DNA of 64,000 bases from Terriglobia bacterium (GTDB taxonomy: Bacteria > Acidobacteriota > Terriglobia > Bryobacterales > Bryobacteraceae): positions 1 through 64,000 of the forward strand of contig JAIQFN010000003.1 of the NCBI GenBank assembly GCA_020073265.1, in the 5' to 3' direction. How positions within the stretch are numbered: the stretch's first letter is position 1; each line of letters opens with the position of its first letter. Under the pieces are notes generated by a model that saw only the letters and a list, made by a program, of their open reading frames with translations, was not told the DNA's origin and made no database searches. Of this stretch, positions 1 to 64,000 are shown piece by piece. The translations under genes and the position numbers were made by a program.

Positions 1-196
1 CTTGGAAATCGCTGGTCGCGATTCCCACATTTCCACCGCCCCTACTCGACGTGGAAAAGTGGAAAACCAAGAGCAGGTTTCCCACTTTCCCACTCACTGC
101 TCTTCCTCTCAAAACCCAATTCAGAAAGGAGGCCTGGCGGCAGTCGCTCCGCTCCCGCCTTCAGGCTCATTCTTCAATGAGAAAATGCTAGCGGGT
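1..196. other. Intergenic segment with an imperfect hairpin
   Basis: I see no gene here. Bases 58-68 and 76-86 form an 11-bp inverted repeat with one mismatch and a 7-base loop, which could be a terminator stem for a gene left of the window, although no clear T-run follows. The rest is the 3' flank of the permease remnant that ends at 197 on the minus strand. Confidence 0.35.
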
Positions 197-1060
197 CTAT
201 TCGTACCTGAGGGCCACCATCGGATCGACGCGAACGGCGCGCCAGGCAGGCGGCGCAGCGGCCAGAACTGAGGAGAGCAGAAGACACGCCAGCGGCAGCG
301 CCAGGCTTCCGACATCCGAAGGCCGCACTTCAAAGAGAACTGCCTTGACCAGGCGCGCGAGCGCGACGCCGCCAGCCATGCCGGCCGCTAAGCCGATGGC
401 CGCGGTCAACAGGATGTCGTTGATCACAAGATGGACTACCGCGAGTTGGCGGGCGCCCAGCGCGATGCGGATGCCGATTTCTTTGGTGCGTCGCACCACC
501 GCGTAGCTGAGCACCCCGTACAACCCGATGAACGCGAGCACCAGCGCCACCATCCCGAAGAATCCGGAAAGCATCGCCAGCAGCCTCTCGCCGAGCAGGG
601 TGCTGTCGATCCGCGCGGACTGCAGCGTGACGTCGTTGATCTTCAACGAAGGATGCACGCGTCTGACAGCCTGGCTCAACTCGGGCTTGAGAGCCAGCGG
701 ACTCGCGGCGCTGCGCACTTCCAGCGTCACGCCGGTGATGCGACGAAGCGGCGCGTAGACGGTGGGCACCGCAGCCTCGCGCAGATTGTTGTACTTCGCG
801 TCAGCCACCAGGCCCACCACTTCCAATTGATGCGGCACCGGAACACCAGCGTCTTTGATCATCAACTCTTTTCCCAGCGGGCTCTCGCCGGAGAAATACC
901 GTTTTGCAAACGCCATGTTCACTATCGCTGCGGGAGCCTCCGGCTTTGAATCTTGAGTTTCGAATTCGCGCCCGGCCAACAGACGGATCTGCATGGTCTC
1001 GAAGAATCCGGGCGAGGCTTCCAGGAAGAAGGGCCGTTCGCTCGCGGCCGGGAATTCCTG
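197..1060 (-). pseudogene. 5'-truncated ADOP-type FtsX/MacB permease remnant
   Basis: The minus-strand frame holds the C-terminal part of an acidobacterial duplicated orphan permease (ADOP). It begins inside the second periplasmic domain, with the ADOP-typical SPGFFETMQIRLLAGREF around 1018-965, and continues through the last FtsX domain (three membrane helices, then an ending like DPMVALRYE). Full ADOP proteins are about 800-900 residues, as at 52115-54820; only about 285 codons remain here. Reading upstream in frame reaches a stop at 1061-1063, and the divergent lipoprotein gene starts at 1111, so the N-terminal two thirds is gone. An ATG at 994 opens 265 codons but lies mid-domain. I read this as a gene remnant. 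A short re-started permease is possible but unlikely. Confidence 0.8.
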
Positions 1061-1097
1061 TCAAGCCCCTTGTTTCAGCCGCCAACTCGTCTCTCGA

Positions 1098-1103
1098 TAT
1101 AAT
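1098..1103 (+). promoter_or_regulatory. -10 box (TATAAT) for a leaderless lipoprotein mRNA
   Basis: A perfect TATAAT ends seven bases before the GTG at 1111, so transcription would start at or next to the start codon. No Shine-Dalgarno sequence lies between. No convincing -35 hexamer is found at 16-18 bases. Confidence 0.55.
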
Positions 1104-1110
1104 CAGAACT

Positions 1111-1602
1111 GTGAAACGCTCAACCATTCTGGCCGCCGTTCTCGGCCTGTTTGCGGCCCTGCTGAGCGGCTGCAAGAAGGACATTCAGAACAACGACGCC
1201 GTCAAGCAAGGAATCATGACCTACCTTGCCAAGCGCTCCGACCTTCTGGCTATGGACGTGAACATCACCGACGTCGCCTTCAAGCAGGACGAGGCCACCG
1301 CCACGGTGCGTTTCCAGGCCAAGGGGAACAGCTCGCCCAGCGCCGGCATGACCATGCAATACGTGCTGGAGCGCAAAGGCGCCCAATGGGTGGTGAAGGG
1401 GCGGGCCGGTAACGATGCCCACACTGGCATGCCCCAGGGTTCACCGAGCGCACCCGGCGGCAACGGTTCCGGATCCATCGGGGCGATGCCGCAGACACTC
1501 CCGCCCGGACATCCAGCCACCGGCAGCGGCGCCGCGCCGTCGGGAACTTTGCCGCCCGGACATCCGCCAATCGGTTCCGACAAGAGCGGCCAGAGTAAGT
1601 GA
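1111..1602 (+). CDS. Small secreted lipoprotein with Pro/Gly-rich C-terminus
   Basis: This 163-residue protein starts at GTG 1111, directly after a -10 box. It has a lipoprotein signal: a basic start, a hydrophobic core, and the lipobox LLSGC with the acylated Cys at residue 21. The middle (about residues 25-100) looks like a small folded domain with alternating beta-like segments. The last 50 residues are Pro/Gly/Ser-rich and repeat the unit LPPGHP. I recognise no family with certainty. It is probably membrane-anchored, exported and structural or binding. It lies 10 bases upstream of the flavoprotein gene and may be co-transcribed with it. An in-frame GTG upstream is less likely because it would bury the signal peptide. 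Confidence 0.7.
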   Translation: MKRSTILAAVLGLFAALLSGCKKDIQNNDAVKQGIMTYLAKRSDLLAMDVNITDVAFKQDEATATVRFQAKGNSSPSAGMTMQYVLERKGAQWVVKGRAGNDAHTGMPQGSPSAPGGNGSGSIGAMPQTLPPGHPATGSGAAPSGTLPPGHPPIGSDKSGQSK

Positions 1603-1612
1603 GCAGGTTCCC

Positions 1613-2797
1613 ATGAAGAGGATCGCCGTGCTTGGCGGCGGCCCCGCGGGAGCATTCGCCGCTGAACGCCTGGCCCGGGCGGGCCTCGAAACTTTGGTAT
1701 TCGACGAGAAGCTGGCCTGGGAAAAACCTTGTGGCGGGGGCCTGACTTACAAGGCCTACCATGAATATCCGTTCCTGATCGAGAACGACGTCCCCAAGAA
1801 AATCGTTACCGATACACGATTGGCGGCGCACCGGGCCGGCGCGGTCAGGATGAGGCTCACGCGCCCGCTGCTCATCTATTCGCGTCACGACCTGAACCGC
1901 ATGCTGCTGGAACGCGCGGAGCATGCCGGCGCACAGCTCGAAAAAACGCGCGTGCTCGAAATCGCGCGCTCCGGCGGCCGATGGCTACTCAAGACCCGCC
2001 ACGGTTCCGTCGAAGCCGGCTACTGCATCGTCGCCACCGGCGCGCGCAATCCGCTGCGCAATGTCGGAACCGAGTGGACCGCCGCCGACACCATGTCCGC
2101 GCTCGGCTACTACGTCCCTTCCAGCCAGGATCACATCGACCTGCAGTTCCTGCCGAATCTGGAAGGCTACATCTGGGTCTTCCCGCGCTGCGGCCATCTG
2201 TCGGTCGGGATTTGCGGCAAAGGCGAACCGGCCCAATTCCTGCGTGCGCGCCTGGAACGATACATGGATGAGAAAGGCATCGCCTGGCGGGGCGCTTCTT
2301 TCTACAGCCACATGCTTCCCTCGCTTGCGAGCGCCGGCTGGCGGAGGAATCGCGTGGCCGGAGACGGATGGCTGGCAGTGGGCGATGCCGCCGGCTTGGT
2401 CGACCCGATCACCGGCGAAGGCCTGTACTACGCATTGCGGTCCGCCGATCTGGCCAGTCAGGTTGTGCTGAACGAAGCGCACGCCGGCACCGAAAAAGCC
2501 CAGGCGTACCGCAACCTGCTCGACCACGACTTTGCCGCGGACCTCGAATTCAGCGCCACGCTGGCCCAGCACGTGTTCCTCGACCGATTCCTGTTCGACG
2601 CCATCCCGGCGCGCATGGTCCAGCTCGTTCGCCGCAGCCCCCGCTTCCGCGATGTCGTCCAGGATCTTATCGCCGGGACACAACCCTACCTCGGGCTGAA
2701 GGCCCGGCTGCTCGAGAACCTGGCCGGAACGCTGTATGAAGTTCTGATCAACTTCCTGCTACAGCGCAACCCCGAGTACAGGGTAGAATTGAGTTAG
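1613..2797 (+). CDS. Geranylgeranyl-reductase-family FAD oxidoreductase
   Basis: This 394-residue flavoprotein has an N-terminal FAD-binding GGGPAGA motif (residues 8-14), the CGGG segment of the geranylgeranyl reductase family near residue 43, the family motif YIWVFP in the middle, and the second FAD motif GDAAGLVDPITGEG towards the C-terminus. Characterised members reduce isoprenoid chains of chlorophyll, menaquinone or archaeal lipids. The substrate here cannot be told. In a non-photosynthetic acidobacterium, menaquinone or another polyprenyl lipid is the natural guess. The start ATG 1613 places the Rossmann motif at the expected distance. An FmdB zinc-ribbon gene follows after six bases. 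Confidence 0.88.
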   Translation: MKRIAVLGGGPAGAFAAERLARAGLETLVFDEKLAWEKPCGGGLTYKAYHEYPFLIENDVPKKIVTDTRLAAHRAGAVRMRLTRPLLIYSRHDLNRMLLERAEHAGAQLEKTRVLEIARSGGRWLLKTRHGSVEAGYCIVATGARNPLRNVGTEWTAADTMSALGYYVPSSQDHIDLQFLPNLEGYIWVFPRCGHLSVGICGKGEPAQFLRARLERYMDEKGIAWRGASFYSHMLPSLASAGWRRNRVAGDGWLAVGDAAGLVDPITGEGLYYALRSADLASQVVLNEAHAGTEKAQAYRNLLDHDFAADLEFSATLAQHVFLDRFLFDAIPARMVQLVRRSPRFRDVVQDLIAGTQPYLGLKARLLENLAGTLYEVLINFLLQRNPEYRVELS

Positions 2798-2803
2798 AGC
2801 GCT

Positions 2804-3025
2804 ATGCCCATATTTGAATACGTTTGCGAAGACTGTGGAAACAAGTTCGAGAAGCTGATTCGCCGCGATCAAGACCCCGGAGCCTGCCCAAGCTGCGGCC
2901 AGTCCCACCTGAAGACCGCGCTCTCGACGTTCGCCGCCCACGCCAACGGGAAAACCAAGGCGTCCGATTTCCCCTCTTGCCCCGGCGGCATGTGCCAAAC
3001 GCCGGACATCTGCGGCCGCAACTAG
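2804..3025 (+). CDS. FmdB-family zinc-ribbon protein
   Basis: This 73-residue protein begins MPIFEYVCEDCG, the signature of the FmdB/CxxC_CxxC_SSSS family. Two CxxC pairs (residues 8/11 and 28/31) would form a zinc ribbon. Two further cysteines follow in SCPGGMC near the C-terminus. The biochemical role of the family is unsettled; it was first linked to regulation of formamidase and amidase operons. Its start lies six bases after the flavoprotein stop, so the two are probably one transcript. The next 325 bases are non-coding and carry the rpsA promoter. Confidence 0.85.
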   Translation: MPIFEYVCEDCGNKFEKLIRRDQDPGACPSCGQSHLKTALSTFAAHANGKTKASDFPSCPGGMCQTPDICGRN

Positions 3026-3167
3026 CAATGTGGCGGGCAATCCGTCCTGCCCCGCCAATTCAAAACCACAAACTTGACAACACCGGCGCGCACGTCGATT
3101 CTTGCCCCGCGACTGGCACCCGAACTGCTCAGACCGGTACCACCCGCGCCCGCCCCAGACGGTCGGG
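3026..3167. other. Intergenic spacer upstream of the rpsA promoter
   Basis: No gene is supported. A TTGACA-like hexamer at 3074-3079 has no good -10 partner. The stretch is the upstream part of the 325-base gap between fmdB and rpsA. Confidence 0.4.
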
Positions 3168-3196
3168 TTGACTTCCGCTCGCCGCTCCGCTATAGT
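3168..3196 (+). promoter_or_regulatory. Sigma-70-type promoter for rpsA
   Basis: TTGACT (3168-3173) and TATAGT (3191-3196) are separated by exactly 17 bases, a near-consensus housekeeping promoter. The predicted transcript begins near 3203, which leaves a leader of about 145 bases before the rpsA ATG. Confidence 0.75.
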
Positions 3197-3350
3197 TCTG
3201 AAGTGCCGACATTTCAACGGTTTGTCGGGTGAATTGGGGGTTGTTTTCGAGCGTCTCCAGCGCGCATTAGTTCAGCCTTCCGGGATTCTCGGGGACTCAC
3301 TCGTGTTACCCCTCCCAGCCGTTGTAGTAGCATGAACTCGGGAGTTGGCT
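3197..3350 (+). promoter_or_regulatory. rpsA 5' leader with Shine-Dalgarno
   Basis: This untranslated leader is unusually long for this window, where most genes overlap or lack leaders. It ends with GGAG at 3341-3344, six bases before ATG 3351. In Enterobacteria ribosomal protein S1 represses its own mRNA through leader structure. A similar role here is only inference, and I did not identify a defined fold. Confidence 0.4.
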
Positions 3351-5078
3351 ATGGCCAGCACAGCAGATGAGCGCAATCTAAATCCGTCCGTGTCCCCAGA
3401 GGAGACGGACTACGAACAGCTCATCGACGACTACAGCCATTTCGCTCCGCCGCACGAAGGCGAGTTGCTGCAGGGCCGCGTGGTGAAGCGGCACGACACC
3501 GACGTCATCGTTGATTTCGGATACAAATCCGAAGGCCTGGTTCCCATCGAACAGTTCATCTTGCCGGACGGCACCATCGCGGTCCAGGTAGGCGATCTGA
3601 TCGACGTCATGATCGACCGCCAGGGCCCGCCGCCGGAAGGCTACATCCTGCTGTCCCACCAGAAGGCTAGCCGCCTGCGCGCCTGGGACAATCTCGAAAA
3701 AGCGCACCGCGAAGCGCTGGTGATCTCCGGACGCGTGACGGGCCGCATCAAAGGCGGCTTGTCGGTGGACGTCGGCGTGCCCGCCTTCATGCCCGGATCG
3801 CAGATCGACACGCGCCCCACGCACAACCTGGATTCCTTCCTGGGACAGGACATCCCGGTCAAAGTGGTCAAGCTGAACCGCCGCCGAGGCAACGTGGTGG
3901 TCTCGCGCAAGATGGCCGTCGAAGAAGAGGCGCTGGGGCGCAAAAGCGCCGCGCTCGAAGTATTGCAGGAAGGCGGCGTCATCACCGGCGTGGTCAAGAA
4001 TCTCACCGAGTACGGCGCGTTCATCGATCTGGGCGGCATCGACGGACTGCTGCACGTCAGCGACATGTCCTACGGACGGGTGAGCCATCCTTCCGAGATT
4101 CTGAACGCCGGCGACACTCTCACCGTCAAAGTGCTGAAGTTTGATCGGGAGAAGGAGCGCATCTCGCTCGGATTGAAGCAACTGAATCCCGACCCGTGGG
4201 AAAGCATCGAGCAGCGTTACCCGGGCGGTTCGCGCGTCATCGGCCGGGTGGTCAGCGTCACCGATTACGGCGCCTTCGTGGAGCTGGAGGCGGGCGTCGA
4301 AGGCCTCATCCACATTTCCGAGATGACCTGGAGCCGCCGCATGAAGCATCCCAGCAAAGTGGTCAAGGTCGGCGACCAGGTGGAATCGGTGGTGCTGGAT
4401 GTCAAGCCCCGCGAACGCCGCGTCTCACTGGGCATCAAGCAGCTCGAACCGGATCCCTGGACTACCGTGGCAGCTCGCTACGACATCGGCTCGGTGGTGG
4501 AGGGCCGTGTCCGCAAGCTCACCGATTTCGGCGCGTTCATCGAAATCGAAGAGGGCATCGACGGGCTGGTGCACATTTCCGATCTTTCCTGGACCAAGCG
4601 GGTCAAGCATCCGTCCGAGGCGCTGAAGAAAGGCCAGTTGGTGCAGGCTGTGATCCTGAACATCGATGCTCCCAACCGCCGCCTGTCGCTCGGGATCAAG
4701 CAGCTCCAGCCCGACGCCTGGGAATCGTTCTTCCGCACTCATCAGGTGGGCGACGTGGTGCGCGGGCGGGTTTGCCGGGCCATCAACTTCGGCGTGTTCG
4801 TGGAACTGGCGCCGGGCGTGGAAGGCCTGTGCCATCGCTCCGAGATTCCGGGGGCTTCCGAGCGCCGGGCCGACGACGCCGCTCTGCCCATCGGCGAGGA
4901 AATGGATTTCAAAGTGGTGAAGCTGAACGAGACTGAAAAAAAGATCGGCCTCAGCATTCGTGCGCTGTCCGACGATGAGGAACGAACCCGGCTGGAGGAT
5001 TATCAGCGCCACGCCGCCGCAGCTACGATGACCATTGAAGAGGTAATGAACATCCGAGTCAAGGGTGAAAGCCGGTAA
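3351..5078 (+). CDS. rpsA: 30S ribosomal protein S1
   Basis: This 575-residue protein has six S1 (OB-fold) repeats, beginning near residues 36, 120, 208, 293, 380 and 467. Repeats 3-6 carry the classic pattern of a G.V..(L/V)T(D/E)(Y/F)GAF(I/V) start and an IS.MTW or IS.LSW segment. The length and repeat number fit full-length bacterial S1, which binds mRNA on the small subunit to promote initiation. ATG 3351 is preferred over a TTG at 3345 because the GGAG ribosome site at 3341-3344 is correctly spaced only for the ATG. An HU/IHF gene follows after 28 bases, an arrangement also seen around rpsA in other phyla (rpsA-ihfB). Confidence 0.96.
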   Translation: MASTADERNLNPSVSPEETDYEQLIDDYSHFAPPHEGELLQGRVVKRHDTDVIVDFGYKSEGLVPIEQFILPDGTIAVQVGDLIDVMIDRQGPPPEGYILLSHQKASRLRAWDNLEKAHREALVISGRVTGRIKGGLSVDVGVPAFMPGSQIDTRPTHNLDSFLGQDIPVKVVKLNRRRGNVVVSRKMAVEEEALGRKSAALEVLQEGGVITGVVKNLTEYGAFIDLGGIDGLLHVSDMSYGRVSHPSEILNAGDTLTVKVLKFDREKERISLGLKQLNPDPWESIEQRYPGGSRVIGRVVSVTDYGAFVELEAGVEGLIHISEMTWSRRMKHPSKVVKVGDQVESVVLDVKPRERRVSLGIKQLEPDPWTTVAARYDIGSVVEGRVRKLTDFGAFIEIEEGIDGLVHISDLSWTKRVKHPSEALKKGQLVQAVILNIDAPNRRLSLGIKQLQPDAWESFFRTHQVGDVVRGRVCRAINFGVFVELAPGVEGLCHRSEIPGASERRADDAALPIGEEMDFKVVKLNETEKKIGLSIRALSDDEERTRLEDYQRHAAAATMTIEEVMNIRVKGESR

Positions 5079-5106
5079 GGCGATTTCAAGGGGAGATAAA
5101 GCATAC

Positions 5107-5448
5107 ATGACGAAGGCCGAGTTGATCGAGGAAGTCTCCCGGGTCGTGGAGATGACCCGCAAGGATTCCGAGGTGATCGTAGAAGCGATCTTCGACAGCA
5201 TCGTTCGTTCCTTGCGGGGTGGGGACAAGATCGAAATCCGGGGATTCGGAAGTTTTCGCACCCGGCAACGACAGCCGCGCGTGGGACGCAATCCCAAGAC
5301 CGGCACGCGGGTGGAGGTACCTTCCAAGCGGATCCCCTATTTCAAGCCCAGCAAGGAATTGAAAGACCTGGTGAACGTCTCCAGCGGCGATTCGCAGCCG
5401 CCCGCCGCTCCCGCTCCCGAATCCGCTCCCGGCGGCCAGGCGTCCTAA
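5107..5448 (+). CDS. HU/IHF-family DNA-binding protein
   Basis: This 113-residue histone-like protein starts MTKAELIEEVSRVV and carries the family signature GFGSFRTRQRQPRVGRNPKTG around residues 46-66, including the arm residues that intercalate with bent DNA. After about residue 92 it has a Pro/Ala-rich tail (PPAAPAPESAPGG) beyond the usual 90-95 residue core. Its position just after rpsA matches the ihfB neighbourhood, so an IHF-beta-like role is plausible, but HU cannot be excluded. The purine-rich AGGGGAGA upstream of ATG 5107 supports this start rather than the in-frame ATG at 5065, which lies inside rpsA. Confidence 0.92.
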   Translation: MTKAELIEEVSRVVEMTRKDSEVIVEAIFDSIVRSLRGGDKIEIRGFGSFRTRQRQPRVGRNPKTGTRVEVPSKRIPYFKPSKELKDLVNVSSGDSQPPAAPAPESAPGGQAS

Positions 5449-5475
5449 GTAGCACGCCCGTTCAATTTTTGAGTT

Positions 5476-5961
5476 ATGGACCATCTGTGGAGTCCGTGGC
5501 GTTACCAGTACGTCACCACGGAACACGGCGGATCGGAGTGTATCTTTTGCCGCGCCGCTGCCGCGTCGAACGATGAAGAAAACCTGGTGGTGTATCGCGG
5601 CCGGCACAACTTCATTGTGCTGAACCGCTACCCCTACACCAGCGGCCATCTGATGATCGTGCCCTACCAGCACGTGGATTCCTTGGAAGGCGCCTCCCAG
5701 GAAACGCTGGCCGAATTGATTTTTCTGGCCCAGGAATCCGAACGGCGCCTGCGCGAGATTTACAAACCGGATGGCTTGAACCTGGGGATGAATCTCGGCC
5801 AAAGCGCCGGCGCGGGAATCGCGGGCCACATTCATCTGCACGTATTGCCGCGCTGGACCGGCGACACCAGCTTCATCACCACCGTGAGCGAAACGCGGAT
5901 CCTGCCCGAAGAACTGACGGTGACCTATCAAAAGCTGAGCCAGGCGTTCAAGCATTCCTAG
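5476..5961 (+). CDS. HIT-family nucleotide hydrolase/transferase (Ap4A type)
   Basis: This 161-residue protein starts MDHLWSPWRYQYV, typical of the bacterial Ap4A-phosphorylase-like HIT branch. A CIFC pair sits at residues 23-26 and the histidine triad is HIHLHVLPRW near residue 120. Members bind nucleotides and hydrolyse or phosphorolyse dinucleoside polyphosphates or AMP conjugates through the middle histidine. The exact substrate is not readable from the sequence. It is short of nothing relative to the family (about 160-170 residues). It lies 27 bases after the HU/IHF gene on the same strand, so it may share the rpsA transcript. Confidence 0.93.
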   Translation: MDHLWSPWRYQYVTTEHGGSECIFCRAAAASNDEENLVVYRGRHNFIVLNRYPYTSGHLMIVPYQHVDSLEGASQETLAELIFLAQESERRLREIYKPDGLNLGMNLGQSAGAGIAGHIHLHVLPRWTGDTSFITTVSETRILPEELTVTYQKLSQAFKHS

Positions 5962-5970
5962 ATGCTGCGG

Positions 5971-6064
5971 AAAAGACCCGGGGCCAGACGAATCTGTCCC
6001 GAGCGGCAATATCCTCGCTTCGGAACTGAGCGGTCTTCGCGCGTGGACAGATCCGTCTGTCCCC
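5971..6064. repeat. Dispersed palindromic element, copy 1 (CAGACG/GTCTG family)
   Basis: An intergenic element of about 94 bases. The left end is AAAAGACCCGGGG followed by a CAGACGAATCTGTCCC palindrome, and the right end is the inverted GGACAGATCCGTCTGTCCCC. The outer AAAAGACCCGGGG has its mirror image at the right end of copy 2 (41811-41910), so a complete unit would have terminal inverted repeats of roughly 30 bases around a core of about 40. This copy has lost the right outer end. It looks like a MITE or REP-type sequence between the HIT and NfeD genes. Confidence 0.75.
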
Positions 6065-6110
6065 TCGTCCGCCGAACGCAGGACCGCCAAATAGAAACGA
6101 GCTATAGTGA

Positions 6111-7382
6111 ATGTGCTTGCGATTCGTTTCTTTTATCGCGCTGCTCGCTTTCCTGGCGCCCTCTCTAGCAGGCCAGCCCAAAGCCATCGATGTGCCGATC
6201 GACGGCGTCATTCATCCCATCACCGTGGAGATCGTCAAGGATGCCATCGCGCAAGCGCAGTCCGAACACGCCGAGCTGCTCCTGATCCGCCTGGATACGC
6301 CGGGCGGCCTGCTGGACGCGACCCGTCAGATCATTCAGGAGCTTTCGGCTTCGCCGGTCCCGGTGATCACCTTTGTTACGCCCAGCGGAGCGCGCGCGGC
6401 GTCGGCGGGCTTCTTCCTGCTCCAGGCCGGCGACATCGCCGCCATGTCGACCGGCACCAATACCGGCGCGGCTTCGCCTGTGCTCCTCACCGGCCAGATG
6501 GACGACGTCATGCGGAAGAAAGTCGAAAACGACGCTGCCGCTCTGCTCCGGAGCTTGACGGAACGGCGCGGGCGGAACAGCCAACTGGCCGAACAGACCG
6601 TGCGCGACGCCAAAGCATTCACCGATAAGGAAGCCCTCGACAACAAGCTCATCGAAATCGTTGCCGTTGACGAGCAGCAGCTCTTCAGGCAGCTCGATGG
6701 GCGCGAAATCACGCGCTGGGACGGACACAAGCAGGTGCTGCATACCTCCGCGATCGTGGTGACCGAGGTGCGCACCACGCTGCGCGAACGGCTGATGGCG
6801 TCCATCGCGGATCCCAACATCGGCTTCATCCTCCTGGTGCTCGGCGCGCTCGGAATTTATGTCGAATTCTCTTCGCCGGGACTCATATTTCCGGGCGTCG
6901 CCGGCGGAATTCTGGTGCTGCTGGGACTCTCGTCGCTTTCCATCCTGCCCATCAATTGGGTGGGAGTGGCGCTGCTCGCGCTCGCGGTCTCGCTGTTTGT
7001 TCTGGAAGCGAAATTCACTTCGCACGGCGTGCTGGGCATCGGCGGCACCGTCTCCATGGTGTTGGGGGCGCTGCTGCTGGTCAACGGACCGCCCGTGGTC
7101 CGTATCCACCTGCTGACCGCCCTGGGCGCATCGATTCCCTTCGCTCTCATCACCATGTTTCTGGTCGCCATCGTGATCCGCGCGCGGCACAACAAGGTGC
7201 TCACCGGCTCGAGCGGCATGATCGGAGAGATCGGCGTCAGCCGCACGGCGCTCGAGCCGGAAGGTCAGGTGCTGGTGCGCGGCGAATACTGGGACGCCGT
7301 CGCGTCCGCCAACATTGCCGCAGGCGCGCGCGTGCGCGTCAAAGCGGTGGCCGGGATGAAGCTGCTGGTCGAGCCGGCCTAG
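6111..7382 (+). CDS. NfeD-family membrane-bound serine protease (ClpP fold)
   Basis: This 423-residue protein has an N-terminal signal peptide and a ClpP/SppA-like protease domain (about residues 25-215) with LDTPGG and the nucleophile segment SGARAASAGFF. About four membrane helices follow (about residues 235-350), and a C-terminal NfeD OB-like domain ends at VRVKAVAGMKLLVEP. It is the long form of NfeD, which normally cleaves and regulates a stomatin/SPFH partner. No stomatin gene lies beside it here. Its stop codon overlaps the stop of the convergent phosphoesterase (CTAG, 7379-7382). ATG 6111 lacks a Shine-Dalgarno sequence and follows a TATAGT by only two bases, so a slightly downstream start is possible. 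Confidence 0.9.
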   Translation: MCLRFVSFIALLAFLAPSLAGQPKAIDVPIDGVIHPITVEIVKDAIAQAQSEHAELLLIRLDTPGGLLDATRQIIQELSASPVPVITFVTPSGARAASAGFFLLQAGDIAAMSTGTNTGAASPVLLTGQMDDVMRKKVENDAAALLRSLTERRGRNSQLAEQTVRDAKAFTDKEALDNKLIEIVAVDEQQLFRQLDGREITRWDGHKQVLHTSAIVVTEVRTTLRERLMASIADPNIGFILLVLGALGIYVEFSSPGLIFPGVAGGILVLLGLSSLSILPINWVGVALLALAVSLFVLEAKFTSHGVLGIGGTVSMVLGALLLVNGPPVVRIHLLTALGASIPFALITMFLVAIVIRARHNKVLTGSSGMIGEIGVSRTALEPEGQVLVRGEYWDAVASANIAAGARVRVKAVAGMKLLVEPA

Positions 7383-8311
7383 CCCGCCGTCACTCCCTCC
7401 AGCGTCGAATCCACGATCGCCAGCGAGTGTTTGCCGTGCACGAAGTTGACGCTGGTCAATCCGAGCACCGACCGCAACTGCTCGGCCGGCACCTTCATCG
7501 GACCGGGCGAAGCCGCCGCGCCCGGCTTCGGTTGTGGGAACGCCGTGGACATCGCCGTGTGGAACGTCACGTTGCCTTCCACCTTCTGCATGGTCTGGTG
7601 GATGTGCCCGTTCAGAACCGTGAGCGAACCGAATTTCCTGAAACAACCCAAGGCGCGCTCGCTATCGGACGTCGCCCAGCCCCATTCCGGATAGACCGAC
7701 CACAGCGGAATGTGCGCGAATACCACCATCGGCGTGCTGGCCGACCGGCTCTTCGCGTCTTTTTCCAGCCATTCGAGTTGCTCGTCGCCCAGCATCCCCA
7801 GGTTGCCTTCGCCGTGGTTCAGAACGTTCACCAGCCCGACGAAGTGGACACCCAGGTGATCGAAGCTGTACCAGCCCGGCCCCTTGCTCGCGTAGCGCTC
7901 CAGGTACCTCTGGCCTTGGTCGCCGGAAACGTCGTGCTCGCCCGGAACATAGAAGACCTGTTTTGCTTTGGCACTTTGAAGCACCTGGCCGCACGTGTCG
8001 AATTGGCCCGGCTTGGCCAGGTGGGTGATGTCGCCGGTGTGGATCAAAAAGTCCGGCTCGACCGGCGCGGCGTTGATTCTCGCGATCGCCTCTTGCAAGG
8101 TGGCGGTCACATCCTTGTTGGCGTCCCGATTGAAACCGATATGGCTGTCGCTGATTTGGACGAAGCTGAAGTCCCCGGACGGCGCGCGGCTGGTTTGCCC
8201 CAAAACCCTGGACACCGGCACGCCGCCGGCCATGGTCCACAACAATCCAGTGCCCGCCCACTGCATGCAGCGCAGAAATCCGCGCCGGTCGATCCCGTCA
8301 TCGTTTAGCAT
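7379..8311 (-). CDS. Tat-exported calcineurin-like metallophosphoesterase
   Basis: This 310-residue protein begins with a twin-arginine signal (RRGFLRC at residues 9-15, then a hydrophobic stretch). The phosphoesterase motifs follow in order: ISDSHIGF, HTGDITH, GEHDV (for GNHD), FAHIPLW and NGHIHQ, which bind two metal ions. It should be a periplasmic phosphohydrolase of unknown substrate. The open frame extends upstream through 8932 across the sigma-factor gene, but ATG 8311 is the only start that gives a Tat signal. It converges on nfeD with overlapping stops. The sigma-factor gene diverges from it with about 100 bases between. Confidence 0.9.
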   Translation of the reverse strand: MLNDDGIDRRGFLRCMQWAGTGLLWTMAGGVPVSRVLGQTSRAPSGDFSFVQISDSHIGFNRDANKDVTATLQEAIARINAAPVEPDFLIHTGDITHLAKPGQFDTCGQVLQSAKAKQVFYVPGEHDVSGDQGQRYLERYASKGPGWYSFDHLGVHFVGLVNVLNHGEGNLGMLGDEQLEWLEKDAKSRSASTPMVVFAHIPLWSVYPEWGWATSDSERALGCFRKFGSLTVLNGHIHQTMQKVEGNVTFHTAMSTAFPQPKPGAAASPGPMKVPAEQLRSVLGLTSVNFVHGKHSLAIVDSTLEGVTAG

Positions 8312-8410
8312 AGTAGTTCTCCCTTCAGCCGTCCGGACCACGGCGCCGGCGCGATTATTCCCTGGCCTGACCTTCGGGAATAAAATCGCTGTGCGCCCAG
8401 TCTTCTCCTG

Positions 8411-8956
8411 ATGGATGTTGCGGCGAGACGAGAGCGGGATTCTTTGCAGGAACGAGATCGGCTGGCGCACTTCGAGCATCTGGTGGTCCCCCACATGCCG
8501 GCTGCCTACAACCTGGCGCGCTGGCTGACCCGCAACGATCACGACGCCGAAGACGTGGTTCAGGAGGCTTTTCTGCGCGCGTATCGATTTTTCGACGGCT
8601 TTCACGGCGGCGACAGTCGCGCTTGGCTGTTGGCCATTGTGCGCAATACCTGCTACACCTGGCTTGAGCAGAATCGCCGGCCGTCGCTGTCGCTGGAGGA
8701 GAGCCTGCCCGAGCCGCAGTCTGCCGATCCGAGTCCGGAGGCGTTGCTGCTCGAACGCCTGGACCGCGAGCTGCTCCGCCGGGCGATAGAGAAGCTGCCG
8801 CCCGAGTTCCGCGAGGCTATCGTGCTGCGCGAGATGGAAGGCCTGTCTTACAAGGAAATCGCCGCGATCACGGGCGCGCCGATAGGCACCGTGATGTCGC
8901 GGCTGGGGCGGGCGCGCAGTCGTCTTTTGCAACTGCTCACGGGAGGTAGCGCATGA
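8411..8956 (+). CDS. ECF-type RNA polymerase sigma factor
   Basis: This 181-residue protein has region 2 with DAEDVVQEAFLRAYRFF and region 4 with a helix-turn-helix (LPPEFREAIVLREMEGLSYKEIA split over residues 126-150, then GTVMSRLGRAR). This is the standard layout of an extracytoplasmic-function sigma factor. Its last four bases (ATGA) overlap the start of an anti-sigma factor gene, the usual translational coupling for such pairs. A TAAAAT at 8381-8386 may be a -10 box. The regulon cannot be read from the sequence. Confidence 0.94.
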   Translation: MDVAARRERDSLQERDRLAHFEHLVVPHMPAAYNLARWLTRNDHDAEDVVQEAFLRAYRFFDGFHGGDSRAWLLAIVRNTCYTWLEQNRRPSLSLEESLPEPQSADPSPEALLLERLDRELLRRAIEKLPPEFREAIVLREMEGLSYKEIAAITGAPIGTVMSRLGRARSRLLQLLTGGSA

Positions 8957-9726
8957 ATTGCGAAGAAGCGCGGGCGCTGCTTACCGCCTACGTCGACGGC
9001 GAGCTGGACCTGATCCACAGCCTCGAGATCGAGAAGCACATCGAAGCTTGCGAGGCCTGCCGGCGTTCGGTGGAAAATCAAAGGACGCTGCGGTTCGCCA
9101 TCGAACGTTCATCCTTGCGTTACGAGCCGACCGCGGCTATCGAAGGTCGCATCGAAACTGCGTTGCGCAGTTCCGCACCGCCGAACACTCGCACCCAGCG
9201 CGGCCGCTGGCCCTGGATCGCAATCGCCGCAGGAGTCCTGCTGGCCACGTTCATTGTGGGCCGCTGGCCGTTCGGTGTCCAGCCCGCCGTGGACAACATG
9301 GTCGCTCAGGAAATTCTGGACAGCCATCTGCGCTCGCTGCTGCCCGGACACCTGACCGACGTTCAGTCGTCCGATCGCCACACGGTGAAGCCCTGGTTCA
9401 GCGGCCGGACCGATTTCTCGCCGCCGGTGGAAGACTTCGCCGCGCAAGGTTTCCGGCTTATCGGCGGCCGCCTGGATTCAGTCTCCGGCCGCACCGTGGC
9501 AGCACTGGTCTACCAGCACCGCCAGCATTCCATCAACCTGTACGTCTGGCCCTTGCCTGGCGCGCCGGACGCATCTGCAACTTCGACCGCTCGCCAAGGC
9601 TACAACTTGATCCACTGGACGCAAGCGGGCTTGAGCTACTGGCTGGCCTCTGATCTGAACGCGGAGGAATTGCAGTCCTTGGCTACGCTCCTGCGCAGGG
9701 CGCTCGCTAACGCTTCAGCTCCGTGA
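8953..9726 (+). CDS. Zinc-finger (ZAS) anti-sigma factor, membrane-bound
   Basis: This 257-residue protein begins MNCEEARALLTAYVDGEL and carries the anti-sigma zinc motif HIEACEAC (H..C..C, near residues 31-38). One membrane helix lies at about residues 88-105, followed by a roughly 150-residue extracytoplasmic domain of unknown fold. It should bind and hold the ECF sigma factor encoded immediately upstream (4-base overlap) until an envelope signal releases it. Its 3' end overlaps the convergent lipoprotein gene by 20 bases. Confidence 0.9.
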   Translation: MNCEEARALLTAYVDGELDLIHSLEIEKHIEACEACRRSVENQRTLRFAIERSSLRYEPTAAIEGRIETALRSSAPPNTRTQRGRWPWIAIAAGVLLATFIVGRWPFGVQPAVDNMVAQEILDSHLRSLLPGHLTDVQSSDRHTVKPWFSGRTDFSPPVEDFAAQGFRLIGGRLDSVSGRTVAALVYQHRQHSINLYVWPLPGAPDASATSTARQGYNLIHWTQAGLSYWLASDLNAEELQSLATLLRRALANASAP

Positions 9727-10120
9727 CTGGAATGTTCACGCGATAGAGCGGCGTGCCGGCGGAGCCGAGCAGCTCGAAGACGCCTCCGACGCTGGGCGGC
9801 CCGTCCTGCCCTCCCAGAAACGTGACCGAGCGCGCCGACACCGCACCGTTCGAAATCCGCCCGTCGCGCGTCCAGTGCCAGGCGCCCGATTCGAGCCGCG
9901 TGGGCGAGCCGACCGCGAAGCGCAGGTCGACCGTCAAGATCGACGAAGTGTCGCTGAACATGGCCTGCGCCGCCAGCCGATCGCCGTCGCGCGTTCCTCG
10001 CAGGCTCTGCAGCCGGAAGAGCGACAAGTTTTCGTGCTTGGAAAGATCCTCGACAGCCGGCCGTTTCGATCCGCTACACGCGGTAAGCAGCAGCAAAGCG
10101 CAAAAGATCCGGCCCGTCAT
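9707..10120 (-). CDS. Small lipoprotein of unknown function
   Basis: This 137-residue protein has the signal MTGRIFCALLLLTACSG, with lipobox LLTAC and Cys at residue 15. The mature part, rich in Ser, Gly and Arg, shows beta-strand-like alternation (VDLRFAVGSPTRL, WHWTRDGRISNG) but no family that I recognise. A TATAAG box lies on this strand at 10132-10127, six bases before ATG 10120, with no ribosome site between, so the message is probably leaderless. It follows the lectin-like gene on the same strand after 60 bases. Confidence 0.72.
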   Translation of the reverse strand: MTGRIFCALLLLTACSGSKRPAVEDLSKHENLSLFRLQSLRGTRDGDRLAAQAMFSDTSSILTVDLRFAVGSPTRLESGAWHWTRDGRISNGAVSARSVTFLGGQDGPPSVGGVFELLGSAGTPLYRVNIPVTELKR

Positions 10121-10180
10121 GCTTCACTTATACACTATGGGAAGCCGGGCCGAACGCCGAACACCCGCGGGATCTCGGCG

Positions 10181-10579
10181 TCAGTGGCCAGCGCCCACCG
10201 CCGAGACACTGGTGACGACTAAGGTGAGCACGGTGTCGCCGCCACGGCTGTCCGTCGAGTCTCCGGCCGCCACAGTGGTGACGATCCCCGCCGTGCTATC
10301 CAGCATGATGGTCGAATTCTGGAAGGGTCCGTTGGACCCGTTCTTGCTGTTCTGGAACAACAGGCTCAACTGCGTGGGTTGCCGCGTCGAGCCGGACAAA
10401 GTAGTCGAGCCGTCCGACTGCTTCATCTGGATGCCTTCGCCTGATCCGCTAAAGGTCCCCAGCGTTTTCCCGTTCTGAGAAACGGTGACGCGCTGTTGAA
10501 GATCTCCGTTGGCGACGCAACTGAGCTGGTAGTTCGATTCGGAAGCGATCTTGACGGTAATCGGGTTGGAATGAGTCAT
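10181..10579 (-). CDS. Small beta-rich protein, possible LecB-like lectin
   Basis: This 132-residue protein has no signal peptide. It is Ser/Thr/Gly-rich with regular beta-strand spacing. The segment VTVSQNGKTLGTFSG and a late acidic loop (D107, D110, D115 in GDSTDSRGGD, followed by VLTLVV) recall the calcium-binding loop of fucose-binding LecB-type lectins, though one expected acidic residue is Arg. This is weak, eye-level similarity. An AGGAGG ribosome site sits seven bases before ATG 10579, among the strongest in the window, and a good promoter lies upstream, so it may be well expressed. The next gene upstream on the same strand is a GH20 hexosaminidase, which fits a carbohydrate theme. 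Confidence 0.65.
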   Translation of the reverse strand: MTHSNPITVKIASESNYQLSCVANGDLQQRVTVSQNGKTLGTFSGSGEGIQMKQSDGSTTLSGSTRQPTQLSLLFQNSKNGSNGPFQNSTIMLDSTAGIVTTVAAGDSTDSRGGDTVLTLVVTSVSAVGAGH

Positions 10580-10661
10580 TGCAAACCTCCTGCTACGGTG
10601 GTGAGTTTTTCGTGGGTCCCGGACGAATGCCGACGGGCGTGGAGGCTCCACGCAGGTGGGA

Positions 10662-10696
10662 TGCCTAAGTATAGGCACAGTGCCGAGAAATTGCAA
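10662..10696 (-). promoter_or_regulatory. Promoter with overlapping palindrome for the lectin-like gene
   Basis: On the minus strand TTGCAA (10696-10691) and TATACT (10673-10668) are separated by 17 bases. A perfect 6-bp inverted repeat with a 4-base loop (TGCCTA..TAGGCA, 10662-10677) covers the -10 box and could be an operator. Confidence 0.6.
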
Positions 10697-10714
10697 TGGT
10701 GTTTTTCGGAGCTC

Positions 10715-12703
10715 TCAGCGCGCAGCCGCTTCCACCAGTTTCTGAACCGGCGGCGCCACCGCCAACCTTAGCTCGAAGCGGAGTTTCTGTGCGTTCTCCA
10801 AAAACTTGCGCTGTTCGGCCAGCCAGGCGGCGGGCGGGCGCTGGCCGCGATCCAGATAGTCCAGCGCTTCCAGCCCGATCGAACCCAGCCGGCCGAGGTC
10901 CTGAGACAACGGGATGTCTTCTTTCAGCAGAAACGATGCTTCGAGAATCGGTTGCAGCCTTTGGGGATTGTCGCGCCAGAGAATGAGCCAGGCGCGAAGC
11001 CCGGCGTGATCCATCCCATCCACCAGCGCTGCAAATTCGCGAGCCACCCTGCTCTCCGGACGCGCTGCATCCACCAGGCGGTTCAGCGGAGTCTCCTGCG
11101 TATACTTGTGCGTCCTGGTGCGTTGCCCCAGATTGGCCGGCTCCACCACGTCGGCCAGCGTCTTGAGCGGCTGGATGGAATGGCCGCCCGCCAGCCGTTC
11201 CAGCATGGTGTGGTAGCTCGAATGATGCGTCAGCCCCAGCCAATCCAGATTGCGGCTCACCGCCTCCAGCCGCCGGTACATGGACGCAACATCCTTCACC
11301 TCCTCGGGCGACCAGAACCGCTCGGCGATGGCGGCGGTGCGCGGCCAGATGCGCGAATCGACATTCTCCGCGCTGATGTATTCGCCCCACATCGCAACTT
11401 CGCCGCCCAGAATGCGCGCCTGCTCCTGGCCCGTCAGCCCGTTGGATTCTCGTTCGTGCGGATCCACCGCATAGAGAACCGAGGCCGGCTCCATGTGGTC
11501 CAGGTAGTAACCGGAAGACAGGATGGTCGAGTAGCCCAGTCGCGCCGCTTCGGCCAGCGATTTCTGACCGCGCCAGGACTGCATCGCGATGTCCTTCGGC
11601 AGATCCGGATCCAGGATCTCGTCCCAACCTTCCATGCGCTTGCCGTATTTCGCGAGGATGGACTGCACGCGCCGGTTGAAGTAGGCCTGCAGATCGTGAT
11701 CGTCCTTGAGCTTGTGCTCGCGCAGGAAGGCGCGGATGTGCGCGCTCGATCCCCACTGCTTGCCGTTCACCTCGTCCCCACCGATGTGGAAATACCGATC
11801 GGGAAACAGTGGGGCCATCTCGCCGATGAACGCGTCCAGGAATTCATACGTGGATTCGCGAGTGGGGTCCATGGTGGCATCGAACACGCCCCAGTGCCGC
11901 CCGATTTCGTACGGGCCGGGCGCACTCGCGAGCGCCGGATATCCAACCAGCCAACTGGTGGTGTGGCCGGGAACATCGAACTCCGGAACCACGCGGATGC
12001 CTCGGTCACGCGCATAACCGATCAGATCGCGCACTTGTTCCTGCGTGTAGTAATGACCATCGGAGCCGAATCCCTGCAGCTTTGGAAACCGCTGGCTCTC
12101 GATGCGAAAGCCCTGATCGTCGGCCAGATGCCAGTGGAAGACATTGAGCTTCACCGCTGCCATTCCGTCCAGGTTGCGCTTTACGACTTCGATGGGAATC
12201 CAGTGCCGCGAGACATCCAGGAGCAGTCCGCGCCACTGGAAGCGCGGATGATCTTCGATAGCCACGGCGGGGGCGGCGAATCCCTCGGGAGTCGCTTCCA
12301 CCAGTTGCAGGAATGTCTCGATGCCGCGCAGAACGCCGAGCGGCGAGGGTGCGTCCAGCCGGGCTTGCTGGCCGGTGACGCCCAGCCGGTAGCTCTCATC
12401 CTCGCCGAGTTGCTGGATGGCTTCGCCGGCGTGATCGCAATAGATCAGGAGCGTAGCCCGTGACGGATCCTCGATGGGCGCTGCGGCGAGCGGTATTCCG
12501 GTCTGCAGTGCGAGGCGCGCCATCAACCGTTCGGCAGCGGCGCGCACGCGCGGCTCCGAGTAGCCGGTGAGCGCAACCTGGAAAGTCTGGCCGATCGCCA
12601 GGCTTCCTTGCCCTGTCGAGATCTTCGCCGGCCACGGCATCAGGTCCGGTTCCCCCGCGAAGAGACCGGCGGCGATCAGAAGCGCGGCGGCAAGCTTCAT
12701 CAT
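10715..12703 (-). CDS. Secreted beta-N-acetylhexosaminidase (GH20)
   Basis: This 662-residue protein has a signal peptide (MMKLAAALLIAAGLFAG), an N-terminal GH20b domain (about residues 20-145), a GH20 barrel starting near RFQWRGLLLDVSRHW, and a C-terminal helical extension of about 170 residues. The catalytic Asp-Glu pair is D310-E311 in HIGGDEV, and FHWHLADDQGFR is also typical. It should remove terminal GlcNAc or GalNAc from chitin fragments or glycans by substrate-assisted catalysis in the periplasm or outside the cell. The start overlaps the upstream gene's stop by four bases (ATGA). A lectin-like gene follows downstream. Confidence 0.94.
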   Translation of the reverse strand: MMKLAAALLIAAGLFAGEPDLMPWPAKISTGQGSLAIGQTFQVALTGYSEPRVRAAAERLMARLALQTGIPLAAAPIEDPSRATLLIYCDHAGEAIQQLGEDESYRLGVTGQQARLDAPSPLGVLRGIETFLQLVEATPEGFAAPAVAIEDHPRFQWRGLLLDVSRHWIPIEVVKRNLDGMAAVKLNVFHWHLADDQGFRIESQRFPKLQGFGSDGHYYTQEQVRDLIGYARDRGIRVVPEFDVPGHTTSWLVGYPALASAPGPYEIGRHWGVFDATMDPTRESTYEFLDAFIGEMAPLFPDRYFHIGGDEVNGKQWGSSAHIRAFLREHKLKDDHDLQAYFNRRVQSILAKYGKRMEGWDEILDPDLPKDIAMQSWRGQKSLAEAARLGYSTILSSGYYLDHMEPASVLYAVDPHERESNGLTGQEQARILGGEVAMWGEYISAENVDSRIWPRTAAIAERFWSPEEVKDVASMYRRLEAVSRNLDWLGLTHHSSYHTMLERLAGGHSIQPLKTLADVVEPANLGQRTRTHKYTQETPLNRLVDAARPESRVAREFAALVDGMDHAGLRAWLILWRDNPQRLQPILEASFLLKEDIPLSQDLGRLGSIGLEALDYLDRGQRPPAAWLAEQRKFLENAQKLRFELRLAVAPPVQKLVEAAAR

Positions 12704-13188
12704 TGGCCGAGTTTCGCCGGCGCGAAGAAGTCGAGCGGCTTCAAAGAGACCACCTTCCACTTCTTTTTCTGTTTTCGCAGCTCGCAGTGGATCACCTCGC
12801 GGCGCCGCACAATGGGACCGTCCTGCAGCAGGCTGCGAACCTCCAGGTACCAGTCCAGATCGAGGGTGCGCCGGGCATCGTCGCCTTCATTGCGAATCGG
12901 CTCTATTGAGGATGTGACCTCGGCCTGATTGACCAGCGCGGTCACCTGGTCCCTCAGCGTGTCGAAACCCGGCATGTCCTTATCAATCGCATCCATGAAC
13001 TCGGGAACATTGACCGCGGTCAGCGCCGCGGCCATGGATGCCACGACGTCCAGTACGTCCGCCTGCGAGTCACCGTAAAGCGGCAGCAGGCTGACACAAA
13101 CCAGTATGGGCAGGGTCACCAGGTGGCGTACGCACTCCTGCGTGCTGCGTTCACACGCGGGTGAACGCCTACGTTCGATAGCTGGCAT
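12700..13188 (-). CDS. Secreted protein of unknown function, coupled to GH20
   Basis: This is a hypothetical protein of about 160 residues. From ATG 13188 it has a basic head followed by a hydrophobic segment (LPILVCVSLLPLYG), then a compact alpha/beta domain that recalls SnoaL/NTF2-like folds (LDWYLEVRSLL, WKVVSLKPLDFF); that resemblance is tentative. The basic head is encoded by a dispersed palindromic repeat (13123-13169), so the original start may be GTG 13119 just after it. The gene overlaps the argJ stop region upstream and the GH20 start downstream (ATGA), so all three are one operon strand. Confidence 0.6.
   Translation of the reverse strand: MPAIERRRSPACERSTQECVRHLVTLPILVCVSLLPLYGDSQADVLDVVASMAAALTAVNVPEFMDAIDKDMPGFDTLRDQVTALVNQAEVTSSIEPIRNEGDDARRTLDLDWYLEVRSLLQDGPIVRRREVIHCELRKQKKKWKVVSLKPLDFFAPAKLGQ
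13123..13169. repeat. Dispersed double-hairpin repeat, copy B
   Basis: A 47-base unit, GTGGCG followed by two adjacent stem-loops, matches the same layout at 43390-43436. The first stem is nearly identical between copies. The second stem differs in sequence but pairs perfectly in both (GCGTTCAC with GTGAACGC here). It lies at the argJ 3' end and runs into the next coding region. Confidence 0.7.
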
Positions 13189-14347
13189 TAATCTCAATGT
13201 ACTTTTCCGTCAGATCACAAGTCCAGAAACGCGCGCTGCCCGTTCCCCTGCCATGCAGGACGATGCGAATCAGGCACTCGGCCGCATCCAGCTTCTTCTT
13301 CAATTCTGCCTCGGAGAAATCCGCCGCTAATCCCGCGCGGCAAACCGCCACGCCTTGCAAATCGATATCCACCTTGGAGGGATCCAGCGCCACACCGGCA
13401 TTGCCTGCCGCCATGAGAATGCGGCCCCAGTTCGGATCCGACCCCGCGATCGCAGTCTTGACCAGCGGCGAATTCGCGATGCTGCGCGCGATCCGTTCCG
13501 CCGCGTCATCCCCGGCTGCTCCGCTCACTTCGATGGTGACGAGCTTCCGCGCACCCTCGCCATCCCGCGCGATCTGTCGCGCCAGGTCCTCCATCACCTC
13601 CGTCAAAGCCGCCCCGATTTTCTTGCGCTCCTTTTCGTCCGGCTGCACGCCGCCGGCCCCGTTGGCGAGTACCAGCACCGTGTCGTTGGTGGACGTGTCG
13701 CCATCCACGCTCATCCGGTTGTAACTCGACGCCACGGCCTGGGTCAGCATCGACGACAACGCCGCGGGCGGGACAGCCGCGTCCAGCATGACGAATCCCA
13801 GCGTGGTCGCCATATTGGGCTGCATCATGCCCGCGCCTTTGGTCATTCCCGCGATCCGGACCGTTCCACGCTTCAGCCGCACTTGCGAATGCGACGCCTT
13901 CATCCGCGTGTCGGTGGTCATGATCGCCTTTGCAACGTCGTCGAAGCGTCCCGGCGCCAGGCCTGCCACCAGCTCGGGCAGTGCGTTGGTGATGAGCCGC
14001 GCCTCGAGTTCCACGCCGATCACGCCCGTGGACGCCGGAAAAACCTCCTCGGCCGCCACCCGCAGGTGCTTGGCGACGGCGTCACAGCAGGCAATAGCCA
14101 CGCGGTCGCCGGTGCGCGTCGCGCAATTGGCGTTGCCGGCGTTGATCAATACCGCGCTCACACGCCCGCGCGATTTCGTCAGGTTAAAACGCGCGATCCG
14201 CACCGGCGCGGCTTGCACGCGGTTTTGCGTGAAGACCGCCGCGGCCGACGCCGGCGTATCGGAAACAATCAGACCCAGGTCGGGCTTCTTCTCTTTCCGG
14301 ATTCCAGCGTAAGCCGACGAATATCGATAGCCTGCGGGAAGCTTCAC
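13169..14347 (-). CDS. argJ: Bifunctional ornithine acetyltransferase/N-acetylglutamate synthase
   Basis: This 392-residue ArgJ has the self-cleavage site NMATTLGF, with cleavage between Ala and Thr, where the new N-terminal Thr is the nucleophile. It is preceded by KGAGMMQP. The C-terminus ends INASYRT, the conserved tail. The enzyme recycles the acetyl group between ornithine and glutamate in the arginine pathway. Length and motifs are complete. Its ATG overlaps the fmt stop by four bases. No other arg gene lies in the window. Confidence 0.96.
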   Translation of the reverse strand: MKLPAGYRYSSAYAGIRKEKKPDLGLIVSDTPASAAAVFTQNRVQAAPVRIARFNLTKSRGRVSAVLINAGNANCATRTGDRVAIACCDAVAKHLRVAAEEVFPASTGVIGVELEARLITNALPELVAGLAPGRFDDVAKAIMTTDTRMKASHSQVRLKRGTVRIAGMTKGAGMMQPNMATTLGFVMLDAAVPPAALSSMLTQAVASSYNRMSVDGDTSTNDTVLVLANGAGGVQPDEKERKKIGAALTEVMEDLARQIARDGEGARKLVTIEVSGAAGDDAAERIARSIANSPLVKTAIAGSDPNWGRILMAAGNAGVALDPSKVDIDLQGVAVCRAGLAADFSEAELKKKLDAAECLIRIVLHGRGTGSARFWTCDLTEKYIEINASYRT

Positions 14348-15282
14348 TCGCTCTCCTCTCCCAAAGTTTCATTCTCGTTCAGACGCTGCCCGTTGAGAAA
14401 CGCCTCGCCGGACATGCGCTTGCGCCCTTCAATCTGCACTTCCACGAGTTCCAGCGCGGTGCCTTCTCCGCAAACGGCCAGCAAGTGTTTCTTTTGCGGC
14501 ACCAGCTGTCCGGGCTCGCCAGGCACCTCCGTCGCCACCCTCGCCTTCCAGACGTGGAATAGGTGCCCGCGGAAATAGCTGTAAGCCCCCGGCCACGGCA
14601 AGAAACCGCGCGCGCGATTGAAGATTTTCCGGGCCTGCCAATTCCACTCGATGACGCCGTCCTCTTTTTTCAGGATGGGCGCAAGCGACGCCTGCGAATG
14701 ATCCTGCGGCTGCGCAACAATCGACCCCGCCGCGAGGCCGGCCAGAGTTTCCACCAGCAGATCCGAGCCGGCGCGCGCCATCCGCACGCCCAGTTCGACG
14801 GCATCTTCCTCCGGACCGATCTCAGTTTCCCACTTGAGCAGCATGTCACCAGTGTCGAGCCCCGCGTCGATGCGTATGGTGGTGACTCCGGTGCGCGTCT
14901 CGCCGCTCGCAATCGCCCATTGGATCGGCGCGGCGCCCCGGTATTTGGGCAGCAGCGACGCATGCACATTGATGATGCCCAGCGGCGGGATGTCGATGAT
15001 GGATTGCGGAATGATCTGGCCGTAGCCGACAATCACCATCGCTTCCGGATGCATGCCGCGCAGTTGCTCGACAACTTCGGGCCTGCGCACGCGTTCGGGC
15101 TGATGCACCGTCAAGCCGAGGCGCAGCGCGGTCTCCTTCACCGGCGAAGCAGCCAGTTGCCCCCCGCGCCCTTTGGGCCGGTCAGGCTGGGTGTAGACCG
15201 ACAGCACGCGATGGCCCGCCGCCACCACGCGCTCCAGCGTAGGCACGGCAAACGACGGGGTGCCGAGAAAGATCAGATTCAT
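14344..15282 (-). CDS. fmt: Methionyl-tRNA formyltransferase
   Basis: This 312-residue protein begins MNLIFLGTPSFAVPTL and has the catalytic block NVHASLLPKYRGAAPIQWAI (Asn and His, with the Asp in GLDTGDML). An OB-like C-terminal domain follows from about residue 205. It formylates initiator Met-tRNA with 10-formyl-THF. It lies between def, 12 bases upstream, and argJ, which overlaps it. The def-fmt pair is a common operon because deformylase removes the group this enzyme adds. Confidence 0.97.
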   Translation of the reverse strand: MNLIFLGTPSFAVPTLERVVAAGHRVLSVYTQPDRPKGRGGQLAASPVKETALRLGLTVHQPERVRRPEVVEQLRGMHPEAMVIVGYGQIIPQSIIDIPPLGIINVHASLLPKYRGAAPIQWAIASGETRTGVTTIRIDAGLDTGDMLLKWETEIGPEEDAVELGVRMARAGSDLLVETLAGLAAGSIVAQPQDHSQASLAPILKKEDGVIEWNWQARKIFNRARGFLPWPGAYSYFRGHLFHVWKARVATEVPGEPGQLVPQKKHLLAVCGEGTALELVEVQIEGRKRMSGEAFLNGQRLNENETLGEESE

Positions 15283-15294
15283 GGTTGGAGGGGA

Positions 15295-15810
15295 TCAACC
15301 CCACTCCCCAGCCTTCGCCAGCTTCCGTACCTTGCGCCGGATCAAATCGCGCTTCAGCGCGCTGACGTGCGAGATGTACAATCGCCCGTTGAGATGGTCG
15401 ATCTCGTGGCAGAACGCGCGCGCCAGCAGTTCCTCGCCGCTGGTCTCGAACGTCTCGCCTTTGATGTTCTGGGCGCGCACCGTCACCTTCCGCGGCCGCG
15501 TCACCTGCTCGCGAAATCCCGGCAGGCTCAAGCATCCCTCTTCGCCCGTCTGCATCTCCTCTTTACCGATGATCTCCGGGTTGATCAGGATAATCTTCTG
15601 CTGCGGATCCTCGGCCACAGACAGATCAATCACCGCGATGCGTTTCGAAATCCCGATCTGCGGCGCAGCCAATCCCACGCCTTTGGCCGCATACATGGAC
15701 TCGAACATGGCGTCAACCAGCCGGTGCAGCTCGGGAGAGTCGAAGTCCGTCACCGTTTCAGCTTGCTTTTCGAGCACCGGCTCGCCAAACATCACGATTG
15801 CGTACGTCAT
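15295..15810 (-). CDS. def: Peptide deformylase
   Basis: This 171-residue protein has all three deformylase motifs: GVGLAAPQIG, EGCLSLP and HEIDHLNG, which supply the metal-binding Cys and two His and the catalytic Glu. It removes formyl from nascent chains. Its ATG shares a base with the aroC stop (TGATG at 15812-15808), which indicates coupled translation. fmt follows after 12 bases. Confidence 0.97.
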   Translation of the reverse strand: MTYAIVMFGEPVLEKQAETVTDFDSPELHRLVDAMFESMYAAKGVGLAAPQIGISKRIAVIDLSVAEDPQQKIILINPEIIGKEEMQTGEEGCLSLPGFREQVTRPRKVTVRAQNIKGETFETSGEELLARAFCHEIDHLNGRLYISHVSALKRDLIRRKVRKLAKAGEWG

Positions 15811-16982
15811 CAGAAGTTCTTGACCTGCTCCTGATAGCCTTCGAAGTTGCGGCGGGTCTCATCGAGCGAGTCGCCTCCGAATTTTTCCAAGAACGCCTGC
15901 GCCAGCACGATGGCCACCATGGCTTCGCCGATCACCGCCGCGGCGGGCACCACGCACACGTCGCTGCGTTCGTAAGCCGCCAGCGCCGGCTCGCGCGTCA
16001 CCAGGTCCACCGATTCGAGCGGCCTCCGCAGCGTCGAAATCGGCTTCAGAAATCCGCGCACCACCACGTCCTGGCCGTTGGTCATGCCGCCCTCCAACCC
16101 CCCGGCGCGATTGGCCCCTCGCGTGAAGCGCCGCTCTTCCCGATTGTAGTGAATGGTGTCCTGCACCTTCGACCCGAACGACGCCGCGCCCTCGGCCGCG
16201 AATCCCACTTCAACGCCCTTCACCGCCTGCATCGAAACGATGGCCTGGGCCAGCCGCCCGTCAAGCCGGGAATCCCAAGTGATGTGCGACCCGAGACCGA
16301 CCGGCAGGTTGTGCGCCACCACTTCGAACACGCCGCCCACCGTGTCGCCCGTCCGGTAGGTGTGGTCCACCACTTCCTTCATCTGCTTTTCGGTTTCCGG
16401 GTCGACGCAGGACAGGAACACGTCGTCTCTTTCGCTGAGCGCCACCAGTTCTTCCCAGCGTGCCTGCCGCTGCAAGCGCACTTCACCGACGCCGATCACG
16501 TGACTCAACACGCGAATGCCGAACTGGCCCAGGAAAATCTTCGCCAGCCCGCCGACTGCCACGCGCGCCGTGGTTTCCCGCGCGCTGGCGCGTTCCAGGA
16601 TGTAGCGCGCCTCCGGCAGATTGTACTTGATCGCTCCCGCCAGATCCGCATGCCCCGGGCGCGGGCGCGTCACCGGCTTGCGCTTGTCCTCGGCGCCCTC
16701 GGCGTCCTCCACCGGAAGCACTTCGGTCCAGTTCTTCCAGTCCTTGTTCTGGATGATCATGGCGATGGGCGATCCGATGGTTTTCGAATGCCGCACGCCG
16801 GCCACGATCTCGACGCGGTCCGCTTCGATCTTCATGCGCCCGCCCCGGCCGTATCCCTGCTGGCGCCGCCACAACTCGCGGTTAATGACGTCGAGCGATA
16901 CCGGAATGCCCGCCGGCAAACCCGTCAGGGTCGCGACCAGGCATTCTCCATGGGATTCTCCGGCTGTCTCAAAGCGAAGCAT
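15810..16982 (-). CDS. aroC: Chorismate synthase
   Basis: This 390-residue protein begins MLRFETAGESHGECLVATL and has the conserved GYGRGGRM, GSPIAM and SFGSKVQ segments of chorismate synthase. Using reduced FMN it converts EPSP to chorismate, the last step of the shikimate pathway. The length is standard. It is the first gene of the minus-strand run aroC-def-fmt-argJ and is separated by about 100 bases from a small hypothetical gene behind it. Confidence 0.96.
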   Translation of the reverse strand: MLRFETAGESHGECLVATLTGLPAGIPVSLDVINRELWRRQQGYGRGGRMKIEADRVEIVAGVRHSKTIGSPIAMIIQNKDWKNWTEVLPVEDAEGAEDKRKPVTRPRPGHADLAGAIKYNLPEARYILERASARETTARVAVGGLAKIFLGQFGIRVLSHVIGVGEVRLQRQARWEELVALSERDDVFLSCVDPETEKQMKEVVDHTYRTGDTVGGVFEVVAHNLPVGLGSHITWDSRLDGRLAQAIVSMQAVKGVEVGFAAEGAASFGSKVQDTIHYNREERRFTRGANRAGGLEGGMTNGQDVVVRGFLKPISTLRRPLESVDLVTREPALAAYERSDVCVVPAAAVIGEAMVAIVLAQAFLEKFGGDSLDETRRNFEGYQEQVKNF

Positions 16983-17080
16983 TCTGTGCGGGAAACACTA
17001 TCGTAGCGGAAAAACCGGCGGCGGTGGCTGGCGCCACTCTGGCGCGCGGCTGGGGAAGTCGTGAAGGGCGCCTGCGATGC

Positions 17081-17359
17081 TCAGGCGACGCCGATCTTCA
17101 TCGCCCGCAGGAACTGTTCGTCGTCCTCGGTGAGCTGGATCTCGCCGTTGGCCGAAACCGCCACCGGTTGAGCCGTCTCATTGACCTCGGCGTCCGGCTT
17201 CACGGCCGTCACTCCGATCGTGACCTCCAGCGCCAGCAACACGTCGTAACCCACACTCTTGATCTCGGCCAAGACCGCCGCGATCCGGTCGGATTCGCAC
17301 ACCGAGTCGTTGAATGCCGTCTGCAGCTCTTCCATCAGGTTCTGAAGTTCGGGTTTCAT
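17081..17359 (-). CDS. Small conserved-looking acidic protein, unknown
   Basis: This 92-residue acidic protein has a predicted helical N-terminal half (ELQNLMEELQTAFNDSV, RIAAVLAEIKSVGYDV) and a C-terminal part rich in Val, Asp and Glu ending FLRAMKIGV. I do not recognise the family. ATG 17359 is chosen over ATG 17386 because a purine-rich AAAGGTGG lies inside the longer version, 9-16 bases before the second ATG. It sits between aroC and the chemotaxis/motility block, both at moderate distance. Confidence 0.55.
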   Translation of the reverse strand: MKPELQNLMEELQTAFNDSVCESDRIAAVLAEIKSVGYDVLLALEVTIGVTAVKPDAEVNETAQPVAVSANGEIQLTEDDEQFLRAMKIGVA

Positions 17360-17561
17360 GTGATCTGGCCACCTTTCCGAGTGCACGCCTTTTCATTTGC
17401 ACTTTCGTGACCGCGCCGCCGCCGGGCAGCAAGTTGTGATTGTTGAAGGACTTAGCTAGTTGGGACAAACACGCCAGACTGGTCAAAATGTCCAGGCACC
17501 GGGTCAGTCGGGGCAGTTTGTCCAGGCATCGGCGACCCGCGCAAATCGTCAACAGCGCAAG

Positions 17562-17586
17562 TAAGTTACCGCCTCCGGGCCGATGA
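17562..17586 (+). promoter_or_regulatory. Possible flagellar sigma-28-like promoter
   Basis: TAAGTT (17562-17567) and GCCGATGA (17579-17586) resemble the FliA elements TAAAGTTT and GCCGATAA, and they lie directly before a motility operon. The spacing is about two bases shorter than the standard, so this is a candidate only. The box ends seven bases before GTG 17594. Confidence 0.3.
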
Positions 17587-17593
17587 GAACTGC

Positions 17594-18577
17594 GTGCGTG
17601 AAGGTTGCGCCAATCCGGAAGGCCGCCAGGCCGTCGTGCAAGAAGCTCTTCAGGACGGCGAACTGCACAAGGCGCTGCTCGATCAACTCGACACCGGCAT
17701 CTACATCGTGGACCGGGACCGCCGCATTCTCTATTGGAATGGCGGCGCCGAGCGAATCACCGGGTACCTGGCGCACGAAGTGGCCGGACACTTCTGCCAC
17801 GGCGATTTGCTGATGCATTGTGACGCCGAAGGCGCGGTGCTGTGCGGCACGCGTTGCCCCTTGCTGCATGTGATGCAGGACTCCAAGCCGCGGGAATGCA
17901 CGGTCTTCCTCCGGCATCGCCAGGGGCACCGCCTTCCGGTGCATGTTCGCTCCCGGCCCATCCACAATTCCAACGGCGAGATCGTCGGAGCCGTCGAGGT
18001 GTTCGAAGAAGCGCTGGCGCCCGCCCGTCACGCCATCCGCGAGCTGCAGGTCTTCGGCTGTCTCGACGATCTGACCGGCGCCGCCAACCGCCGCTACGGC
18101 GAAATGCGGGTCGGGCAGGCGCTGGAGGCCCTGAACGAATTCGGAATTCCGTTCGGATGGCTGCGCATCGGCCTGGACTCCACCGAGCGACTCGAGCGCC
18201 GTTACGGCCACGGCCTGATCGATGCCGCGATGAAGATGCTCTTCGGCACCCTGGATGGCAACCTGGGTTCGTTCGACGTGCTGACCCGCTGGTCGAAAGC
18301 GGAGTTTCGCGTCGAGGTTCACTACAGCGCCCGGCTCGCGCTGGCCGAGATCGCCGAGAAACTGGTGGTCCTGGTGCGCGCCTCCGCCCTGGAGTGGTGG
18401 GGGGACCGGCTGCGCCTGACGGTTTCGATTGGCGCCGGCAGGGCCGAGCCCGGCGACACGCTGGAGTCGCTAGAAGCGCGCGTGGCCGGCGTCTTCGAAA
18501 GCTGCCAGGCCGGCTCGGGCGACCGCGCGACCGTAGCTCACGCCGCCGCGCCGGAAAGGACGCCATGTTTGCCATAG
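17594..18577 (+). CDS. PAS domain protein with degenerate GGDEF domain
   Basis: This 327-residue protein has a PAS domain (about residues 25-140) with four cysteines (C68, C76, C84, C88; C..HC.....LCGTRCPL), followed by a GGDEF fold (about 160-300) that begins LDDLTGAANRRYGE. The active-site loop reads RWSKAEF instead of R(Y/W)GG(D/E)EF, so diguanylate cyclase activity is probably lost. It may bind GTP or c-di-GMP or act as a sensor that signals through protein contacts. The cysteines could hold a metal or respond to redox. Its 3' end overlaps motA by 13 bases, so it is likely expressed with the stator genes. GTG 17594 lacks a Shine-Dalgarno sequence. Confidence 0.82.
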   Translation: MREGCANPEGRQAVVQEALQDGELHKALLDQLDTGIYIVDRDRRILYWNGGAERITGYLAHEVAGHFCHGDLLMHCDAEGAVLCGTRCPLLHVMQDSKPRECTVFLRHRQGHRLPVHVRSRPIHNSNGEIVGAVEVFEEALAPARHAIRELQVFGCLDDLTGAANRRYGEMRVGQALEALNEFGIPFGWLRIGLDSTERLERRYGHGLIDAAMKMLFGTLDGNLGSFDVLTRWSKAEFRVEVHYSARLALAEIAEKLVVLVRASALEWWGDRLRLTVSIGAGRAEPGDTLESLEARVAGVFESCQAGSGDRATVAHAAAPERTPCLP

Positions 18578-19416
18578 TCGGAATCGTGCTGGTCTTCGGA
18601 GCCGTCATCGGCGGATACCTGATGGAGCACGGCAACCTGAAGGTCCTGCTCCAACCCGCCGAGCTGCTCATCATCGCCGGAGCCGCCGCCGGCACCGTCC
18701 TGGTCGCCAATCCTCCCGCGGTGCTCAAGGGCATCCTGGAGGGCTTACGCGCGGTCTTCGGAAGTTCCAAGTTCGGCAAGGCCCTCTACCAGGACGTGCT
18801 GAAGCAGATGTACTTTCTCATGCAGGCCGCGCGCAAGCAAGGCTTGAACGAACTGGAAAACGACGTCGAAAATCCTGCCAAGAGCAAGATTTTCTCCAAG
18901 TGGGACCACCACCTGCAAAACTTCGTGTGCGATACGCTGCGCATGGCCATGACCGGCGGGCCGACGCCCTTCGAGCTGGATCAGATGATGGAGGTCGACA
19001 TGGAAGTTCATCACCACACCTCCAACCAACCGGTCAACGCGCTCAACACGGTGGCCGATTCTCTGCCGGGCCTGGGCATTGTCGCCGCCGTTCTGGGCGT
19101 GGTGATCACCATGCAGGCGTTGGGCGGTCCGCCAGAGGAGATCGGTCACAAGGTGGCGGCCGCGCTGGTGGGGACGTTCCTCGGAATCCTGCTGTGCTAC
19201 GGCCTGCTGGGACCGATGGCCTCCAAGATGGGTAAAGCGGCCGAGGAAGAAGGACAGTTCTATCACGTCGTGCGCCTGGCGCTCATCGCGTTCCTAAAAG
19301 GCGCTTCACCGCTAGTGGCCATCGAATTCGGCCGCCGCGCCGTGCCGGGGCACATCCGGCCGTCCTTCCAGGAACTGGAAAAGGCCTTGAAGGGCAAGGA
19401 ACCTGCAGCGACATGA
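18565..19416 (+). CDS. motA: Flagellar stator protein MotA (pair 1)
   Basis: This 283-residue protein has the MotA/TolQ fold: two N-terminal helices (FAIVGIVLVFGAVIGGYLME, PAELLIIAGAAAGTVLVAN), a cytoplasmic domain, and two C-terminal helices including the proline-bearing LPGLGIVAAVLGVVITM. It forms the proton channel with MotB and drives flagellar rotation. It overlaps the PAS protein upstream by 13 bases and motB downstream by four. A second MotA lies at 28059-28940, and the two are clearly paralogous (shared PPEEIGHKVAAALVGTFLGI). Confidence 0.94.
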   Translation: MFAIVGIVLVFGAVIGGYLMEHGNLKVLLQPAELLIIAGAAAGTVLVANPPAVLKGILEGLRAVFGSSKFGKALYQDVLKQMYFLMQAARKQGLNELENDVENPAKSKIFSKWDHHLQNFVCDTLRMAMTGGPTPFELDQMMEVDMEVHHHTSNQPVNALNTVADSLPGLGIVAAVLGVVITMQALGGPPEEIGHKVAAALVGTFLGILLCYGLLGPMASKMGKAAEEEGQFYHVVRLALIAFLKGASPLVAIEFGRRAVPGHIRPSFQELEKALKGKEPAAT

Positions 19417-20156
19417 TGCCGAAGCAAGAGATGGATTCGATCGCCGTCACTCCCATCATCATCAAGAAAAAAGTCGTGCACGCCGGCCATCACGGCGGCG
19501 CCTGGAAAGTAGCCTACGCCGACTTCGTCACCGCCATGATGGCGCTTTTTATCGTGCTCTGGCTGATGGGATCGAGCGAACCAGTCAAAAAAGCCGTGGC
19601 CGGCTACTTCCGCGACCCGTCCGGAAAAACCGCCGAGAGCGGCAATGGCCAGGGCGGCACCGGGCTGAACATCGCCGTCGGCAAAGACGACATGACCAAG
19701 CTCAAGCAGAAGCTGGAAATGGCCATGGAGCACGCACCCGAACTGGAAAAATTGAAAGACCAGGTGCAGATGACCGTCACCGGCGAGGGATTGCGCATCG
19801 AGCTGCTGGAGTCGGAAGTCGGCACGTTTTTTGAAAGCGGCAGCGCGCAGCCCACCGGCTCCGGCCAAGAAATGCTGGACATGCTGGCTGCCGAGCTGGG
19901 CAAAATGCAGAACAAGCTGCTGCTAGAAGGCCACACCGACGCGCGCCCCTATCAATCCGCCAACGGCTATTCAAACTGGGAACTGTCGGTGGACCGCGCG
20001 AATTCCGCCAGAAAACTGATGCAGTCCAGCGGTCTCAAATCCAACCAGGTCGCCGAAGTCCGGGGCTACGCCGATCAGCGGCTGCGCAAGCCGGAGGATC
20101 CGGACAGCGCGTCCAACCGCCGCGTCTCCATCGTGGTCAAGTACCGCGAACGCTAA
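19413..20156 (+). CDS. motB: Flagellar stator protein MotB (pair 1)
   Basis: This 247-residue protein has a basic cytoplasmic head, then AWKVAYADFVTAMMALFIVLWLM, where Asp37 is the proton-carrying residue, a plug/linker region, and a C-terminal OmpA-like peptidoglycan-binding domain (LLLEGHTDARPYQS, NRRVSIVVKY). It anchors the MotA channel to the cell wall. It starts four bases inside motA. Its stop overlaps that of the convergent TolB/TPR gene (CTAA). Confidence 0.94.
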   Translation: MMPKQEMDSIAVTPIIIKKKVVHAGHHGGAWKVAYADFVTAMMALFIVLWLMGSSEPVKKAVAGYFRDPSGKTAESGNGQGGTGLNIAVGKDDMTKLKQKLEMAMEHAPELEKLKDQVQMTVTGEGLRIELLESEVGTFFESGSAQPTGSGQEMLDMLAAELGKMQNKLLLEGHTDARPYQSANGYSNWELSVDRANSARKLMQSSGLKSNQVAEVRGYADQRLRKPEDPDSASNRRVSIVVKYRER

Positions 20157-21910
20157 GAGCCGCGTTTCGGCAGCGTCTTTTCGAGAAACGCCTTCACCCC
20201 GGCGTCATCGTTGTAGAAGAACCACGACATCGGCGCGTACAGATACATGGTGGACCGGTCCTCGTACGCGCGCTTGATCCACAGCATGAGGCTGTCGTGG
20301 TCGCCCAACGCCGAGCACAGCAGCAGCGTTGTCAACGGTTCCACGTATTGCTTCTTGCGAATCTGCTCCAGTTCCGTCAGAATCGCGCGCGCTTCCGCGG
20401 GCCGGCCAGCCCACGCCGCGGCCATGCCCTTTAACCCTAAGAAGGTCGCCTCTTTGGTCAGGTCAGGATTCTGAGCCAGGAGCGTTTCCACGATGCCGAC
20501 CGCTCTCCGGCGGTCGCCTCGGAGCTCGTACGCCGCCGCTCTTTCCCATTCGATGATCGGGTAGCCGGGAAACAGCTCCTCGGCGTGTTCCAGAAATTTC
20601 ACCGCGTCGTCGAACTTGCGCGCCGCCAGTAGCTCGTTGGCGATATCCCAGTGGATCGGAATCGAAAGCGGATCGAGCGCCAGCGCCACTTGCATTTCCT
20701 TGGTGGCGTCGTCCAGCCTGCCCTGCGCCTCCAGCGAATGCGCCACCCAATGATGCACCCAGCCCGAGCCTGGATCGAGTTGGAGCGCCCGCTGGAACTC
20801 GCGCCGCGCTCCCTCCAGGTCCCACTCGAAATCCATTTTCACGATGCCGCGCGAGGTGTGCGCCTCAGCCAGGTTGTCGTCCAGCGCCACGGCCTGCTCG
20901 GCGGCCTGCTTGGCTTTCGGCAGCACTTCCTTGGGCCACACCGCGAAATTTTCGGCCAGGTAGGCGTACGCGTCGGCCATGCCCGCATAGGCTCGCGCGA
21001 AATTCGGATCCAGCCGGATGGCTTGCTGGTAACGCTCGATCGCCTTCCAATAGGACTCCGGCACCTCGTGCTGGTTGAAGAAGTAGAGTCCCTCCTGGTA
21101 GCGGTCGTAGGCTTGCAAGTTGCTGGTGGTCTGTTTCCGCCCTTTCGGAACGTCGCCGGCCCGCAACTGGTCGGCGATGGTTTGCGAGATCTCCTGCTGC
21201 ACCGCGAATACGTCGCGCAGCTTGCGATCGTAGGTCCGCGACCACAAGTGCGTGCCGTCGGACACGCGATTGAGCTGCGCCGTGATCCGCAATTCGTCAC
21301 CGGCCTTCCGCACGCTGCCTTCCAGCACCGCTACCACGTTCAACTGCTGGCCGATCTGGCGGACGTCGGCGGCCTTGCCCTTGAAAGCGAACGCGGAAGT
21401 TCGCGCCACCACCCGCAGGTTCGGAACCCGGCTCAGCGCGTCGATGATCTCTTCGGTCAGGCCGTCGCTGAAATATTCCTGATCCTTCTGCGGACTCATG
21501 TCCACGAAAGGAAGCACCACCACCGAAGACAGCGCCTGCCCGGACGCGTTGGCTTGACGATTTCGCCACCACAGCACTCCCGCCACGATCGCAATGACAA
21601 TGCCGGCGCTCACCAGCCACACCGTCCAGCGTCGGACCGGCCGCCGCTCGGGCTCGGCCTCGGCCGCCGCACCCTGCGTACTGCCTTTCCGCGCCTCCCG
21701 CCAGGCATCCAGCTCCGCCTTCAACGCGTACACCGATCCCTGCTTGGCATGCTGGTGACGGTGAACCGGCAGCCCCTCATTCTTCTCCCAGCCTTGAACG
21801 GTCCGCACCTCCCGGCCCAGGTAGCCCGCGATTTCTTTCCACGACTCCAGGCGGTCTGGCCCCTCCTGGGGCCGCCGGGCGATCGGAATGGGACGGGGTG
21901 AGTCTGACAT
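20153..21910 (-). CDS. HTH - membrane - TolB-like - TPR regulator/sensor
   Basis: This 585-residue protein has an N-terminal HTH of the MerR/excisionase-like type (WKEIAGYLGREVRTVQGWEK), one membrane helix (about residues 96-113), a FlgO/TolB-N-like domain (VVVLPFVDMSP, FSDGLTEEII, then AVLEGSVRKAG), and about seven TPR-like repeats up to the C-terminus. This is the CadC-like architecture common in Acidobacteriota: a DNA-binding head in the cytoplasm and a periplasmic sensing or scaffold part. The target is unknown. A TATACT box precedes the ATG, with TGAC..GTCA half-sites next to it. Confidence 0.86.
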   Translation of the reverse strand: MSDSPRPIPIARRPQEGPDRLESWKEIAGYLGREVRTVQGWEKNEGLPVHRHQHAKQGSVYALKAELDAWREARKGSTQGAAAEAEPERRPVRRWTVWLVSAGIVIAIVAGVLWWRNRQANASGQALSSVVVLPFVDMSPQKDQEYFSDGLTEEIIDALSRVPNLRVVARTSAFAFKGKAADVRQIGQQLNVVAVLEGSVRKAGDELRITAQLNRVSDGTHLWSRTYDRKLRDVFAVQQEISQTIADQLRAGDVPKGRKQTTSNLQAYDRYQEGLYFFNQHEVPESYWKAIERYQQAIRLDPNFARAYAGMADAYAYLAENFAVWPKEVLPKAKQAAEQAVALDDNLAEAHTSRGIVKMDFEWDLEGARREFQRALQLDPGSGWVHHWVAHSLEAQGRLDDATKEMQVALALDPLSIPIHWDIANELLAARKFDDAVKFLEHAEELFPGYPIIEWERAAAYELRGDRRRAVGIVETLLAQNPDLTKEATFLGLKGMAAAWAGRPAEARAILTELEQIRKKQYVEPLTTLLLCSALGDHDSLMLWIKRAYEDRSTMYLYAPMSWFFYNDDAGVKAFLEKTLPKRGS

Positions 21911-21985
21911 CAGCCTTCTGACACGTCAGTATACCGCGCGAGGCACGAAAAAGAGCGAAATCTCGTGTATTGCGTGTGGTTTCGC

Positions 21986-22015
21986 TTGAACTGCGCGCCG
22001 CTCAGACTTTATGTT
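21986..22015 (+). promoter_or_regulatory. Promoter for the PKD-domain secreted protein
   Basis: TTGAAC (21986-21991) and TATGTT (22010-22015) with an 18-base spacer give a transcript start near 22022. AAGGAGA at 22051-22057 is a well-placed ribosome site for GTG 22064. Confidence 0.5.
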
Positions 22016-22063
22016 CGCAGCATGCGACAGCCGACTGAGCGCCATCGCACAAGGAGAATAGAA

Positions 22064-22984
22064 GTGAAAAGCTTGTCCCAAGGCAGGGCCGTGGCTACGG
22101 CCGTTGTACTTTCCGCACTCGGCGCGGTCTCCGCCAGCGCCATGTGCGGCACCAAACCGAATCAGAGCCCGGCGGCCTATCAGCTTGCCGTCCAGTCGTT
22201 TCAGGGGATGCAAGCCAGGCAGCAAGCACGGGCGGCCCGCCTCAGCGGCGAAGCCCCGCGGGCCAGTTCCACCCCCAGCATCGCCGGACTCTGGCACACG
22301 GTCTTCCTGGTAGATCCGAACGGTGGCTACTTCACCGCCGGACCCAACGTATTCGATGAAGGCTTCGATGCCTGGCATCAGGACGGAACCGAAACCCTCA
22401 ACGACATCTCGCCGCCACCCACCGGCAACGTTTGCATCGGCGTCTGGACCCAGACCGGCACGAACACGTACCTTCTCAAACACCCCACCTGGGGCTACGA
22501 CGAGAACAACATCAACGTCATTGGTGTCGGAACATTCATCGAAAAGATTACCCTGGACCCCAGCGGAAATAGTTACACCGGCACGGTCAGCCTGGACGCT
22601 TTCGATCTCAGCGGTGCTGCTTTGTTTCACTTCGATGGCACAGTCATGGCCGAGAGAATCGCCGCCGATACGCAGCCCTTCATGGCCACGCCTCCTACCG
22701 GCGTTCCGGTGACCGCCGTGGTGAAAGCCTCCTCGTCGAGCACCAGCGACAAATCCGTCACTCTGGACGGCAGCGGATCCACTGGCGCCGGCGCGTTGAC
22801 GTATCTCTATTCGGTGCTGCCCGGCGGCAAAGTCCCGGCCATTTTGCAGACGGCCAACAATCCCAAGGCAACGGTTCAGTTCGTCAATGGCCCCGGGACG
22901 TACATCGTGCAACTGCACGTCACCGACTCGGTAGGCAATTCGGCCACATCGGATCCCGTCACGCTTACCTACACCGGAAACTGA
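22064..22984 (+). CDS. Secreted protein with C-terminal PKD/Ig-like domain
   Basis: This 306-residue protein starts at GTG 22064, supported by AAGGAGA six bases upstream. It has a signal peptide (AVATAVVLSALGAVSASA) and a central domain of unknown type (IAGLWHTVFLVDP to VMAERIAAD) that resembles other acidobacterial secreted 'IAGLW' proteins. From about residue 220 there is a PKD-like beta-sandwich (VTLDGSGSTGAGALTYLYSV, GTYIVQLHVTDSVGNS). Such domains usually mediate surface interactions. No catalytic motif is visible. Confidence 0.78.
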   Translation: MKSLSQGRAVATAVVLSALGAVSASAMCGTKPNQSPAAYQLAVQSFQGMQARQQARAARLSGEAPRASSTPSIAGLWHTVFLVDPNGGYFTAGPNVFDEGFDAWHQDGTETLNDISPPPTGNVCIGVWTQTGTNTYLLKHPTWGYDENNINVIGVGTFIEKITLDPSGNSYTGTVSLDAFDLSGAALFHFDGTVMAERIAADTQPFMATPPTGVPVTAVVKASSSSTSDKSVTLDGSGSTGAGALTYLYSVLPGGKVPAILQTANNPKATVQFVNGPGTYIVQLHVTDSVGNSATSDPVTLTYTGN

Positions 22985-23007
22985 CACCGGCTGAGTCCGG
23001 ACATACA

Positions 23008-24624
23008 ATGAAAACCATGTTGCGGCTCATTAGGGTATCGCTAATTCTGGCCACCGCCACTCTGGCCATGGCCCAGCATCATCATGAGGCAACCGGTTCC
23101 GAAAAGCCGGTTGCCTTGATGCAGGGCTTGGGAAACTGGCATCATCCCATCGCCACTCACAATCCGGAAGCCCAGAAATTCTTCGACCAGGGACTCGCGC
23201 TGCTCTACGGATTCAACAAGTATGAGTCCCTGCGATCGTTTCGAAAAGCCTCCGAGCTCGACCCGCACGCGGCCATGGCGTTCTGGGGCATGGCCATGGC
23301 CCTGGGTCCCTACATCAACATGGACGGCGATTCCGACGTAAAGCTGAAGGAATCCTGCGCTGCCGTGCAAGCTGGTTTGCGCGTGGCCGCGAACGGCTCC
23401 ATCGACCGCGCCTGGCTCGAAGCGGCCGGCACGCGCTGTCCGGATTTCGCCGACCCGTCCAAATACATTCGCGCCATGCACGACCTGGCCGCGCGCCTGC
23501 CCGACGACCCCGACGCCCAGACCCTGTACGCCGAAGCGCTCATGATTCCGGTCCGCTGGCACTGGTACGGCATCGACGGCAAGCCGGCCGCCGGCGTCCC
23601 CGAAGCGGAACGCACGCTCGAGGCGGTGCTGCGCCGTTATCCCCAGCATCCCGGAGCGAATCACTTCTACATTCACGCCGTCGAGTCGTCGCCTACGCCC
23701 GAGCGCGCCGTCCCCAGCGCGCAACGCCTGATGGGCATCGTGCCCGCCGCCGGTCACATCGTGCACATGCCCGGACACATCTGGCTGGTGCTGGGCGATT
23801 TCAACAACACCATCGCGGTGAACGAGCGCGCCGTCGCAGTCGACCGCCAGTATTTCGAGCAAACCGGCGTCTCGAGCGCCTACGGCATGTACTATATGCA
23901 TAACCTGCAGTTCATCGTGTACACGCGCGGAATGCAGGGACACGCAGCCGACTCGAAGAAGGCCGTCCGCGAGATGTCGGCAGTATTGAAAGACATGGCG
24001 CCGGCGATGGCGGAGATGGCCGACGTTATCAGCTCCTGGCTCACTCTGGCTCAGGTGCGCTCGCGCCTGTTCGACGACGTGCTGGCGAGCCCGCAACCCA
24101 AGAACGTACCGGGCGCAATCGCGATGTGGCACGCCGCGCGCGCGCTCGCGTTCGCCGGAAAGGCGCAACCCAACGAAGCCCGCAAGGAACAGGCCGAGTT
24201 CGAGCGCCTGAGAAAATCCATGGACCGCAGCGGCTATTGGAGCACCAACAAACTCGCCGACGTCGTGGATTTTGCGTCCGCGGCGCTGGCCGCGCGCCTG
24301 GAGTCCAGTCCCGCCAAGGCTGTTCCGCTATGGAAGAAAGCCCTCGCGATGCAAGATGCGCTGGTCTACGACGAGCCTCCGGCCTGGTACTACCCATTGC
24401 GCGAATCGCTGGGCGCGTCACTGCTTTTGTCGGGCGACGCCGCGGGCGCCGAAGCCGTCTTCCGCGAAGGCGTGCGCCGCAGCCCCAACAACGGCCGCAT
24501 GCTCTTCGGCCTGCTCGAAAGCCTGAAGGCCCAAAAGAAAACCGATGCCGCCGCCTGGGTGCAGCGCGAATTCGACTCCGCCTGGAAGGGCGCCGACATC
24601 CAACTCCGTATCACGGACCTGTAA
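23008..24624 (+). CDS. Secreted tetratricopeptide-repeat protein
   Basis: This protein of about 538 residues has a signal peptide, then a His-rich start to the mature chain (AQHHHE), and TPR-like helical pairs through most of its length (FFDQGLALLYGFNKYESLRSF, FWGMAMALGP, AVFREGVRRSPNNGRML). Conserved-looking histidines occur in NHFYIHAVE and HMPGHIW. The family is frequent in Acidobacteriota and its function is unknown; a periplasmic scaffold is likely. A TACAAT box overlaps the first ATG (23008) and lies seven bases before a second in-frame ATG at 23017, so the leaderless start is probably 23017. Confidence 0.8.
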   Translation: MKTMLRLIRVSLILATATLAMAQHHHEATGSEKPVALMQGLGNWHHPIATHNPEAQKFFDQGLALLYGFNKYESLRSFRKASELDPHAAMAFWGMAMALGPYINMDGDSDVKLKESCAAVQAGLRVAANGSIDRAWLEAAGTRCPDFADPSKYIRAMHDLAARLPDDPDAQTLYAEALMIPVRWHWYGIDGKPAAGVPEAERTLEAVLRRYPQHPGANHFYIHAVESSPTPERAVPSAQRLMGIVPAAGHIVHMPGHIWLVLGDFNNTIAVNERAVAVDRQYFEQTGVSSAYGMYYMHNLQFIVYTRGMQGHAADSKKAVREMSAVLKDMAPAMAEMADVISSWLTLAQVRSRLFDDVLASPQPKNVPGAIAMWHAARALAFAGKAQPNEARKEQAEFERLRKSMDRSGYWSTNKLADVVDFASAALAARLESSPAKAVPLWKKALAMQDALVYDEPPAWYYPLRESLGASLLLSGDAAGAEAVFREGVRRSPNNGRMLFGLLESLKAQKKTDAAAWVQREFDSAWKGADIQLRITDL

Positions 24625-24770
24625 CAAAATCGGGAGAGACGAATCATCCCCCGTCTGCTAAAATCGGAGTAGACTGCCTAATCAGGCCAAGCGGTTCCAT
24701 CCCGCTCCCCCCTTGATTCAACCGAGCGAAGCTGTTTATACTGGCTTTTTTCGCCGATAGAGTACTTGAC

Positions 24771-25037
24771 ATGACGCCCCGGGAAGATTTCGACCCACTG
24801 GCACCGCAGCGCGAAGCTGCCATGTTCTATGGTCTGTTCTTGCGCGGCCATTCCCCCGACACGCTCCGGCGCGACATCGACGTCCCCAAGCCGCTACTCG
24901 ACAAATGGCGCAATGCGCGCCGTTACGAAGTCTCGTTCCGCAACTCCCTCCAGCGCGTCTATCAATACCGCAAGCAAGTCCTGGCCATTTTCGATGAGCT
25001 GGTCCTGAACGAGAAGAGCCGGGCGCGGCTCCAGTAA
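24771..25037 (+). CDS. Small basic helical protein, unknown
   Basis: This 88-residue protein is rich in Arg, Lys and Leu and predicted to be mainly helical. The stretch FLRGHSPDTLRRDIDVPKPL resembles a helix-turn-helix segment (a short helix, a turn, then a DIxVPxxxLxxW recognition helix), so a DNA-binding role is possible. I do not know a named family. A TAGAGT box ends seven bases before ATG 24771 and no Shine-Dalgarno sequence is present. It lies between the TPR gene and the deoxyhypusine-synthase-like gene, with its own spacing on both sides. Confidence 0.6.
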   Translation: MTPREDFDPLAPQREAAMFYGLFLRGHSPDTLRRDIDVPKPLLDKWRNARRYEVSFRNSLQRVYQYRKQVLAIFDELVLNEKSRARLQ

Positions 25038-25095
25038 TTCACCCGCAACACATTTCCCTCTGCCACCGTAACAGTCGTCCCTTACACTAGAGAAG

Positions 25096-26187
25096 ATGAA
25101 GCACACTCACACCCCACCCGCCGAAGAATCGCGCGCCAGCGCCGAAGAATCGCACGCAACCAAAGAACGCATTCTCTCCACGCCGACGCGGCCCTTCGAT
25201 CCGGTGGGCGCCTCCAGCGCTTCCGAAATCCTGACGCGCATGCAAGGCACCGCCTTCCAAGGCAAGCAGCTCGGCCTGGCGTTCGAAGTCTGGAAGAAGA
25301 TGCTGGGGGATCGCTGCACCATCATGATGGGCATGTCCGGCGCCATGGTTCCCGCTGGAATGCGCCGGCTGGTGGTCCGCATGATCGAGAACCGCCTCAT
25401 CGACTGCCTGGTCTCCACCGGCGCCAACTTCTTCCACGATCTGCACGAGACGCTGGGCAATTTCCACTACCAGGGATCGCCCTCCATCGACGACGTGCTG
25501 CTGGCCGAAAATCTAATCGACCGCATGTACGACGTGCTGGCGGACGAGCAGAAATTCCGCGACCACGACCAATGGATCGGACGCTTCGCCGCTTCGCTCG
25601 ATCAAACGCGCCCCTACACCACGCGCGAGTTTTTGTACCTGCTGGGCCTCGAGCTCGCCAAGCACTCCAAAGAGGACGGCATCGTCTCCGCCGCAGCCAA
25701 GGCCGGCATCCCGCTGTACTGCCCCGCGGTGGCCGACAGCTCCATCGGCATCGGCATCGCCGCCAATCGTTACGCCGGCGGCAACCGCTTCACCTTCGAC
25801 GTGATCGGCGACGTGGTCGAAACCGCGCAAATCGTGGCCGAGTCCAAAGCCACCGGCGTGATCTATTTCGGCGGCGGCACTCCCAAGAACTTCGTCCAGC
25901 AGACCGAAGTCACCGCCATCATCATGAACACCGGCGTGACCGGCCACAAGTACGCCATCCAATGCGTCACCGACGCGGCGCACTGGGGCGGACTCTCCGG
26001 ATGCACCTTCGAAGAGGCGCAGAGCTGGGGCAAGATCGCCAAAGACGCTTCCATGGTGACGTGCCACTCCGACTCCACCATCGCCATGCCGATTCTGGTG
26101 TCCGCGCTGCTCGAGCAGAAAAAGCTGCTAGCCAATCGCAAGCGCCCCAGTTTCAAGATGGGCCGCGAGCTCGGAGTCTCCGCATGA
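25096..26187 (+). CDS. Deoxyhypusine-synthase-like protein
   Basis: This 363-residue protein belongs to the DHS family: an NAD-binding fold with MMGMSGAMVPAGMRRLV, STGANFFHDLHE, and the catalytic-lysine loop GGGTPKNFVQQTE. Eukaryotic and archaeal enzymes modify eIF5A with spermidine. Bacteria lack eIF5A, and related bacterial proteins are thought to make homospermidine or other polyamine conjugates, so the substrate here is open. A CTGCCA-N17-TACACT promoter places transcription at the ATG (leaderless). The PhzF gene overlaps its stop by four bases, which suggests a joint pathway. Confidence 0.88.
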   Translation: MKHTHTPPAEESRASAEESHATKERILSTPTRPFDPVGASSASEILTRMQGTAFQGKQLGLAFEVWKKMLGDRCTIMMGMSGAMVPAGMRRLVVRMIENRLIDCLVSTGANFFHDLHETLGNFHYQGSPSIDDVLLAENLIDRMYDVLADEQKFRDHDQWIGRFAASLDQTRPYTTREFLYLLGLELAKHSKEDGIVSAAAKAGIPLYCPAVADSSIGIGIAANRYAGGNRFTFDVIGDVVETAQIVAESKATGVIYFGGGTPKNFVQQTEVTAIIMNTGVTGHKYAIQCVTDAAHWGGLSGCTFEEAQSWGKIAKDASMVTCHSDSTIAMPILVSALLEQKKLLANRKRPSFKMGRELGVSA

Positions 26188-26972
26188 GCCAGGTTCGGCT
26201 CCCGATGTACCAGGTGGATGCCTTCTCGGGCCAGGTCTTCTCCGGCAATCCAGCCGCCGTCTGCCCGCTCGAGCAATGGCTTCCCGACCAGCAAATGCAG
26301 TCCATCGCCGCGGAAAACAACCTGGCCGAAACCGCGTTCTTCGTGCCGAACGGCCACGGCTATCACCTGCGCTGGTTCACTCCCACCGTGGAAGTGGATC
26401 TGTGCGGCCACGCCACGCTGGCTTCGGCGTTCGTCATCCTGACCGAGCTGACGCCCTCGGCCACCTCGGTTCGGTTCGAGAGCAAGAGCGGCACCCTCAT
26501 CGTCACCCGCGACGGCGATCAATTCTCGCTCGACTTCCCCGCCCGGCCGCCTGAGGAATGCCAGCCCTACCCGCAGCTCGTGCCGGCCTTGGGCGGACGC
26601 CCGGAGAAAGTGCTCGCGTCCCACGATTACCTGGTGGTGTACGGATCGGAAGACGAAGTCCGCGCGCTCCAACCCAAAATGGACGCCCTCATGCACATCG
26701 ACCGCTTCGCCGTCATCGTCACCGCACCCGGAAAGCACGTGGATTTTGTGTCGCGCTTCTTCGCGCCCTCGCAAGGTGTTCCGGAAGATCCCGTCACCGG
26801 CCGGGCGCATTGCACGCTGATTCCCTACTGGTCCAAACGGCTCGGCAAGAAAAAGCTGCGCGCCCACCAGGTCTCAAAGCGCGGCGGCGAGCTATGGTGC
26901 GAGGATCGCGGCGACCGCGTGATCATCGCCGGCCAAGCCGTCCGCTTCCTCCAAGGCACCATCTTCCTGTAG
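26184..26972 (+). CDS. PhzF-family isomerase/epimerase
   Basis: This 262-residue protein has the diaminopimelate-epimerase-like PhzF fold: the N-terminal YQVDAFSGQVFSGNPAAVC, the catalytic Glu in ENNLAETAFF, FTPTVEVDLCGHATLA, and the second-domain motif EDPVTGRAHC. Members isomerise small metabolites; only one branch makes phenazines, and no phenazine genes are here. The 4-base overlap with the deoxyhypusine-synthase-like gene suggests action on a polyamine- or amino-acid-derived compound, but this is inference. Confidence 0.9.
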   Translation: MSQVRLPMYQVDAFSGQVFSGNPAAVCPLEQWLPDQQMQSIAAENNLAETAFFVPNGHGYHLRWFTPTVEVDLCGHATLASAFVILTELTPSATSVRFESKSGTLIVTRDGDQFSLDFPARPPEECQPYPQLVPALGGRPEKVLASHDYLVVYGSEDEVRALQPKMDALMHIDRFAVIVTAPGKHVDFVSRFFAPSQGVPEDPVTGRAHCTLIPYWSKRLGKKKLRAHQVSKRGGELWCEDRGDRVIIAGQAVRFLQGTIFL

Positions 26973-27010
26973 CCGTCGACGTCCTCGGCCGTTTGCTACG
27001 CTGAGCTGCG

Positions 27011-27877
27011 ATGGCAGTTCCGAGTTCCATCGAACGAATTGAGCCGCTTCCAGCCATCGCCGTAGCGCTCCTCAATCGGCTTCCCCTGGAGCCAGCCGAA
27101 GTGCGCGACCTTCAAGCTTCGCTCGGAATCGAGCTCCTGAATTCGGCCAGCCAGGTCGTTCTGGCATCCGGAGTCGTCGCCGCCGAGAACGCCGATCCGC
27201 GATCCGTGCTCGAACAGATCAGCCCCGCCAGGTTCGCGGAAATTGCTACTACCATTCTGATCCGTGACTATCTGAAGCGCGCCTTCACCTTCTCCGGCGA
27301 TCGTCGCTACTGGCGCTACACCTTGGCTTGCGCGATCTGCTGCGCGGAACTGGCGCCGCCTGGAGAAGACCACGGCATCCTGGCCTACGCCTCGGGCTTG
27401 CTGCACGACATCGGACGCCTGGCGCTCATCGCTGCTTATCCCGACAAGTATTCAAACCTGCTGGCCCTCGCCGACAGAATGTTCGCCACCGAGCAGCCCT
27501 TCGACATCCTGGAGTATGAGCGCATGCTGTTCGGTTTCGACCATTTCGCAGCCGGCGCCTGGCTGGCCGCGACCTGGAAACTGCCGCCCTGGCTGCTCGC
27601 GATCGTGGGCAGATTCCATGACCAGGCATCGAGCGAGCATCGCACCCTGGTGGCAACCGTTCGCGCCGGAACCCGGCTGGCGCATTCCATCGGGTTCGGC
27701 TATCTTGAAGCCGCTCCCCGCGCGCACATACGGGATATCCTCCGCCAGCTTCCAGCCGCGTGGGAGCACTGGAAGGTTCTGGATCGGTGGCAATATGGTG
27801 AGGAACACATGCGCGCCAAGATTCAGTCGCAATTGAATTGGTACGCTGACCCATACGACTCGTTAACCGAGCCCTGA
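27011..27877 (+). CDS. HDOD-domain signalling protein
   Basis: This 288-residue protein is an HDOD domain through most of its length: LLNSASQVVLASG, the HD-like GLLHDIGRLALIAAYPDKY, and FDHFAAGAWLAATWKLP. HDOD proteins are non-catalytic or weakly metal-binding relatives of HD phosphohydrolases that act in stress and motility signalling. A TACGCT box ends eight bases before ATG 27011, with no ribosome site. A motAB pair follows after 180 bases, which fits a motility context. Confidence 0.85.
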   Translation: MAVPSSIERIEPLPAIAVALLNRLPLEPAEVRDLQASLGIELLNSASQVVLASGVVAAENADPRSVLEQISPARFAEIATTILIRDYLKRAFTFSGDRRYWRYTLACAICCAELAPPGEDHGILAYASGLLHDIGRLALIAAYPDKYSNLLALADRMFATEQPFDILEYERMLFGFDHFAAGAWLAATWKLPPWLLAIVGRFHDQASSEHRTLVATVRAGTRLAHSIGFGYLEAAPRAHIRDILRQLPAAWEHWKVLDRWQYGEEHMRAKIQSQLNWYADPYDSLTEP

Positions 27878-28058
27878 CGACTCCCCGGGTCCCTTCCTGG
27901 GCCGCCTCAACCTGCGCTTCCCCTCACTCTTGCAACCAGGTCCCCCCCTTTTGGTCTTGCACCCATACTGGGTTCACCCTACAGTACCGGCCGCAGGATG
28001 TCGATGAAAAGGCAACCTGGAGCTCTGATTCGTTCGATTTAGGAGAATCTTGTAGCAA
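27878..28058. other. Intergenic region before the second motAB
   Basis: No gene is visible. It contains the ribosome site AGGAGAA upstream of motA. I find no clear flagellar-type or sigma-70 promoter. Confidence 0.4.
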
Positions 28059-28940
28059 ATGTTCCCGATTGTGGGCATAGTCGTCGTTCTCGGCTGCATC
28101 GCCGGCGGTTATCTGATCGAGAAAGGCAACCTCCTGGTCCTGATGCAACCCGCTGAGTTGCTGATCATTCTTGGCGCAGCCATCGGAACCGTGCTGATTG
28201 GAAACCCTCCCCACCTTTTGAAGGCCATCGCGTCCAGCTTCGGTGGTGTGTTTAAAGGAAGCCGTTATACAGCTGGCCTCTATCTCGATACCCTGCGTTT
28301 CTTGAGCGACTTCTTCGCGACTTCGCGGAAGAATGGCTTGACGGCGCTCGAAAACGATATGGACGAGCCGGACAAAAGCGCGCTCTTCAAACGCCACCCG
28401 GCTTTCACCGCCAACAAGGAAGCGCTGCATTTCTTTTGCGACACCATGCGAACCATGCTCGCCGGAGGTGTGGAGGTCCACGATCTGGACCAGGTCATGG
28501 AAACCGACCTGGAGGTCCTGCACCGCCAGAGCCGTCTGCCGGCCGGCGCTCTCACCACCATGGCGGACAGTCTTCCTGGACTAGGCATCGTGGCGGCGGT
28601 TCTGGGCGTCGTGATCACCATGGGTTCGCTCGGCGGGCCGCCTGAAGAGATTGGACACAAAGTAGCGGCCGCCCTGGTGGGAACATTTCTGGGCATCCTG
28701 TTGTGCTACGGCTTCCTGGGACCGATCGCCGCAAATATCAAGAAGCTGACCGACGCTGAGGGCGAATACTTCCTGTGCCTTCGCATGGGCCTGCTCGCAT
28801 ACATGAAAGGCCTCGCACCCATGCTGGCTCTGGAGGCCGCCCGCCGGACCATTCCCCACCATGTCCGGCCCACTTTCCAGGAAATGGATAAAGCCTGCAA
28901 GAAACAACCGGGCGCTCCAGCGGCGGAGGCGGCCGCATGA
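28059..28940 (+). CDS. motA: Flagellar stator protein MotA (pair 2)
   Basis: This 293-residue paralogue of the protein at 18565 has helices FPIVGIVVVLGCIAGGYLIE and PAELLIILGAAIGTVLIGN, the proline helix LPGLGIVAAVLGVVITM, and a Gly/Ala-rich end. Two stator sets in one window suggest alternative stators, for example with different ions, loads or surfaces, but MotA sequence alone does not tell which. It overlaps the following motB by four bases. Confidence 0.93.
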   Translation: MFPIVGIVVVLGCIAGGYLIEKGNLLVLMQPAELLIILGAAIGTVLIGNPPHLLKAIASSFGGVFKGSRYTAGLYLDTLRFLSDFFATSRKNGLTALENDMDEPDKSALFKRHPAFTANKEALHFFCDTMRTMLAGGVEVHDLDQVMETDLEVLHRQSRLPAGALTTMADSLPGLGIVAAVLGVVITMGSLGGPPEEIGHKVAAALVGTFLGILLCYGFLGPIAANIKKLTDAEGEYFLCLRMGLLAYMKGLAPMLALEAARRTIPHHVRPTFQEMDKACKKQPGAPAAEAAA

Positions 28941-29743
28941 GCGCCAAGGGCGCCGCTCATCCGAAAATCATCATCGTTCGCAAGGTGGTCGCCGATCATG
29001 GCGAAGAGCATGGCGGAGCCTGGAAGGTCGCCTATGCCGACTTCGTGACGGCAATGATGGCGCTGTTCATCGTTCTCTGGCTGCTGAGCGCCAGCGAAAA
29101 GGTCCAAAAGGCCGTCGGCGGTTACTTCCAGGATCCCACTGGCAAGGGCCGCCAAACCGGCACAACCAACGCCGGCATCGGTGAAACGCTCACGCTCAAC
29201 CAAAACGACCTGCAGCGCTTGAAAGAGAAACTGGAGCAAGCCATGCGCCAGATCCCGGCGTTCCAGAATATGGCCAAGCAGATTCGCATGACCATTACGG
29301 CCGAGGGCCTGCGAATCGATCTGCTCGAAACGCAACGCGGAATGTTCTTTGAAACCGGAAATCCTAAACCCACCGAGGCGGGCACCGAGCTGCTGAAAGT
29401 GCTGGCCAACGAACTGCTGAAACTGCAGAACAAGGTGGCCATCGAGGGGCACACCGATTCGACACCCTACGGTCGCGTGGATTATTCCAATTGGGAGCTG
29501 TCGGCGGACCGCGCCAACGCTGCGCGCAGGATCTTGACGGACGTCGGCCTCAGCCAAGACCGCATCAGCCAGGTACGCGGCTTCGCCGACCAGCGCTTGC
29601 TGCTCAAGAACGACCCCACCAATCCCTCCAATCGCCGCATCTCCATCATCGTGCGGAATCAAGGCCTGGACGCGCAGGAAGAAGCATTCGCGGAGTCCAA
29701 GCCCGAAGCCCAAAAGCCGGCGCCGGCGTCCGGGAAGAAGTAG
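28937..29743 (+). CDS. motB: Flagellar stator protein MotB (pair 2)
   Basis: This 268-residue protein has the proton-binding Asp35 in AWKVAYADFVTAMMALFIVLWLL, a linker, the OmpA-like domain (VAIEGHTDSTPYGR, NRRISIIVRN) and a Lys/Pro-rich tail of about 25 residues absent from pair 1. It should anchor the second stator complex. It is followed by a remnant of an unrelated outer-membrane gene on the opposite strand. Confidence 0.93.
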   Translation: MSAKGAAHPKIIIVRKVVADHGEEHGGAWKVAYADFVTAMMALFIVLWLLSASEKVQKAVGGYFQDPTGKGRQTGTTNAGIGETLTLNQNDLQRLKEKLEQAMRQIPAFQNMAKQIRMTITAEGLRIDLLETQRGMFFETGNPKPTEAGTELLKVLANELLKLQNKVAIEGHTDSTPYGRVDYSNWELSADRANAARRILTDVGLSQDRISQVRGFADQRLLLKNDPTNPSNRRISIIVRNQGLDAQEEAFAESKPEAQKPAPASGKK

Positions 29744-29758
29744 CTGTTCTCCAGACCG

Positions 29759-29845
29759 TCAGAATCTCAGCCGCATTCCGCCATTGATCACCCGCCCTTC
29801 CGGCGGCGCCCAAGCGTCCACCGTCCATCCAAGCCTCGCGATCGG
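29759..29845 (-). pseudogene. C-terminal remnant of an outer-membrane beta-barrel gene
   Basis: The minus strand encodes a short peptide ending WAPPEGRVINGGMRLRF and a stop at 29761-29759. This is a terminal beta-strand signature with the C-terminal Phe of outer-membrane proteins, much like acidobacterial TonB-dependent receptors. In frame it runs back only 28 codons to a stop. No start or plug domain remains. It therefore looks like the tail of a deleted gene, between motB and the ado promoter. Confidence 0.6.
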
Positions 29846-29865
29846 TCAGACCGGCAAAAAAACAT

Positions 29866-29890
29866 GGAACCGATCCATCTTATCTGCGTA
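29866..29890 (+). promoter_or_regulatory. ECF-like promoter candidate for the ado-aar pair
   Basis: GGAACC (29866-29871) and CGTA (29887-29890) are separated by 15 bases, the form of many ECF sigma promoters (GGAAC...CGT). The transcript would start near 29897 and give a leader of about 60 bases before the ribosome site AGGAG at 29947-29951. A match this short can occur by chance. Confidence 0.35.
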
Positions 29891-29956
29891 CCGATATGTG
29901 AGCAAGACAGGCACATCTCTAAGCAGCAGGGGTTTATTAGATGTTCAGGAGCACGC

Positions 29957-30718
29957 ATGGAACCCACTATCGGTCTTAACGGCTCACCATCGATTGAATG
30001 TACTTCTCTCTCACCTAGCGCCCCGATCTGGCAGGACGTCCTGGCGCAGGCCATCACCGGCGAACTGATCGCCGCGATGAACTACGCCTCCTTATCGGAA
30101 ATCTGTGACGATCCCGAAGAAGTAGCCGACGCACTGGAGCACGCCGCGGGTGAACGGGGGCATGCTGCCCGGTTTGCTGCCGAGGGCCGCAGGATTGGAA
30201 TAGACGTCCCCAATAACGTCGGCGCCAAGCATTGGAAGCAGCTCCGCCTTGCATTCCTGCGCTGCATCCAAGACCGCGACTTTATCGGCTGCCTGATCGT
30301 CCAGGAGATCATGCTGGAATCATTTGCCGTCGCCAGCTATAAACGCGTCGGGAGAGTGGCGCCGGGGAGTCTCGGCCAGACCTTTGCCTCCATCGCTGCC
30401 GAGGAAGAAGGGCATGTCGATCACGCCATGGCGATTCTCAGAACGGAGCGATCCTTGGACCCTCGGCGCTTCGACGACAAGGTCCACCGGCTGCATCTGG
30501 ATGTGATGACCACGCTCGCGAAGATGCTGGCCAAGGAGTGCAAGGATGGACACTGCGAGGTGTGCCACGGCAGTTGTGTGAAACCGTCACTCCCCGATGT
30601 CAGCTTGAGCGCGGCCGAGCTTCGCGGAGCGTCGCTCCAACAGTACCTGAAGACTCTGGACGCGCTGGGGCTGCCCGGCGAGGTGACACTGGCATGGGTG
30701 ACTCAGTTGCCAGTGTGA
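29957..30718 (+). CDS. Aldehyde-deformylating-oxygenase-like diiron protein
   Basis: This 253-residue protein has a ferritin-like four-helix core with six ligands in the ADO pattern: E36, E66 with H69 (ERGH), E121 (LESFAVASY, like IECFAIAAY of cyanobacterial ADO) and E150 with H153 (EEGH). The distances H69-E121 and E121-E150 are 52 and 29 residues, the same as in the cyanobacterial enzyme as I recall its numbering (E32, E60, H63, E115, E144, H147). ADO converts fatty aldehydes to alkanes plus formate. Unusual is a C-terminal insertion with C195, C200, C203 and C207. ATG 29957 has AGGAG five bases upstream; ATG 29864 would add a 31-residue tail inside the leader. The acyl-ACP-reductase-like gene overlaps by 25 bases. 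Confidence 0.8.
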   Translation: MEPTIGLNGSPSIECTSLSPSAPIWQDVLAQAITGELIAAMNYASLSEICDDPEEVADALEHAAGERGHAARFAAEGRRIGIDVPNNVGAKHWKQLRLAFLRCIQDRDFIGCLIVQEIMLESFAVASYKRVGRVAPGSLGQTFASIAAEEEGHVDHAMAILRTERSLDPRRFDDKVHRLHLDVMTTLAKMLAKECKDGHCEVCHGSCVKPSLPDVSLSAAELRGASLQQYLKTLDALGLPGEVTLAWVTQLPV

Positions 30719-31878
30719 CTTCATCTGCGAATGTAGCGGGGCCGGCGCGGACCATCGAGGTCGATTTCGCCCTGGTCGGCCATCAGGAGAGTTGGAGAAC
30801 AGCCGCGGACGTAATCGCTCGACTGCGCGGACCCGAGCATGCGCCGCTTCCGGACGACGAGATCCCGGACATCCTTCCCTGGATTCCGCCCCGGCCAGTC
30901 TGCCATGTCGACGTCGGATCTCCCATCGGCGCGAAGGCCCGCGGCCTCTACATCGACTCCTTCATTCCTCCCGACCGTCTGGAAGCCGTCTACACGCACG
31001 ACAACCTCGCCCGCGTTCGCGCAGCGGCGGCCTGCGCAATCAAAGCCGGAGCCAAGATCGTCAGCCTCGGCGGATTCAGTTCCATTCTGATCGAGGGCAA
31101 CCTTGATCTGCTCAAGATGGATCTGCTCAAGACGGAACAGCTTCCCGAAAAACACGCCACGGTCTTCACCACCGGCAACACGTTGACGGTTGCTTTTATC
31201 GTTCAGGCCATCCGGAAGATGTGCGCGCTGCAGGGCCGAAACATCCGAAAATCAACCCTGCTCATTGTCGGAGCGACAGGAGACGTGGGTTCCGGCTGCG
31301 CCCGTTGTCTGGCGCCTGTCGTCAAGCGCGTACTGCTAAGCGCACGCAACCTGGAGCGCCTGCGCAAACTAGCCGCCGAGTTGGAAGCCTCCGGCGTACA
31401 GGTAGAGATCGCGAAGGATCTCCAGCGCTTCTCCGCCGAGGCCGACCTGGTGATCTGCGCGGCCAGCCTGCCGTCCCCTTCGCTGCTGCTGGGCCGCGTC
31501 GCGCCCCACGCACTCATTTGCGATGCGGGCTACCCGAAAAACCTGTCTCCCAGCGCGGAGATGCCTGGCGCCACCGTCTTCTTCGGAGGCCTGGGACAGA
31601 TCACGGGCGGCTTGCAGTTCGCGCCGGATTTTCGTGGAGTCCTGAATCGGCATCCGTTCCCCGATGTCGTCCACGGATGTCTGCTCGAAGGCATGGCGCT
31701 CGCTCTGGAGCGCCGCTTCGAGCCCTTCTCTCGGGGAAGAGGGTCCATCACTCCCGATCGCGTCGAGGAGATTGAGACCGTTGCCGCGCGGCACGGAATC
31801 CATCTCGCGCCGCTCTACAACGCCGACGGACCCGTAGAGGACGCTCCGCATTGCCGAACCGAATGCTCGAGAGCGTGA
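30694..31878 (+). CDS. Long-chain acyl-ACP-reductase-like protein (AAR)
   Basis: This 394-residue protein matches the cyanobacterial AAR layout: FALVGHQES near the start, LYIDSFIPP, IVSLGGFSSI, FTTGNTLT, the NADPH-binding GATGDVGSG (residues 193-201), ICDAGYPKNL, and Cys329 in HGCLLEGMALALE at the position of the acyl-accepting cysteine (ACFAEAMLLEFE). It ends with RHGIHLAPL like the family. AAR reduces acyl-ACP to fatty aldehyde, the substrate of ADO. An extra 20-odd N-terminal residues precede the family start, so a later start is possible. It begins inside the oxygenase gene, so the two are translationally coupled. Confidence 0.82.
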   Translation: MGDSVASVTSSANVAGPARTIEVDFALVGHQESWRTAADVIARLRGPEHAPLPDDEIPDILPWIPPRPVCHVDVGSPIGAKARGLYIDSFIPPDRLEAVYTHDNLARVRAAAACAIKAGAKIVSLGGFSSILIEGNLDLLKMDLLKTEQLPEKHATVFTTGNTLTVAFIVQAIRKMCALQGRNIRKSTLLIVGATGDVGSGCARCLAPVVKRVLLSARNLERLRKLAAELEASGVQVEIAKDLQRFSAEADLVICAASLPSPSLLLGRVAPHALICDAGYPKNLSPSAEMPGATVFFGGLGQITGGLQFAPDFRGVLNRHPFPDVVHGCLLEGMALALERRFEPFSRGRGSITPDRVEEIETVAARHGIHLAPLYNADGPVEDAPHCRTECSRA

Positions 31879-31985
31879 GTGCGCCGCCGCAGGACCATCG
31901 ACATCAACTTCACCGCCCCGAGCAGCGCGAACGGCGCACCGAGCATCGCCAAAATCTCCAGCGGAATGGACGTGAGACCACTCAT
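31815..31985 (-). CDS. Small single-helix membrane protein, coupled to porin
   Basis: This possible 56-residue protein begins MSGLTSIPLEILAML, has one membrane helix (IPLEILAMLGAPFALLGAV), then a basic RRRTH and a polar tail. Its ATG shares a base with the porin stop (TGATG, 31987-31983), the same coupling used by aroC-def. It fills the only gap between porin and AAR genes, and its last third overlaps the 3' end of AAR on the other strand. There is no family match, so it may be a chance frame. Confidence 0.4.
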   Translation of the reverse strand: MSGLTSIPLEILAMLGAPFALLGAVKLMSMVLRRRTHALEHSVRQCGASSTGPSAL

Positions 31986-33370
31986 CAGAACTTCTTCGTG
32001 AAACACACGTACGGATAGGAATAGCCATCCGCCTTGGTCGATTGCTTCAGGTACTCTCCCGCGAACAAGCGCGCGAAGCCGATCCCAAACTGCAATCCCT
32101 CCGACCACTGGTATTGCACCTGGAAATCCGCCTCCGAGCCAACGTGACGGCTGGAAGCGTGCGTATTCAAAACCGTGCGTGTGCCGCTGGCGTTGTACAG
32201 CCCGTCCTGGGTGGTCGCGAGGTAAAACTCGTTGAAATCCGCCCGCAGCTTCACCCGCTTGGTCGCCACGAAGTCGAAGCCGATTCTCGGATTGCGCAGG
32301 TTCTTCCAACCCACCTGGTCGGCGATCCCGTAATACTGATGGTTGCTCGCGTAAAGCTGATCGAACGTTCCCCGCGCGCCGTCCTTCGCCGACTTGTCGC
32401 CCGAGGCGTGGTTGTACTCGAGGCTCACCCGCGGCTTGATCTTCGAATCGTTCAGCGTCCACCCGGCCACGTAGCTGCCCGCCATCGCCGATACCGGATC
32501 GGCCGAATACGAACCGCGCTGGATCGCAAACTCGGCGGTATAGTCGATCCGATTCGGCGCCTGCCCCGCCACACGAACACCCGGCGTTACCAGCAGCGCG
32601 TCTCCCATCCCGCCCTGCTCACCCGTCACTTTGAGCGCCTGCTTGAAGAGCACATACGGCTCGACGATCGCACCCGGCGCCCAGCCCTTCACCGATCCGT
32701 ATGCGCCGTAAAGATGCTCGCCCGTCTTGTGCCTGTCGAACCTGCTCGGATCGATCCACACAATCGAGCCCGCGAACAGATCCAGTTTGGCCCCGCCGCG
32801 CGACAACGTAACATCCATCGCATCGTAGGATTTCGCTGGCGTGCCCCAATCGGGCGTCCCCACCAGGCGTCCGCCTCCGAAGTTCAGTTCCTGCCGCCCC
32901 GCCCGGAACTTGACGCTGGTAGACGCTTCGTAACTCGCCTCCGCGTAGGCCAGCCGCAGGTCCAGCGGATTGTAGATCGTGTTCGGCTGCGTCACCGCGT
33001 TGTAGCCGAACGCGCGCGCATCCTGACCTTGCGCCACCAACCGCAGCCACGGCGTCGGCTTGATCTGCACTTCCAGCCGCAGCCGGCTCAGGTAATATTC
33101 GTCCAGCGTCGCGTTCGCAACCGAGGTCCCCGAAGGAGCTTCATAACGTCCTCGCAGCACCGCGCTCAGCTTCAGCCAAGCGGGCAGCAACGGTTTCGGT
33201 TCAGCCTCCTGGGCCGAAGAAGCTTTCGCTACCTCAGGCGCAGCAGGCGAATCGGAATCCTTGGCCGCGTCCGGCTTCGGCTCGGCGCCGTCGGAGCCAG
33301 AATCCGCCGACCCAAACGGAGACATCGCGCACAGCAGCGCGATTGCAAGAAGGGACTTGATGAGTGGCAT
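31985..33370 (-). CDS. Alginate-export-type outer-membrane porin
   Basis: This 461-residue protein has a signal peptide (MPLIKSLLAIALLCAMSPFGSA), then an acidic, Ala/Pro-rich stretch (about residues 20-60), then a long beta-barrel with the Alginate_exp family features: WLKLSAVLRGRYE, DEYYLSRLRLE, RAGRQELNFGGGRLVGTPDW, and a C-terminal Phe. It probably forms a channel for organic acids or sugars; the specificity is unknown. ATG 33370 gives the signal peptide, and a longer frame from 33397 adds nothing useful. A small coupled membrane ORF follows. Confidence 0.87.
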   Translation of the reverse strand: MPLIKSLLAIALLCAMSPFGSADSGSDGAEPKPDAAKDSDSPAAPEVAKASSAQEAEPKPLLPAWLKLSAVLRGRYEAPSGTSVANATLDEYYLSRLRLEVQIKPTPWLRLVAQGQDARAFGYNAVTQPNTIYNPLDLRLAYAEASYEASTSVKFRAGRQELNFGGGRLVGTPDWGTPAKSYDAMDVTLSRGGAKLDLFAGSIVWIDPSRFDRHKTGEHLYGAYGSVKGWAPGAIVEPYVLFKQALKVTGEQGGMGDALLVTPGVRVAGQAPNRIDYTAEFAIQRGSYSADPVSAMAGSYVAGWTLNDSKIKPRVSLEYNHASGDKSAKDGARGTFDQLYASNHQYYGIADQVGWKNLRNPRIGFDFVATKRVKLRADFNEFYLATTQDGLYNASGTRTVLNTHASSRHVGSEADFQVQYQWSEGLQFGIGFARLFAGEYLKQSTKADGYSYPYVCFTKKF

Positions 33371-33632
33371 ACGTCCCTTCTCGGCACGGCACGCCACGGT
33401 GTGAGAAACCGCGCGACCATCACGCGCCAGCCACTCGGAGCGACACTAGTCCGCAAGGAAATATCCCGCGCAATCATCGGGAATAAGGTCGGTCGTCGAA
33501 GATGTTTTGGGTGCGAGGTGCTGACGAGGTTTTCTTGGGCTGACTGCGCGTATCAACAAAAGCGCTGCGTCAATCGGAGCCTATCAGGCAGCCTTGAGAG
33601 ACACGGCGTACTGGGTCAGAGAAGACTTCGCG
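33371..33632. other. Intergenic region between porin and the upstream gene
   Basis: It is less GC-rich than the flanks. It should hold the porin promoter on the minus strand, but I do not see a convincing -35/-10 pair. No gene is supported. Confidence 0.4.
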
Positions 33633-34487
33633 TTACGGATGTCGATGCAATACGTGCGCCGCTATGTCCGGCCAGAATTCGCGGAAGGCGTTCGTCAGCG
33701 CGTCGCGCAGAATCGCGTAGGCATATTTGCTGGCGATCGCGTCGACGGTTCGCGTCTTGCTCGGGTAATACGCTATCGAGATGCCTTGCGCGATTCCCCG
33801 GCCCAGCAGTTCGGACGCATTGAAGCTGGCGTGTCCTTCATAGTTCGGCGTGACGGCTACGCGGGAAACCGAATAGCCGAACCGCTTCCAGAAACTCCCC
33901 TTGCCTAAGGCATAGTAGCGTTCGTCTTGATGGAAAATCGTGGGCAAGGCAAAAATGACCAGGTAGTTGCCATCCGTCTTGTCGACGAATCCGCGCCAGT
34001 AGTATCTCCCAAAGCCGGCCACGCCTTTGCCGAGCTGCGGGTGCGTGTCGGTTCCCTCGGCCATCAGCGACGTGAACCCCAGAAAGAGAAACGACGAGTA
34101 GTCGAAGCTGTTCTGGGTGGCGATCTTGAAGGCTTGTTTGGGAGTGGGCGGCGGCGGGATCTCCCCGGCGCTGACCGCGCGGAAATTGGGCATTACGCCC
34201 AGAATGCGCTTCGGTTGCGGGCGCGGGGTTTCAGCCTGGTCGCTGGGCTTCGCCGGTACCGCCTTCGGATCGCTGGCGGCGCCGGACTGATCCTCGTCCG
34301 GACTCTCGACGGATGCAATCTCACTGGATTCCCGCACAGCCGGCTCTTGGCCGAACGCGCAAGCCGCCAACAAGATCAGTATCAAACCCACGCCAGGCGC
34401 ACAACGCCGATTCCGAGCCGCGACCGTCAGGGAGCGGTTGCGCGGCTCTTTCCGCAAGCTCCCAGTGAGAAGTAGTTTCAGTTCCAT
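33633..34487 (-). CDS. Exported protein of unknown function
   Basis: This protein has about 284 residues. A hydrophobic export segment (VGLILILLAACAFGQ) follows a basic 30-residue head. The next 60 residues are acidic and Pro-rich, then comes an ordered domain with aromatic-rich segments (NSFDYSSFLFLGFTSLM, FGRYYWRGFVDKTDGNY, IFHQDERYY) that look outer-membrane associated. Similar proteins are frequent in Acidobacteriota and unnamed. The basic head is encoded by a dispersed repeat (34415-34463), so the ancestral start may have been GTG near 34391. A TATAAT box at 34507-34502 lies just upstream of ATG 34487. Confidence 0.7.
   Translation of the reverse strand: MELKLLLTGSLRKEPRNRSLTVAARNRRCAPGVGLILILLAACAFGQEPAVRESSEIASVESPDEDQSGAASDPKAVPAKPSDQAETPRPQPKRILGVMPNFRAVSAGEIPPPPTPKQAFKIATQNSFDYSSFLFLGFTSLMAEGTDTHPQLGKGVAGFGRYYWRGFVDKTDGNYLVIFALPTIFHQDERYYALGKGSFWKRFGYSVSRVAVTPNYEGHASFNASELLGRGIAQGISIAYYPSKTRTVDAIASKYAYAILRDALTNAFREFWPDIAAHVLHRHP
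34415..34463. repeat. Dispersed GAGCCG..GGGAGC repeat, copy 1
   Basis: A 49-base element that begins GAGCCGCGACCGTCAGGGAGCG and ends GCAAGCTCCC. GAGCCGCG pairs with CGCGGCTC, and GGGAGC with GCTCCC. The related copy 2 is at 37179-37231. This copy sits inside the 5' coding part of the neighbouring minus-strand gene. Confidence 0.65.
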
Positions 34488-34658
34488 TGAGTGGCACTCA
34501 CATTATATCTACCCCGTTTCGAATTTCATGTTTCGGGACATCATCGCGCTGCTACGGCCCTCGAAGGCCTGACCCCACCGGCCCTGGACCACTGCCCGCC
34601 CCCGGCGGTCTCGCACGAGGCTCCTGAATCGTGTAATGATCTTTTGTGGAGACCTTAC

Positions 34659-35168
34659 ATGACCAAACACGTTGCTGCTGTTGCCATCGCGGTGTTGTCC
34701 GGAGCCGCACTCTACGCCGCGAGCAAATCCGTCACAGTGGATCTGAAGGACGCTAAAGGCCAAAGCGTAGGCACTGCCACGCTGTCCAAGAAAGGCGCCG
34801 GCGTGGCCATTAAACTCAACCTCAAGAACCTGCCGGCCGGCGAGCATGCCTTGCACGTCCACCAGGTGGCCAAGTGCGAACCGCCCTTCGCTTCGGCGGG
34901 ACCGCACTTCAATCCCGACCAGAAGAAGCATGGATTGCAGAATCCCGAGGGACCGCACGCCGGAGACATGCCCAACTTCACCGTTAAAGCCGACGGCACG
35001 TCCAAGGCGACCATACTCGATCCCCGCGTAAACCTGGGCGATGACAATCACTCCGTGTTCGCCAATGGCGGCACCGCGCTGGTCATCCATGCCAAGGCGG
35101 ACGACTTGAAGAGCGATCCGGCGGGCAACGCGGGCGATCGCATCGCTTGCGGCGTCATTACCAAATAA
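34659..35168 (+). CDS. sodC: Cu/Zn superoxide dismutase, periplasmic
   Basis: This 169-residue protein has a signal peptide (VAAVAIAVLSGAALYAA), then the SodC beta-barrel with copper ligands H66 and H68 (ALHVH), the bridging H83 (GPHFNP), later metal ligands in HGLQNPEGPHAGDMPN and a His near LVIHAKADD, and the disulfide cysteines C73 and the one in RIACG. It dismutates superoxide in the periplasm. ATG 34659 has GGAG eight bases upstream. Longer upstream frames would disrupt the signal peptide. Confidence 0.95.
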   Translation: MTKHVAAVAIAVLSGAALYAASKSVTVDLKDAKGQSVGTATLSKKGAGVAIKLNLKNLPAGEHALHVHQVAKCEPPFASAGPHFNPDQKKHGLQNPEGPHAGDMPNFTVKADGTSKATILDPRVNLGDDNHSVFANGGTALVIHAKADDLKSDPAGNAGDRIACGVITK

Positions 35169-35302
35169 CGCCACAAAATAACCTCGGGTGGCGGGACGCA
35201 GGCCGGGACGAAACCTGACCCGTATCCGGCGCTCCCACTTGACCCGCGCGGCCGGCGCATCCATGCCGAGGTTAACCTCGCACCAGCCGCTGCAATCCAT
35301 CT

Positions 35303-36073
35303 ATGCTGCTCTGCCCCGTCCGCAATTGCCACATGCCGCTGCGGCGCGCGGAGCGGCGACTGCTCTGTCCACGCGGACATTCGTTCGACGTCGCGCGTAG
35401 CGGATACATCAACCTGCTCCAGCCGCAGGAGCGGCGATCCAAGCACCCCGGCGACACTGCGGCTGCCGTCGCGGCGCGGCGGCGATTGCAGGACCGCGGC
35501 GTGACCGAGCCACTGCTGCGCGCCATCGCCGAGATGCTGGCCGCGCGCCCCAGCGACATCGTCCTCGATGCCGGCTGCGGCGACGGTTTCTACCTCGGCT
35601 CCCTGGCTCGCCAGACCGGCTTCGATGCGCATGGCGTCGACATCTCAACTCCCGCCGTGGATGCCGCGGCGCGGCGCTACCCCGAATGCGAGTGGATCGT
35701 GGCCAATGCCGATCGCTTCCTGCCCTACGCCGACCGCTCGTTCTCCATCGTCCTGTCCATCACGGCGCGCATGAATGCGGGCGAATTCCGTCGTGTCCTC
35801 CGCGACGGCGGAGGCCTGCTGGTCGCCATTCCGGCGCCCGAGGACCTGGTGGAGCTTCGCGGCGCGGGCCGCGATCGAGTGGCCCGGACCATCCAGACCT
35901 TCGCGCCTGAATTCACCCTCGTCGACCGGCGCCGCGTCGTCACCGCTGCCGATCTCGACGCTGCCGCCGTTCACGACGTCCTGGTTTCGATTTATCGCCC
36001 GATGCGGGTCCAGCCGGTCCAGGCGATGCGACTGACCTTCAGTCTGGATCTGCTCCGGTTTCGAGCCGCGTAG
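35303..36073 (+). CDS. 23S rRNA (guanine-N1)-methyltransferase, RlmA type
   Basis: This 256-residue protein starts with a zinc-finger-like LLCPVRNC...LLCPRGHSFD, then GYINLLQPQERRSKHPGDT, closely like E. coli RlmA (GYVNLLPVQHKRSRDPGDS). A Rossmann methyltransferase domain follows, with VLDAGCGDGFYLGSLAR as the SAM site. RlmA methylates G745 of 23S rRNA. The related RlmA-II (G748) is hard to separate by eye, so I give no gene symbol. It stands alone between sodC and a secreted protein gene. Confidence 0.88.
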   Translation: MLLCPVRNCHMPLRRAERRLLCPRGHSFDVARSGYINLLQPQERRSKHPGDTAAAVAARRRLQDRGVTEPLLRAIAEMLAARPSDIVLDAGCGDGFYLGSLARQTGFDAHGVDISTPAVDAAARRYPECEWIVANADRFLPYADRSFSIVLSITARMNAGEFRRVLRDGGGLLVAIPAPEDLVELRGAGRDRVARTIQTFAPEFTLVDRRRVVTAADLDAAAVHDVLVSIYRPMRVQPVQAMRLTFSLDLLRFRAA

Positions 36074-36132
36074 CCATTTTCATCTCATGCCCTCGCCGAA
36101 GCACCAGGCCGAGGGCTACAATTAGGATCGCC

Positions 36133-37158
36133 ATGACGTCGCGATTCTTCGTTCCGTTCAGCGCTGCCGCTCTCCTCGCGGCGCCAATTCTGCTTCACGC
36201 GCAAGCTCCCGCCGCCAAGCCGGCTGCCAAGCCCGCCCCGAAGAGGGCCTGGACCACCCCGCGTACCTCCGGCGGGCATCCCGATCTCCAAGGCATCTGG
36301 ACCAACGCCACCATCACACGCATGGAACGCCTGCCCGAGTTCAACGGCAAGCTCGACCTCACCGATGCCGAGGCCGCCGCGTTCGAAGCCAAGGACCACC
36401 AGGACTCCGAAGAGGAACCGGGAAAAGACGGCGTCATCCTCGGCGGCGTCAGATTTTCGGGCGCCAATGCCGGCTATAACGCGCTGTTCATCGATCGCGG
36501 CAATGAGCTCGCGCGCGTGGACGGAAAAAAACGCAGCTCGCTGATCATCGATCCTTCCGATGGCAAGGTCCCTCCTCGCGTTCCAGGCAGCGGCGGCCGT
36601 TTCGGACGCGGAGGCGCTGCGCCCGGAGGACCCGCCAACGTAAAGAACCGCCCCATCTCCGAGCGCTGCATCCTCGGGTTCGGATCCACTTCCGGGCCGC
36701 CCATGCTGCCGGTGCTCTACAACAACAACTATCAAATCGTCGAGACTCCCAACACGGTCATGATCATGGTCGAGATGATCCATGACGTGCGCGTGGTCCG
36801 CATCGGCGGAACGCACAAGCCGCCCGAGATCCGGCAGTGGCTGGGCGATTCCATCGGGCACTGGGAAGGCGACACCCTGGTGGTCGACACCACGAATTTC
36901 AGCGGCCAGGCCGGATTTTACGGCTCCGGCCAGAACCTGCATATCATCGAGCGGTTCCAGCGCGTGGATCAGAACACCATCCTGTATCGCGTCACCCTCG
37001 ACGATCCCAGCACCTGGACCAAGCCCTGGACCATGGAGTATCCGTTCGTGGCGGCCAAGGGACCCATCTACGAATACGCCTGCCACGAGGGCAACTACGC
37101 CATGGAAGACATCCTCGGCGGCGCGAGCAAACAGGACAGCGGACCCACCCGCCGCTAG
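36133..37158 (+). CDS. Secreted protein, tandem paralogue 1
   Basis: This 341-residue protein has a signal peptide and an Ala/Pro/Lys-rich linker, then a domain that starts SGGHPDLQGIWTNATIT and contains SIGHWEGDTLVVDTTNF and, at the end, YEYACHEGNYAMEDILGGA. This family is expanded in Acidobacteriota and carries no known function. Conserved Trp, His and Cys suggest binding or catalysis. It is about half identical by eye to the next gene. TACAAT ends ten bases before ATG 36133. Confidence 0.75.
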   Translation: MTSRFFVPFSAAALLAAPILLHAQAPAAKPAAKPAPKRAWTTPRTSGGHPDLQGIWTNATITRMERLPEFNGKLDLTDAEAAAFEAKDHQDSEEEPGKDGVILGGVRFSGANAGYNALFIDRGNELARVDGKKRSSLIIDPSDGKVPPRVPGSGGRFGRGGAAPGGPANVKNRPISERCILGFGSTSGPPMLPVLYNNNYQIVETPNTVMIMVEMIHDVRVVRIGGTHKPPEIRQWLGDSIGHWEGDTLVVDTTNFSGQAGFYGSGQNLHIIERFQRVDQNTILYRVTLDDPSTWTKPWTMEYPFVAAKGPIYEYACHEGNYAMEDILGGASKQDSGPTRR

Positions 37159-37178
37159 CGGACCGTCGCCTGCCGGCT

Positions 37179-37231
37179 GAGCCGTGACCGTTAGGGAGCG
37201 GGTTGTTACAAAGGTTTTTCAGCAAGCTCCC
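37179..37231. repeat. Dispersed GAGCCG..GGGAGC repeat, copy 2
   Basis: GAGCCGTGACCGTTAGGGAGCG followed by GCAAGCTCCC 20 bases later matches copy 1 at 34415-34463, in the gap between the two secreted paralogues. Confidence 0.65.
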
Positions 37232-37360
37232 CGCAGGCGACTTCCGGGCGAACTGTGAAACCCCGCCTTCCCGCCAGCCTCTGGCCTGTCGTTGGATACT
37301 GCTGGAACCGCCGGCTAGAGCACGTCGCGTCGCTGTATAATCGCTAGCTGAGGATAGACC

Positions 37361-38344
37361 ATGAAATTCCGCAGCCTGATCGAATCCAGCGTTGTTTCCC
37401 TTTTGGCGGTCGCGTCTGTTTCGGCGCAGAGCGCCCCTGCTCGCGCGCCGGCTCCCAAAGCAGGCGCAATCCCCCGCGCCGCCGACGGGCATCCCGATCT
37501 CTCGGGCATCTGGTCCAATGCCACTCGCACACCCTTCGAGCGTCCCGCCGTCTTTGCCGGAAAAGCGACCATCTCCGATGACGAAGCCCGCAAGTGGGAA
37601 GCCAGAGAAAAAGAGCGCTGGGAGGAAGGGTCGACAACTGACGGCGGTCGCCCGGTCTCAATCCAAGGCGGCGCCTACAACGTCCTCTTCTACGACAATG
37701 GATCTGAACTGGCGCGTATCGGCGGTCAGAAACGGACCTCGATGGTGGTCGATCCCCCTGACGGCCACGTTCCTCCGCTCGCCCCGGGAGCACGCGATCG
37801 AGCGCGGCGCCGCAGCAATATCCCCGGCGATTACAAGAGCCTTTCCAACGACACCCGCTGTCTCGTCGGCAACACGCCCTCCGTACCCCTGGTGCCCGCC
37901 CTCTACAACAACAACCTCGAGATCGTGCAGTCCCGCGATTCCATCCTGATCGAGGTGGAAATGGTTCACGACGCCCGCATTGTCCACATCAACGCGAAAC
38001 ACCAGCCCCCGACTGTCCTCCAGTGGTTCGGCGACTCCATTGGACACTGGGAAGGCGACACACTGGTGGTCGAAACCACCAACTTCAACGACCAGACTCA
38101 CTACCGTGGTTCCTCAATGAATCTGAAGGTCAACGAGCGCTTCACGCGCGTGAGCGACAAGACCATTGAGTATCGGGCCACCATGGAAGATCCCTCCACG
38201 TGGACCAAGCCCTGGTCCATTGAATTGGCTTTTAGCTCCGTGCCCGGACCGCTCTACGAATACGCCTGTCACGAAGGCAACTACGCCATGGAAGACATCC
38301 TCGGCGGCGCAAGCAAACAGGACAGGGGAACCACCGGGCGCTAG
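37361..38344 (+). CDS. Secreted protein, tandem paralogue 2
   Basis: This 327-residue protein has the same architecture as the preceding gene: signal peptide, Ala/Pro linker, DGHPDLSGIWSNATRTP, SIGHWEGDTLVVETTNF, and a near-identical end (EYACHEGNYAMEDILGGASK). The pair probably arose by tandem duplication, with divergence mostly in the middle. A TATAAT lies at 37336-37341. The start is ATG 37361 with AGGA upstream. Function unknown. Confidence 0.75.
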   Translation: MKFRSLIESSVVSLLAVASVSAQSAPARAPAPKAGAIPRAADGHPDLSGIWSNATRTPFERPAVFAGKATISDDEARKWEAREKERWEEGSTTDGGRPVSIQGGAYNVLFYDNGSELARIGGQKRTSMVVDPPDGHVPPLAPGARDRARRRSNIPGDYKSLSNDTRCLVGNTPSVPLVPALYNNNLEIVQSRDSILIEVEMVHDARIVHINAKHQPPTVLQWFGDSIGHWEGDTLVVETTNFNDQTHYRGSSMNLKVNERFTRVSDKTIEYRATMEDPSTWTKPWSIELAFSSVPGPLYEYACHEGNYAMEDILGGASKQDRGTTGR

Positions 38345-38546
38345 CGGACCCGTGTGTCCAACGCTCAATCTCTTGAGTTTTGGCTCTCCCCTAAGATGCG
38401 CGCCTCGCACTATACTCTTCTCTCAAGGCAGGCGAGCCCGTATCCTTAGAACGGTTTAGTCGAGACGGTCGCGCATCAAGAGCAAATGCCAACTACGAGG
38501 CCCGTTGACATTCTGATTCGAAGACCTCGTGGATTACAATGAAGAA

Positions 38547-39017
38547 GTGGAACAACTGGCCAAGCCCGATCAGGTCAAACACGGTGAGCGCGCCGACGCA
38601 AACCAGCCACTCGTGTTCCTCGACACAAACGTGATCATTGAATACCTCAGGGGTGATCCAGCGGCGGCACAGCTGTTTACTGCCGAGGCAGCTGGCCGTA
38701 TTCGCTTCGCCGTTAACGCGATTGTGCTTCAGGAATTGCTTCTCGCGGTAGATACCGCGGGCCGTCCTGAGTTCCAACTCATTAGAGATCATTTGCGAGT
38801 GCTGCCGGTGGATTTCGCCAAAGCTGAAGCGTTGCTCCCAAGGGTACGAGCTGTGAGGAATCGCATGGCGCACTCGAACGACATTCTTATCCTCAGCAGC
38901 GCCGATGAATGCGACTTCCTTGTCACCAGCGACGTTGACTTCAAGAGCTTGGTGATGGCAGAGAAACCTCAGGTAGTTACTCCTGAGGAACTCGTTGCCC
39001 ATCTCCGAGCCGCCTAG
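38547..39017 (+). CDS. PIN-domain ribonuclease-like protein
   Basis: This protein of about 156 residues is a PIN domain: LVFLDTNVIIEYL with the first Asp, the Glu in IVLQELLLA, and SNDILILSSADECDFLVTSD with the later acidic residues. PIN proteins of this size are usually VapC-type toxin RNases. The expected small antitoxin gene is absent upstream; instead another PIN gene follows with a one-base overlap (TAGTG). GTG 38547 lies six bases after TACAAT. GTG 38529 in the same frame is an alternative. Confidence 0.82.
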   Translation: MEQLAKPDQVKHGERADANQPLVFLDTNVIIEYLRGDPAAAQLFTAEAAGRIRFAVNAIVLQELLLAVDTAGRPEFQLIRDHLRVLPVDFAKAEALLPRVRAVRNRMAHSNDILILSSADECDFLVTSDVDFKSLVMAEKPQVVTPEELVAHLRAA

Positions 39018-39568
39018 TGCGCGTCTACCTCGATACCGGGGTATTCCTTGACTACCTCAGTACGCGGGGAAACACGAACGCGATTCTGAGATCGTCAGAG
39101 CGACGAGGACGCACACCCGCAGAGATGGCCGTCGATGCCGAACGGTTGTTCGAAAAAGTCAGCCGCACACACGCCGGCGCAACCTCGTGTCTGACATACT
39201 ACGAAGTTGAAGAAGCCCTCTATCGGCTTCTTGCGCAGTCTGCGAAGGGTGTTTCTCGTGCCGAGACACTGTTGATTCCAGCGGCCCGATCGATAACCAC
39301 CCAGGTTCAGATGGTGGTTGAGCTATTCAACGTTTCAGTGCTTGACCTAACGTCTGGAACGGTCCGCCTTCAGCTTCAGCAACTGGAATTGCAGACACGC
39401 GGAATTCGGGCCGCCGATGCACTTCACGCGGCCAGCGCGATTGCATTCGATGCCGACCTTCTCGTCTCGACAGACAATGCATTGCTGCATCTGGACGGAG
39501 TTCTTATAAATACTCAAGGTTTGAAAATAGTCTGTCGGGACACGGATTTGGCCCTTCAACTCTTATAG
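39017..39568 (+). CDS. Second PIN-domain protein, coupled to the first
   Basis: This 183-residue protein starts at GTG 39017, overlapping the previous TAG by one base. It has YLDTGVFLDYL, YYEVEEALYRL, and the distal GIRAADALHAASAIAFDADLLVSTDNA, so the acidic centre is complete. It is longer than usual VapC (about 130-140), with an insertion after the first strand (residues 16-55). It may act with the first PIN protein as a heteromer. No DNA-binding antitoxin is visible around the pair. Confidence 0.8.
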   Translation: MRVYLDTGVFLDYLSTRGNTNAILRSSERRGRTPAEMAVDAERLFEKVSRTHAGATSCLTYYEVEEALYRLLAQSAKGVSRAETLLIPAARSITTQVQMVVELFNVSVLDLTSGTVRLQLQQLELQTRGIRAADALHAASAIAFDADLLVSTDNALLHLDGVLINTQGLKIVCRDTDLALQLL

Positions 39569-39656
39569 CGGAACCCAATCGTCCGCCCCCACGATGCTCT
39601 CCCCGTTTCCCGCTTGATATGCTGAATAGTCGCCAACCCAAATGGAGGACTTCCGC

Positions 39657-41798
39657 ATGCCACTCTCGCACCGCGCTGTGCTCTCCGCCGCCGCGCTCCT
39701 GACCCTGTTCGTCTCCGCCACCCCTGCCGCGCTCGCAGCCGTCGAACTTCGCGCCCTCTCCGGCCGGCCCGACATGCTCACCGGCGGCGAAGCACTGATC
39801 GAAACCAACGCCCCTCAGGAAAAATTCAGCGCCACCCTCAACGGCCAGGATGTCACCAGGTCGTTCCGCCCCGGCAAAACGCGCGGATCTCTGCTGGCCC
39901 ACATCGACGGCCTCAAGCTCGGCAAGAACACGCTCGAAATCAAATCCTCCAAAGGCTCCGCGAAACTCGAACTCACCAATTACCCAATCACCGGCCCGGT
40001 CTTCTCCGGCCCGCATCAGAAGCCTTTCGTCTGCCAGACCGAACAAGCCGGCCTCGGTGCGCCGCTCGATGAGGACTGCAGCGTCAAGGCCGTCGTCACT
40101 TACGTCTACAAGTCGACCGAAGCTCCACCGCCCGGCGCAGGTCGAGGCGCTGGTCGCGGCGGACGCGGCCCCGGCGCGCTTCCCACCGGCTTCAAACCGT
40201 TCGATCCCTCCGCGCCCCGCCCCGCCGACCTCGCCAAAACCACCACCAGCGACGGCAAAACCGTCGACTACATCGTGCGCCGCGAGCGCGGCACCATCAA
40301 CCGCGCCATCTACGAAATCACCATGCTCCACGACCCCGCCGAGGCCGCGCCCGATCCCTGGACCGCCAGCACCGGCTGGAACGGACGCCTGGTTTATTCC
40401 TTCGGCGGCGGATGCGCGGCCGGTTATCGCCAGGGTCTCCCCGGCGGCGCGCTCACCGACGACTTTCTCTCCAAAGGCTACGCCATCGCCGCATCCTCGC
40501 TGAATGTCTTCGGCAACAACTGCGACGACGTGATTTCATCCGAAACCATGATGATGGTGAAGGAGCACTTCATCGGCGAGTTCGGCGTTCCCGTCCACAC
40601 CATCGGCACCGGCGGCTCGGGCGGCGCCATCCAGCAGTACATGATGGCCCAGAATTATCCCGGCCTGCTCGACGGACTCATGCCCCAGATCAGCTTCCCC
40701 GATAACGCCATCTTCGAAAGCGTCATCGATTGTTCGCTCCTCGATCACGCCTTCAACTCCACGAAAACGTCCTGGAACGACGATCAGAAAGCGCTGGTCT
40801 CCGGTTACGCCACTTGGAAAACGTGCTCGGAAGGTTGGATGGCCCGCGGCTCCGCCACTAGTCTGGCGAACAATCAGGTTAAGGCCGCCGCCTGCAATCC
40901 CGCCATCCCCAAAGCGCTGGCTTTCGATCCCGCCACCAATCCAGCCGGCGCTCGCTGCGACTATTTCGACGACATGGTCAACGTCTATGGCAAGGATCAC
41001 AAAACCGGCGCCGCCCGCAGGCCGCTCGACAACGTCGGCGTGCAATATGGACTAGCAGCCTTCAACGCGAAACAAATCAGCTTCGAGCAATTCGTCGACC
41101 TGAACGAAGTGATCGGCGGGCACGACGTCGACGGCAACATCGTCTCCGCGCGCGATGTCGCCGACCCGGTAGGCCTCAAGCTCGCCTATCAGACCGGACG
41201 CGTCAACACCGGCGGCGGCAGCCTCGGCATCGTCCCCATCCTGGATACCCGCGGCTACTTCGACATGTCGGGCAACCTGCACGACCGTTTCCGCTCCATG
41301 GTCACGCGCGCGCGTCTCAAGGAAGCCAACGGATCTTCCGACAACCAGGCCACTCTCATGTTTCCCCCCAGCGGTCCGGCTCCGCAGCGCCCCGGCGAGC
41401 TGCTGGAGCTCATGAACCAGTGGCTCGACCACATCGGCGCGGACACCTCCAGCTCCACCACCGCCGCCAAGGTCGCGCACGACAAGCCCGCCGATCTTGC
41501 GGACGCGTGCTGGACCGAGCAGGGCGAAAAAATCACCGAGCCGCTCACCTACGACGGCAAAGGCCGCTGCAACCAGTTGTATCCGGCCCACGCCGACGCC
41601 CGCATCGTGGCCGGTTCGCCGCTCACCGACGAAGTCCTGAAGTGCGAGCTGAAGCCAGTCACCGCCAAAGACTACACCCAGCCTTTGACGCCAGACCAAA
41701 TGGCGCGACTCAAAGCCGCCTTCCCGCAAGGCGTCTGCGACTACACCCGCCCCGGCGTCTCCCAACAGCGCGTCGAAGGCGCCTGGCGCCGCTATTAA
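39657..41798 (+). CDS. DUF6351-type secreted alpha/beta-hydrolase-like protein
   Basis: This 713-residue protein has a signal peptide (AVLSAAALLTLFVSATPAALA), a beta-rich N-terminal region (about 30-115), a Gly/Arg-rich linker (PPPGAGRGAGRGGRGPG), and an alpha/beta-hydrolase-like domain with GWNGRLVYSFGGG and the possible nucleophile elbow GTGGSGGA. The family (DUF6351) is uncharacterised; tannase/feruloyl-esterase-like chemistry has been proposed for similar folds. ATG 39657 follows GGAGG by eight bases, so it is preferred to ATG 39642, whose first codons contain that site. Confidence 0.82.
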   Translation: MPLSHRAVLSAAALLTLFVSATPAALAAVELRALSGRPDMLTGGEALIETNAPQEKFSATLNGQDVTRSFRPGKTRGSLLAHIDGLKLGKNTLEIKSSKGSAKLELTNYPITGPVFSGPHQKPFVCQTEQAGLGAPLDEDCSVKAVVTYVYKSTEAPPPGAGRGAGRGGRGPGALPTGFKPFDPSAPRPADLAKTTTSDGKTVDYIVRRERGTINRAIYEITMLHDPAEAAPDPWTASTGWNGRLVYSFGGGCAAGYRQGLPGGALTDDFLSKGYAIAASSLNVFGNNCDDVISSETMMMVKEHFIGEFGVPVHTIGTGGSGGAIQQYMMAQNYPGLLDGLMPQISFPDNAIFESVIDCSLLDHAFNSTKTSWNDDQKALVSGYATWKTCSEGWMARGSATSLANNQVKAAACNPAIPKALAFDPATNPAGARCDYFDDMVNVYGKDHKTGAARRPLDNVGVQYGLAAFNAKQISFEQFVDLNEVIGGHDVDGNIVSARDVADPVGLKLAYQTGRVNTGGGSLGIVPILDTRGYFDMSGNLHDRFRSMVTRARLKEANGSSDNQATLMFPPSGPAPQRPGELLELMNQWLDHIGADTSSSTTAAKVAHDKPADLADACWTEQGEKITEPLTYDGKGRCNQLYPAHADARIVAGSPLTDEVLKCELKPVTAKDYTQPLTPDQMARLKAAFPQGVCDYTRPGVSQQRVEGAWRRY

Positions 41799-41810
41799 CG
41801 TGAGCTGGTA

Positions 41811-41910
41811 GGGGGACAGACGAATCTGTCCCAAGCGCCAATATTCTCTCTTGGAAGCGATGCGATCCCTTCGCGCGTGGACAGATCCGTCTGTCCCCCG
41901 GGTCTTTTGG
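41811..41910. repeat. Dispersed palindromic element, copy 2
   Basis: This is the partner of 5971-6064. GGGGGACAGACGAATCTGTC on the left, an AT-richer core, and GGACAGATCCGTCTGTCC on the right, here followed by the full outer end CCGGGTCTTTT. It lacks the left outer end that copy 1 retains. It lies 12 bases after the DUF6351 stop and 38 bases before the next start. Confidence 0.75.
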
Positions 41911-41948
41911 CAAACCCCGACCAGCGCACCGCGATGTAGAATAAAAAC

Positions 41949-42365
41949 GTGACGCGCAGACGCATCCTCCTCGCCGCCGCCGTCCCACTTCTGCGCCTTC
42001 AAGCCGCTGGCGTCCCCGGCATCTCAATCCGCGGCAAACTGACGCGTTCCGCTGACGACAAACCAGCGCTCGAGGTCAACCACAAGCTGATCGCTCTCGC
42101 AGGCGACGAGGACACGATGCTGGTTCTCAACGACAAGCGCCTCGCCGGCGCCGACTTCGAAGCCATCGGCCACTTCACCTCCCCGGATCACTTCGAGATC
42201 GACGGCATCTACGCGCGCGCCATGTACGTGCACAAAGACGGCCAGCGCCTCCTGATCACCTACTGGTGCGACGTCTGTTCCATTCGAACCTACGCGCCCG
42301 GCAACTGCGTTTGTTGCCAGAAGTACACCGATCTCGATTTGCGCGAGCACGACGACGACCAGTAG
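41949..42365 (+). CDS. Small exported cysteine-rich protein, unknown
   Basis: This 138-residue protein has an Arg-rich start and a hydrophobic segment (MTRRRILLAAAVPLLRLQA), so it is likely exported. The C-terminal part has a cysteine group, CDVC (x10) CVCC, that could bind zinc or form disulfides, followed by an acidic end. I recognise no family. A TAGAAT box ends six bases before GTG 41949 (leaderless). Its stop overlaps the epimerase start by one base (TAGTG), so the two are coupled. Confidence 0.68.
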   Translation: MTRRRILLAAAVPLLRLQAAGVPGISIRGKLTRSADDKPALEVNHKLIALAGDEDTMLVLNDKRLAGADFEAIGHFTSPDHFEIDGIYARAMYVHKDGQRLLITYWCDVCSIRTYAPGNCVCCQKYTDLDLREHDDDQ

Positions 42366-43348
42366 TGGCACACGTCGCGAACTACTCGGCTGAGAAGCTG
42401 ACCGCGGACTCCACCGGAATTGTCCGCCTCACCGACGCCGCGCACCACATCGAGGTTTCGATTTGCCCGTCCATCGGCAACATCGCTTACGACATGCGCG
42501 TCAACGGCAAGCCCATCCTGATGCCGCCGGATGGAACGCTCGCCGAATGGAAGACCAAATCTGCGCAAGCCGGCATCCCCTTCCTCGCCCCTTGGGCCAA
42601 TCGCATGGATCCCGATTCGTTTTGGGCGAACGGCAAACAGTACTTTCTCAATCCGGGCGCGGTCCATCTCCGCCGCGACGCGAACGGCCTGGCAATCCAC
42701 GGCCTGCTCTTGTTCGCATCCGCCTGGCACATCGCCGAAGTGCGCGCCAGTGACGACGGAGCCGAAGCAACCAGCCGTTTGGAATTCTGGAGACACCCGG
42801 AGTGGATGGCGCAATTTCCATTCGCCCACACCATCCAAATGACACACCTGCTCTCCGGCGGCGTGCTCGAAGTCCGCACCAGTATCGAGAACCACTCGCA
42901 TGATCCAATGCCCCTCGCGATCGGCTTCCATCCCTGGTTCCAGATTCCCGACTGCCCTCGCGACGAATGGACCGTGCATCTCGCCGTGCGCGATCACTAC
43001 GCGCTATCGAACAAGCTGGTACCGACCGGAGAAAAGAGTCCAGCGAATCTGCCCGAGGTCATCTCACTGCGCGGCCGCCAGATCGACGACGTCTTCGGCG
43101 GCGTGAACTCGGACGACGAGTTCTGGGTGGAAGCGAAGGGACAACGAGTCTCCGTACGCTTCGGACCCAAGTTTCCCATCGCGATCGCCTACGCGCCCGA
43201 GACCCGAAACGTAGTATGCTTCGAGCCGATGACCGCCATCACCAACGCCTTTAACCTGGCCCACGCCGGCGCGTATCACGATCTCCCGTCCATCGCCCCC
43301 GGCGCAAAATGGACCGACAGTTTCTGGGTCCGCCCCACCGGATTCTAG
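42365..43348 (+). CDS. Aldose-1-epimerase-like protein
   Basis: This 327-residue protein has the galactose-mutarotase beta-sandwich: FLAPWANRM near residue 75, the catalytic-type His in NGLAIHGLL, IGFHPWF, and near the end the Glu-bearing NVVCFEPMTAITNAF. It should interconvert anomers of a free sugar or sugar derivative. GTG 42365 overlaps the upstream stop. No sugar-operon genes flank it, so the substrate is open. Confidence 0.88.
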   Translation: MAHVANYSAEKLTADSTGIVRLTDAAHHIEVSICPSIGNIAYDMRVNGKPILMPPDGTLAEWKTKSAQAGIPFLAPWANRMDPDSFWANGKQYFLNPGAVHLRRDANGLAIHGLLLFASAWHIAEVRASDDGAEATSRLEFWRHPEWMAQFPFAHTIQMTHLLSGGVLEVRTSIENHSHDPMPLAIGFHPWFQIPDCPRDEWTVHLAVRDHYALSNKLVPTGEKSPANLPEVISLRGRQIDDVFGGVNSDDEFWVEAKGQRVSVRFGPKFPIAIAYAPETRNVVCFEPMTAITNAFNLAHAGAYHDLPSIAPGAKWTDSFWVRPTGF

Positions 43349-43389
43349 CTATGCAATGCATGCCTTTTGAAAAACCCAGTGACGCACTC

Positions 43390-43436
43390 GTGGCGCACGC
43401 ACTCGTGCGTGCCGCGTCGGCACTCCTGCCGACGCC
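43390..43436. repeat. Dispersed double-hairpin repeat, copy A
   Basis: A 47-base unit with two stem-loops: CACGCA-CTCG-TGCGTG, then GCGTCGGCA-CTCC-TGCCGACGC. It is the partner of 13123-13169. It lies in the gap before the SDR gene and has no other visible content. Confidence 0.7.
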
Positions 43437-43445
43437 CGGTGAAAC

Positions 43446-44201
43446 ATGCGCGGACTAACCGGCAAACCCGCAATCCTGACCGGCGGTGCAAGCGGCATCG
43501 GCCGCGCCGCCGCCATCCGCCTGGTCGAAGAAGGCTGCATCGTCGGAATCTTCGATCTCAACGAGACCGGCGCCAGCGAAACCGTGCGCCTCTGCTCGAA
43601 CGGTCCCGGCAAAGCGCTCCCCTACAGCGTGGACATCGCAGACTACGATCAAATCCGCGAAGCAGTCAGCACCTTCGAATCCACCGCCGGCCCCACCGCG
43701 CTGCTCGCCAACATCGCCGGCTGGGACCAGGCCTTGAACTTCCTCGACACCACCGTCGACTTCTGGGACAAAGTGATCCGCATCAATCTCTACGGCCCCC
43801 TCAACCTGCATCACATCGTAGTGCGCGGGATGGCCGAGCGCGGCTTCGGCCGTGTCGTGAATGTCTCCTCCGACGCCGGACGCGTAGGATCGTCCGGCGA
43901 ATCCGTCTACTCAGCCTGCAAGGGCGGAATCATCGCGTTCACCAAAACGCTGGCGCGCGAGCTGGCCCGCCGCGGCGTCACCCTCAACGTGCTCTGTCCC
44001 GGGCCAACCGACACGCCGCTGCTCGCCTCCATCGCGCACGCGACACCCAAACTCACTGAAGCGCTCGCCCGCGCGATTCCGATGGGCCGCCTCGGCAAAC
44101 CCGACGACTACGCCGGCCTGATCGCCTTCCTGTTGAGCGACGACGCGGCCTTCATCACCGGCCAGACCATCAGCGTCTCCGGCGGCCTTACAATGAGCTG
44201 A
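43446..44201 (+). CDS. Short-chain dehydrogenase/reductase
   Basis: This 251-residue classical SDR has the cofactor motif [18 protein letters not shown] in place of NNAG, the catalytic Ser and Tyr-x-x-x-Lys in NVSSDAGRV and VYSACKGG, and the C-terminal [13 protein letters not shown]. It oxidises or reduces a hydroxyl/keto group, probably on a CoA or aromatic-pathway intermediate, given that an enoyl-CoA hydratase gene follows after five bases. Confidence 0.92.
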
Positions 44202-44206
44202 CAGAC

Positions 44207-44998
44207 ATGGACTACACGCGACTCAAATTCGACCGGCCGCATCCCAAAGTGCTCCGCATCACCATGGACAACGGCAAAATGAATTCGGCCGACCGCGCCA
44301 TGCACGCCGAGCTCACTCAAATCTGGCGCGACATCGACGCCGACCCCACCGTCAACGCCGCGATCCTGACCGGCGCCGGAAAAATGTTTTCGGCCGGCGG
44401 CGACTTCGGAATGATCCAGGAAATCATGCGCGACTTCGACACCCGCACGCGGGTCTGGAAAGAAGCGCGCGACCTGGTCTACAACCTGATCAACTGCTCG
44501 AAACCCGTGGTTAGCTCCATGCGCGGCGTCGCGGTGGGCGCGGGCCTGGTCTGCGGCCTGCTGGCCGACGTCTCCATCGCAGCCAAAGACTGCCGCATCA
44601 TCGATGGACACACACGGCTCGGAGTCGCGGCCGGCGACCACGCCGCCATCGTCTGGCCTCTACTTTGCGGTATGGCAAAAGCGAAATATTACTTGCTGCT
44701 GTGCGATCAGCTTTTGGGCGACGAGGCCGAGCGCATCGGACTCATCAGCCTCGCAGTGGATGACAGCGAGCTGGACGCGAAGGCGTTGGAAGTCGCGACG
44801 CGCCTGGCCGAAGGCGCGCAGAGCGCTATCCGCTGGACCAAGTACGCCCTCAACAACTGGCTCCGCCAAGCCGGCCCGGTCTTCGACACTTCGCTCGCTC
44901 TCGAGTTCCTTGGCTTCTCCGGATCGGACGTTAAGGAAGGACTCGCGGCGCACCTTGAAAAACGCAAACCGGCATTCCCGCCCGACTCGGCGCTCTGA
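44207..44998 (+). CDS. Enoyl-CoA hydratase/isomerase family protein
   Basis: This 263-residue crotonase-fold protein has [38 protein letters not shown] (the oxyanion hole region) and [18 protein letters not shown]. The usual glutamate of hydratases at the second position is not obvious ([11 protein letters not shown] instead), so it may be an isomerase, decarboxylase or ring-cleaving relative. It lies in an apparent two-gene unit with the SDR. The substrate is unknown. Confidence 0.9.
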
Positions 44999-45051
44999 GT
45001 TCCGCCGATTCCGGTATATACTGGCAACTGCTCCAGACCAAAGGAGGACTG

Positions 45052-45588
45052 ATGTTGAAGATACTGACCGGCGCCCTGGCTCTGACGCTTCAGGTACACG
45101 CCGCAAATCAGCCCGCAACCGATGTGACCAACGCCGACATTCAGAAGGCCTTGAAGAAAACAGCTTCAGCGGTGGTGAGCGATCAGCAACTGCGCGTGGT
45201 CGACATTGACGGCGAGTATAACGTCGCCGTCGGCGCGCTACATCGCGCCAGGCTAGCAGCCACGGCGTCGGTAGCGGGCCTGACGCACAGCAGGATCACC
45301 GAGATCTATCACGTCATCGAAGGAAGCGGCACGCTGGTGACCGGGGGCACGCTGAAGAACGCGAAGGAGTCGCCGCCCGACGGCGAGATCGTGAAAGTTC
45401 TGGCCGGCCCGGGACTCACCGGCGTCATCGAAGGCGGTGTCAGCCGCAAGGTAGGACCGGGCGATGTGATCATCATTCCGCCCGGCACTCCGCACGGGTT
45501 CAGCGAAATCACCTCGGACCAGATTGTGTACGTCGTCACGCGAATGGATCCTCACAAAGTTCTCCCGGCCGGTTATGTCGCCAAGTAA
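45052..45588 (+). CDS. Secreted cupin-domain protein
   Basis: This 178-residue protein has a weak signal peptide ([13 protein letters not shown]) and one cupin barrel: [22 protein letters not shown] (residues 81-102, first motif) and [18 protein letters not shown] (second motif), with His and Glu able to bind a metal. It could be a small-molecule binder or dioxygenase-like enzyme. AGGAGG lies before ATG 45052, and TATACT at 45017-45022 may be its -10 box. The amidohydrolase gene begins 14 bases inside its end. Confidence 0.85.
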
Positions 45589-46939
45589 AGCAGCTCTGTT
45601 CGGCGCGTTGATCGCTGCGTCTCTGCACGCGCAGACGCAACCGGCGGTGGCCGCGCTGCCCTCGGCCTGGGTCCTGCCGCCGCCCGCTCAGCCGGCGCCC
45701 GATCAAGTGATCGCGGTGCGCGCCGGCCGGCTCTTCGATCCGAAATCGGGAACGCTGCTCGCGAACCAGGTCATCGTCATTCGCGGCGACCGCATCACCG
45801 ACGTCGGCCCCTCGGCGCAGATTCCATCCGGCGTGCGAGTGATCGACTTGAGCCGCGCCACCGTGCTTCCGGGATTGATCGACACGCATCTGCACGTGAT
45901 GGATGGGAACCCCTTGACCGCGCCGGGCGGTCCCGGGATCGCTCCCGGCGCAGCGCCGCAAGGACCCGCCGCGCAGACGCTGCAGTATCGCGAACTGGTG
46001 GCGCTCATCAATGCACAGCGCGACCTGACCGCGGGCTTCACCACCATCGTGGACCTGATGTCGCACGGCGGCTGGTACGGCACGGTCGATCTTCGCAACG
46101 CCATCAACAACGGCCTGGTGCAGGGCCCGCGCATGCAGGTGGCCGGGCCGGGCATCGTGAATACCAACAAAGGAAACGTGCCGTTCAGCCCGGGCGCGCC
46201 CATCGCCAACGTTGGCGCACAGGTGGCGAATGGCACTGAGGCCGTGCGAGAAGCGGTCCGCGAGCAGGCCCACTACGGCGTCGATTGGATCAAGATCTAC
46301 AGCACCGAAGAATACTATTTCAAACCCGACGGCACGATGGTGAATACTCCGTCGTTCTCGCTCGAAGAAACGCAAGCCATCGTGGATGAGGCGCATCGCA
46401 AAGGCCTGAAGGTGGCTTGCCACGCGTATGGCGGCGAAGGTCTGCACAACTGCATCGCCGCGGGCGTGGATGTTCCGACGCACGCCGTGGATCTGGACGA
46501 CGACGCGCTGAAGCTGCTGCTCCAGAAGCATCTGCCGCTCACCTCGACGTTCTTCGATCTCAGCATCGAAGACGCGCGCGAATTTCGGCGCTGGAACAAC
46601 AGCCGCTGGCGCATGATGGAGAAGAGCTGGAAGAAAGCGCTGGCCGCGGGAGTGACGCTGCCGTTCGGAAGCGGCGCCGGACCTTTCCCGCACGGCACGC
46701 AAGTGAACCAGTTCGCCTACTTCGTGAAGTGGGGCATGCCGCCGGCGCGCGCGTTGCAGGCGGCGACCAGCGTGGCCGCGAATCTGATCGGCTGGCAGGA
46801 CCAGGTGGGCAGCGTCGAAAAAGGCAAGTTCGCCGATCTGGTGGCGGTGTCCGCCGATCCGCTCGCGGACATCACCGAGATGTCGCGCATCAAGTTCGTC
46901 ATGAAGGGCGGACAGGTTGTGCGCAACGACATGAAGTAG
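45575..46939 (+). CDS. Secreted amidohydrolase-family protein
   Basis: This 454-residue protein has a signal peptide ([16 protein letters not shown]) and the imidazolonepropionase-like amidohydrolase fold: VLPGLIDTHLHVMDG (HxH), DWIKIYST (metal-bridging Lys position), LKVACHAYGGEG and VPTHAVDLDD. The fourth metal ligand, normally Asp in FG(T/S)DAG, is replaced: the sequence reads FGSGAG at 46664-46681. Either it is a different-mechanism or inactive member, or another residue substitutes. It starts 14 bases within the cupin gene, so co-translation is likely. Confidence 0.87.
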   Translation: MSPSKAALFGALIAASLHAQTQPAVAALPSAWVLPPPAQPAPDQVIAVRAGRLFDPKSGTLLANQVIVIRGDRITDVGPSAQIPSGVRVIDLSRATVLPGLIDTHLHVMDGNPLTAPGGPGIAPGAAPQGPAAQTLQYRELVALINAQRDLTAGFTTIVDLMSHGGWYGTVDLRNAINNGLVQGPRMQVAGPGIVNTNKGNVPFSPGAPIANVGAQVANGTEAVREAVREQAHYGVDWIKIYSTEEYYFKPDGTMVNTPSFSLEETQAIVDEAHRKGLKVACHAYGGEGLHNCIAAGVDVPTHAVDLDDDALKLLLQKHLPLTSTFFDLSIEDAREFRRWNNSRWRMMEKSWKKALAAGVTLPFGSGAGPFPHGTQVNQFAYFVKWGMPPARALQAATSVAANLIGWQDQVGSVEKGKFADLVAVSADPLADITEMSRIKFVMKGGQVVRNDMK

Positions 46940-46944
46940 CCGGC

Positions 46945-47315
46945 TCAGCGCGAGCCGGCGGCGGGATCGAAAGACAGTTTGTAATTCATGATGTAGTGCA
47001 GCATGCCGCGTTCAGCCCGACTGAGTCCGTAGGATTTTGCCTCCTGCAACGCTTGCTGATTCCGCCAGTGATCGTGCGTGATGCGATAGCAGGCGATCAC
47101 GGTGCCGCAGCGGTTGGATGTTCGGTCGCCGGCCGGAGGTCGATAACCAGCTTGATCCCCAAACCGGCAAGACTGGTCCATCCGGCCGGCGCAGGTTGTC
47201 CGCCTCGATAAATGTGTTCGTTCACGCGGTGGAAGTTGGGAACGCCAGGCGCGCTGGTATCGGCGGCGCACGCAGCGGAGGCCGCGAAAACCAGAATCAG
47301 TACCACACGTTTCAT
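46945..47315 (-). pseudogene. Broken secreted dual-specificity-phosphatase-like gene
   Basis: The frame from ATG 47315 gives a signal peptide and the N-terminal part of a DSP/CDKN3-like phosphatase (FHRVNEHIYRGGQPAP, LGIKLVIDLR) and then hits a stop. The C-terminal part (GTVIACYRITHDHW, QALQEAKSYGLS) continues in another frame down to 46945. The central region, including the catalytic HCxxGxxR loop, is missing, with the junction around 47100-47125. It is therefore a frameshifted deletion remnant. Its start overlaps the stop of the PQQ dehydrogenase gene (ATGA). Confidence 0.75.
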
Positions 47316-49144
47316 GGCAGTGCGAACGCGATCACGCCGTCGCTCGATGGTCCGCGCCGCAAGTGGCCCGGACCGCCCGCGACGATCACTACATATTGTT
47401 TACCATTGCGGCCCTGGTAGGTGATGGGAGTGGCGTTGCCGTCGGCGTCCAGTTTGGTTTCCCAGAGCATTTTGCCGGAGCGTGAATCGAAGGCGCGGAA
47501 GTGTTGATCGTTGGAAGCGCCGATGAAGATGACGCCGCCCGCCGTAGAAATGCCGCCGCCGAGATTCGTCGCGCCGGTGTTCTTCAAGCCCTTGGCTTCC
47601 AGCTCTTCATAGGAACCCAGCGGAACCCGCCAGGCGATGTCGCCGGTCTTGGTATCGATGGCGGCCAGTTCTCCCCAGGGCGGTTGATTGCACGGATAGC
47701 CGTCTTTGTCGACGAAGCGCGAATAAGCGAAAGTGTTCCGGTAGGGCATGGGCGATCCGGGAGGCGTGGGCACCATTTGCCCCATCTGGCCGAGGTTCGA
47801 AAAGTTCACGATGATGTAGCCGAGCTTCGGATCGTAAGACACACCGGCCCAGTTGGCGCCGCCGATGGAGCTGGGGAACGTCAGACGCGGCTCCTTGTCG
47901 CTGAAGGGCGTAAAGGGACCGAGCGTTTTGTATTTTTCAAACTGCTCGACGCAGTAGGCGTGCGACTCGGGCGAGATGTTGGAAAGCTCGTCCTTGGTGA
48001 GGTTCATGCGCGAAAGCAGCGGAGGCTTCAACGGGAAGGGCTGCGTGGGCCAGGTTTCCTCACCGGGAACGTCGCTCTTGGGGACCGGACGCTCTTCGAC
48101 GCCCCAGATTGGTTTGCCGGTGGTGCGATCGAGAACGTACAGGAGTCCGTTCTTGGAAAACTCGGCGATGGCGGCGACGCGCTTGCCGTTGAGCGTTGCT
48201 TCGACCAGGGCGGGCGGCGCCGAGGCGTCCAGGTCGAAAACATCGTGGTGGACCATCTGGAAATGCCAGCGCAATTTTCCGGTGGCGGCGTCCAGGGCGA
48301 CAACGCTGTTGGCGTACAGGTTCTGCCCCTTGCGGTCGGCGCCATAGAAGCTGTCGGCCGGATTTCCCAGCGGGAGGAACGCCAGGCCGTGTTCGACGTC
48401 GACAGTGACGCCGCCCCAAGCGCTGGGGCCGGCGCGATCCTTCCAACCGTTGGGTCCCCAGGTTTCATTGCCAGGCTCGCCGGGTTGAGGCACGGCATGG
48501 AAGCGCCAGACCAGCTTGCCGGTGAGAGCGTTGAAGGTGCGCGGATCGCCGCTGGGACCTTTGGTAGGACCTTCCTGCGTGGAAGGCCCGAGGATGATCA
48601 GGTTCTTGTAGATCGCGGGCGGCGAGGTGATGGCGTAATGCGCGCGCGGGTAATCGTCGGCCACGCCGGCGCGGAGATTCACCTCGCCGTTGTCGCCGAA
48701 GTCAGGCGCGGGCTTTCCGGTTTTCGCCTCCAGCTCGATGAGGCGCGCGGCGGTGGCGAGGACGATGCGCGGCGGATGTTGTTTGTCGCCGACCCAGAAA
48801 GAGACGCCGCGATGCTCGGAGACGCGCGGAGTTTTCGGATCGTAGGTCCAGAGTTCCTTGCCGGTGTCGGCCTGCAGAGCGATGACGCGATTCTTCTGCG
48901 AGGCGAAGTACATGACGTTGCCGATGACGATGGGGGTTTCTTCCCAGGTGCCGCCGGGGTCGCCGGTGTGATAGGTCCAGGCGACGGCGAGTTTTCCGAC
49001 GTTGCGGGGGTTGATCTGATCGAGGGGAGAATATTTTGTGCCGCCCGGATCGCGGCCGTAAGCGGGCCAATCGGCGGCATCCTGCGCGGCGACCGGCAGG
49101 CAGGCCAGCGTGCTAGCGAGCAGAGCTAAACAGATTTTTCCCAA
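47312..49144 (-). CDS. PQQ-dependent dehydrogenase, periplasmic
   Basis: This 610-residue quinoprotein has a signal peptide (LALLASTLACLPVAA) and eight-bladed propeller features: DWPAYGRDPGGTKYSPLDQI, WETPIV-like WEETPIVIG, GGVTVDVEHGLAFLPLGNP, HHDVFDLDASAPP and GGANWAGVSYDP. It should oxidise alcohols or sugars in the periplasm, passing electrons to quinone or cytochrome. No heme c domain is present in this protein. Similar dehydrogenases are abundant in Acidobacteriota. The substrate is not predictable. GGAGG lies before ATG 49144. Confidence 0.92.
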   Translation of the reverse strand: MGKICLALLASTLACLPVAAQDAADWPAYGRDPGGTKYSPLDQINPRNVGKLAVAWTYHTGDPGGTWEETPIVIGNVMYFASQKNRVIALQADTGKELWTYDPKTPRVSEHRGVSFWVGDKQHPPRIVLATAARLIELEAKTGKPAPDFGDNGEVNLRAGVADDYPRAHYAITSPPAIYKNLIILGPSTQEGPTKGPSGDPRTFNALTGKLVWRFHAVPQPGEPGNETWGPNGWKDRAGPSAWGGVTVDVEHGLAFLPLGNPADSFYGADRKGQNLYANSVVALDAATGKLRWHFQMVHHDVFDLDASAPPALVEATLNGKRVAAIAEFSKNGLLYVLDRTTGKPIWGVEERPVPKSDVPGEETWPTQPFPLKPPLLSRMNLTKDELSNISPESHAYCVEQFEKYKTLGPFTPFSDKEPRLTFPSSIGGANWAGVSYDPKLGYIIVNFSNLGQMGQMVPTPPGSPMPYRNTFAYSRFVDKDGYPCNQPPWGELAAIDTKTGDIAWRVPLGSYEELEAKGLKNTGATNLGGGISTAGGVIFIGASNDQHFRAFDSRSGKMLWETKLDADGNATPITYQGRNGKQYVVIVAGGPGHLRRGPSSDGVIAFALP

Positions 49145-49461
49145 GGCAACCTCCGCGTGAGCCCACCATGTTGGCAGCGCGCGGCGGGATTTGTCAATTG
49201 GGTTACGCTACCCGGCCGCGGCTGGTGGGCAAGTCGCGGTATTTTGCGCGCGCGGCGATTATTTTTTTCGCAGGCCTGGACTCTGAAATTCTGACAAACG
49301 AAGCCATGCGGCGGCGGAGCGCGGCGCGAGAGCCGTTCGGTTCCAGACTAACCGGCGGAGGTGCGTGTTCGATCGCGGAGGCGGCGCAAAGCGAAGTTGG
49401 GGAAGGAGAAAGAATTGTGGCGGCGGAGCGAACGGAAGGATACGCAGGCCAGATACCTTGA
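49145..49461. other. Intergenic region between PQQ dehydrogenase and antitoxin
   Basis: No real gene is seen. It has three short GCGGCGGAGCG-like repeats and purine-rich stretches. It should contain the dehydrogenase promoter on the minus strand, which I cannot place. The antitoxin operator begins at 49462. Confidence 0.4.
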
Positions 49462-49490
49462 TGTCCGACAAATCGTTAAAATGTCGGACA
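49462..49490. promoter_or_regulatory. Palindromic operator over the antitoxin start
   Basis: TGTCCGACA (49462-49470) and TGTCGGACA (49482-49490) form a perfect 9-bp inverted repeat with an 11-base spacer. The right arm overlaps the ATG of the ribbon-helix-helix gene, so binding of the antitoxin would block transcription or initiation. Confidence 0.6.
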
Positions 49491-49741
49491 GGATGAAAGA
49501 TCGAATTACCGTCCGGTTCCCTGCTGAACTGCGGCGACGGCTGAAGGCCGCTGCCGAGCGCAGTGGAACCCGGGAGTCCGATTTGATTCGGGAAGCGGTG
49601 GATCGCCAACTCGCAGCAGAGGACGTCGAGGTCACCGCATACGCGCGGGCCAAGAAGGCTGGGCTGATCGGAGTTGTGCGGGGAGCAAGACGTGATCTCA
49701 GCACGAATCCAAGACGATTTGCTGGATTCGGTGACTTTTGA
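49481..49741 (+). CDS. Ribbon-helix-helix antitoxin-like protein
   Basis: This 86-residue protein (or 82 from ATG 49493) starts with the RHH beta-strand MKDRITVRFPAEL, then two helices (RRRLKAAAERSGTRESDLIR, EAVDRQLAAE) and a Lys/Arg-rich tail. This is the CopG/VapB type of antitoxin that binds its own operator and a PIN toxin. A perfect palindrome covers its start. The gene that follows with overlapping stop and start is a decayed PIN toxin, so this antitoxin may be an orphan. Confidence 0.75.
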   Translation: MSDRMKDRITVRFPAELRRRLKAAAERSGTRESDLIREAVDRQLAAEDVEVTAYARAKKAGLIGVVRGARRDLSTNPRRFAGFGDF

Positions 49742-49878
49742 AGGCCCAGGTATTCGTGGACACCTGCCCGATCGTTGCCATCCCCGCACAGCATGAGGAG
49801 TGCGTCGAGCGGTTTCGGGGCATCCGAGGGCCGCTGCTGGGCGTCTTCTCGCCGCTTGCACCCAAGTTGATACGATAA
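49738..49878 (+). pseudogene. Decayed VapC-type PIN toxin remnant
   Basis: From TTG 49738, overlapping the antitoxin TGA, the frame encodes KAQVFVDTCPIVAI, the first PIN strand with its Asp, then HEECVERFRGIRGPLL, and stops after 46 codons. Normal VapC proteins are about 130-140 residues. The distal acidic residues are absent, and the first helix seems shortened after IVAI. I read it as a truncated toxin. Confidence 0.68.
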
Positions 49879-50015
49879 GGCGGATGCAAGTTGATCCAGC
49901 CAAGTTGCGAGACCTTGCGGTGAGTCCTACCGCGGCCTGGTACCGTCAGGATCCAGCGAGTCTGGCCGCATTCCGAATATCGGCGCCAGTAGGATGGCGG
50001 TGCAATAGAGGATCA

Positions 50016-51686
50016 ATGAACCTGCGGGCTTGCTTGGTGGCAATCACCGTTTTCTCCGCGCTGGCGTGTTTCCAAGCGGCGCCCGGACGCGCGCAGACTG
50101 CCGCCTCGATCGCGCTTTCGGGCCGGGTCAGCTCCGCAGAGGAAGGGCCGATGGAAGGCGTCCTGGTCAGCGCCAAGCGGGAGGGTTCCACGATCACCGT
50201 CACGGTGGTCAGCGATGAGCACGGGCGCTACCGGTTCCCTGCCGCGAAGCTGCCGCCGGGCCGGTATGCACTGCGCATTCGCGCCGTGGGATACGACCTG
50301 GACGGACCCAGCACGGTGGAAGTAGGCGCGGGACATTCCGCCAGCGCAGACCTGAAGCTGCGCAAGGCCGCCGATCTTGCCTCGCAACTCTCGAACGCGG
50401 AGTGGTTCGCCAGCCTGCCCGGAACGGAGCAGCAAAAGGCTTCGGTACGAAACTGCACGCACTGCCACACCATGGAGCGCATCCTGCGGTCGCGGGCCGA
50501 CGCGGACGGCATGGCGAAGATAATCGAACGAATGTCCACGTATCCGCAGCTAGCGTTCCCGTTGATGCCGCAGAAGCTGGTGGCGGCGCGCATTGGCGGC
50601 GGCGAGGATCCGCTGGAGCACCGGCTGGCAGGATGGCGGCGGCAGGCGCAGTATCTGAGCACCGTCGACCTGAGTTCGACGGACCAATGGAAGTATGCGT
50701 TCAAGACGCATCCCCGTCCCAAAGGCCGAGCCACGCGGGTCGTCTACACCGAATACGATCTGCCGAAGCGCACGCGGCAGCCGCACGATGTGGTGGTGGA
50801 TTCCGACGGCATGGCCTGGTATGCCAGCTTCGGCGAGCAGATCCTCGGCAAGATCGATCCCAAAACCGGGCAAGCCACCGAATACCAGATTCCCCGCTTG
50901 AAGGCGAAGCTTCCCACCGGCATCCTGGCATTGCGCTTCGACCAGGATGAGAACCTTTGGATGGGAATGCAGTTTCAGGGCGGCATCGCGAAATTCGACC
51001 GGAAGACCGGGAAATTCCAAACCTGGAGCCTTCCGCCGGAGTTGAACGGGGACCATGTGCAGATCAACCAGGTGAGCGCGGATCACGCGCAGGTGGACGG
51101 CAAGGTCTGGTTGCAGGACGCGGGCACCTACACGGTGTTGCGGCTGGATCTGAAATCCGGCAAGTTCGAGGTCTTCACGCCTTTCGCGATTCCGCGGCCG
51201 AATATTTATGATGTGATCTCCGATGCCGCGAACAACGCCTACTTTACCGTGATGGGGAAAGAGCACATCGGCAGGATCGATGCCAGAACCGGGAAGATTA
51301 CGTTGCTCCAGACTCCGACGGCCGGCTCGGGGCCGCGCCGCGGGATGATGGACCGGCAGGGCCGCCTGTGGTTCGGCGAAAACCGCGGCGATCGCATCGG
51401 GATGCTGGACACCCAGAGCGGGCGATTCAAAGAGTGGGCGCCGCCGACGCCCGGGTCGTGGCCATACGATGTAACCGCCGACAAGAACGGCGAAGCATGG
51501 TCCGGGGGAGAATTCACCGATACGGTGCAGCGCCTGAATCCGAAGACCGGCGAGTTCGTTGAGTATCTGCTGCCGCGGTTCACGAACATCCGCAGGGTGT
51601 TCGTGGACAACTCCACCACGCCGGTTACGTTCTGGGTGGGGAACAATCATGGCGCATCCATTGTGAAGCTGGAACCGCTGGACTGA
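50016..51686 (+). CDS. Secreted fusion: Ig-like, heme c motif, Vgb-like propeller
   Basis: This 556-residue protein has a signal peptide, then a carboxypeptidase-regulatory/CNA-B-like beta domain (IALSGRVSSAEEGPMEGVLVS to SASADLKLRK, residues about 32-125), then a c-type heme site C147-x-x-C150-H151 (NCTHCHTME) in a short helical module, then a long beta-propeller like streptogramin lyase Vgb (PHDVVVDSDGMAWYASFGEQ, LWFGENRGDRIGMLD). The combination recurs in Acidobacteriota. It is probably a periplasmic redox or lyase protein of unknown substrate. ATG 50016 follows GAGG. Longer frames extend into the toxin remnant. Confidence 0.82.
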   Translation: MNLRACLVAITVFSALACFQAAPGRAQTAASIALSGRVSSAEEGPMEGVLVSAKREGSTITVTVVSDEHGRYRFPAAKLPPGRYALRIRAVGYDLDGPSTVEVGAGHSASADLKLRKAADLASQLSNAEWFASLPGTEQQKASVRNCTHCHTMERILRSRADADGMAKIIERMSTYPQLAFPLMPQKLVAARIGGGEDPLEHRLAGWRRQAQYLSTVDLSSTDQWKYAFKTHPRPKGRATRVVYTEYDLPKRTRQPHDVVVDSDGMAWYASFGEQILGKIDPKTGQATEYQIPRLKAKLPTGILALRFDQDENLWMGMQFQGGIAKFDRKTGKFQTWSLPPELNGDHVQINQVSADHAQVDGKVWLQDAGTYTVLRLDLKSGKFEVFTPFAIPRPNIYDVISDAANNAYFTVMGKEHIGRIDARTGKITLLQTPTAGSGPRRGMMDRQGRLWFGENRGDRIGMLDTQSGRFKEWAPPTPGSWPYDVTADKNGEAWSGGEFTDTVQRLNPKTGEFVEYLLPRFTNIRRVFVDNSTTPVTFWVGNNHGASIVKLEPLD

Positions 51687-51730
51687 GGCAGCCTGCACCA
51701 CGTGAATGTCGGAATCGGGTCCGGACCCGC

Positions 51731-51762
51731 TTGACAACTATGTATACTTTGGTATATATAGT
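51731..51762 (+). promoter_or_regulatory. padR promoter with overlapping operator palindrome
   Basis: TTGACA (51731-51736) and TATATA (51755-51760) have an 18-base spacer (a 16-base alternative exists). ACTATGTATAC (51737-51747) and GTATATATAGT (51752-51762) form an 11-bp inverted repeat with one mismatch and a 4-base centre. It covers the -10 box, as expected for PadR autoregulation. Confidence 0.72.
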
Positions 51763-51767
51763 GAGTG

Positions 51768-52118
51768 ATGCCTAAGCCGGACGCGTTCCTGCCGCTGAAA
51801 ACCAACTGGTTCCACATTCTGCTCTCGCTCGCGGGTGAGGACCAGCACGGCTACGGCATCATGCAGGAGGTTCTGGACCGCACCGGCGGCAAAGTGCGGT
51901 TGTGGCCGGCCACGCTGTACGGATCGCTGAAGCGGCTGATCGAAGCCGGGCTGATCGAGGAATCCGGCGAGCGCCCGGCGCGAAAATTCGACGATCCGAG
52001 GCGGCGCTATTACCGCCTGACGCGCCTGGGCCGCCGGGTGCTCGACGCCGAGAGCGTACGCCTGCAGGAGCTGGTCCGGATCCTGCAAGTGAAGCGCGGC
52101 CTGGAGGTGTTGGAATGA
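51768..52118 (+). CDS. PadR-family repressor (ADOP-linked)
   Basis: This 116-residue protein has the PadR winged helix (ILLSLAGEDQHGYGIMQEVLD, then LWPATLYGSLKRLIEAGLIEE) and the wing RRRYYRLTRLGRRVLDAES. It is the short PadR-s2-like type. It most likely represses its own transcript, including the permease gene that overlaps its stop by four bases, through the palindrome at 51737-51762. The TATATA box ends seven bases before ATG 51768, so the mRNA is probably leaderless. GTG 51765 and 51761 are less likely. Confidence 0.92.
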   Translation: MPKPDAFLPLKTNWFHILLSLAGEDQHGYGIMQEVLDRTGGKVRLWPATLYGSLKRLIEAGLIEESGERPARKFDDPRRRYYRLTRLGRRVLDAESVRLQELVRILQVKRGLEVLE

Positions 52119-54820
52119 AATCGCTGGCGATGCGGATCTACCGGAGGCTGGCGTGGGCCTTCCCGCACGAGTTTCAGATGGTCTATGGCGCGGACGTGAT
52201 CCAGCTCGGCGAGGACGCCATGGACGACATCTGGGAGCAGCACGGATTCTTCGGGCTGGCGCGGTTGCTGGCCGATATCGCAATGCGCTTGCCGATCGAA
52301 TATCTGTCTGAGATGCGGCGCGACCTGGCGTACGCGCTACGCACGCTGGCGAAGTCGCGCGGATTTGCGGCCGTGGGCGTTCTTTCGCTGGGGATGGGCA
52401 TCGGGATCGCGACGTTTTCGGCTAGCGAATTCTTCAATCTGATTCTTCCGGACGCGCCCGGCGTCAAGGACCCTGGCCGGCTGGCGATCGAGATGGGGAC
52501 ATCTTATCCGTATTTCGAACACTATCGCGATCAGCGCGATTTGTTCGCCGGCGCGGCAGCGTATCAAGGGCCGGTGCCGTTCAACGTCTCGCTCAATTCC
52601 CCGCTGGGAGGGGCGGTGAACAGCAAAGCCGAGCGCGTTTTCGGCCACCTGGTTTCGCCTGAATATTTCTCCGTACTGGGCGTGCGGGCGGCGCGCGGGC
52701 GCACCTTCGACGCGCAAGTGGACAGGCCTGGCTCCGCGCCGGTGGTGTTCATCAGCGACCGGTTCTGGCGGAACCGGATGGATTCGGATCCGGATGCGGT
52801 GGGCCGCGCGATTCAGGTGAACGGGCAGGAAGCGACCATCGTCGGCATCGGGCCCAGGGATTTTCTGGGCGTTACTCCTATCCGGCCCGCCGAGATCTTC
52901 GTGCCGACAACTTCCCCGGCGGCCATGGTACCGGAGCTGGCGGGCGATGTGCTTCACAAGCGCGATGCGAAGTTTTTCGAAGCGCTGTTCCGGCTGGCGC
53001 CGGGAGTGACACTGAAGTCGGCCGAAGCGGGTCTGGACACGATCACGCGGCATTTGGATGAGGAATCGCTGGATCCGGCGCGGAATGTCCAGGGGCGGCG
53101 CGTCACGCTGGTGCCGGGTGGAAAACTGGTGCCGGTGCCGCGGGAAGTGATTCCGCTGATTTTTGGATTGGCGCTGCTGCTGGACGGCTTGATTGTCGGT
53201 ATCGCCTGCATGAACCTGGCGAACATGCAGCTGGCGCGCGCCACCACGCGGCGGCGCGAAGTGGCCATCCGGCTATCGGTGGGCGCGAGCCGCTTCCGGC
53301 TGATCCGGCAGTTGCTGACCGAAAGCGTGCTGTTGGCGTGCGCGGGCGGCGTCGCCGGAATCCTGTGTGCCTATTTGGCGGCCGCGGTATTCAAGAGAAT
53401 CAAGCTGCCGGTGGCTTTTCCGATCACCATCGATCTGACACCGGATTGGCGCGCGGTGCTGTTTACCTGCGCGGTTTCGCTGGCGGCGGGCATCGGGTTT
53501 GGCCTGGCGCCGGCGCTGGCCAGCACGCGAGCCGACCTAGCCTTCATGCTGAAGGAAGGCGCGCTGGCGCAGGTGCGCGGCTACCGCCGGTTCGGAATGC
53601 GCAACCTGCTGATGGTGTCGCAAGTGGCCGGATCCCTGATGCTGCTACTCATCACGGGCTTTCTGATCATCGGATTCGACAAGGGCAACCGCGTCGACAT
53701 CGCATTCGATCCGATGAAGATGTACCTGCTCTCGCTGGACCCGGTTCGGGACGGCTATTCGGCGGAGAAGGCGGCGAATCTTTTCGACAAGCTTCCGGAG
53801 CGGCTGCAGCGCGCGCCGGGTGCGCAGCAAATCGTGCTGGCGGAAGCGCCGCCGTTCAGCCCGCTGATGGCAACTTCCACGCTGGCCGCCCGTTCCGATG
53901 CGGGAGCGCCGGACCAGGTGGTGCAGAAGGTCGCCAAGCAGACCATCGGCGCTGGTTATTTCGCCGCACTGAGCGTGAACATGCTGGAAGGCCGCGAATT
54001 CTCGCCAAGCGATCAGAGAATCGACAGCTCGAAAAACCAGCTGCTGCCGGTGGTGTTGAACGAAACAGCCGCGCGCGAATTTTTCGGAAACCGCGACCCG
54101 CTCGGCCGGCGCATTGCGGAGGGCTCGCGCGCTTACGACGTAGCCGGCGTGGTGAAGGACCTGTCGGCTCCACTGAGCGGGAGTGGCGACACAGCGGAAC
54201 TCACCAGCCAGATCCCGACTGTTTACTTCCCGCTCACCCGGAGCGATTTCGCGCATTCGCCGGTGGGCGGAATGACCGTGATGGTGCGCGCCACGCGAGG
54301 CGCGGACACCCTGGAAGGCGTGCGCCGGGAAATCGCGTCGCTGGATCCGAACCTGGTGATGTTCAATGTCCGGACGCTGGCCGAGCAGGTGGATGAAGCC
54401 ACCGCTGTGATGCACCTGGACACGTTCTTCTATGGGGCGATCGGGAGCTTCGGACTGATTCTGGCGGCGATCGGGCTGGCGGGAGTGACGGCGTACTCGG
54501 TGGCGCGGCGGCGCAAGGAGATCGGGATTCGCATGGCGCTGGGCGCGCGTAAGGGGCAGGTGTTGCGCCTGGTGATGCGGGAGGGGGGAACGCTGGTGAT
54601 GGCCGGAACGTTACTCGGGTTCCTGGGGGCGATCGCAGTCTCACGCGCGCTGGGAGCGGCTAGCAGCATCTTCGGGCCGTCCTTCGCGGCGGGGAGCCGG
54701 GATCCGCGGTTGCTGCTGGGTGCTCCGCTGCTGCTTGGCGCACTGGCGATGCTGGCCTGTTATGTGCCGGCGCGAAGATCGGTGAAGATCGATCCGTTGA
54801 TCGCGTTGCGGGAGGAGTAG
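52115..54820 (+). CDS. ADOP-family permease (duplicated FtsX/MacB)
   Basis: This 901-residue protein has an N-terminal cytoplasmic segment (about 1-70, RIYRRLAWAFPHEFQMVYGAD) typical of PadR-linked ADOPs, then two MacB periplasmic domains and two FtsX blocks (NLANMQLARATTRRREVAIR; IGLAGVTAYSVARRRKEIGI), ending DPLIALREE. ADOP proteins lack an encoded ATPase partner nearby, as here. They may use a distant ATPase or act in efflux or mechanotransmission. Complete length contrasts with the remnant at 197-1060. Coupled to padR by ATGA. Confidence 0.93.
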   Translation: MKSLAMRIYRRLAWAFPHEFQMVYGADVIQLGEDAMDDIWEQHGFFGLARLLADIAMRLPIEYLSEMRRDLAYALRTLAKSRGFAAVGVLSLGMGIGIATFSASEFFNLILPDAPGVKDPGRLAIEMGTSYPYFEHYRDQRDLFAGAAAYQGPVPFNVSLNSPLGGAVNSKAERVFGHLVSPEYFSVLGVRAARGRTFDAQVDRPGSAPVVFISDRFWRNRMDSDPDAVGRAIQVNGQEATIVGIGPRDFLGVTPIRPAEIFVPTTSPAAMVPELAGDVLHKRDAKFFEALFRLAPGVTLKSAEAGLDTITRHLDEESLDPARNVQGRRVTLVPGGKLVPVPREVIPLIFGLALLLDGLIVGIACMNLANMQLARATTRRREVAIRLSVGASRFRLIRQLLTESVLLACAGGVAGILCAYLAAAVFKRIKLPVAFPITIDLTPDWRAVLFTCAVSLAAGIGFGLAPALASTRADLAFMLKEGALAQVRGYRRFGMRNLLMVSQVAGSLMLLLITGFLIIGFDKGNRVDIAFDPMKMYLLSLDPVRDGYSAEKAANLFDKLPERLQRAPGAQQIVLAEAPPFSPLMATSTLAARSDAGAPDQVVQKVAKQTIGAGYFAALSVNMLEGREFSPSDQRIDSSKNQLLPVVLNETAAREFFGNRDPLGRRIAEGSRAYDVAGVVKDLSAPLSGSGDTAELTSQIPTVYFPLTRSDFAHSPVGGMTVMVRATRGADTLEGVRREIASLDPNLVMFNVRTLAEQVDEATAVMHLDTFFYGAIGSFGLILAAIGLAGVTAYSVARRRKEIGIRMALGARKGQVLRLVMREGGTLVMAGTLLGFLGAIAVSRALGAASSIFGPSFAAGSRDPRLLLGAPLLLGALAMLACYVPARRSVKIDPLIALREE

Positions 54821-54831
54821 TGGAGCGTTGA

Positions 54832-54872
54832 GCCGGCTAAAGCCGGCTGCAGGCAGGATTGCCTGCCCCACT
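54832..54872. repeat. Dispersed twin-hairpin repeat (GCCGGC family), copy 1
   Basis: 41 bases with two stems, GCCGGCT-AA-AGCCGGC and GCAGGC-AGGATT-GCCTGC. The partner at 58261-58301 differs at exactly two positions that pair with each other. It provides the last codons and stop of the gene at 54837-55742. Confidence 0.8.
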
Positions 54873-55742
54873 GTGCCGCTTGCGGGCCGCGGTTGCGAGC
54901 CAGTACATAACCGGGCCGGCGATGGCTAAGAGCCACGGCGGCTTCTGCCAGATGGGATGGAACCAAGGCCGGCTTTGGGTCACCAGCGCGACCCACCAGA
55001 TTCCCTGCATGGCTGCGAGCACGGCCATGCTTCCTAGCGCGAGGACCCAGAGGATCATTCGTAAGGGGAGTGAGAGCCGGTGGCTGCGGGCGCCTTTGTA
55101 CATTCCTAGCAGGGATGGCAAAAGAACCAGGATGATTTGTACTAGCACCGGGAACAGCACCCGGTAAAGCGTCAGCGAAGATACCGGGTCCGGGCCGGTG
55201 TTGCGCGGGTGGAAACCGAGCGTCATGAAATGAACCTGTAGCCGCATGTACTGCGGGGCTGCCACGAGCGCCCCGAACAGCAGCACCAGGCAAAACAAAA
55301 CTCCGTTGACAGGAATGGTGCGGCGCGACAGGTCTCCGAGCGTGAAGCCGATCGCCCATGACAGGCAAATCAGCGCCAGGATGTCCGGGAAGACCAGGAC
55401 GATGGTCTGGGCGAGAACAATCCAGAATGCGCGATGTTGCAGGAGGGACCAGTCCCAGTTGTTGAAGTACATCCAGGAATAAACGGAGTTCATGCTGGCG
55501 ACGTGATTGGAGAGCAGACTTAGCAGCAGGCCGAGGGGGACCACCAGCCCGGCGAGAATCAGCCATGGCCGCCAGTTGTGCCACGGTGCCATCTGGCGAC
55601 GGGCTACCAGGCCCAGCACATCGCGCAGCGCTTGCGGACCGGTCTGCTGCGACTCGGCAAAATCGCCGCGCACGATGTCGCGCTCGCCGGGCTCCAACGC
55701 CCGGGACACAATGTCGACCAGCTTCCAGCAGATCCGGTTCAT
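54837..55742 (-). CDS. Multi-spanning membrane protein, PadR-linked
   Basis: This 301-residue protein has an N-terminal cytoplasmic part (LVDIVSRALEPGERDIVRGD) then about six membrane helices between residues 58 and 285 (LILAGLVVPLGLLLSLLSN, IVLAQTIVLVFPDILALICL, VLFPVLVQIILVLLPSLLG). No catalytic motif is seen. The last ten residues (GAGNPACSRL) are encoded by the dispersed repeat at 54832-54872. Its ATG overlaps the padR stop upstream by four bases, so the regulator probably controls it. Confidence 0.78.
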   Translation of the reverse strand: MNRICWKLVDIVSRALEPGERDIVRGDFAESQQTGPQALRDVLGLVARRQMAPWHNWRPWLILAGLVVPLGLLLSLLSNHVASMNSVYSWMYFNNWDWSLLQHRAFWIVLAQTIVLVFPDILALICLSWAIGFTLGDLSRRTIPVNGVLFCLVLLFGALVAAPQYMRLQVHFMTLGFHPRNTGPDPVSSLTLYRVLFPVLVQIILVLLPSLLGMYKGARSHRLSLPLRMILWVLALGSMAVLAAMQGIWWVALVTQSRPWFHPIWQKPPWLLAIAGPVMYWLATAARKRHSGAGNPACSRL

Positions 55743-56080
55743 GGCTGTGTGCCTACGCGGTTGGATGCCCAGGAGACGCCGCGGCTGGCTCGCATCACGG
55801 CAGCATGAAAATCGCGCGCCGCGCGGACGCCCTTGGCCGTTACGCGCACCATGCGTTTGGGGCGGCCGCCTCGTTGCGGGGTAGGGTCGCCCATCCAGGT
55901 CCGGACCAGCCCCTTGGTCTCGAGGCGATCCAGGGTGGTATAGAGCGCGCCGATGGAGCAACGGCCCCTGGTGGCGTCCTCGATCTCCTGCCGGATGGCG
56001 GCGCCGTAAGCGTCTTCGCCGAGCTGCGCGGCCGCGGTGAGCAACAGGTATTCGAACTCGCCCAGCATGATTACTATCAC
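55739..56080 (-). CDS. PadR-family repressor
   Basis: This 113-residue PadR winged helix contains MLGEFEYLLLTAAAQLGEDA, IEDATRGRCSIGALYTTLDR and GGRPKRMVRVTAKGVRAARD. On this strand TAGAAT (56092-56087) ends six bases before GTG 56080, so a leaderless start there is favoured; ATG 56068 is the alternative. A perfect palindrome ATCACA-T-TGTGAT (56076-56088) spans the start. The gene is followed by the coupled membrane protein at 54837-55742, probably its target. Confidence 0.9.
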   Translation of the reverse strand: MIVIMLGEFEYLLLTAAAQLGEDAYGAAIRQEIEDATRGRCSIGALYTTLDRLETKGLVRTWMGDPTPQRGGRPKRMVRVTAKGVRAARDFHAAVMRASRGVSWASNRVGTQP

Positions 56081-56088
56081 ATTGTGAT
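56076..56088. promoter_or_regulatory. Perfect 13-bp palindrome at the padR start
   Basis: ATCACA T TGTGAT is a perfect inverted repeat between the -10 box (56092-56087) and the GTG of the minus-strand padR. It is a probable autoregulatory operator. Confidence 0.55.
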
Positions 56089-56186
56089 TCTAATGGCGGG
56101 CGGTGTCAAGCCCCTACCCCGCGGTCGCGGAAAGCATGGCAACGATGTAACATTAGGATGTCTAGAGCGCGCCGTATCATCTAACT

Positions 56187-56801
56187 ATGAGGCTTGGTCC
56201 GCTGCTGTTCCTGCTCACCGTTGCGGGGCTGCAGGCACAAATCATCGACTTCGAGTCGAACGGGATGCACTACAAGACCCTGACCAAGGGGCGCGTCACG
56301 GTGATGTTCGCTTATCTGCCCGCGCATCTGAAAGAATATTCGATCCTGCAGGTTTCGATTTCCAACGGATCGCCGGTCGCGTGGACGGTGAAGCCGGAGG
56401 ATTTCAGCTACCGGCGGCAGGACGGCGGCGTTGCGCAAGCCTCGCCCGCCCTTTCGGTGGTGTACACGCTGCTGGCCAAGGCGGGCCGGCGCGATGTGAT
56501 CAAGCTGGTGACCACGTACGAGGATGGCATCTACGGCAACATTAATATGCACACCACCAACGGCTATGAAACGCGGCGGCAAAGCGCGCTGGCCGATGGG
56601 GTGTCGACGAAGCTGAAGGCCGGGGCAGCGGCATCGGCGATCGCGCTGATCCCCACCAAGCTGGCGTCGGGCGAGTCCACCGACGGGGCGGTGTTTTTTC
56701 CCAGCACCGGGAAACCGTTCGGTCCCGGGACGGTGGTGGTCCACACGGGCGGCGAGATTTTCGAATTTCCGACCGAGGGCGAACCGGTCACGTCCAGGTA
56801 G
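56187..56801 (+). CDS. Secreted protein of unknown function
   Basis: This 204-residue protein has a signal peptide (LGPLLFLLTVAGLQAQ) and a beta-rich domain (YLPAHLKEYSILQVSISNGSP, VAWTVKPEDFSYRRQDG) and resembles small acidobacterial exported proteins. The C-terminus contains SSTD-like and GPGTVVVHTGGEIFEFP segments. TATCAT (56175-56180) ends six bases before ATG 56187 with no ribosome site. No function can be assigned. Confidence 0.7.
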   Translation: MRLGPLLFLLTVAGLQAQIIDFESNGMHYKTLTKGRVTVMFAYLPAHLKEYSILQVSISNGSPVAWTVKPEDFSYRRQDGGVAQASPALSVVYTLLAKAGRRDVIKLVTTYEDGIYGNINMHTTNGYETRRQSALADGVSTKLKAGAAASAIALIPTKLASGESTDGAVFFPSTGKPFGPGTVVVHTGGEIFEFPTEGEPVTSR

Positions 56802-56807
56802 GAGCTG

Positions 56808-57683
56808 TCAAGCTGAGGCGGACTCGGACGCTTCGCGCGATGACAGACAGAAATCCGCGCCGTGCAGCCAGCAGGTGTCGCCGGGTTCGTGTGTGTCCCG
56901 GCGCAGGGACTTTAGCGCGGGCGGTTTTCCGGTGCTGATCTGCTTGAGGATTTTCGCGTTCAGCTCGGGGTCGCGAAGGCTAGTACACGAGTAGATCATC
57001 ACGTAGCCGACAAAGCTCGCGGTGAAGTTCGCGCCAGTGCGACGAACCAGGATCATGAAGCCTTTGCCGGCGCCATCGCCGGTGGTGAACGTCAGCGGGA
57101 ACAACAGGCGGCCGCCGTCCGCGAGCCGATCGAACCAGAGCGCCGACGGATGGGTCACACCGGCGTTGATGAACGCGACGTCGACGGGGCCCGGGTCGAA
57201 CGCGCCGCCATCGCCCGCGAAGACTTCGACATTGTTCCAGGGCGCGAGGTTGTCGCGGGCGCGCGCCGCGAGATTTTCGTCCACTTCGGCGGCTTCGACA
57301 TGACCGCGAGAGCCGGCCAATTCGGCCATGATCGCGGTGTAGTATCCGGTGCCGCAGCCCAGATGGAACACGCGATCGCCTTCCGCGATTTCCACAGCGT
57401 CGATCCAGGTTGCCAGCGTGCTGGGATGGCCGTTGTTGAGATTGCGCTCGGCGTCGATGGAAATCAGGATGTTGTGATACAGGCGCCGCGGATCGGCGTC
57501 CTCGCTGGTGCGGTAGGATGACGTGGCGGTAAGCATGTCGGCGCGCGCGATGCGCCAGGGGCCGGGAGGAAAGAAGCGCTCGCGGGGAACGCTGGCGAAT
57601 GCGTCCGCCAGCGCGGCAGACTTAAGACCGGCCACCGCGGCGATCTCTTCGGCGTAAAAGCGCCGGTGTTCTTCGAGCGTCAT
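56808..57683 (-). CDS. Protein-L-isoaspartate methyltransferase-like protein
   Basis: This 291-residue protein has a PCMT-like methyltransferase core: VPRERFFPPG, VFHLGCGTGYYTAIMAELAG (SAM site) and VEAAEVDENLA, with a GGRLLFPLT strand. An extra C-terminal part of about 90 residues includes MIYSCTSLRDPELNAK. It may repair isoaspartyl residues or be a related methyltransferase. It lies three bases after the PadR gene upstream on the same strand and is probably under its control, an odd pairing. Confidence 0.82.
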   Translation of the reverse strand: MTLEEHRRFYAEEIAAVAGLKSAALADAFASVPRERFFPPGPWRIARADMLTATSSYRTSEDADPRRLYHNILISIDAERNLNNGHPSTLATWIDAVEIAEGDRVFHLGCGTGYYTAIMAELAGSRGHVEAAEVDENLAARARDNLAPWNNVEVFAGDGGAFDPGPVDVAFINAGVTHPSALWFDRLADGGRLLFPLTFTTGDGAGKGFMILVRRTGANFTASFVGYVMIYSCTSLRDPELNAKILKQISTGKPPALKSLRRDTHEPGDTCWLHGADFCLSSREASESASA

Positions 57684-57686
57684 GGC

Positions 57687-58223
57687 TCAGAGAGCTTCCA
57701 GTTCGCGGCGCGCGCGCTCCAGGATCTCTTCGACGCGCCGTCTGTGTTCGGGATCGCCGCCGCTGTGCTTCATGGCGCGGAAGGCGGACTTGAGCAACGC
57801 GCCGAGCGGTCCAGAGATCATCGCGACGCCGGGACCCATCCATTGTCCCCAGTCGCCCCATTGCGAGGCGCGCCGCCAGATTTCGTCGGCGGTGGCGCGC
57901 TCGCGCTCCAGCTCTTTCTTGCCGAGATCGGTGAGCTGATAAACGCGGCGGCCGTCCTTCTGCTCGGAGACGATCATGCCTTCGTCTTCCAGTTGCGCGA
58001 GCGCCGGATACATGGTGCCGGCGCTGACTTTGTAAATGCCGCCGGAGCGGGCTTCGAGCACCTTCATCAGTTCGTAGCCGTGCTTTGGGCCTTCGGAGAT
58101 AAGGGAGAGGATCGCGATGCGGACCTCGCCGGCTTCGAAGAATCGGCCGCGCCTGGCCCACGGCGCGTAACCCCAAGCGCCACCACCACCTGGGGCGTTG
58201 CATCCCCAGGAATACCTGTTCAT
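57687..58223 (-). CDS. PadR-family regulator with C-terminal helical tail
   Basis: This 178-residue protein has a Gly-rich and aromatic head (SWGCNAPGGGGAWGYAPWAR), then the PadR core (ILSLISEGPKHGYELMKVLE, SAGTMYPALAQLEDEGMIV, RRVYQLTDLGKKELE) and a dimerisation tail. AGGAGG lies before ATG 58223. GATATATC at 58238-58245, a self-complementary octamer, may be part of its operator. The PCMT-like gene follows after three bases. Confidence 0.88.
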   Translation of the reverse strand: MNRYSWGCNAPGGGGAWGYAPWARRGRFFEAGEVRIAILSLISEGPKHGYELMKVLEARSGGIYKVSAGTMYPALAQLEDEGMIVSEQKDGRRVYQLTDLGKKELERERATADEIWRRASQWGDWGQWMGPGVAMISGPLGALLKSAFRAMKHSGGDPEHRRRVEEILERARRELEAL

Positions 58224-58260
58224 TGCGGCCTCCTTAAGATATATCGGGCGAAGGCAAGAG

Positions 58261-58301
58261 GCCGGCTAAAGCCGGCTGCAGCCAGGATTGGCTGCCCCAC
58301 T
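58261..58301. repeat. Dispersed twin-hairpin repeat (GCCGGC family), copy 2
   Basis: 41 bases, with stems GCCGGCT-AA-AGCCGGC and GCAGCC-AGGATT-GGCTGC. It touches the stop codon of the VOC gene (58300-58302) and lies 38 bases upstream of the padR start. The partner is 54832-54872. Confidence 0.8.
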
Positions 58302-59331
58302 AAGGGACGCAGATTTCGCCGAGCTTGCCTGCGCCGCCGCAATAGGTGGTGTCCTGGATCTGAAGCAGGATGCCATCGGGATCGGTGAAGTAGAGTTCGG
58401 GTGTGCCGTCGGGCGCGCCGCCGCGATTGGGCATGCGCAGGGTGATGTAGGAGACGAGCGGGCCGGCGGGTCCACGCGCGTCCGAGGGTCGCGGCTTGAT
58501 GCCGTACGATTCCAGCGCCTTCATGACCTTGTCGGTTTCGAAGCCGCGCATGCGGAAACTGGCGTGATTGATGCTGGGCATCGGGCCGGGCCCGCGGCCA
58601 CCGCCGCCAGCGATGGTGAGGAACGGGCCGCCTGGGCCGACCGCGAGCAGAGGCGTGGGACCCTGGTGCGCTTCCACCGGCATCGCGAACACGGACTGAT
58701 AAAATTCGAACGCGCGCGCCGAGTCGGAAACGAAAATCGTGAAGTGACTGATGTCCTCCATTGCGAGTACGCCTTTGCCCGGAGCCGGCTCAGGTTTGGC
58801 CAGGCAAACTTCACCCATCTTGCCTGCACCGCCGCAATAGCTGACATCCTGGATCTGCATCAGGATTCCGTCCGGATCGCTGACGTACAGCTCCGGCGTT
58901 CCATCTTTCGCGCCGCCGTTCTCAGGTCCACGCATGCGGACGCGAACCTTCATCGGCTCCTTGGTGTCGCCCTTCTCGATTCCGTGCTCGGCCAGCGTGG
59001 CAATGACGCGATCCACATTGAAATTCTCGGTCGTCACGCACCAGTGATTGAAGCCCGGCTTGCCGCCCGCCGCGACTTTGCTTAGGAAGATGAACTGCGG
59101 TCCGGAGCCGATTCGCAAAGATGGTAAGGGACCCTGGCGCGCCTGAATCGGCATGCCGAAGAGTCCCTGGTAAAACTCCAGCGACCGCTGGGGATCGGTG
59201 ACGCTGAGCGTCATGTGGCTGAAGCCCTTGACGGGGATGGTTGGCTTGGTCGATTGCCCCAGCGCTCGAGATGCCAGGCCCGCGGCCGGAAGTGAAAGCA
59301 GCAGACTGCGGCGCGAAATCGCGTGTTCCAT
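58300..59331 (-). CDS. Tat-like exported protein with two VOC domains
   Basis: This 343-residue protein has a twin-Arg type start (SRRSLLLSLPAAGLASRALG), then two glyoxalase/VOC modules: GFSHMTLSVTDPQRSLEFYQ and ISHFTIFVSDSARAFEFYQ, each ending with LYVSDPDGILMQIQD or LYFTDPDGILLQIQD. Each half holds His and Glu positions for a metal. It could be a dioxygenase, glyoxalase or binding protein. ATG 59331 is chosen because the longer frame lacks a signal peptide. The YjbR gene ends two bases upstream. Confidence 0.87.
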   Translation of the reverse strand: MEHAISRRSLLLSLPAAGLASRALGQSTKPTIPVKGFSHMTLSVTDPQRSLEFYQGLFGMPIQARQGPLPSLRIGSGPQFIFLSKVAAGGKPGFNHWCVTTENFNVDRVIATLAEHGIEKGDTKEPMKVRVRMRGPENGGAKDGTPELYVSDPDGILMQIQDVSYCGGAGKMGEVCLAKPEPAPGKGVLAMEDISHFTIFVSDSARAFEFYQSVFAMPVEAHQGPTPLLAVGPGGPFLTIAGGGGRGPGPMPSINHASFRMRGFETDKVMKALESYGIKPRPSDARGPAGPLVSYITLRMPNRGGAPDGTPELYFTDPDGILLQIQDTTYCGGAGKLGEICVP

Positions 59332-59332
59332 G

Positions 59333-59719
59333 TCAGTCGAGTCTATCACGGCGCGACTGCAATTTTTTCGGCGCAACCATTTTCCAGGCTTGCAGAATGT
59401 GGGCGGCCAGCTGGTCGTCGCCGATGCGATCCAGCTCGATGCCGACCCAGCCGCTGGGGCCGACGTAAGGTGGCCGGTAGTAGGTCTCGGGAGCTTCGTG
59501 GACCAGCGCCTCTTGCAATCCTGGCGGCGCGGGCACCCAGACGGCGACATGCCCATCGCGGTGGTGATCGCCGGCGAACATGGCGAATACGCGCTTGCCG
59601 CCGGCGAAGAAGGTCGGCTCGCCGTGCGAGAGTTTTTCAAGCGTCTCGGGCAAGGCCATGCAAATCCGCCGCACGCGACGGACGTGCTGCGGGATCAGGT
59701 CAGACCTGGATTTCTTCAT
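59333..59719 (-). CDS. MmcQ/YjbR-family protein
   Basis: This 128-residue protein has [34 protein letters not shown] and [13 protein letters not shown], the typical profile of the MmcQ/YjbR family (about 120 residues, fold with CyaY-like features). The biochemical role is unknown, possibly DNA- or metal-binding. ATG 59719 overlaps the stop of the kinase gene upstream by four bases (ATGA). Confidence 0.86.
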
Positions 59720-62283
59720 TTCTTCAACCCCGCGGTCCAGTTGACCACCACAGTCATGGGCACGCTGGTCGACTGCTCCACTGAAGCAGGGATCAGGAAC
59801 CGGCCGTCTTTGCTCACATCGAACCACGTGTTGCCTGACGTCAGGCGTGTGTCAAAGAGAGGACTCGGCACGCTGGCTTCGAACTTCGCGCCACCCGTCA
59901 CCTCCACCACCATCATCTTCTGGTCCGCCCCGATGTAAAACAGCTCTTTTCCATCCCGGCTCCACACGGGCCGAGCGCCGCCATTCGTGGAAACCTGCCA
60001 CTTCCCGCCGGGCGCCGGGAAAGTCTGGACGTAAATCTCGTTGCGCTTGGTCTCGTCGGAGGCGTAAGCCAGCCAGCGGCCGTTCGGCGACAGTTTGGCG
60101 AAGTGCTCGTTGAACTCGGTCTGCAGATACGGAAACGGCTTTAGATCGCCGAACAGCGGCAGCACCCAGATATCGTCGCCGGTCTTGGGAGTGCTGGGAG
60201 GAGTCTCCTCGATGATGTAGCGCCCATCGCGGGACCAATCGTCCGGACGTTTGCCGGACGCGTTTTTGTCCAACGCCTCATCCTGGGCAGCGCGGCCGAC
60301 AGCCTTTCGATACACATGCCCGACGCCCTCGCGGGTTGAGTGGAAGGCGATATGGCTGCCATCCGGAGACCAGACCGGAAACTGGTTGGTCTTGGAGTTG
60401 AAAGTGAAGCGGGAAGCGGTGCCGCGAGTCAAATCGTGCAGCCAGAGGTCGAAGAATCCCGTTTGCGGATCGAGGCGGTCGGCTACGACGGTATTGCCGT
60501 CCGGCGAGATGGCGGCCCACTGTGAAATCCCTGGAATGCCGACAGTCCCGGTCACCTTCCCCGATCGATCGAACCAGGTAAGCTGGGCGTCGCCAAAAGA
60601 AGCTCCGCCCGAAGCATACACAAGTATATTGTTCTGGGACACCGCGAAGCGGCCTACCAGGTTCAGGCTATCGTAAGCCACCTGTTCCGCGACGGGGACG
60701 GCATCGCCGGTGGTCTGAGCTTTGCCGGGATCGAAGGGTTGCGCCATCAACGTCCCTGCTCGCATAAAGATCAGATACCCCGCCTGCACGAAGACCGCGT
60801 TGGAGCTTTCAGACAGGACGCGCGTGCGGCTCTTCGAGTCCAAGTCGCCGACGTATATGGCGTTCTTCTCGGGATCGTTGCTTCTGGCCGTAAACAGGAA
60901 GTGGCGGCCATCCGGGAGGAACCAGGGCGTGCGATGAGCGTTCTCTGAAAGGGCGTGGTCGAGTTCGGTGACAGGTGTAACGGACCCGCCCGCAGCCGTG
61001 ACGCGCCGCAGGCCGCTCAGGATAGTCGGCGCAAAAAGAATCACGCCATTCCGGCTCCACGATCCGCCCCGCGGGCTGGGGGCATCGGCCAAGGTAAAGC
61101 CCGGACCACCCGTGGCATCGATCCTTTTCAGCTTTCCGCTCGCGAAGAAACCGATGGCGCGGCTATCGGGCGACCAGAAGGGATAACTCGCGCCGTCCGT
61201 GTCTGGAAAAGCGCGAGCCGCCAGCGAATCCAGGTCGCGCACCCAGAGGCTGTCCTTGCCATCCAGTCTGGCGATGAAAGCGATCCGTCGCCCGTCGGGC
61301 GAAATGGCCGGCGGACCTGTGAACGATGCTTTTTCGGGAGGCAGCACGGGGAATCGGAGAACGCGGGCTTCCTCAGTGACGTGCCGGTAAGCCACGTAGG
61401 CCAGCGCGAGCGTCACGAGCAGCAGCAGAGCCGCAACAGTGGGCCACAACCAGCCTGTCCGCGATTGTGCCGGCGCGGTTGCCGCGACCGGCTCGTCGAG
61501 CAGCAGCGGCCAATCCCCGATCGCTCGCAGCCGTTGCTTGGGATCTTTCGCCAGGCACTTCTCAAGGAGCGGTCGAACTTTGGCCGGCGTGGCATCGAGA
61601 TTTGGTTCCTTCACCAGAACGCCCGCCAGGATGTCCGACACGGTCTCGCCTGAGAATGCCTGCCTGCCGGTGAGCATCTCAAACAGAACGCAGCCAAAGG
61701 CCCAGATGTCGGCGCGCTGGTCGACCGGTTTGCCACGCGCTTGTTCGGGGCTCATGTAGGCCGCCGTCCCGAGGATCACACCGGCTTGAGTCGGCGAAAT
61801 GGTTAGGGTCGGCGAGTTCTGCGGATCGGCCAATCGCTCGTCGGCCGCCTTGGCGAGTCCGAAGTCGAGCACCTTCACGACACCCTGCGGCGTCACCTTG
61901 ACGTTGGCGGGCTTGAGATCGCGATGGATGATGCCTTTGTCGTGCGCGGCTTCGAGCGCGTCGGCAATCTGACGGGCGTAGTTGAGCGCGGTGTCGAGCG
62001 GCAGCGGGCCTTTGAGCGTTTCGCCCTCGACGAGCTCCATGACCAGCGCGCGTTCTTCGACGCCGTAGATCTGCGCGATGTTGGGATGGTTCAGCGACGC
62101 CAGCACCTTGGCTTCGCGCTCGAACCGCGCCATGCGGTCGGCGTCCGCCGCAAAAGCCGCCGGCAGAATCTTCAGCGCGACTTCGCGATCGAGCTTGGTG
62201 TCGACCGCGCGATACACCTCGCCCATCCCGCCTTCGCCCAGCTTAGCGGTGATGCGGTAGTGCGCAATCTGCTGAGGATCCAC
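59716..62283 (-). CDS. Serine/threonine protein kinase with TolB-like propeller
   Basis: This 855-residue protein has an N-terminal Hanks-type kinase (residues 9-262): Gly loop GEGGMGEV (16-23), catalytic Lys38, HRD at 120-122, DFG at 140-142. One membrane helix (277-300) follows, then an extracellular WD40/PD40-like beta-propeller with repeats such as [20 protein letters not shown] and [15 protein letters not shown]. This is the standard acidobacterial receptor-kinase type. All catalytic residues are present. The YjbR gene is coupled downstream (ATGA). Signal and targets are unknown. Confidence 0.95.
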
Positions 62284-62310
62284 TTTTTTGCAATCCTACC
62301 ACCTACGCAG

Positions 62311-62343
62311 CACCTGACACCTGACACCTGGCACCCGACACCT
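62311..62343. repeat. Short tandem repeat CACCTGA (about 4.7 copies)
   Basis: CACCTGA CACCTGA CACCTGG CACCCGA CACCT lies in the 77-base gap between the divergent kinase and DUF1844 genes, so the copy number could affect both promoters. TAAAAT at 62345-62350 follows directly and may be the -10 box of the next gene. Confidence 0.6.
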
Positions 62344-62360
62344 CTAAAATAGAGAATGCA

Positions 62361-62702
62361 ATGAGCGACCAGGAATATCCGCTGCCCCCCGCTACCTTCG
62401 AGTTCCTGGTTCTTTCGCTCAAGACCCAGACCGAAATGCACCTCGGCCTGCTGTTCTTCGGCGAAGAAAAGGACCGCCCGGAGCCCGATTTCCGCATCGC
62501 GAGGCATAGCATCGACCTGCTGGCCATGCTGCAGGAGAAAACCCGCGGTAACACCACGCTCGAAGAGCAGCGCCTCATCGAAAACGCGGTCACCGAGCTG
62601 CGCTTCCGTTTCGTGCAGGCCATGGAAGAACATCAGAAGAAGACGGCTGCCGCGGGTCAATCTGGCGAAGCGCCCAAGTCAGAAGGGCAGGCCGGCGCCT
62701 AA
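62361..62702 (+). CDS. DUF1844 domain protein
   Basis: This 113-residue protein matches the DUF1844 pattern: FEFLVLSLKTQTEMHLGLLF, then FRIARHSIDLLAMLQEKTRGN and a final helix (LRFRFVQAMEE), with a variable polar tail after about residue 95. The family is small, cytoplasmic and unassigned. The stop is directly followed by the ATG of the metallo-hydrolase gene (62703), so they are coupled. Confidence 0.88.
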   Translation: MSDQEYPLPPATFEFLVLSLKTQTEMHLGLLFFGEEKDRPEPDFRIARHSIDLLAMLQEKTRGNTTLEEQRLIENAVTELRFRFVQAMEEHQKKTAAAGQSGEAPKSEGQAGA

Positions 62703-63494
62703 ATGCCCGTCGATACGCTCAGCATCACGGTGCTCGGTTCCGGCACCAGCGTCGGGGTACCCACCATCGGCTGTCATTGCGCGGTGTGCCGCTCCGACGA
62801 TCCGCGCGACAAGCGGCTGCGTCCTTCCATTTACGTCAAATACGGCGAGCACGGCGTGCTCATCGACAGCACGCCCGATTTCCGCCAGCAGGCCCTGCGC
62901 GCCGGCATCGAGCGGGTGGACGCCATCCTGTACACGCATTCGCACGCCGACCACATCATGGGCCTGGACGACGTGCGGCCGTTCAATTTCCGGCAGGGCG
63001 GCGTGATCCCGATCTACGGCGCGGCCGAGCACATCGAGAACATCCAGCGCTGCTTTCATTACATTTTTTCGAACCACAAGACGGAATCGTCGGTGCCGCG
63101 CCTGATGGCGCACGTGTTCGACACAGCGCCCATCGATCTGTTCGGCCTGGAATTCACGCCCATCCGCCTGTGCCACGGCAAGGGCACGGTGCACGGCTTC
63201 CGCTTCGGCCAAGCCGCCTACCTCACCGATCACAGCGACATCCCGGAAGAATCCATGAGCCAGCTGGAGTCGCTGGACGTGCTGTTCCTGGACGCGTTGC
63301 GGCACCGGCCGCACCCCACGCACTCGACTGTCGAGCGCTCGCTGCAATCGGTCGAAAAGCTCGCGCCCAAGCGGGCGTTTTTCACGCACATCTGTCACGA
63401 CCTGGCGCACGCGGCCACCGAAGCAGCGCTGCCCGGGCACGTCCGGCTGGCGTACGACGGTCTGGAGATCGCGGTCCGGGGAGTCCGCGAATGA
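62703..63494 (+). CDS. MBL-fold metallo-hydrolase (PhnP/cyclic phosphodiesterase type)
   Basis: This 263-residue protein has LGSGTSVGVPTIGCHCAVC with Cys residues typical of PhnP-like enzymes, the metal motif THSHADHIMGLDD, YLTDHSDIPEE and HICHDL. It should cleave phosphodiesters, such as ribose cyclic phosphates or RNA-derived 2',3'-cyclic phosphates. It lies between DUF1844 and ribF with overlaps on both sides (ATGA at 63491-63494). Confidence 0.9.
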   Translation: MPVDTLSITVLGSGTSVGVPTIGCHCAVCRSDDPRDKRLRPSIYVKYGEHGVLIDSTPDFRQQALRAGIERVDAILYTHSHADHIMGLDDVRPFNFRQGGVIPIYGAAEHIENIQRCFHYIFSNHKTESSVPRLMAHVFDTAPIDLFGLEFTPIRLCHGKGTVHGFRFGQAAYLTDHSDIPEESMSQLESLDVLFLDALRHRPHPTHSTVERSLQSVEKLAPKRAFFTHICHDLAHAATEAALPGHVRLAYDGLEIAVRGVRE

Positions 63495-64000
63495 TCTTCC
63501 GCAGCCTGGCCGCTGTTCCGGCGGATTTCGGACCGTGCGCCATCACCATCGGCAATTTCGACGGCGTCCATTTGGGACATTGGGTGATCCTGCGGCGTCT
63601 GGTCGCGCTCGCTCGCCAAGGCGGCTGGCACTCGGCCGTTCTCACCTTCGATCCGCACCCGACGAAACTGGTGGCACCGGCGCGCGCGCCGCTTCTGCTC
63701 ACGACTCCCGAGGAGCGTGTTTCACTGATGCAGCCGTCCGGCATCGATCGCGTGCTGATTTTGCCGTTCAACGCCGAGATCGCCGCGCTCTCACCTGAAA
63801 AATTCGTGCGCGACATCCTGGTGGACAAACTCAAAGCGCGCGCCGTGCTGGTGGGCGCGAACTTTCGCTTCGGGCACCGCGCCGCGGGCGATGTCCGCAC
63901 GCTGGCGGAGTTGGGCCGCAAGTACGGTTTCGAAACCGACATACTTCCGGGCGTCACCTGGCGGGGCCGCGTCATCTCGAGCAGCGAGATCCGGCGCTTG
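63491..64000 (+). CDS. ribF: Riboflavin kinase/FAD synthetase, 5' part
   Basis: The gene runs off the window: 170 codons are visible. They encode the FAD synthetase (adenylyltransferase) domain: ITIGNFDGVHLGHWVILRRL, VLTFDPHPTKLVAP, FVRDILVDKLKARAVLVGANF with FGHRAAGD, and SSSEIRRL at the edge. The C-terminal riboflavin kinase domain lies beyond the window. ATG 63491 overlaps the hydrolase stop (ATGA). Confidence 0.95.
   Translation, partial: MIFRSLAAVPADFGPCAITIGNFDGVHLGHWVILRRLVALARQGGWHSAVLTFDPHPTKLVAPARAPLLLTTPEERVSLMQPSGIDRVLILPFNAEIAALSPEKFVRDILVDKLKARAVLVGANFRFGHRAAGDVRTLAELGRKYGFETDILPGVTWRGRVISSSEIRRL

Follow-up and report, generated by a model that had tools for sequence, protein, structure and literature searches.

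A short repeat that occurs twice in a 64,000-nt stretch of acidobacterial DNA (the window, by which we mean the whole stretch analyzed) folds into two adjacent hairpins and, at one of its two sites, also encodes the end of a protein. What kind of element keeps such a structure? A preliminary description of the window proposed that the structure is selected probably as RNA, as a terminator or processing signal. Here, we find that the repeat, very probably, is a minute piece of mobile DNA propagated by a transposase encoded elsewhere in the genome, and we hold with high confidence that it is a REP of a RAYT-driven system, with two tandem hairpins per unit. Its copy number, its covarying structure, a RAYT gene flanked by copies, the co-occurrence and co-divergence of RAYT and repeat, head-to-head doublets, and placement at gene 3′ ends were all observed directly. 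The window lies on contig 17 of a 6.41-Mb genome in 131 contigs (G000).

Two copies of a twin-hairpin repeat at gene ends

The two 41-nt copies (54832 to 54872 and 58261 to 58301) are identical at 39 of 41 positions, and differ only at positions 22 (G/C) and 31 (C/G). As the preliminary description stated, these positions lie opposite each other within the second stem, making the C-G/G-C swap compensatory. Within a 40-nt core, stem 1 is formed by positions 1 to 7 with 10 to 16, and stem 2 by positions 18 to 24 with 29 to 35. Computed single-strand folds of both copies contain two adjacent hairpins on either strand, whether calculated as DNA (-15.9 kcal/mol; z -4.5 to -5.1) or as RNA, for which the fold is stable at about -24 kcal/mol. 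The innermost pair of stem 1 is open in the computed fold. Read on the minus strand, the unit has the layout 5′-GTGG-N-hairpin A-1 nt-hairpin B-3′ (Table 1). The covarying pair, 54853 and 54862, is within hairpin A of copy 1; hairpin B of the same copy has seven possible pairs, of which the outer six form in the computed fold.

Table 1. Features of the two repeat copies and of the adjoining genes in the window
Feature	Position	Strand	Remarks
Probable twin-hairpin REP, copy 1	54832..54871	-	Minus-strand order 5′ GTGG-hairpin A-hairpin B 3′
Hairpin A, copy 1	54849..54866	-	7-bp stem 54849-54855/54860-54866, 4-nt loop
Hairpin B, copy 1	54832..54847	-	Stem 54832-54838/54841-54847
GTGG foot, copy 1	54868..54871	-	1 nt from hairpin A; place of the GT[AG]G of known REPs (PMC6006769, excerpt)
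Probable twin-hairpin REP, copy 2	58261..58300	-	GTGG foot 58297-58300
Membrane-protein gene	54837..55742	-	Last 11 codons (with junction codon) and stop made by copy 1
MacB/FtsX-type permease gene	52115..54820	+	Convergent neighbor; stop 11 bp from copy 1
Glyoxalase-like two-domain gene	58300..59349	-	Ends at copy 2
PadR-like regulator gene	57687..58223	-	Start faces hairpin B of copy 2 across a 37-bp gap

Both copies contribute to the stop codon of a neighboring gene. In copy 1, the minus-strand TAG at the stem–loop junction of hairpin B (54839-54837) is the stop of the membrane-protein gene, whose product ends ...RKRH-SGAGNPACSRL-stop. Ten residues and the stop are encoded entirely by the 40-bp core, whose boundary cuts through an 11th codon; the earlier assignment of the last ten residues and stop to the repeat was right to within one residue. 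In copy 2, the GTGG foot and the TAG stop of the glyoxalase-like gene share a single base, the G of GTGG. Homologs of these neighbors in other genomes were compared, through protein-level alignments to homologs on other contigs only. The membrane-protein homologs of G001 and G002 (about 33% identity) end with other residues, ESKGEER, after the equivalent site. The permease homologs of G001, G002, and G004 stop at the same residue, and the 150 nt behind their stop contain no such repeat. The glyoxalase-like homolog of G004 stops one codon earlier, and is likewise followed by 150 nt with no such repeat. These empty sites are consistent with insertion of the window copies since divergence. No tRNA is present within the window. 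A direct repeat at 58309-58423 and 58804-58918 (77% identical) corresponds to the tandem glyoxalase-like domains of one gene.

A dispersed family with a selected structure

A BLAST search with one copy found 42 places in G000, and a 16-mer from one half of the repeat gave 138 matches with at most one mismatch, compared with 1 for a reversed control. A covariance model built from 54 copies returned at least 150 matches in this genome, all with E<=3.1e-5. This figure is a lower bound on the number of copies, and the copies studied here are the best-scoring 150. Both hairpins are recognizable in 54 of 56 seed copies, a count that leans to complete units because about half of the seeds came from whole-repeat searches. 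The other two seeds, one fragment-like and one with an altered stem 1, lack a recognizable stem 1 and were left out of the seed alignment, A1. The CCCCAC end of the unit is sharp, its last six bases being present in 142 of 150 copies, and the bases beyond it vary. The search for a target consensus ahead of GTGG found nothing beyond an A/T excess at the two bases next to it (102 and 99 of 150).

The structure of the repeat is under selection. Among the 150 best-scoring copies, which were gathered by a structure-aware model, 2031 of 2100 stem cells pair and 69 are unpaired. The preliminary description would have given way had further copies broken the pairing as often as they kept it; none of the 150 breaks the covarying pair. 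This pair, the fifth of stem 2, is C-G in 106 copies, G-C in 44, and anything else in 0. Pair 3 of the same stem is A-T in 99 copies, G-C in 44, and of other kinds in 7 (2 of these G-T), and pair 5 of stem 1 is G-C in 116, C-G in 27, and other or broken in 7. For alignment A1 (54 rows, 34 distinct), copies were seeded on one arm of each stem (the 3′ arm in stem 2, the 5′ arm in stem 1), with the partner arms not selected, and 97.9% of the cells in A1 pair. In it, 29 cells are changed on both sides, compared with 9.0 in shuffles, and the covariation score is 0.196, compared with 0.072 when shuffled; 0 of 500 shuffles reached either value. Alignments with slid partners contained at most 2 cells changed on both sides. 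Two of the five covariation measures applied to A1 were unremarkable, namely the number of both-side-change pairs (4, reached by 19 of 500 shuffles) and of further pair types (8, reached by 250 of 500). Covariation is also expected if a transposase recognizes the hairpins as single-stranded DNA; base changes would be kept mostly together with a change of the partner because the folded strand is what is recognized.

The 150 copies fall into 131 clusters, of which 112 are single and 19 are pairs. The pairs comprise 16 head-to-head doublets with 6 to 37 nt between the copies, 2 tail-to-tail doublets, and 1 tandem; the head-to-head class is REPIN-like in layout, REPINs being defined by inversion, short spacing, and replication as one unit. 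Fourteen of these 16 doublets (15 counting one printed in a shifted register) join two types of stem 1 arm, GCCGGCT with either GCCGCCT or GTCGCCT, and in 11 of the 16 the loop CGAT is present in exactly one arm. Such arm-type swaps keep each hairpin and should weaken pairing between the arms. Heterodimers with arms of two types are described for other REP families in an excerpt of PMC3733652. Since both pair forms are common in the family and most head-to-head doublets join different arms, the C-G/G-C swap between the window copies looks like two standing family forms rather than an isolated event.

A RAYT gene between two inverted copies

Three Y1_Tnp matches were found in G000. One of them (C86:42743-42967, minus strand) is in an ORF of 182 residues from ATG. 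Two copies of the repeat in inverted orientation flank this ORF (C86:42637-42676 and 43253-43292), and its TAA stop (C86:42668-42670; L015:1532-1534) is at the stem–loop junction of hairpin B of the downstream copy. The NCBIfam model REP_Tyr_transpos (NF047646) scores 69.5 bits on this protein, below a cut-off of 80 that is a database threshold and not a biological definition, and the same model matches 21 of 21 aligned clade members at E<=0.001. Of the 24 close RAYTs, 21 entered the alignment used with the structure; the three omitted were a sequence with a stop, a near-duplicate, and a truncated sequence. An HUH motif, NHVH, and the tyrosine are invariant in all 21, and the tyrosine motif YIEQNP has the class 2 form Y---NP. 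With a query that began one codon after the ATG, the best PDB match by sequence was 4er8, TnpArep (E 0.0016). The AlphaFold model of the RAYT (pLDDT 85.7; pTM 0.84) had the same entry, a RAYT bound to a REP hairpin, as its top Foldseek match (E 1.6e-9; TM 0.63/0.68), with about 18% identity to this E. coli protein in the structural alignment. The protein carries the HUH and Y---NP motifs, and the gene the flanking inverted copies, that are among the defining features of a RAYT or REPtron; a RAYT would also bind and cleave single-stranded REP DNA. The two other Y1_Tnp genes of G000 were considered as drivers and rejected, as neither has a flanking copy beyond chance: L062 has no model match beside it, and L061 has matches at chance level only (E 1.1 and 2.5).

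RAYT and repeat occur and diverge together

A close RAYT (E<1e-40, a cut set after a gap in the list was seen) is present in 15 of 41 genomes, and 20 contain a RAYT match at E<=1e-5. The repeat is found at E<=0.01 in 15 genomes, 13 of them shared with the close RAYT. It is thus present in 13 of the 15 genomes with a close RAYT, compared with 2 of the 26 others (G009 and G017, both with weak matches; Fisher p 5e-7, kinship ignored). Match counts range from at least 150 in G024 through 60 in G003, 36 in G010, 16 in G001, and 14 in G002 to under 10 in most others, and only 6 of the 13 genomes with both RAYT and repeat exceed 10 matches. In G012 and G032, the two genomes with a close RAYT and no match to the repeat, twin hairpins of a different sequence lie next to the RAYT. 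The G012 twin is dispersed (38 matches, compared with 0 for a reversed control), and the G032 twin is less clearly so (43 compared with 10, 5 palindromic sites entering the count once per strand).

A twin hairpin with a GT[AG]G foot, in the expected orientation, lies beside 20 of 24 close RAYT loci, and on both sides of 8 of them. By comparison, it is beside 0 of 7 distant RAYTs, and was found in 4/2000 and 13/2000 control windows. Twins in the unexpected orientation are present beside 4 of the 24 close RAYTs. Twins at related RAYTs keep the foot and differ in their other letters, diverging with the RAYT: over the 20 loci with a twin (L123 and L137 being near-duplicates), RAYT identity correlates with REP similarity at a Mantel r of 0.68, reached by 0 of 5000 permutations. 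Among 80 named GTDB loci, with phylum labels that we assigned from record titles, a twin is present at 13 of the 27 acidobacterial loci, at 3 of the 12 from Chloroflexota, and at none of the 41 remaining ones (control 4/1300); at 14 of the 27 acidobacterial loci the scan found no twin. These 14 include the closest named RAYT, L365 from a Bryobacterales MAG (68% identity). The named loci partly overlap the loci from the 41 genomes (the twins at L368 and L372 have the sequences of those at L136 and L137), and the two scans are therefore not independent. The flanked RAYT, the co-divergence of RAYT and repeat, and their matching distribution together point to recognition of the repeat by the transposase.

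In the mechanism that we infer, the GTGG-hairpin strand, in single-stranded form, would be bound by the C86 RAYT and cut alongside, copies would spread either one at a time or as REPIN-like doublets in head-to-head order, and the family would be mobile at present. Copies are for the most part located shortly behind the ends of genes, where hairpin B or the G of GTGG can form part of the stop codon of the neighbor.

The GTGG end often abuts stop codons

Genes were called with a codon-bias caller made for this analysis. Of the 131 clusters, 127 were placed between genes, 3 are inside genes, and 1 is at a contig edge; some of the others overlap the last codons of a gene. For 112 of the 127, a gene 3′ end is no more than 50 bp away. 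Convergent gaps hold 58 of the 127, compared with 15 of 119 background gene pairs drawn from the window and three 20-kb stretches.

Placement is oriented with respect to the stop codon. Of 150 copies, 67 have a stop codon at -1 to +5 nt from the GTGG end and 11 have one equally near the other end; the counts are 65 and 11 for genes with a score of at least 30, and 58 and 7 for those with a score of at least 60. Among single scorable copies, no more than 5 nt separate the stop from the GTGG end in 51 of 72, compared with 19.1 expected under uniform placement, and from the other end in 11 of 57, compared with 16.1 expected. This test omitted gaps below -1 (keeping 72 of 84 and 57 of 67), and the 150-copy count was filtered only beyond -12. 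In tandem gaps, the GTGG side is toward the 3′ end in 37 of 57 (p 0.03), and the median distance to the stop is 1 nt on the GTGG side versus 21.5 nt on the other (n 37 and 20; p 7e-6). The asymmetry is mild in convergent gaps, where the GTGG side is nearer in 29 of 47 and the other side in 17 (Wilcoxon p 0.03). The stop codon consists of TA and the G of GTGG in 15 copies, and is supplied by hairpin B, turned toward the gene end, in 8, that of the RAYT gene included.

The tendency is also present in the congener G003, with 5 of 12 GTGG ends near a stop compared with 0.7 expected, and 0 of 20 compared with 1.3 on the other side (30 of 51 matches sampled; 3 internal and 1 edge copy dropped, 26 used). 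It is absent from the more distant G024, with 2 of 23 compared with 1.0 expected (54 of 58 listed places, from at least 150; 4 near contig starts were omitted, and 39 were used once 15 doublets had been removed). Thus, stop abutment is seen in this genus and not wherever the element occurs, and a general stop-codon rule for the element was rejected.

Oriented abutment of the GTGG end was unexpected. A tentative extension, which we consider possible but doubtful, is that the twin-hairpin REP has become a stop-codon-linked 3′ module in this genus. Copies would be inserted or kept in one orientation, with GTGG directly behind the stop and often completing a TAG, and a mobile element would supply ready-made mRNA ends to many genes. 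This could come about if the RAYT machinery detects gene ends that are being transcribed or translated, or if strand-specific selection on the RNA retains such copies.

Alternative origins and roles of the repeat

Several of these observations would also be expected of an RNA element kept for transcription termination or mRNA 3′-end processing and dispersed by other means, the view taken in the preliminary description: most clusters are close behind genes, convergent gaps are enriched, stop-codon abutment is oriented, and the RNA fold is stable. An intrinsic terminator, however, should combine a hairpin with a T-run, and at least 5 T in the 9 nt behind either end are present in only 10 and 13 of 150 copies. 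No terminator-like site was called at either window copy, and an Rfam search of 54500-58700 at E<=5 gave three weak matches, none on the repeats. Termination as the primary explanation is thus unsupported, and an RNA element would leave the flanked RAYT, its co-occurrence with the repeat, and the head-to-head doublets unexplained; we consider a primarily RNA-level origin very unlikely. A MITE of another transposase is less probable still. The inverted ends of head-to-head doublets, GTGGGGC...GCCCCAC, could serve as its terminal inverted repeats, but 112 of 131 clusters are single, and of the three Y1 transposase genes the RAYT alone is flanked, in a comparison that covers the Y1 family only.

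The repeat may have a secondary role in mRNA. Many copies in this genus, REPs in origin, may have been co-opted as mRNA 3′-end modules (stop, short spacer, two hairpins) that control mRNA stability or ribosome stalling, a proposal that would add to the RAYT-REP reading rather than replace it. The excess of GTGG ends near stops in G000, its counterpart in G003, and the deficit at the other end agree with such a role, and ribosomes are said to stall at E. coli REPs that lie 15 nt or less from a stop (cited in PMC12306157, excerpt). Yet only 446 of 4,072 E. coli REPs are that close to a stop (same excerpt), G024 shows no tendency, and insertion preference or loss of harmful insertions could give part of the pattern. 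On balance, we regard co-option as conceivable and somewhat improbable.

Relation to known REP/RAYT systems

The RAYT-driven REP that we favor is ordinary in kind. The REP definition in PMC6006769, which also covers subclasses, places GTAG or GTGG 0 to 2 nt 5′ of a hairpin with a 7- to 20-bp stem and a 2- to 5-nt loop; here, GTGG is followed after 1 nt by a 7-bp stem with a 4-nt loop. The family is also numerous and mostly extragenic, with 3 of 131 clusters inside genes. In excerpts of earlier work, inverted REPs headed by GT(A/G)G lie on both sides of RAYT genes, coevolve with RAYTs, and occur close behind the rayt stop (PMC2817692), and a RAYT recognizes its REP as a single strand in which the foot has a role (PMC8266576). 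Like the REP/RAYT (TnpA-REP) systems of Gammaproteobacteria (E. coli, Stenotrophomonas, Pseudomonas), the present one places a hairpin next to a GT[AG]G foot, flanks a Y1 HUH transposase gene with two inverted copies, comprises more than 100 dispersed copies, keeps its palindromes while their letters change, and shows co-divergence of RAYT and REP. Unlike those systems, in which the unit is one hairpin, sometimes bulged, it combines two hairpins in tandem in each unit. This departs from typical REPs but is no published ground for exclusion, since PMC3733652 mentions "double palindromic" repeats. The doublets resemble REPINs (PMC3116915) and other head-to-head REP dimers in their inversion, short spacers, and two arm types; unlike REPINs, they are a minority.

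The closest published hint of the twin form that we found is in the TIRYT/TIRtron group, compared here by description and not by sequence. According to an excerpt of PMC3733652, TIRtrons are Y1 genes, some in an acidobacterial TIRYT group, with inverted flanking repeats (TIRs), some of which are double palindromes and some dispersed; the same source describes REPs that encode the ends of reading frames. Most TIRs are called unrelated to REPs by its authors, but the repeat described here does have a GT[AG]G foot. Class 3 TnpA-Y1 of Solibacter usitatus, from the same phylum, likewise combines Y1 genes with dispersed hairpins (about 600 copies; PMC6006769, excerpt). Its tyrosine motif is Y----Q and its foot CnGA, unlike the class 2 motif and GTGG foot described here, and identity with this element was rejected. 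Among open-access titles and the starts of abstracts, a scope that excludes subscription literature and leaves absence unproven, we found none on twin-hairpin REPs in Bryobacterales or on oriented stop abutment. The twin form is only hinted at in the published work consulted, and the oriented stop abutment is the odd feature of the system.

A twin-hairpin REP would here be tied to its own RAYT clade in Acidobacteria. The 20 RAYT-REP loci share an architecture without sharing sequence, and could show how a transposase reads hairpins. The oriented stop abutment in this genus makes the long-standing question of whether REPs are parasites or 3′-end signals directly testable.

Further hairpin repeats were noted during the searches. 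On C79, two or more copies of another hairpin repeat, GCCCGCCACTTCAGTGGCGGG, surround a Y1_Tnp gene with a 233-aa open frame (L061, about 1390-2400). The G012-type hairpin GTGGCGCACGCTTCAGCGTGC has 7 matches with up to 2 mismatches in G000, on C8, C32, C127, C5, C81, and C38; these are possibly relics of a second REP family. At the G024 loci L274-L325, the sequence shared by several copies extends further ahead of GTGG (variants of CGGCTCCGCCGCTYT and AGTATGCACTTGACT); the mobile unit may be larger there, or may lie inside another repeat.
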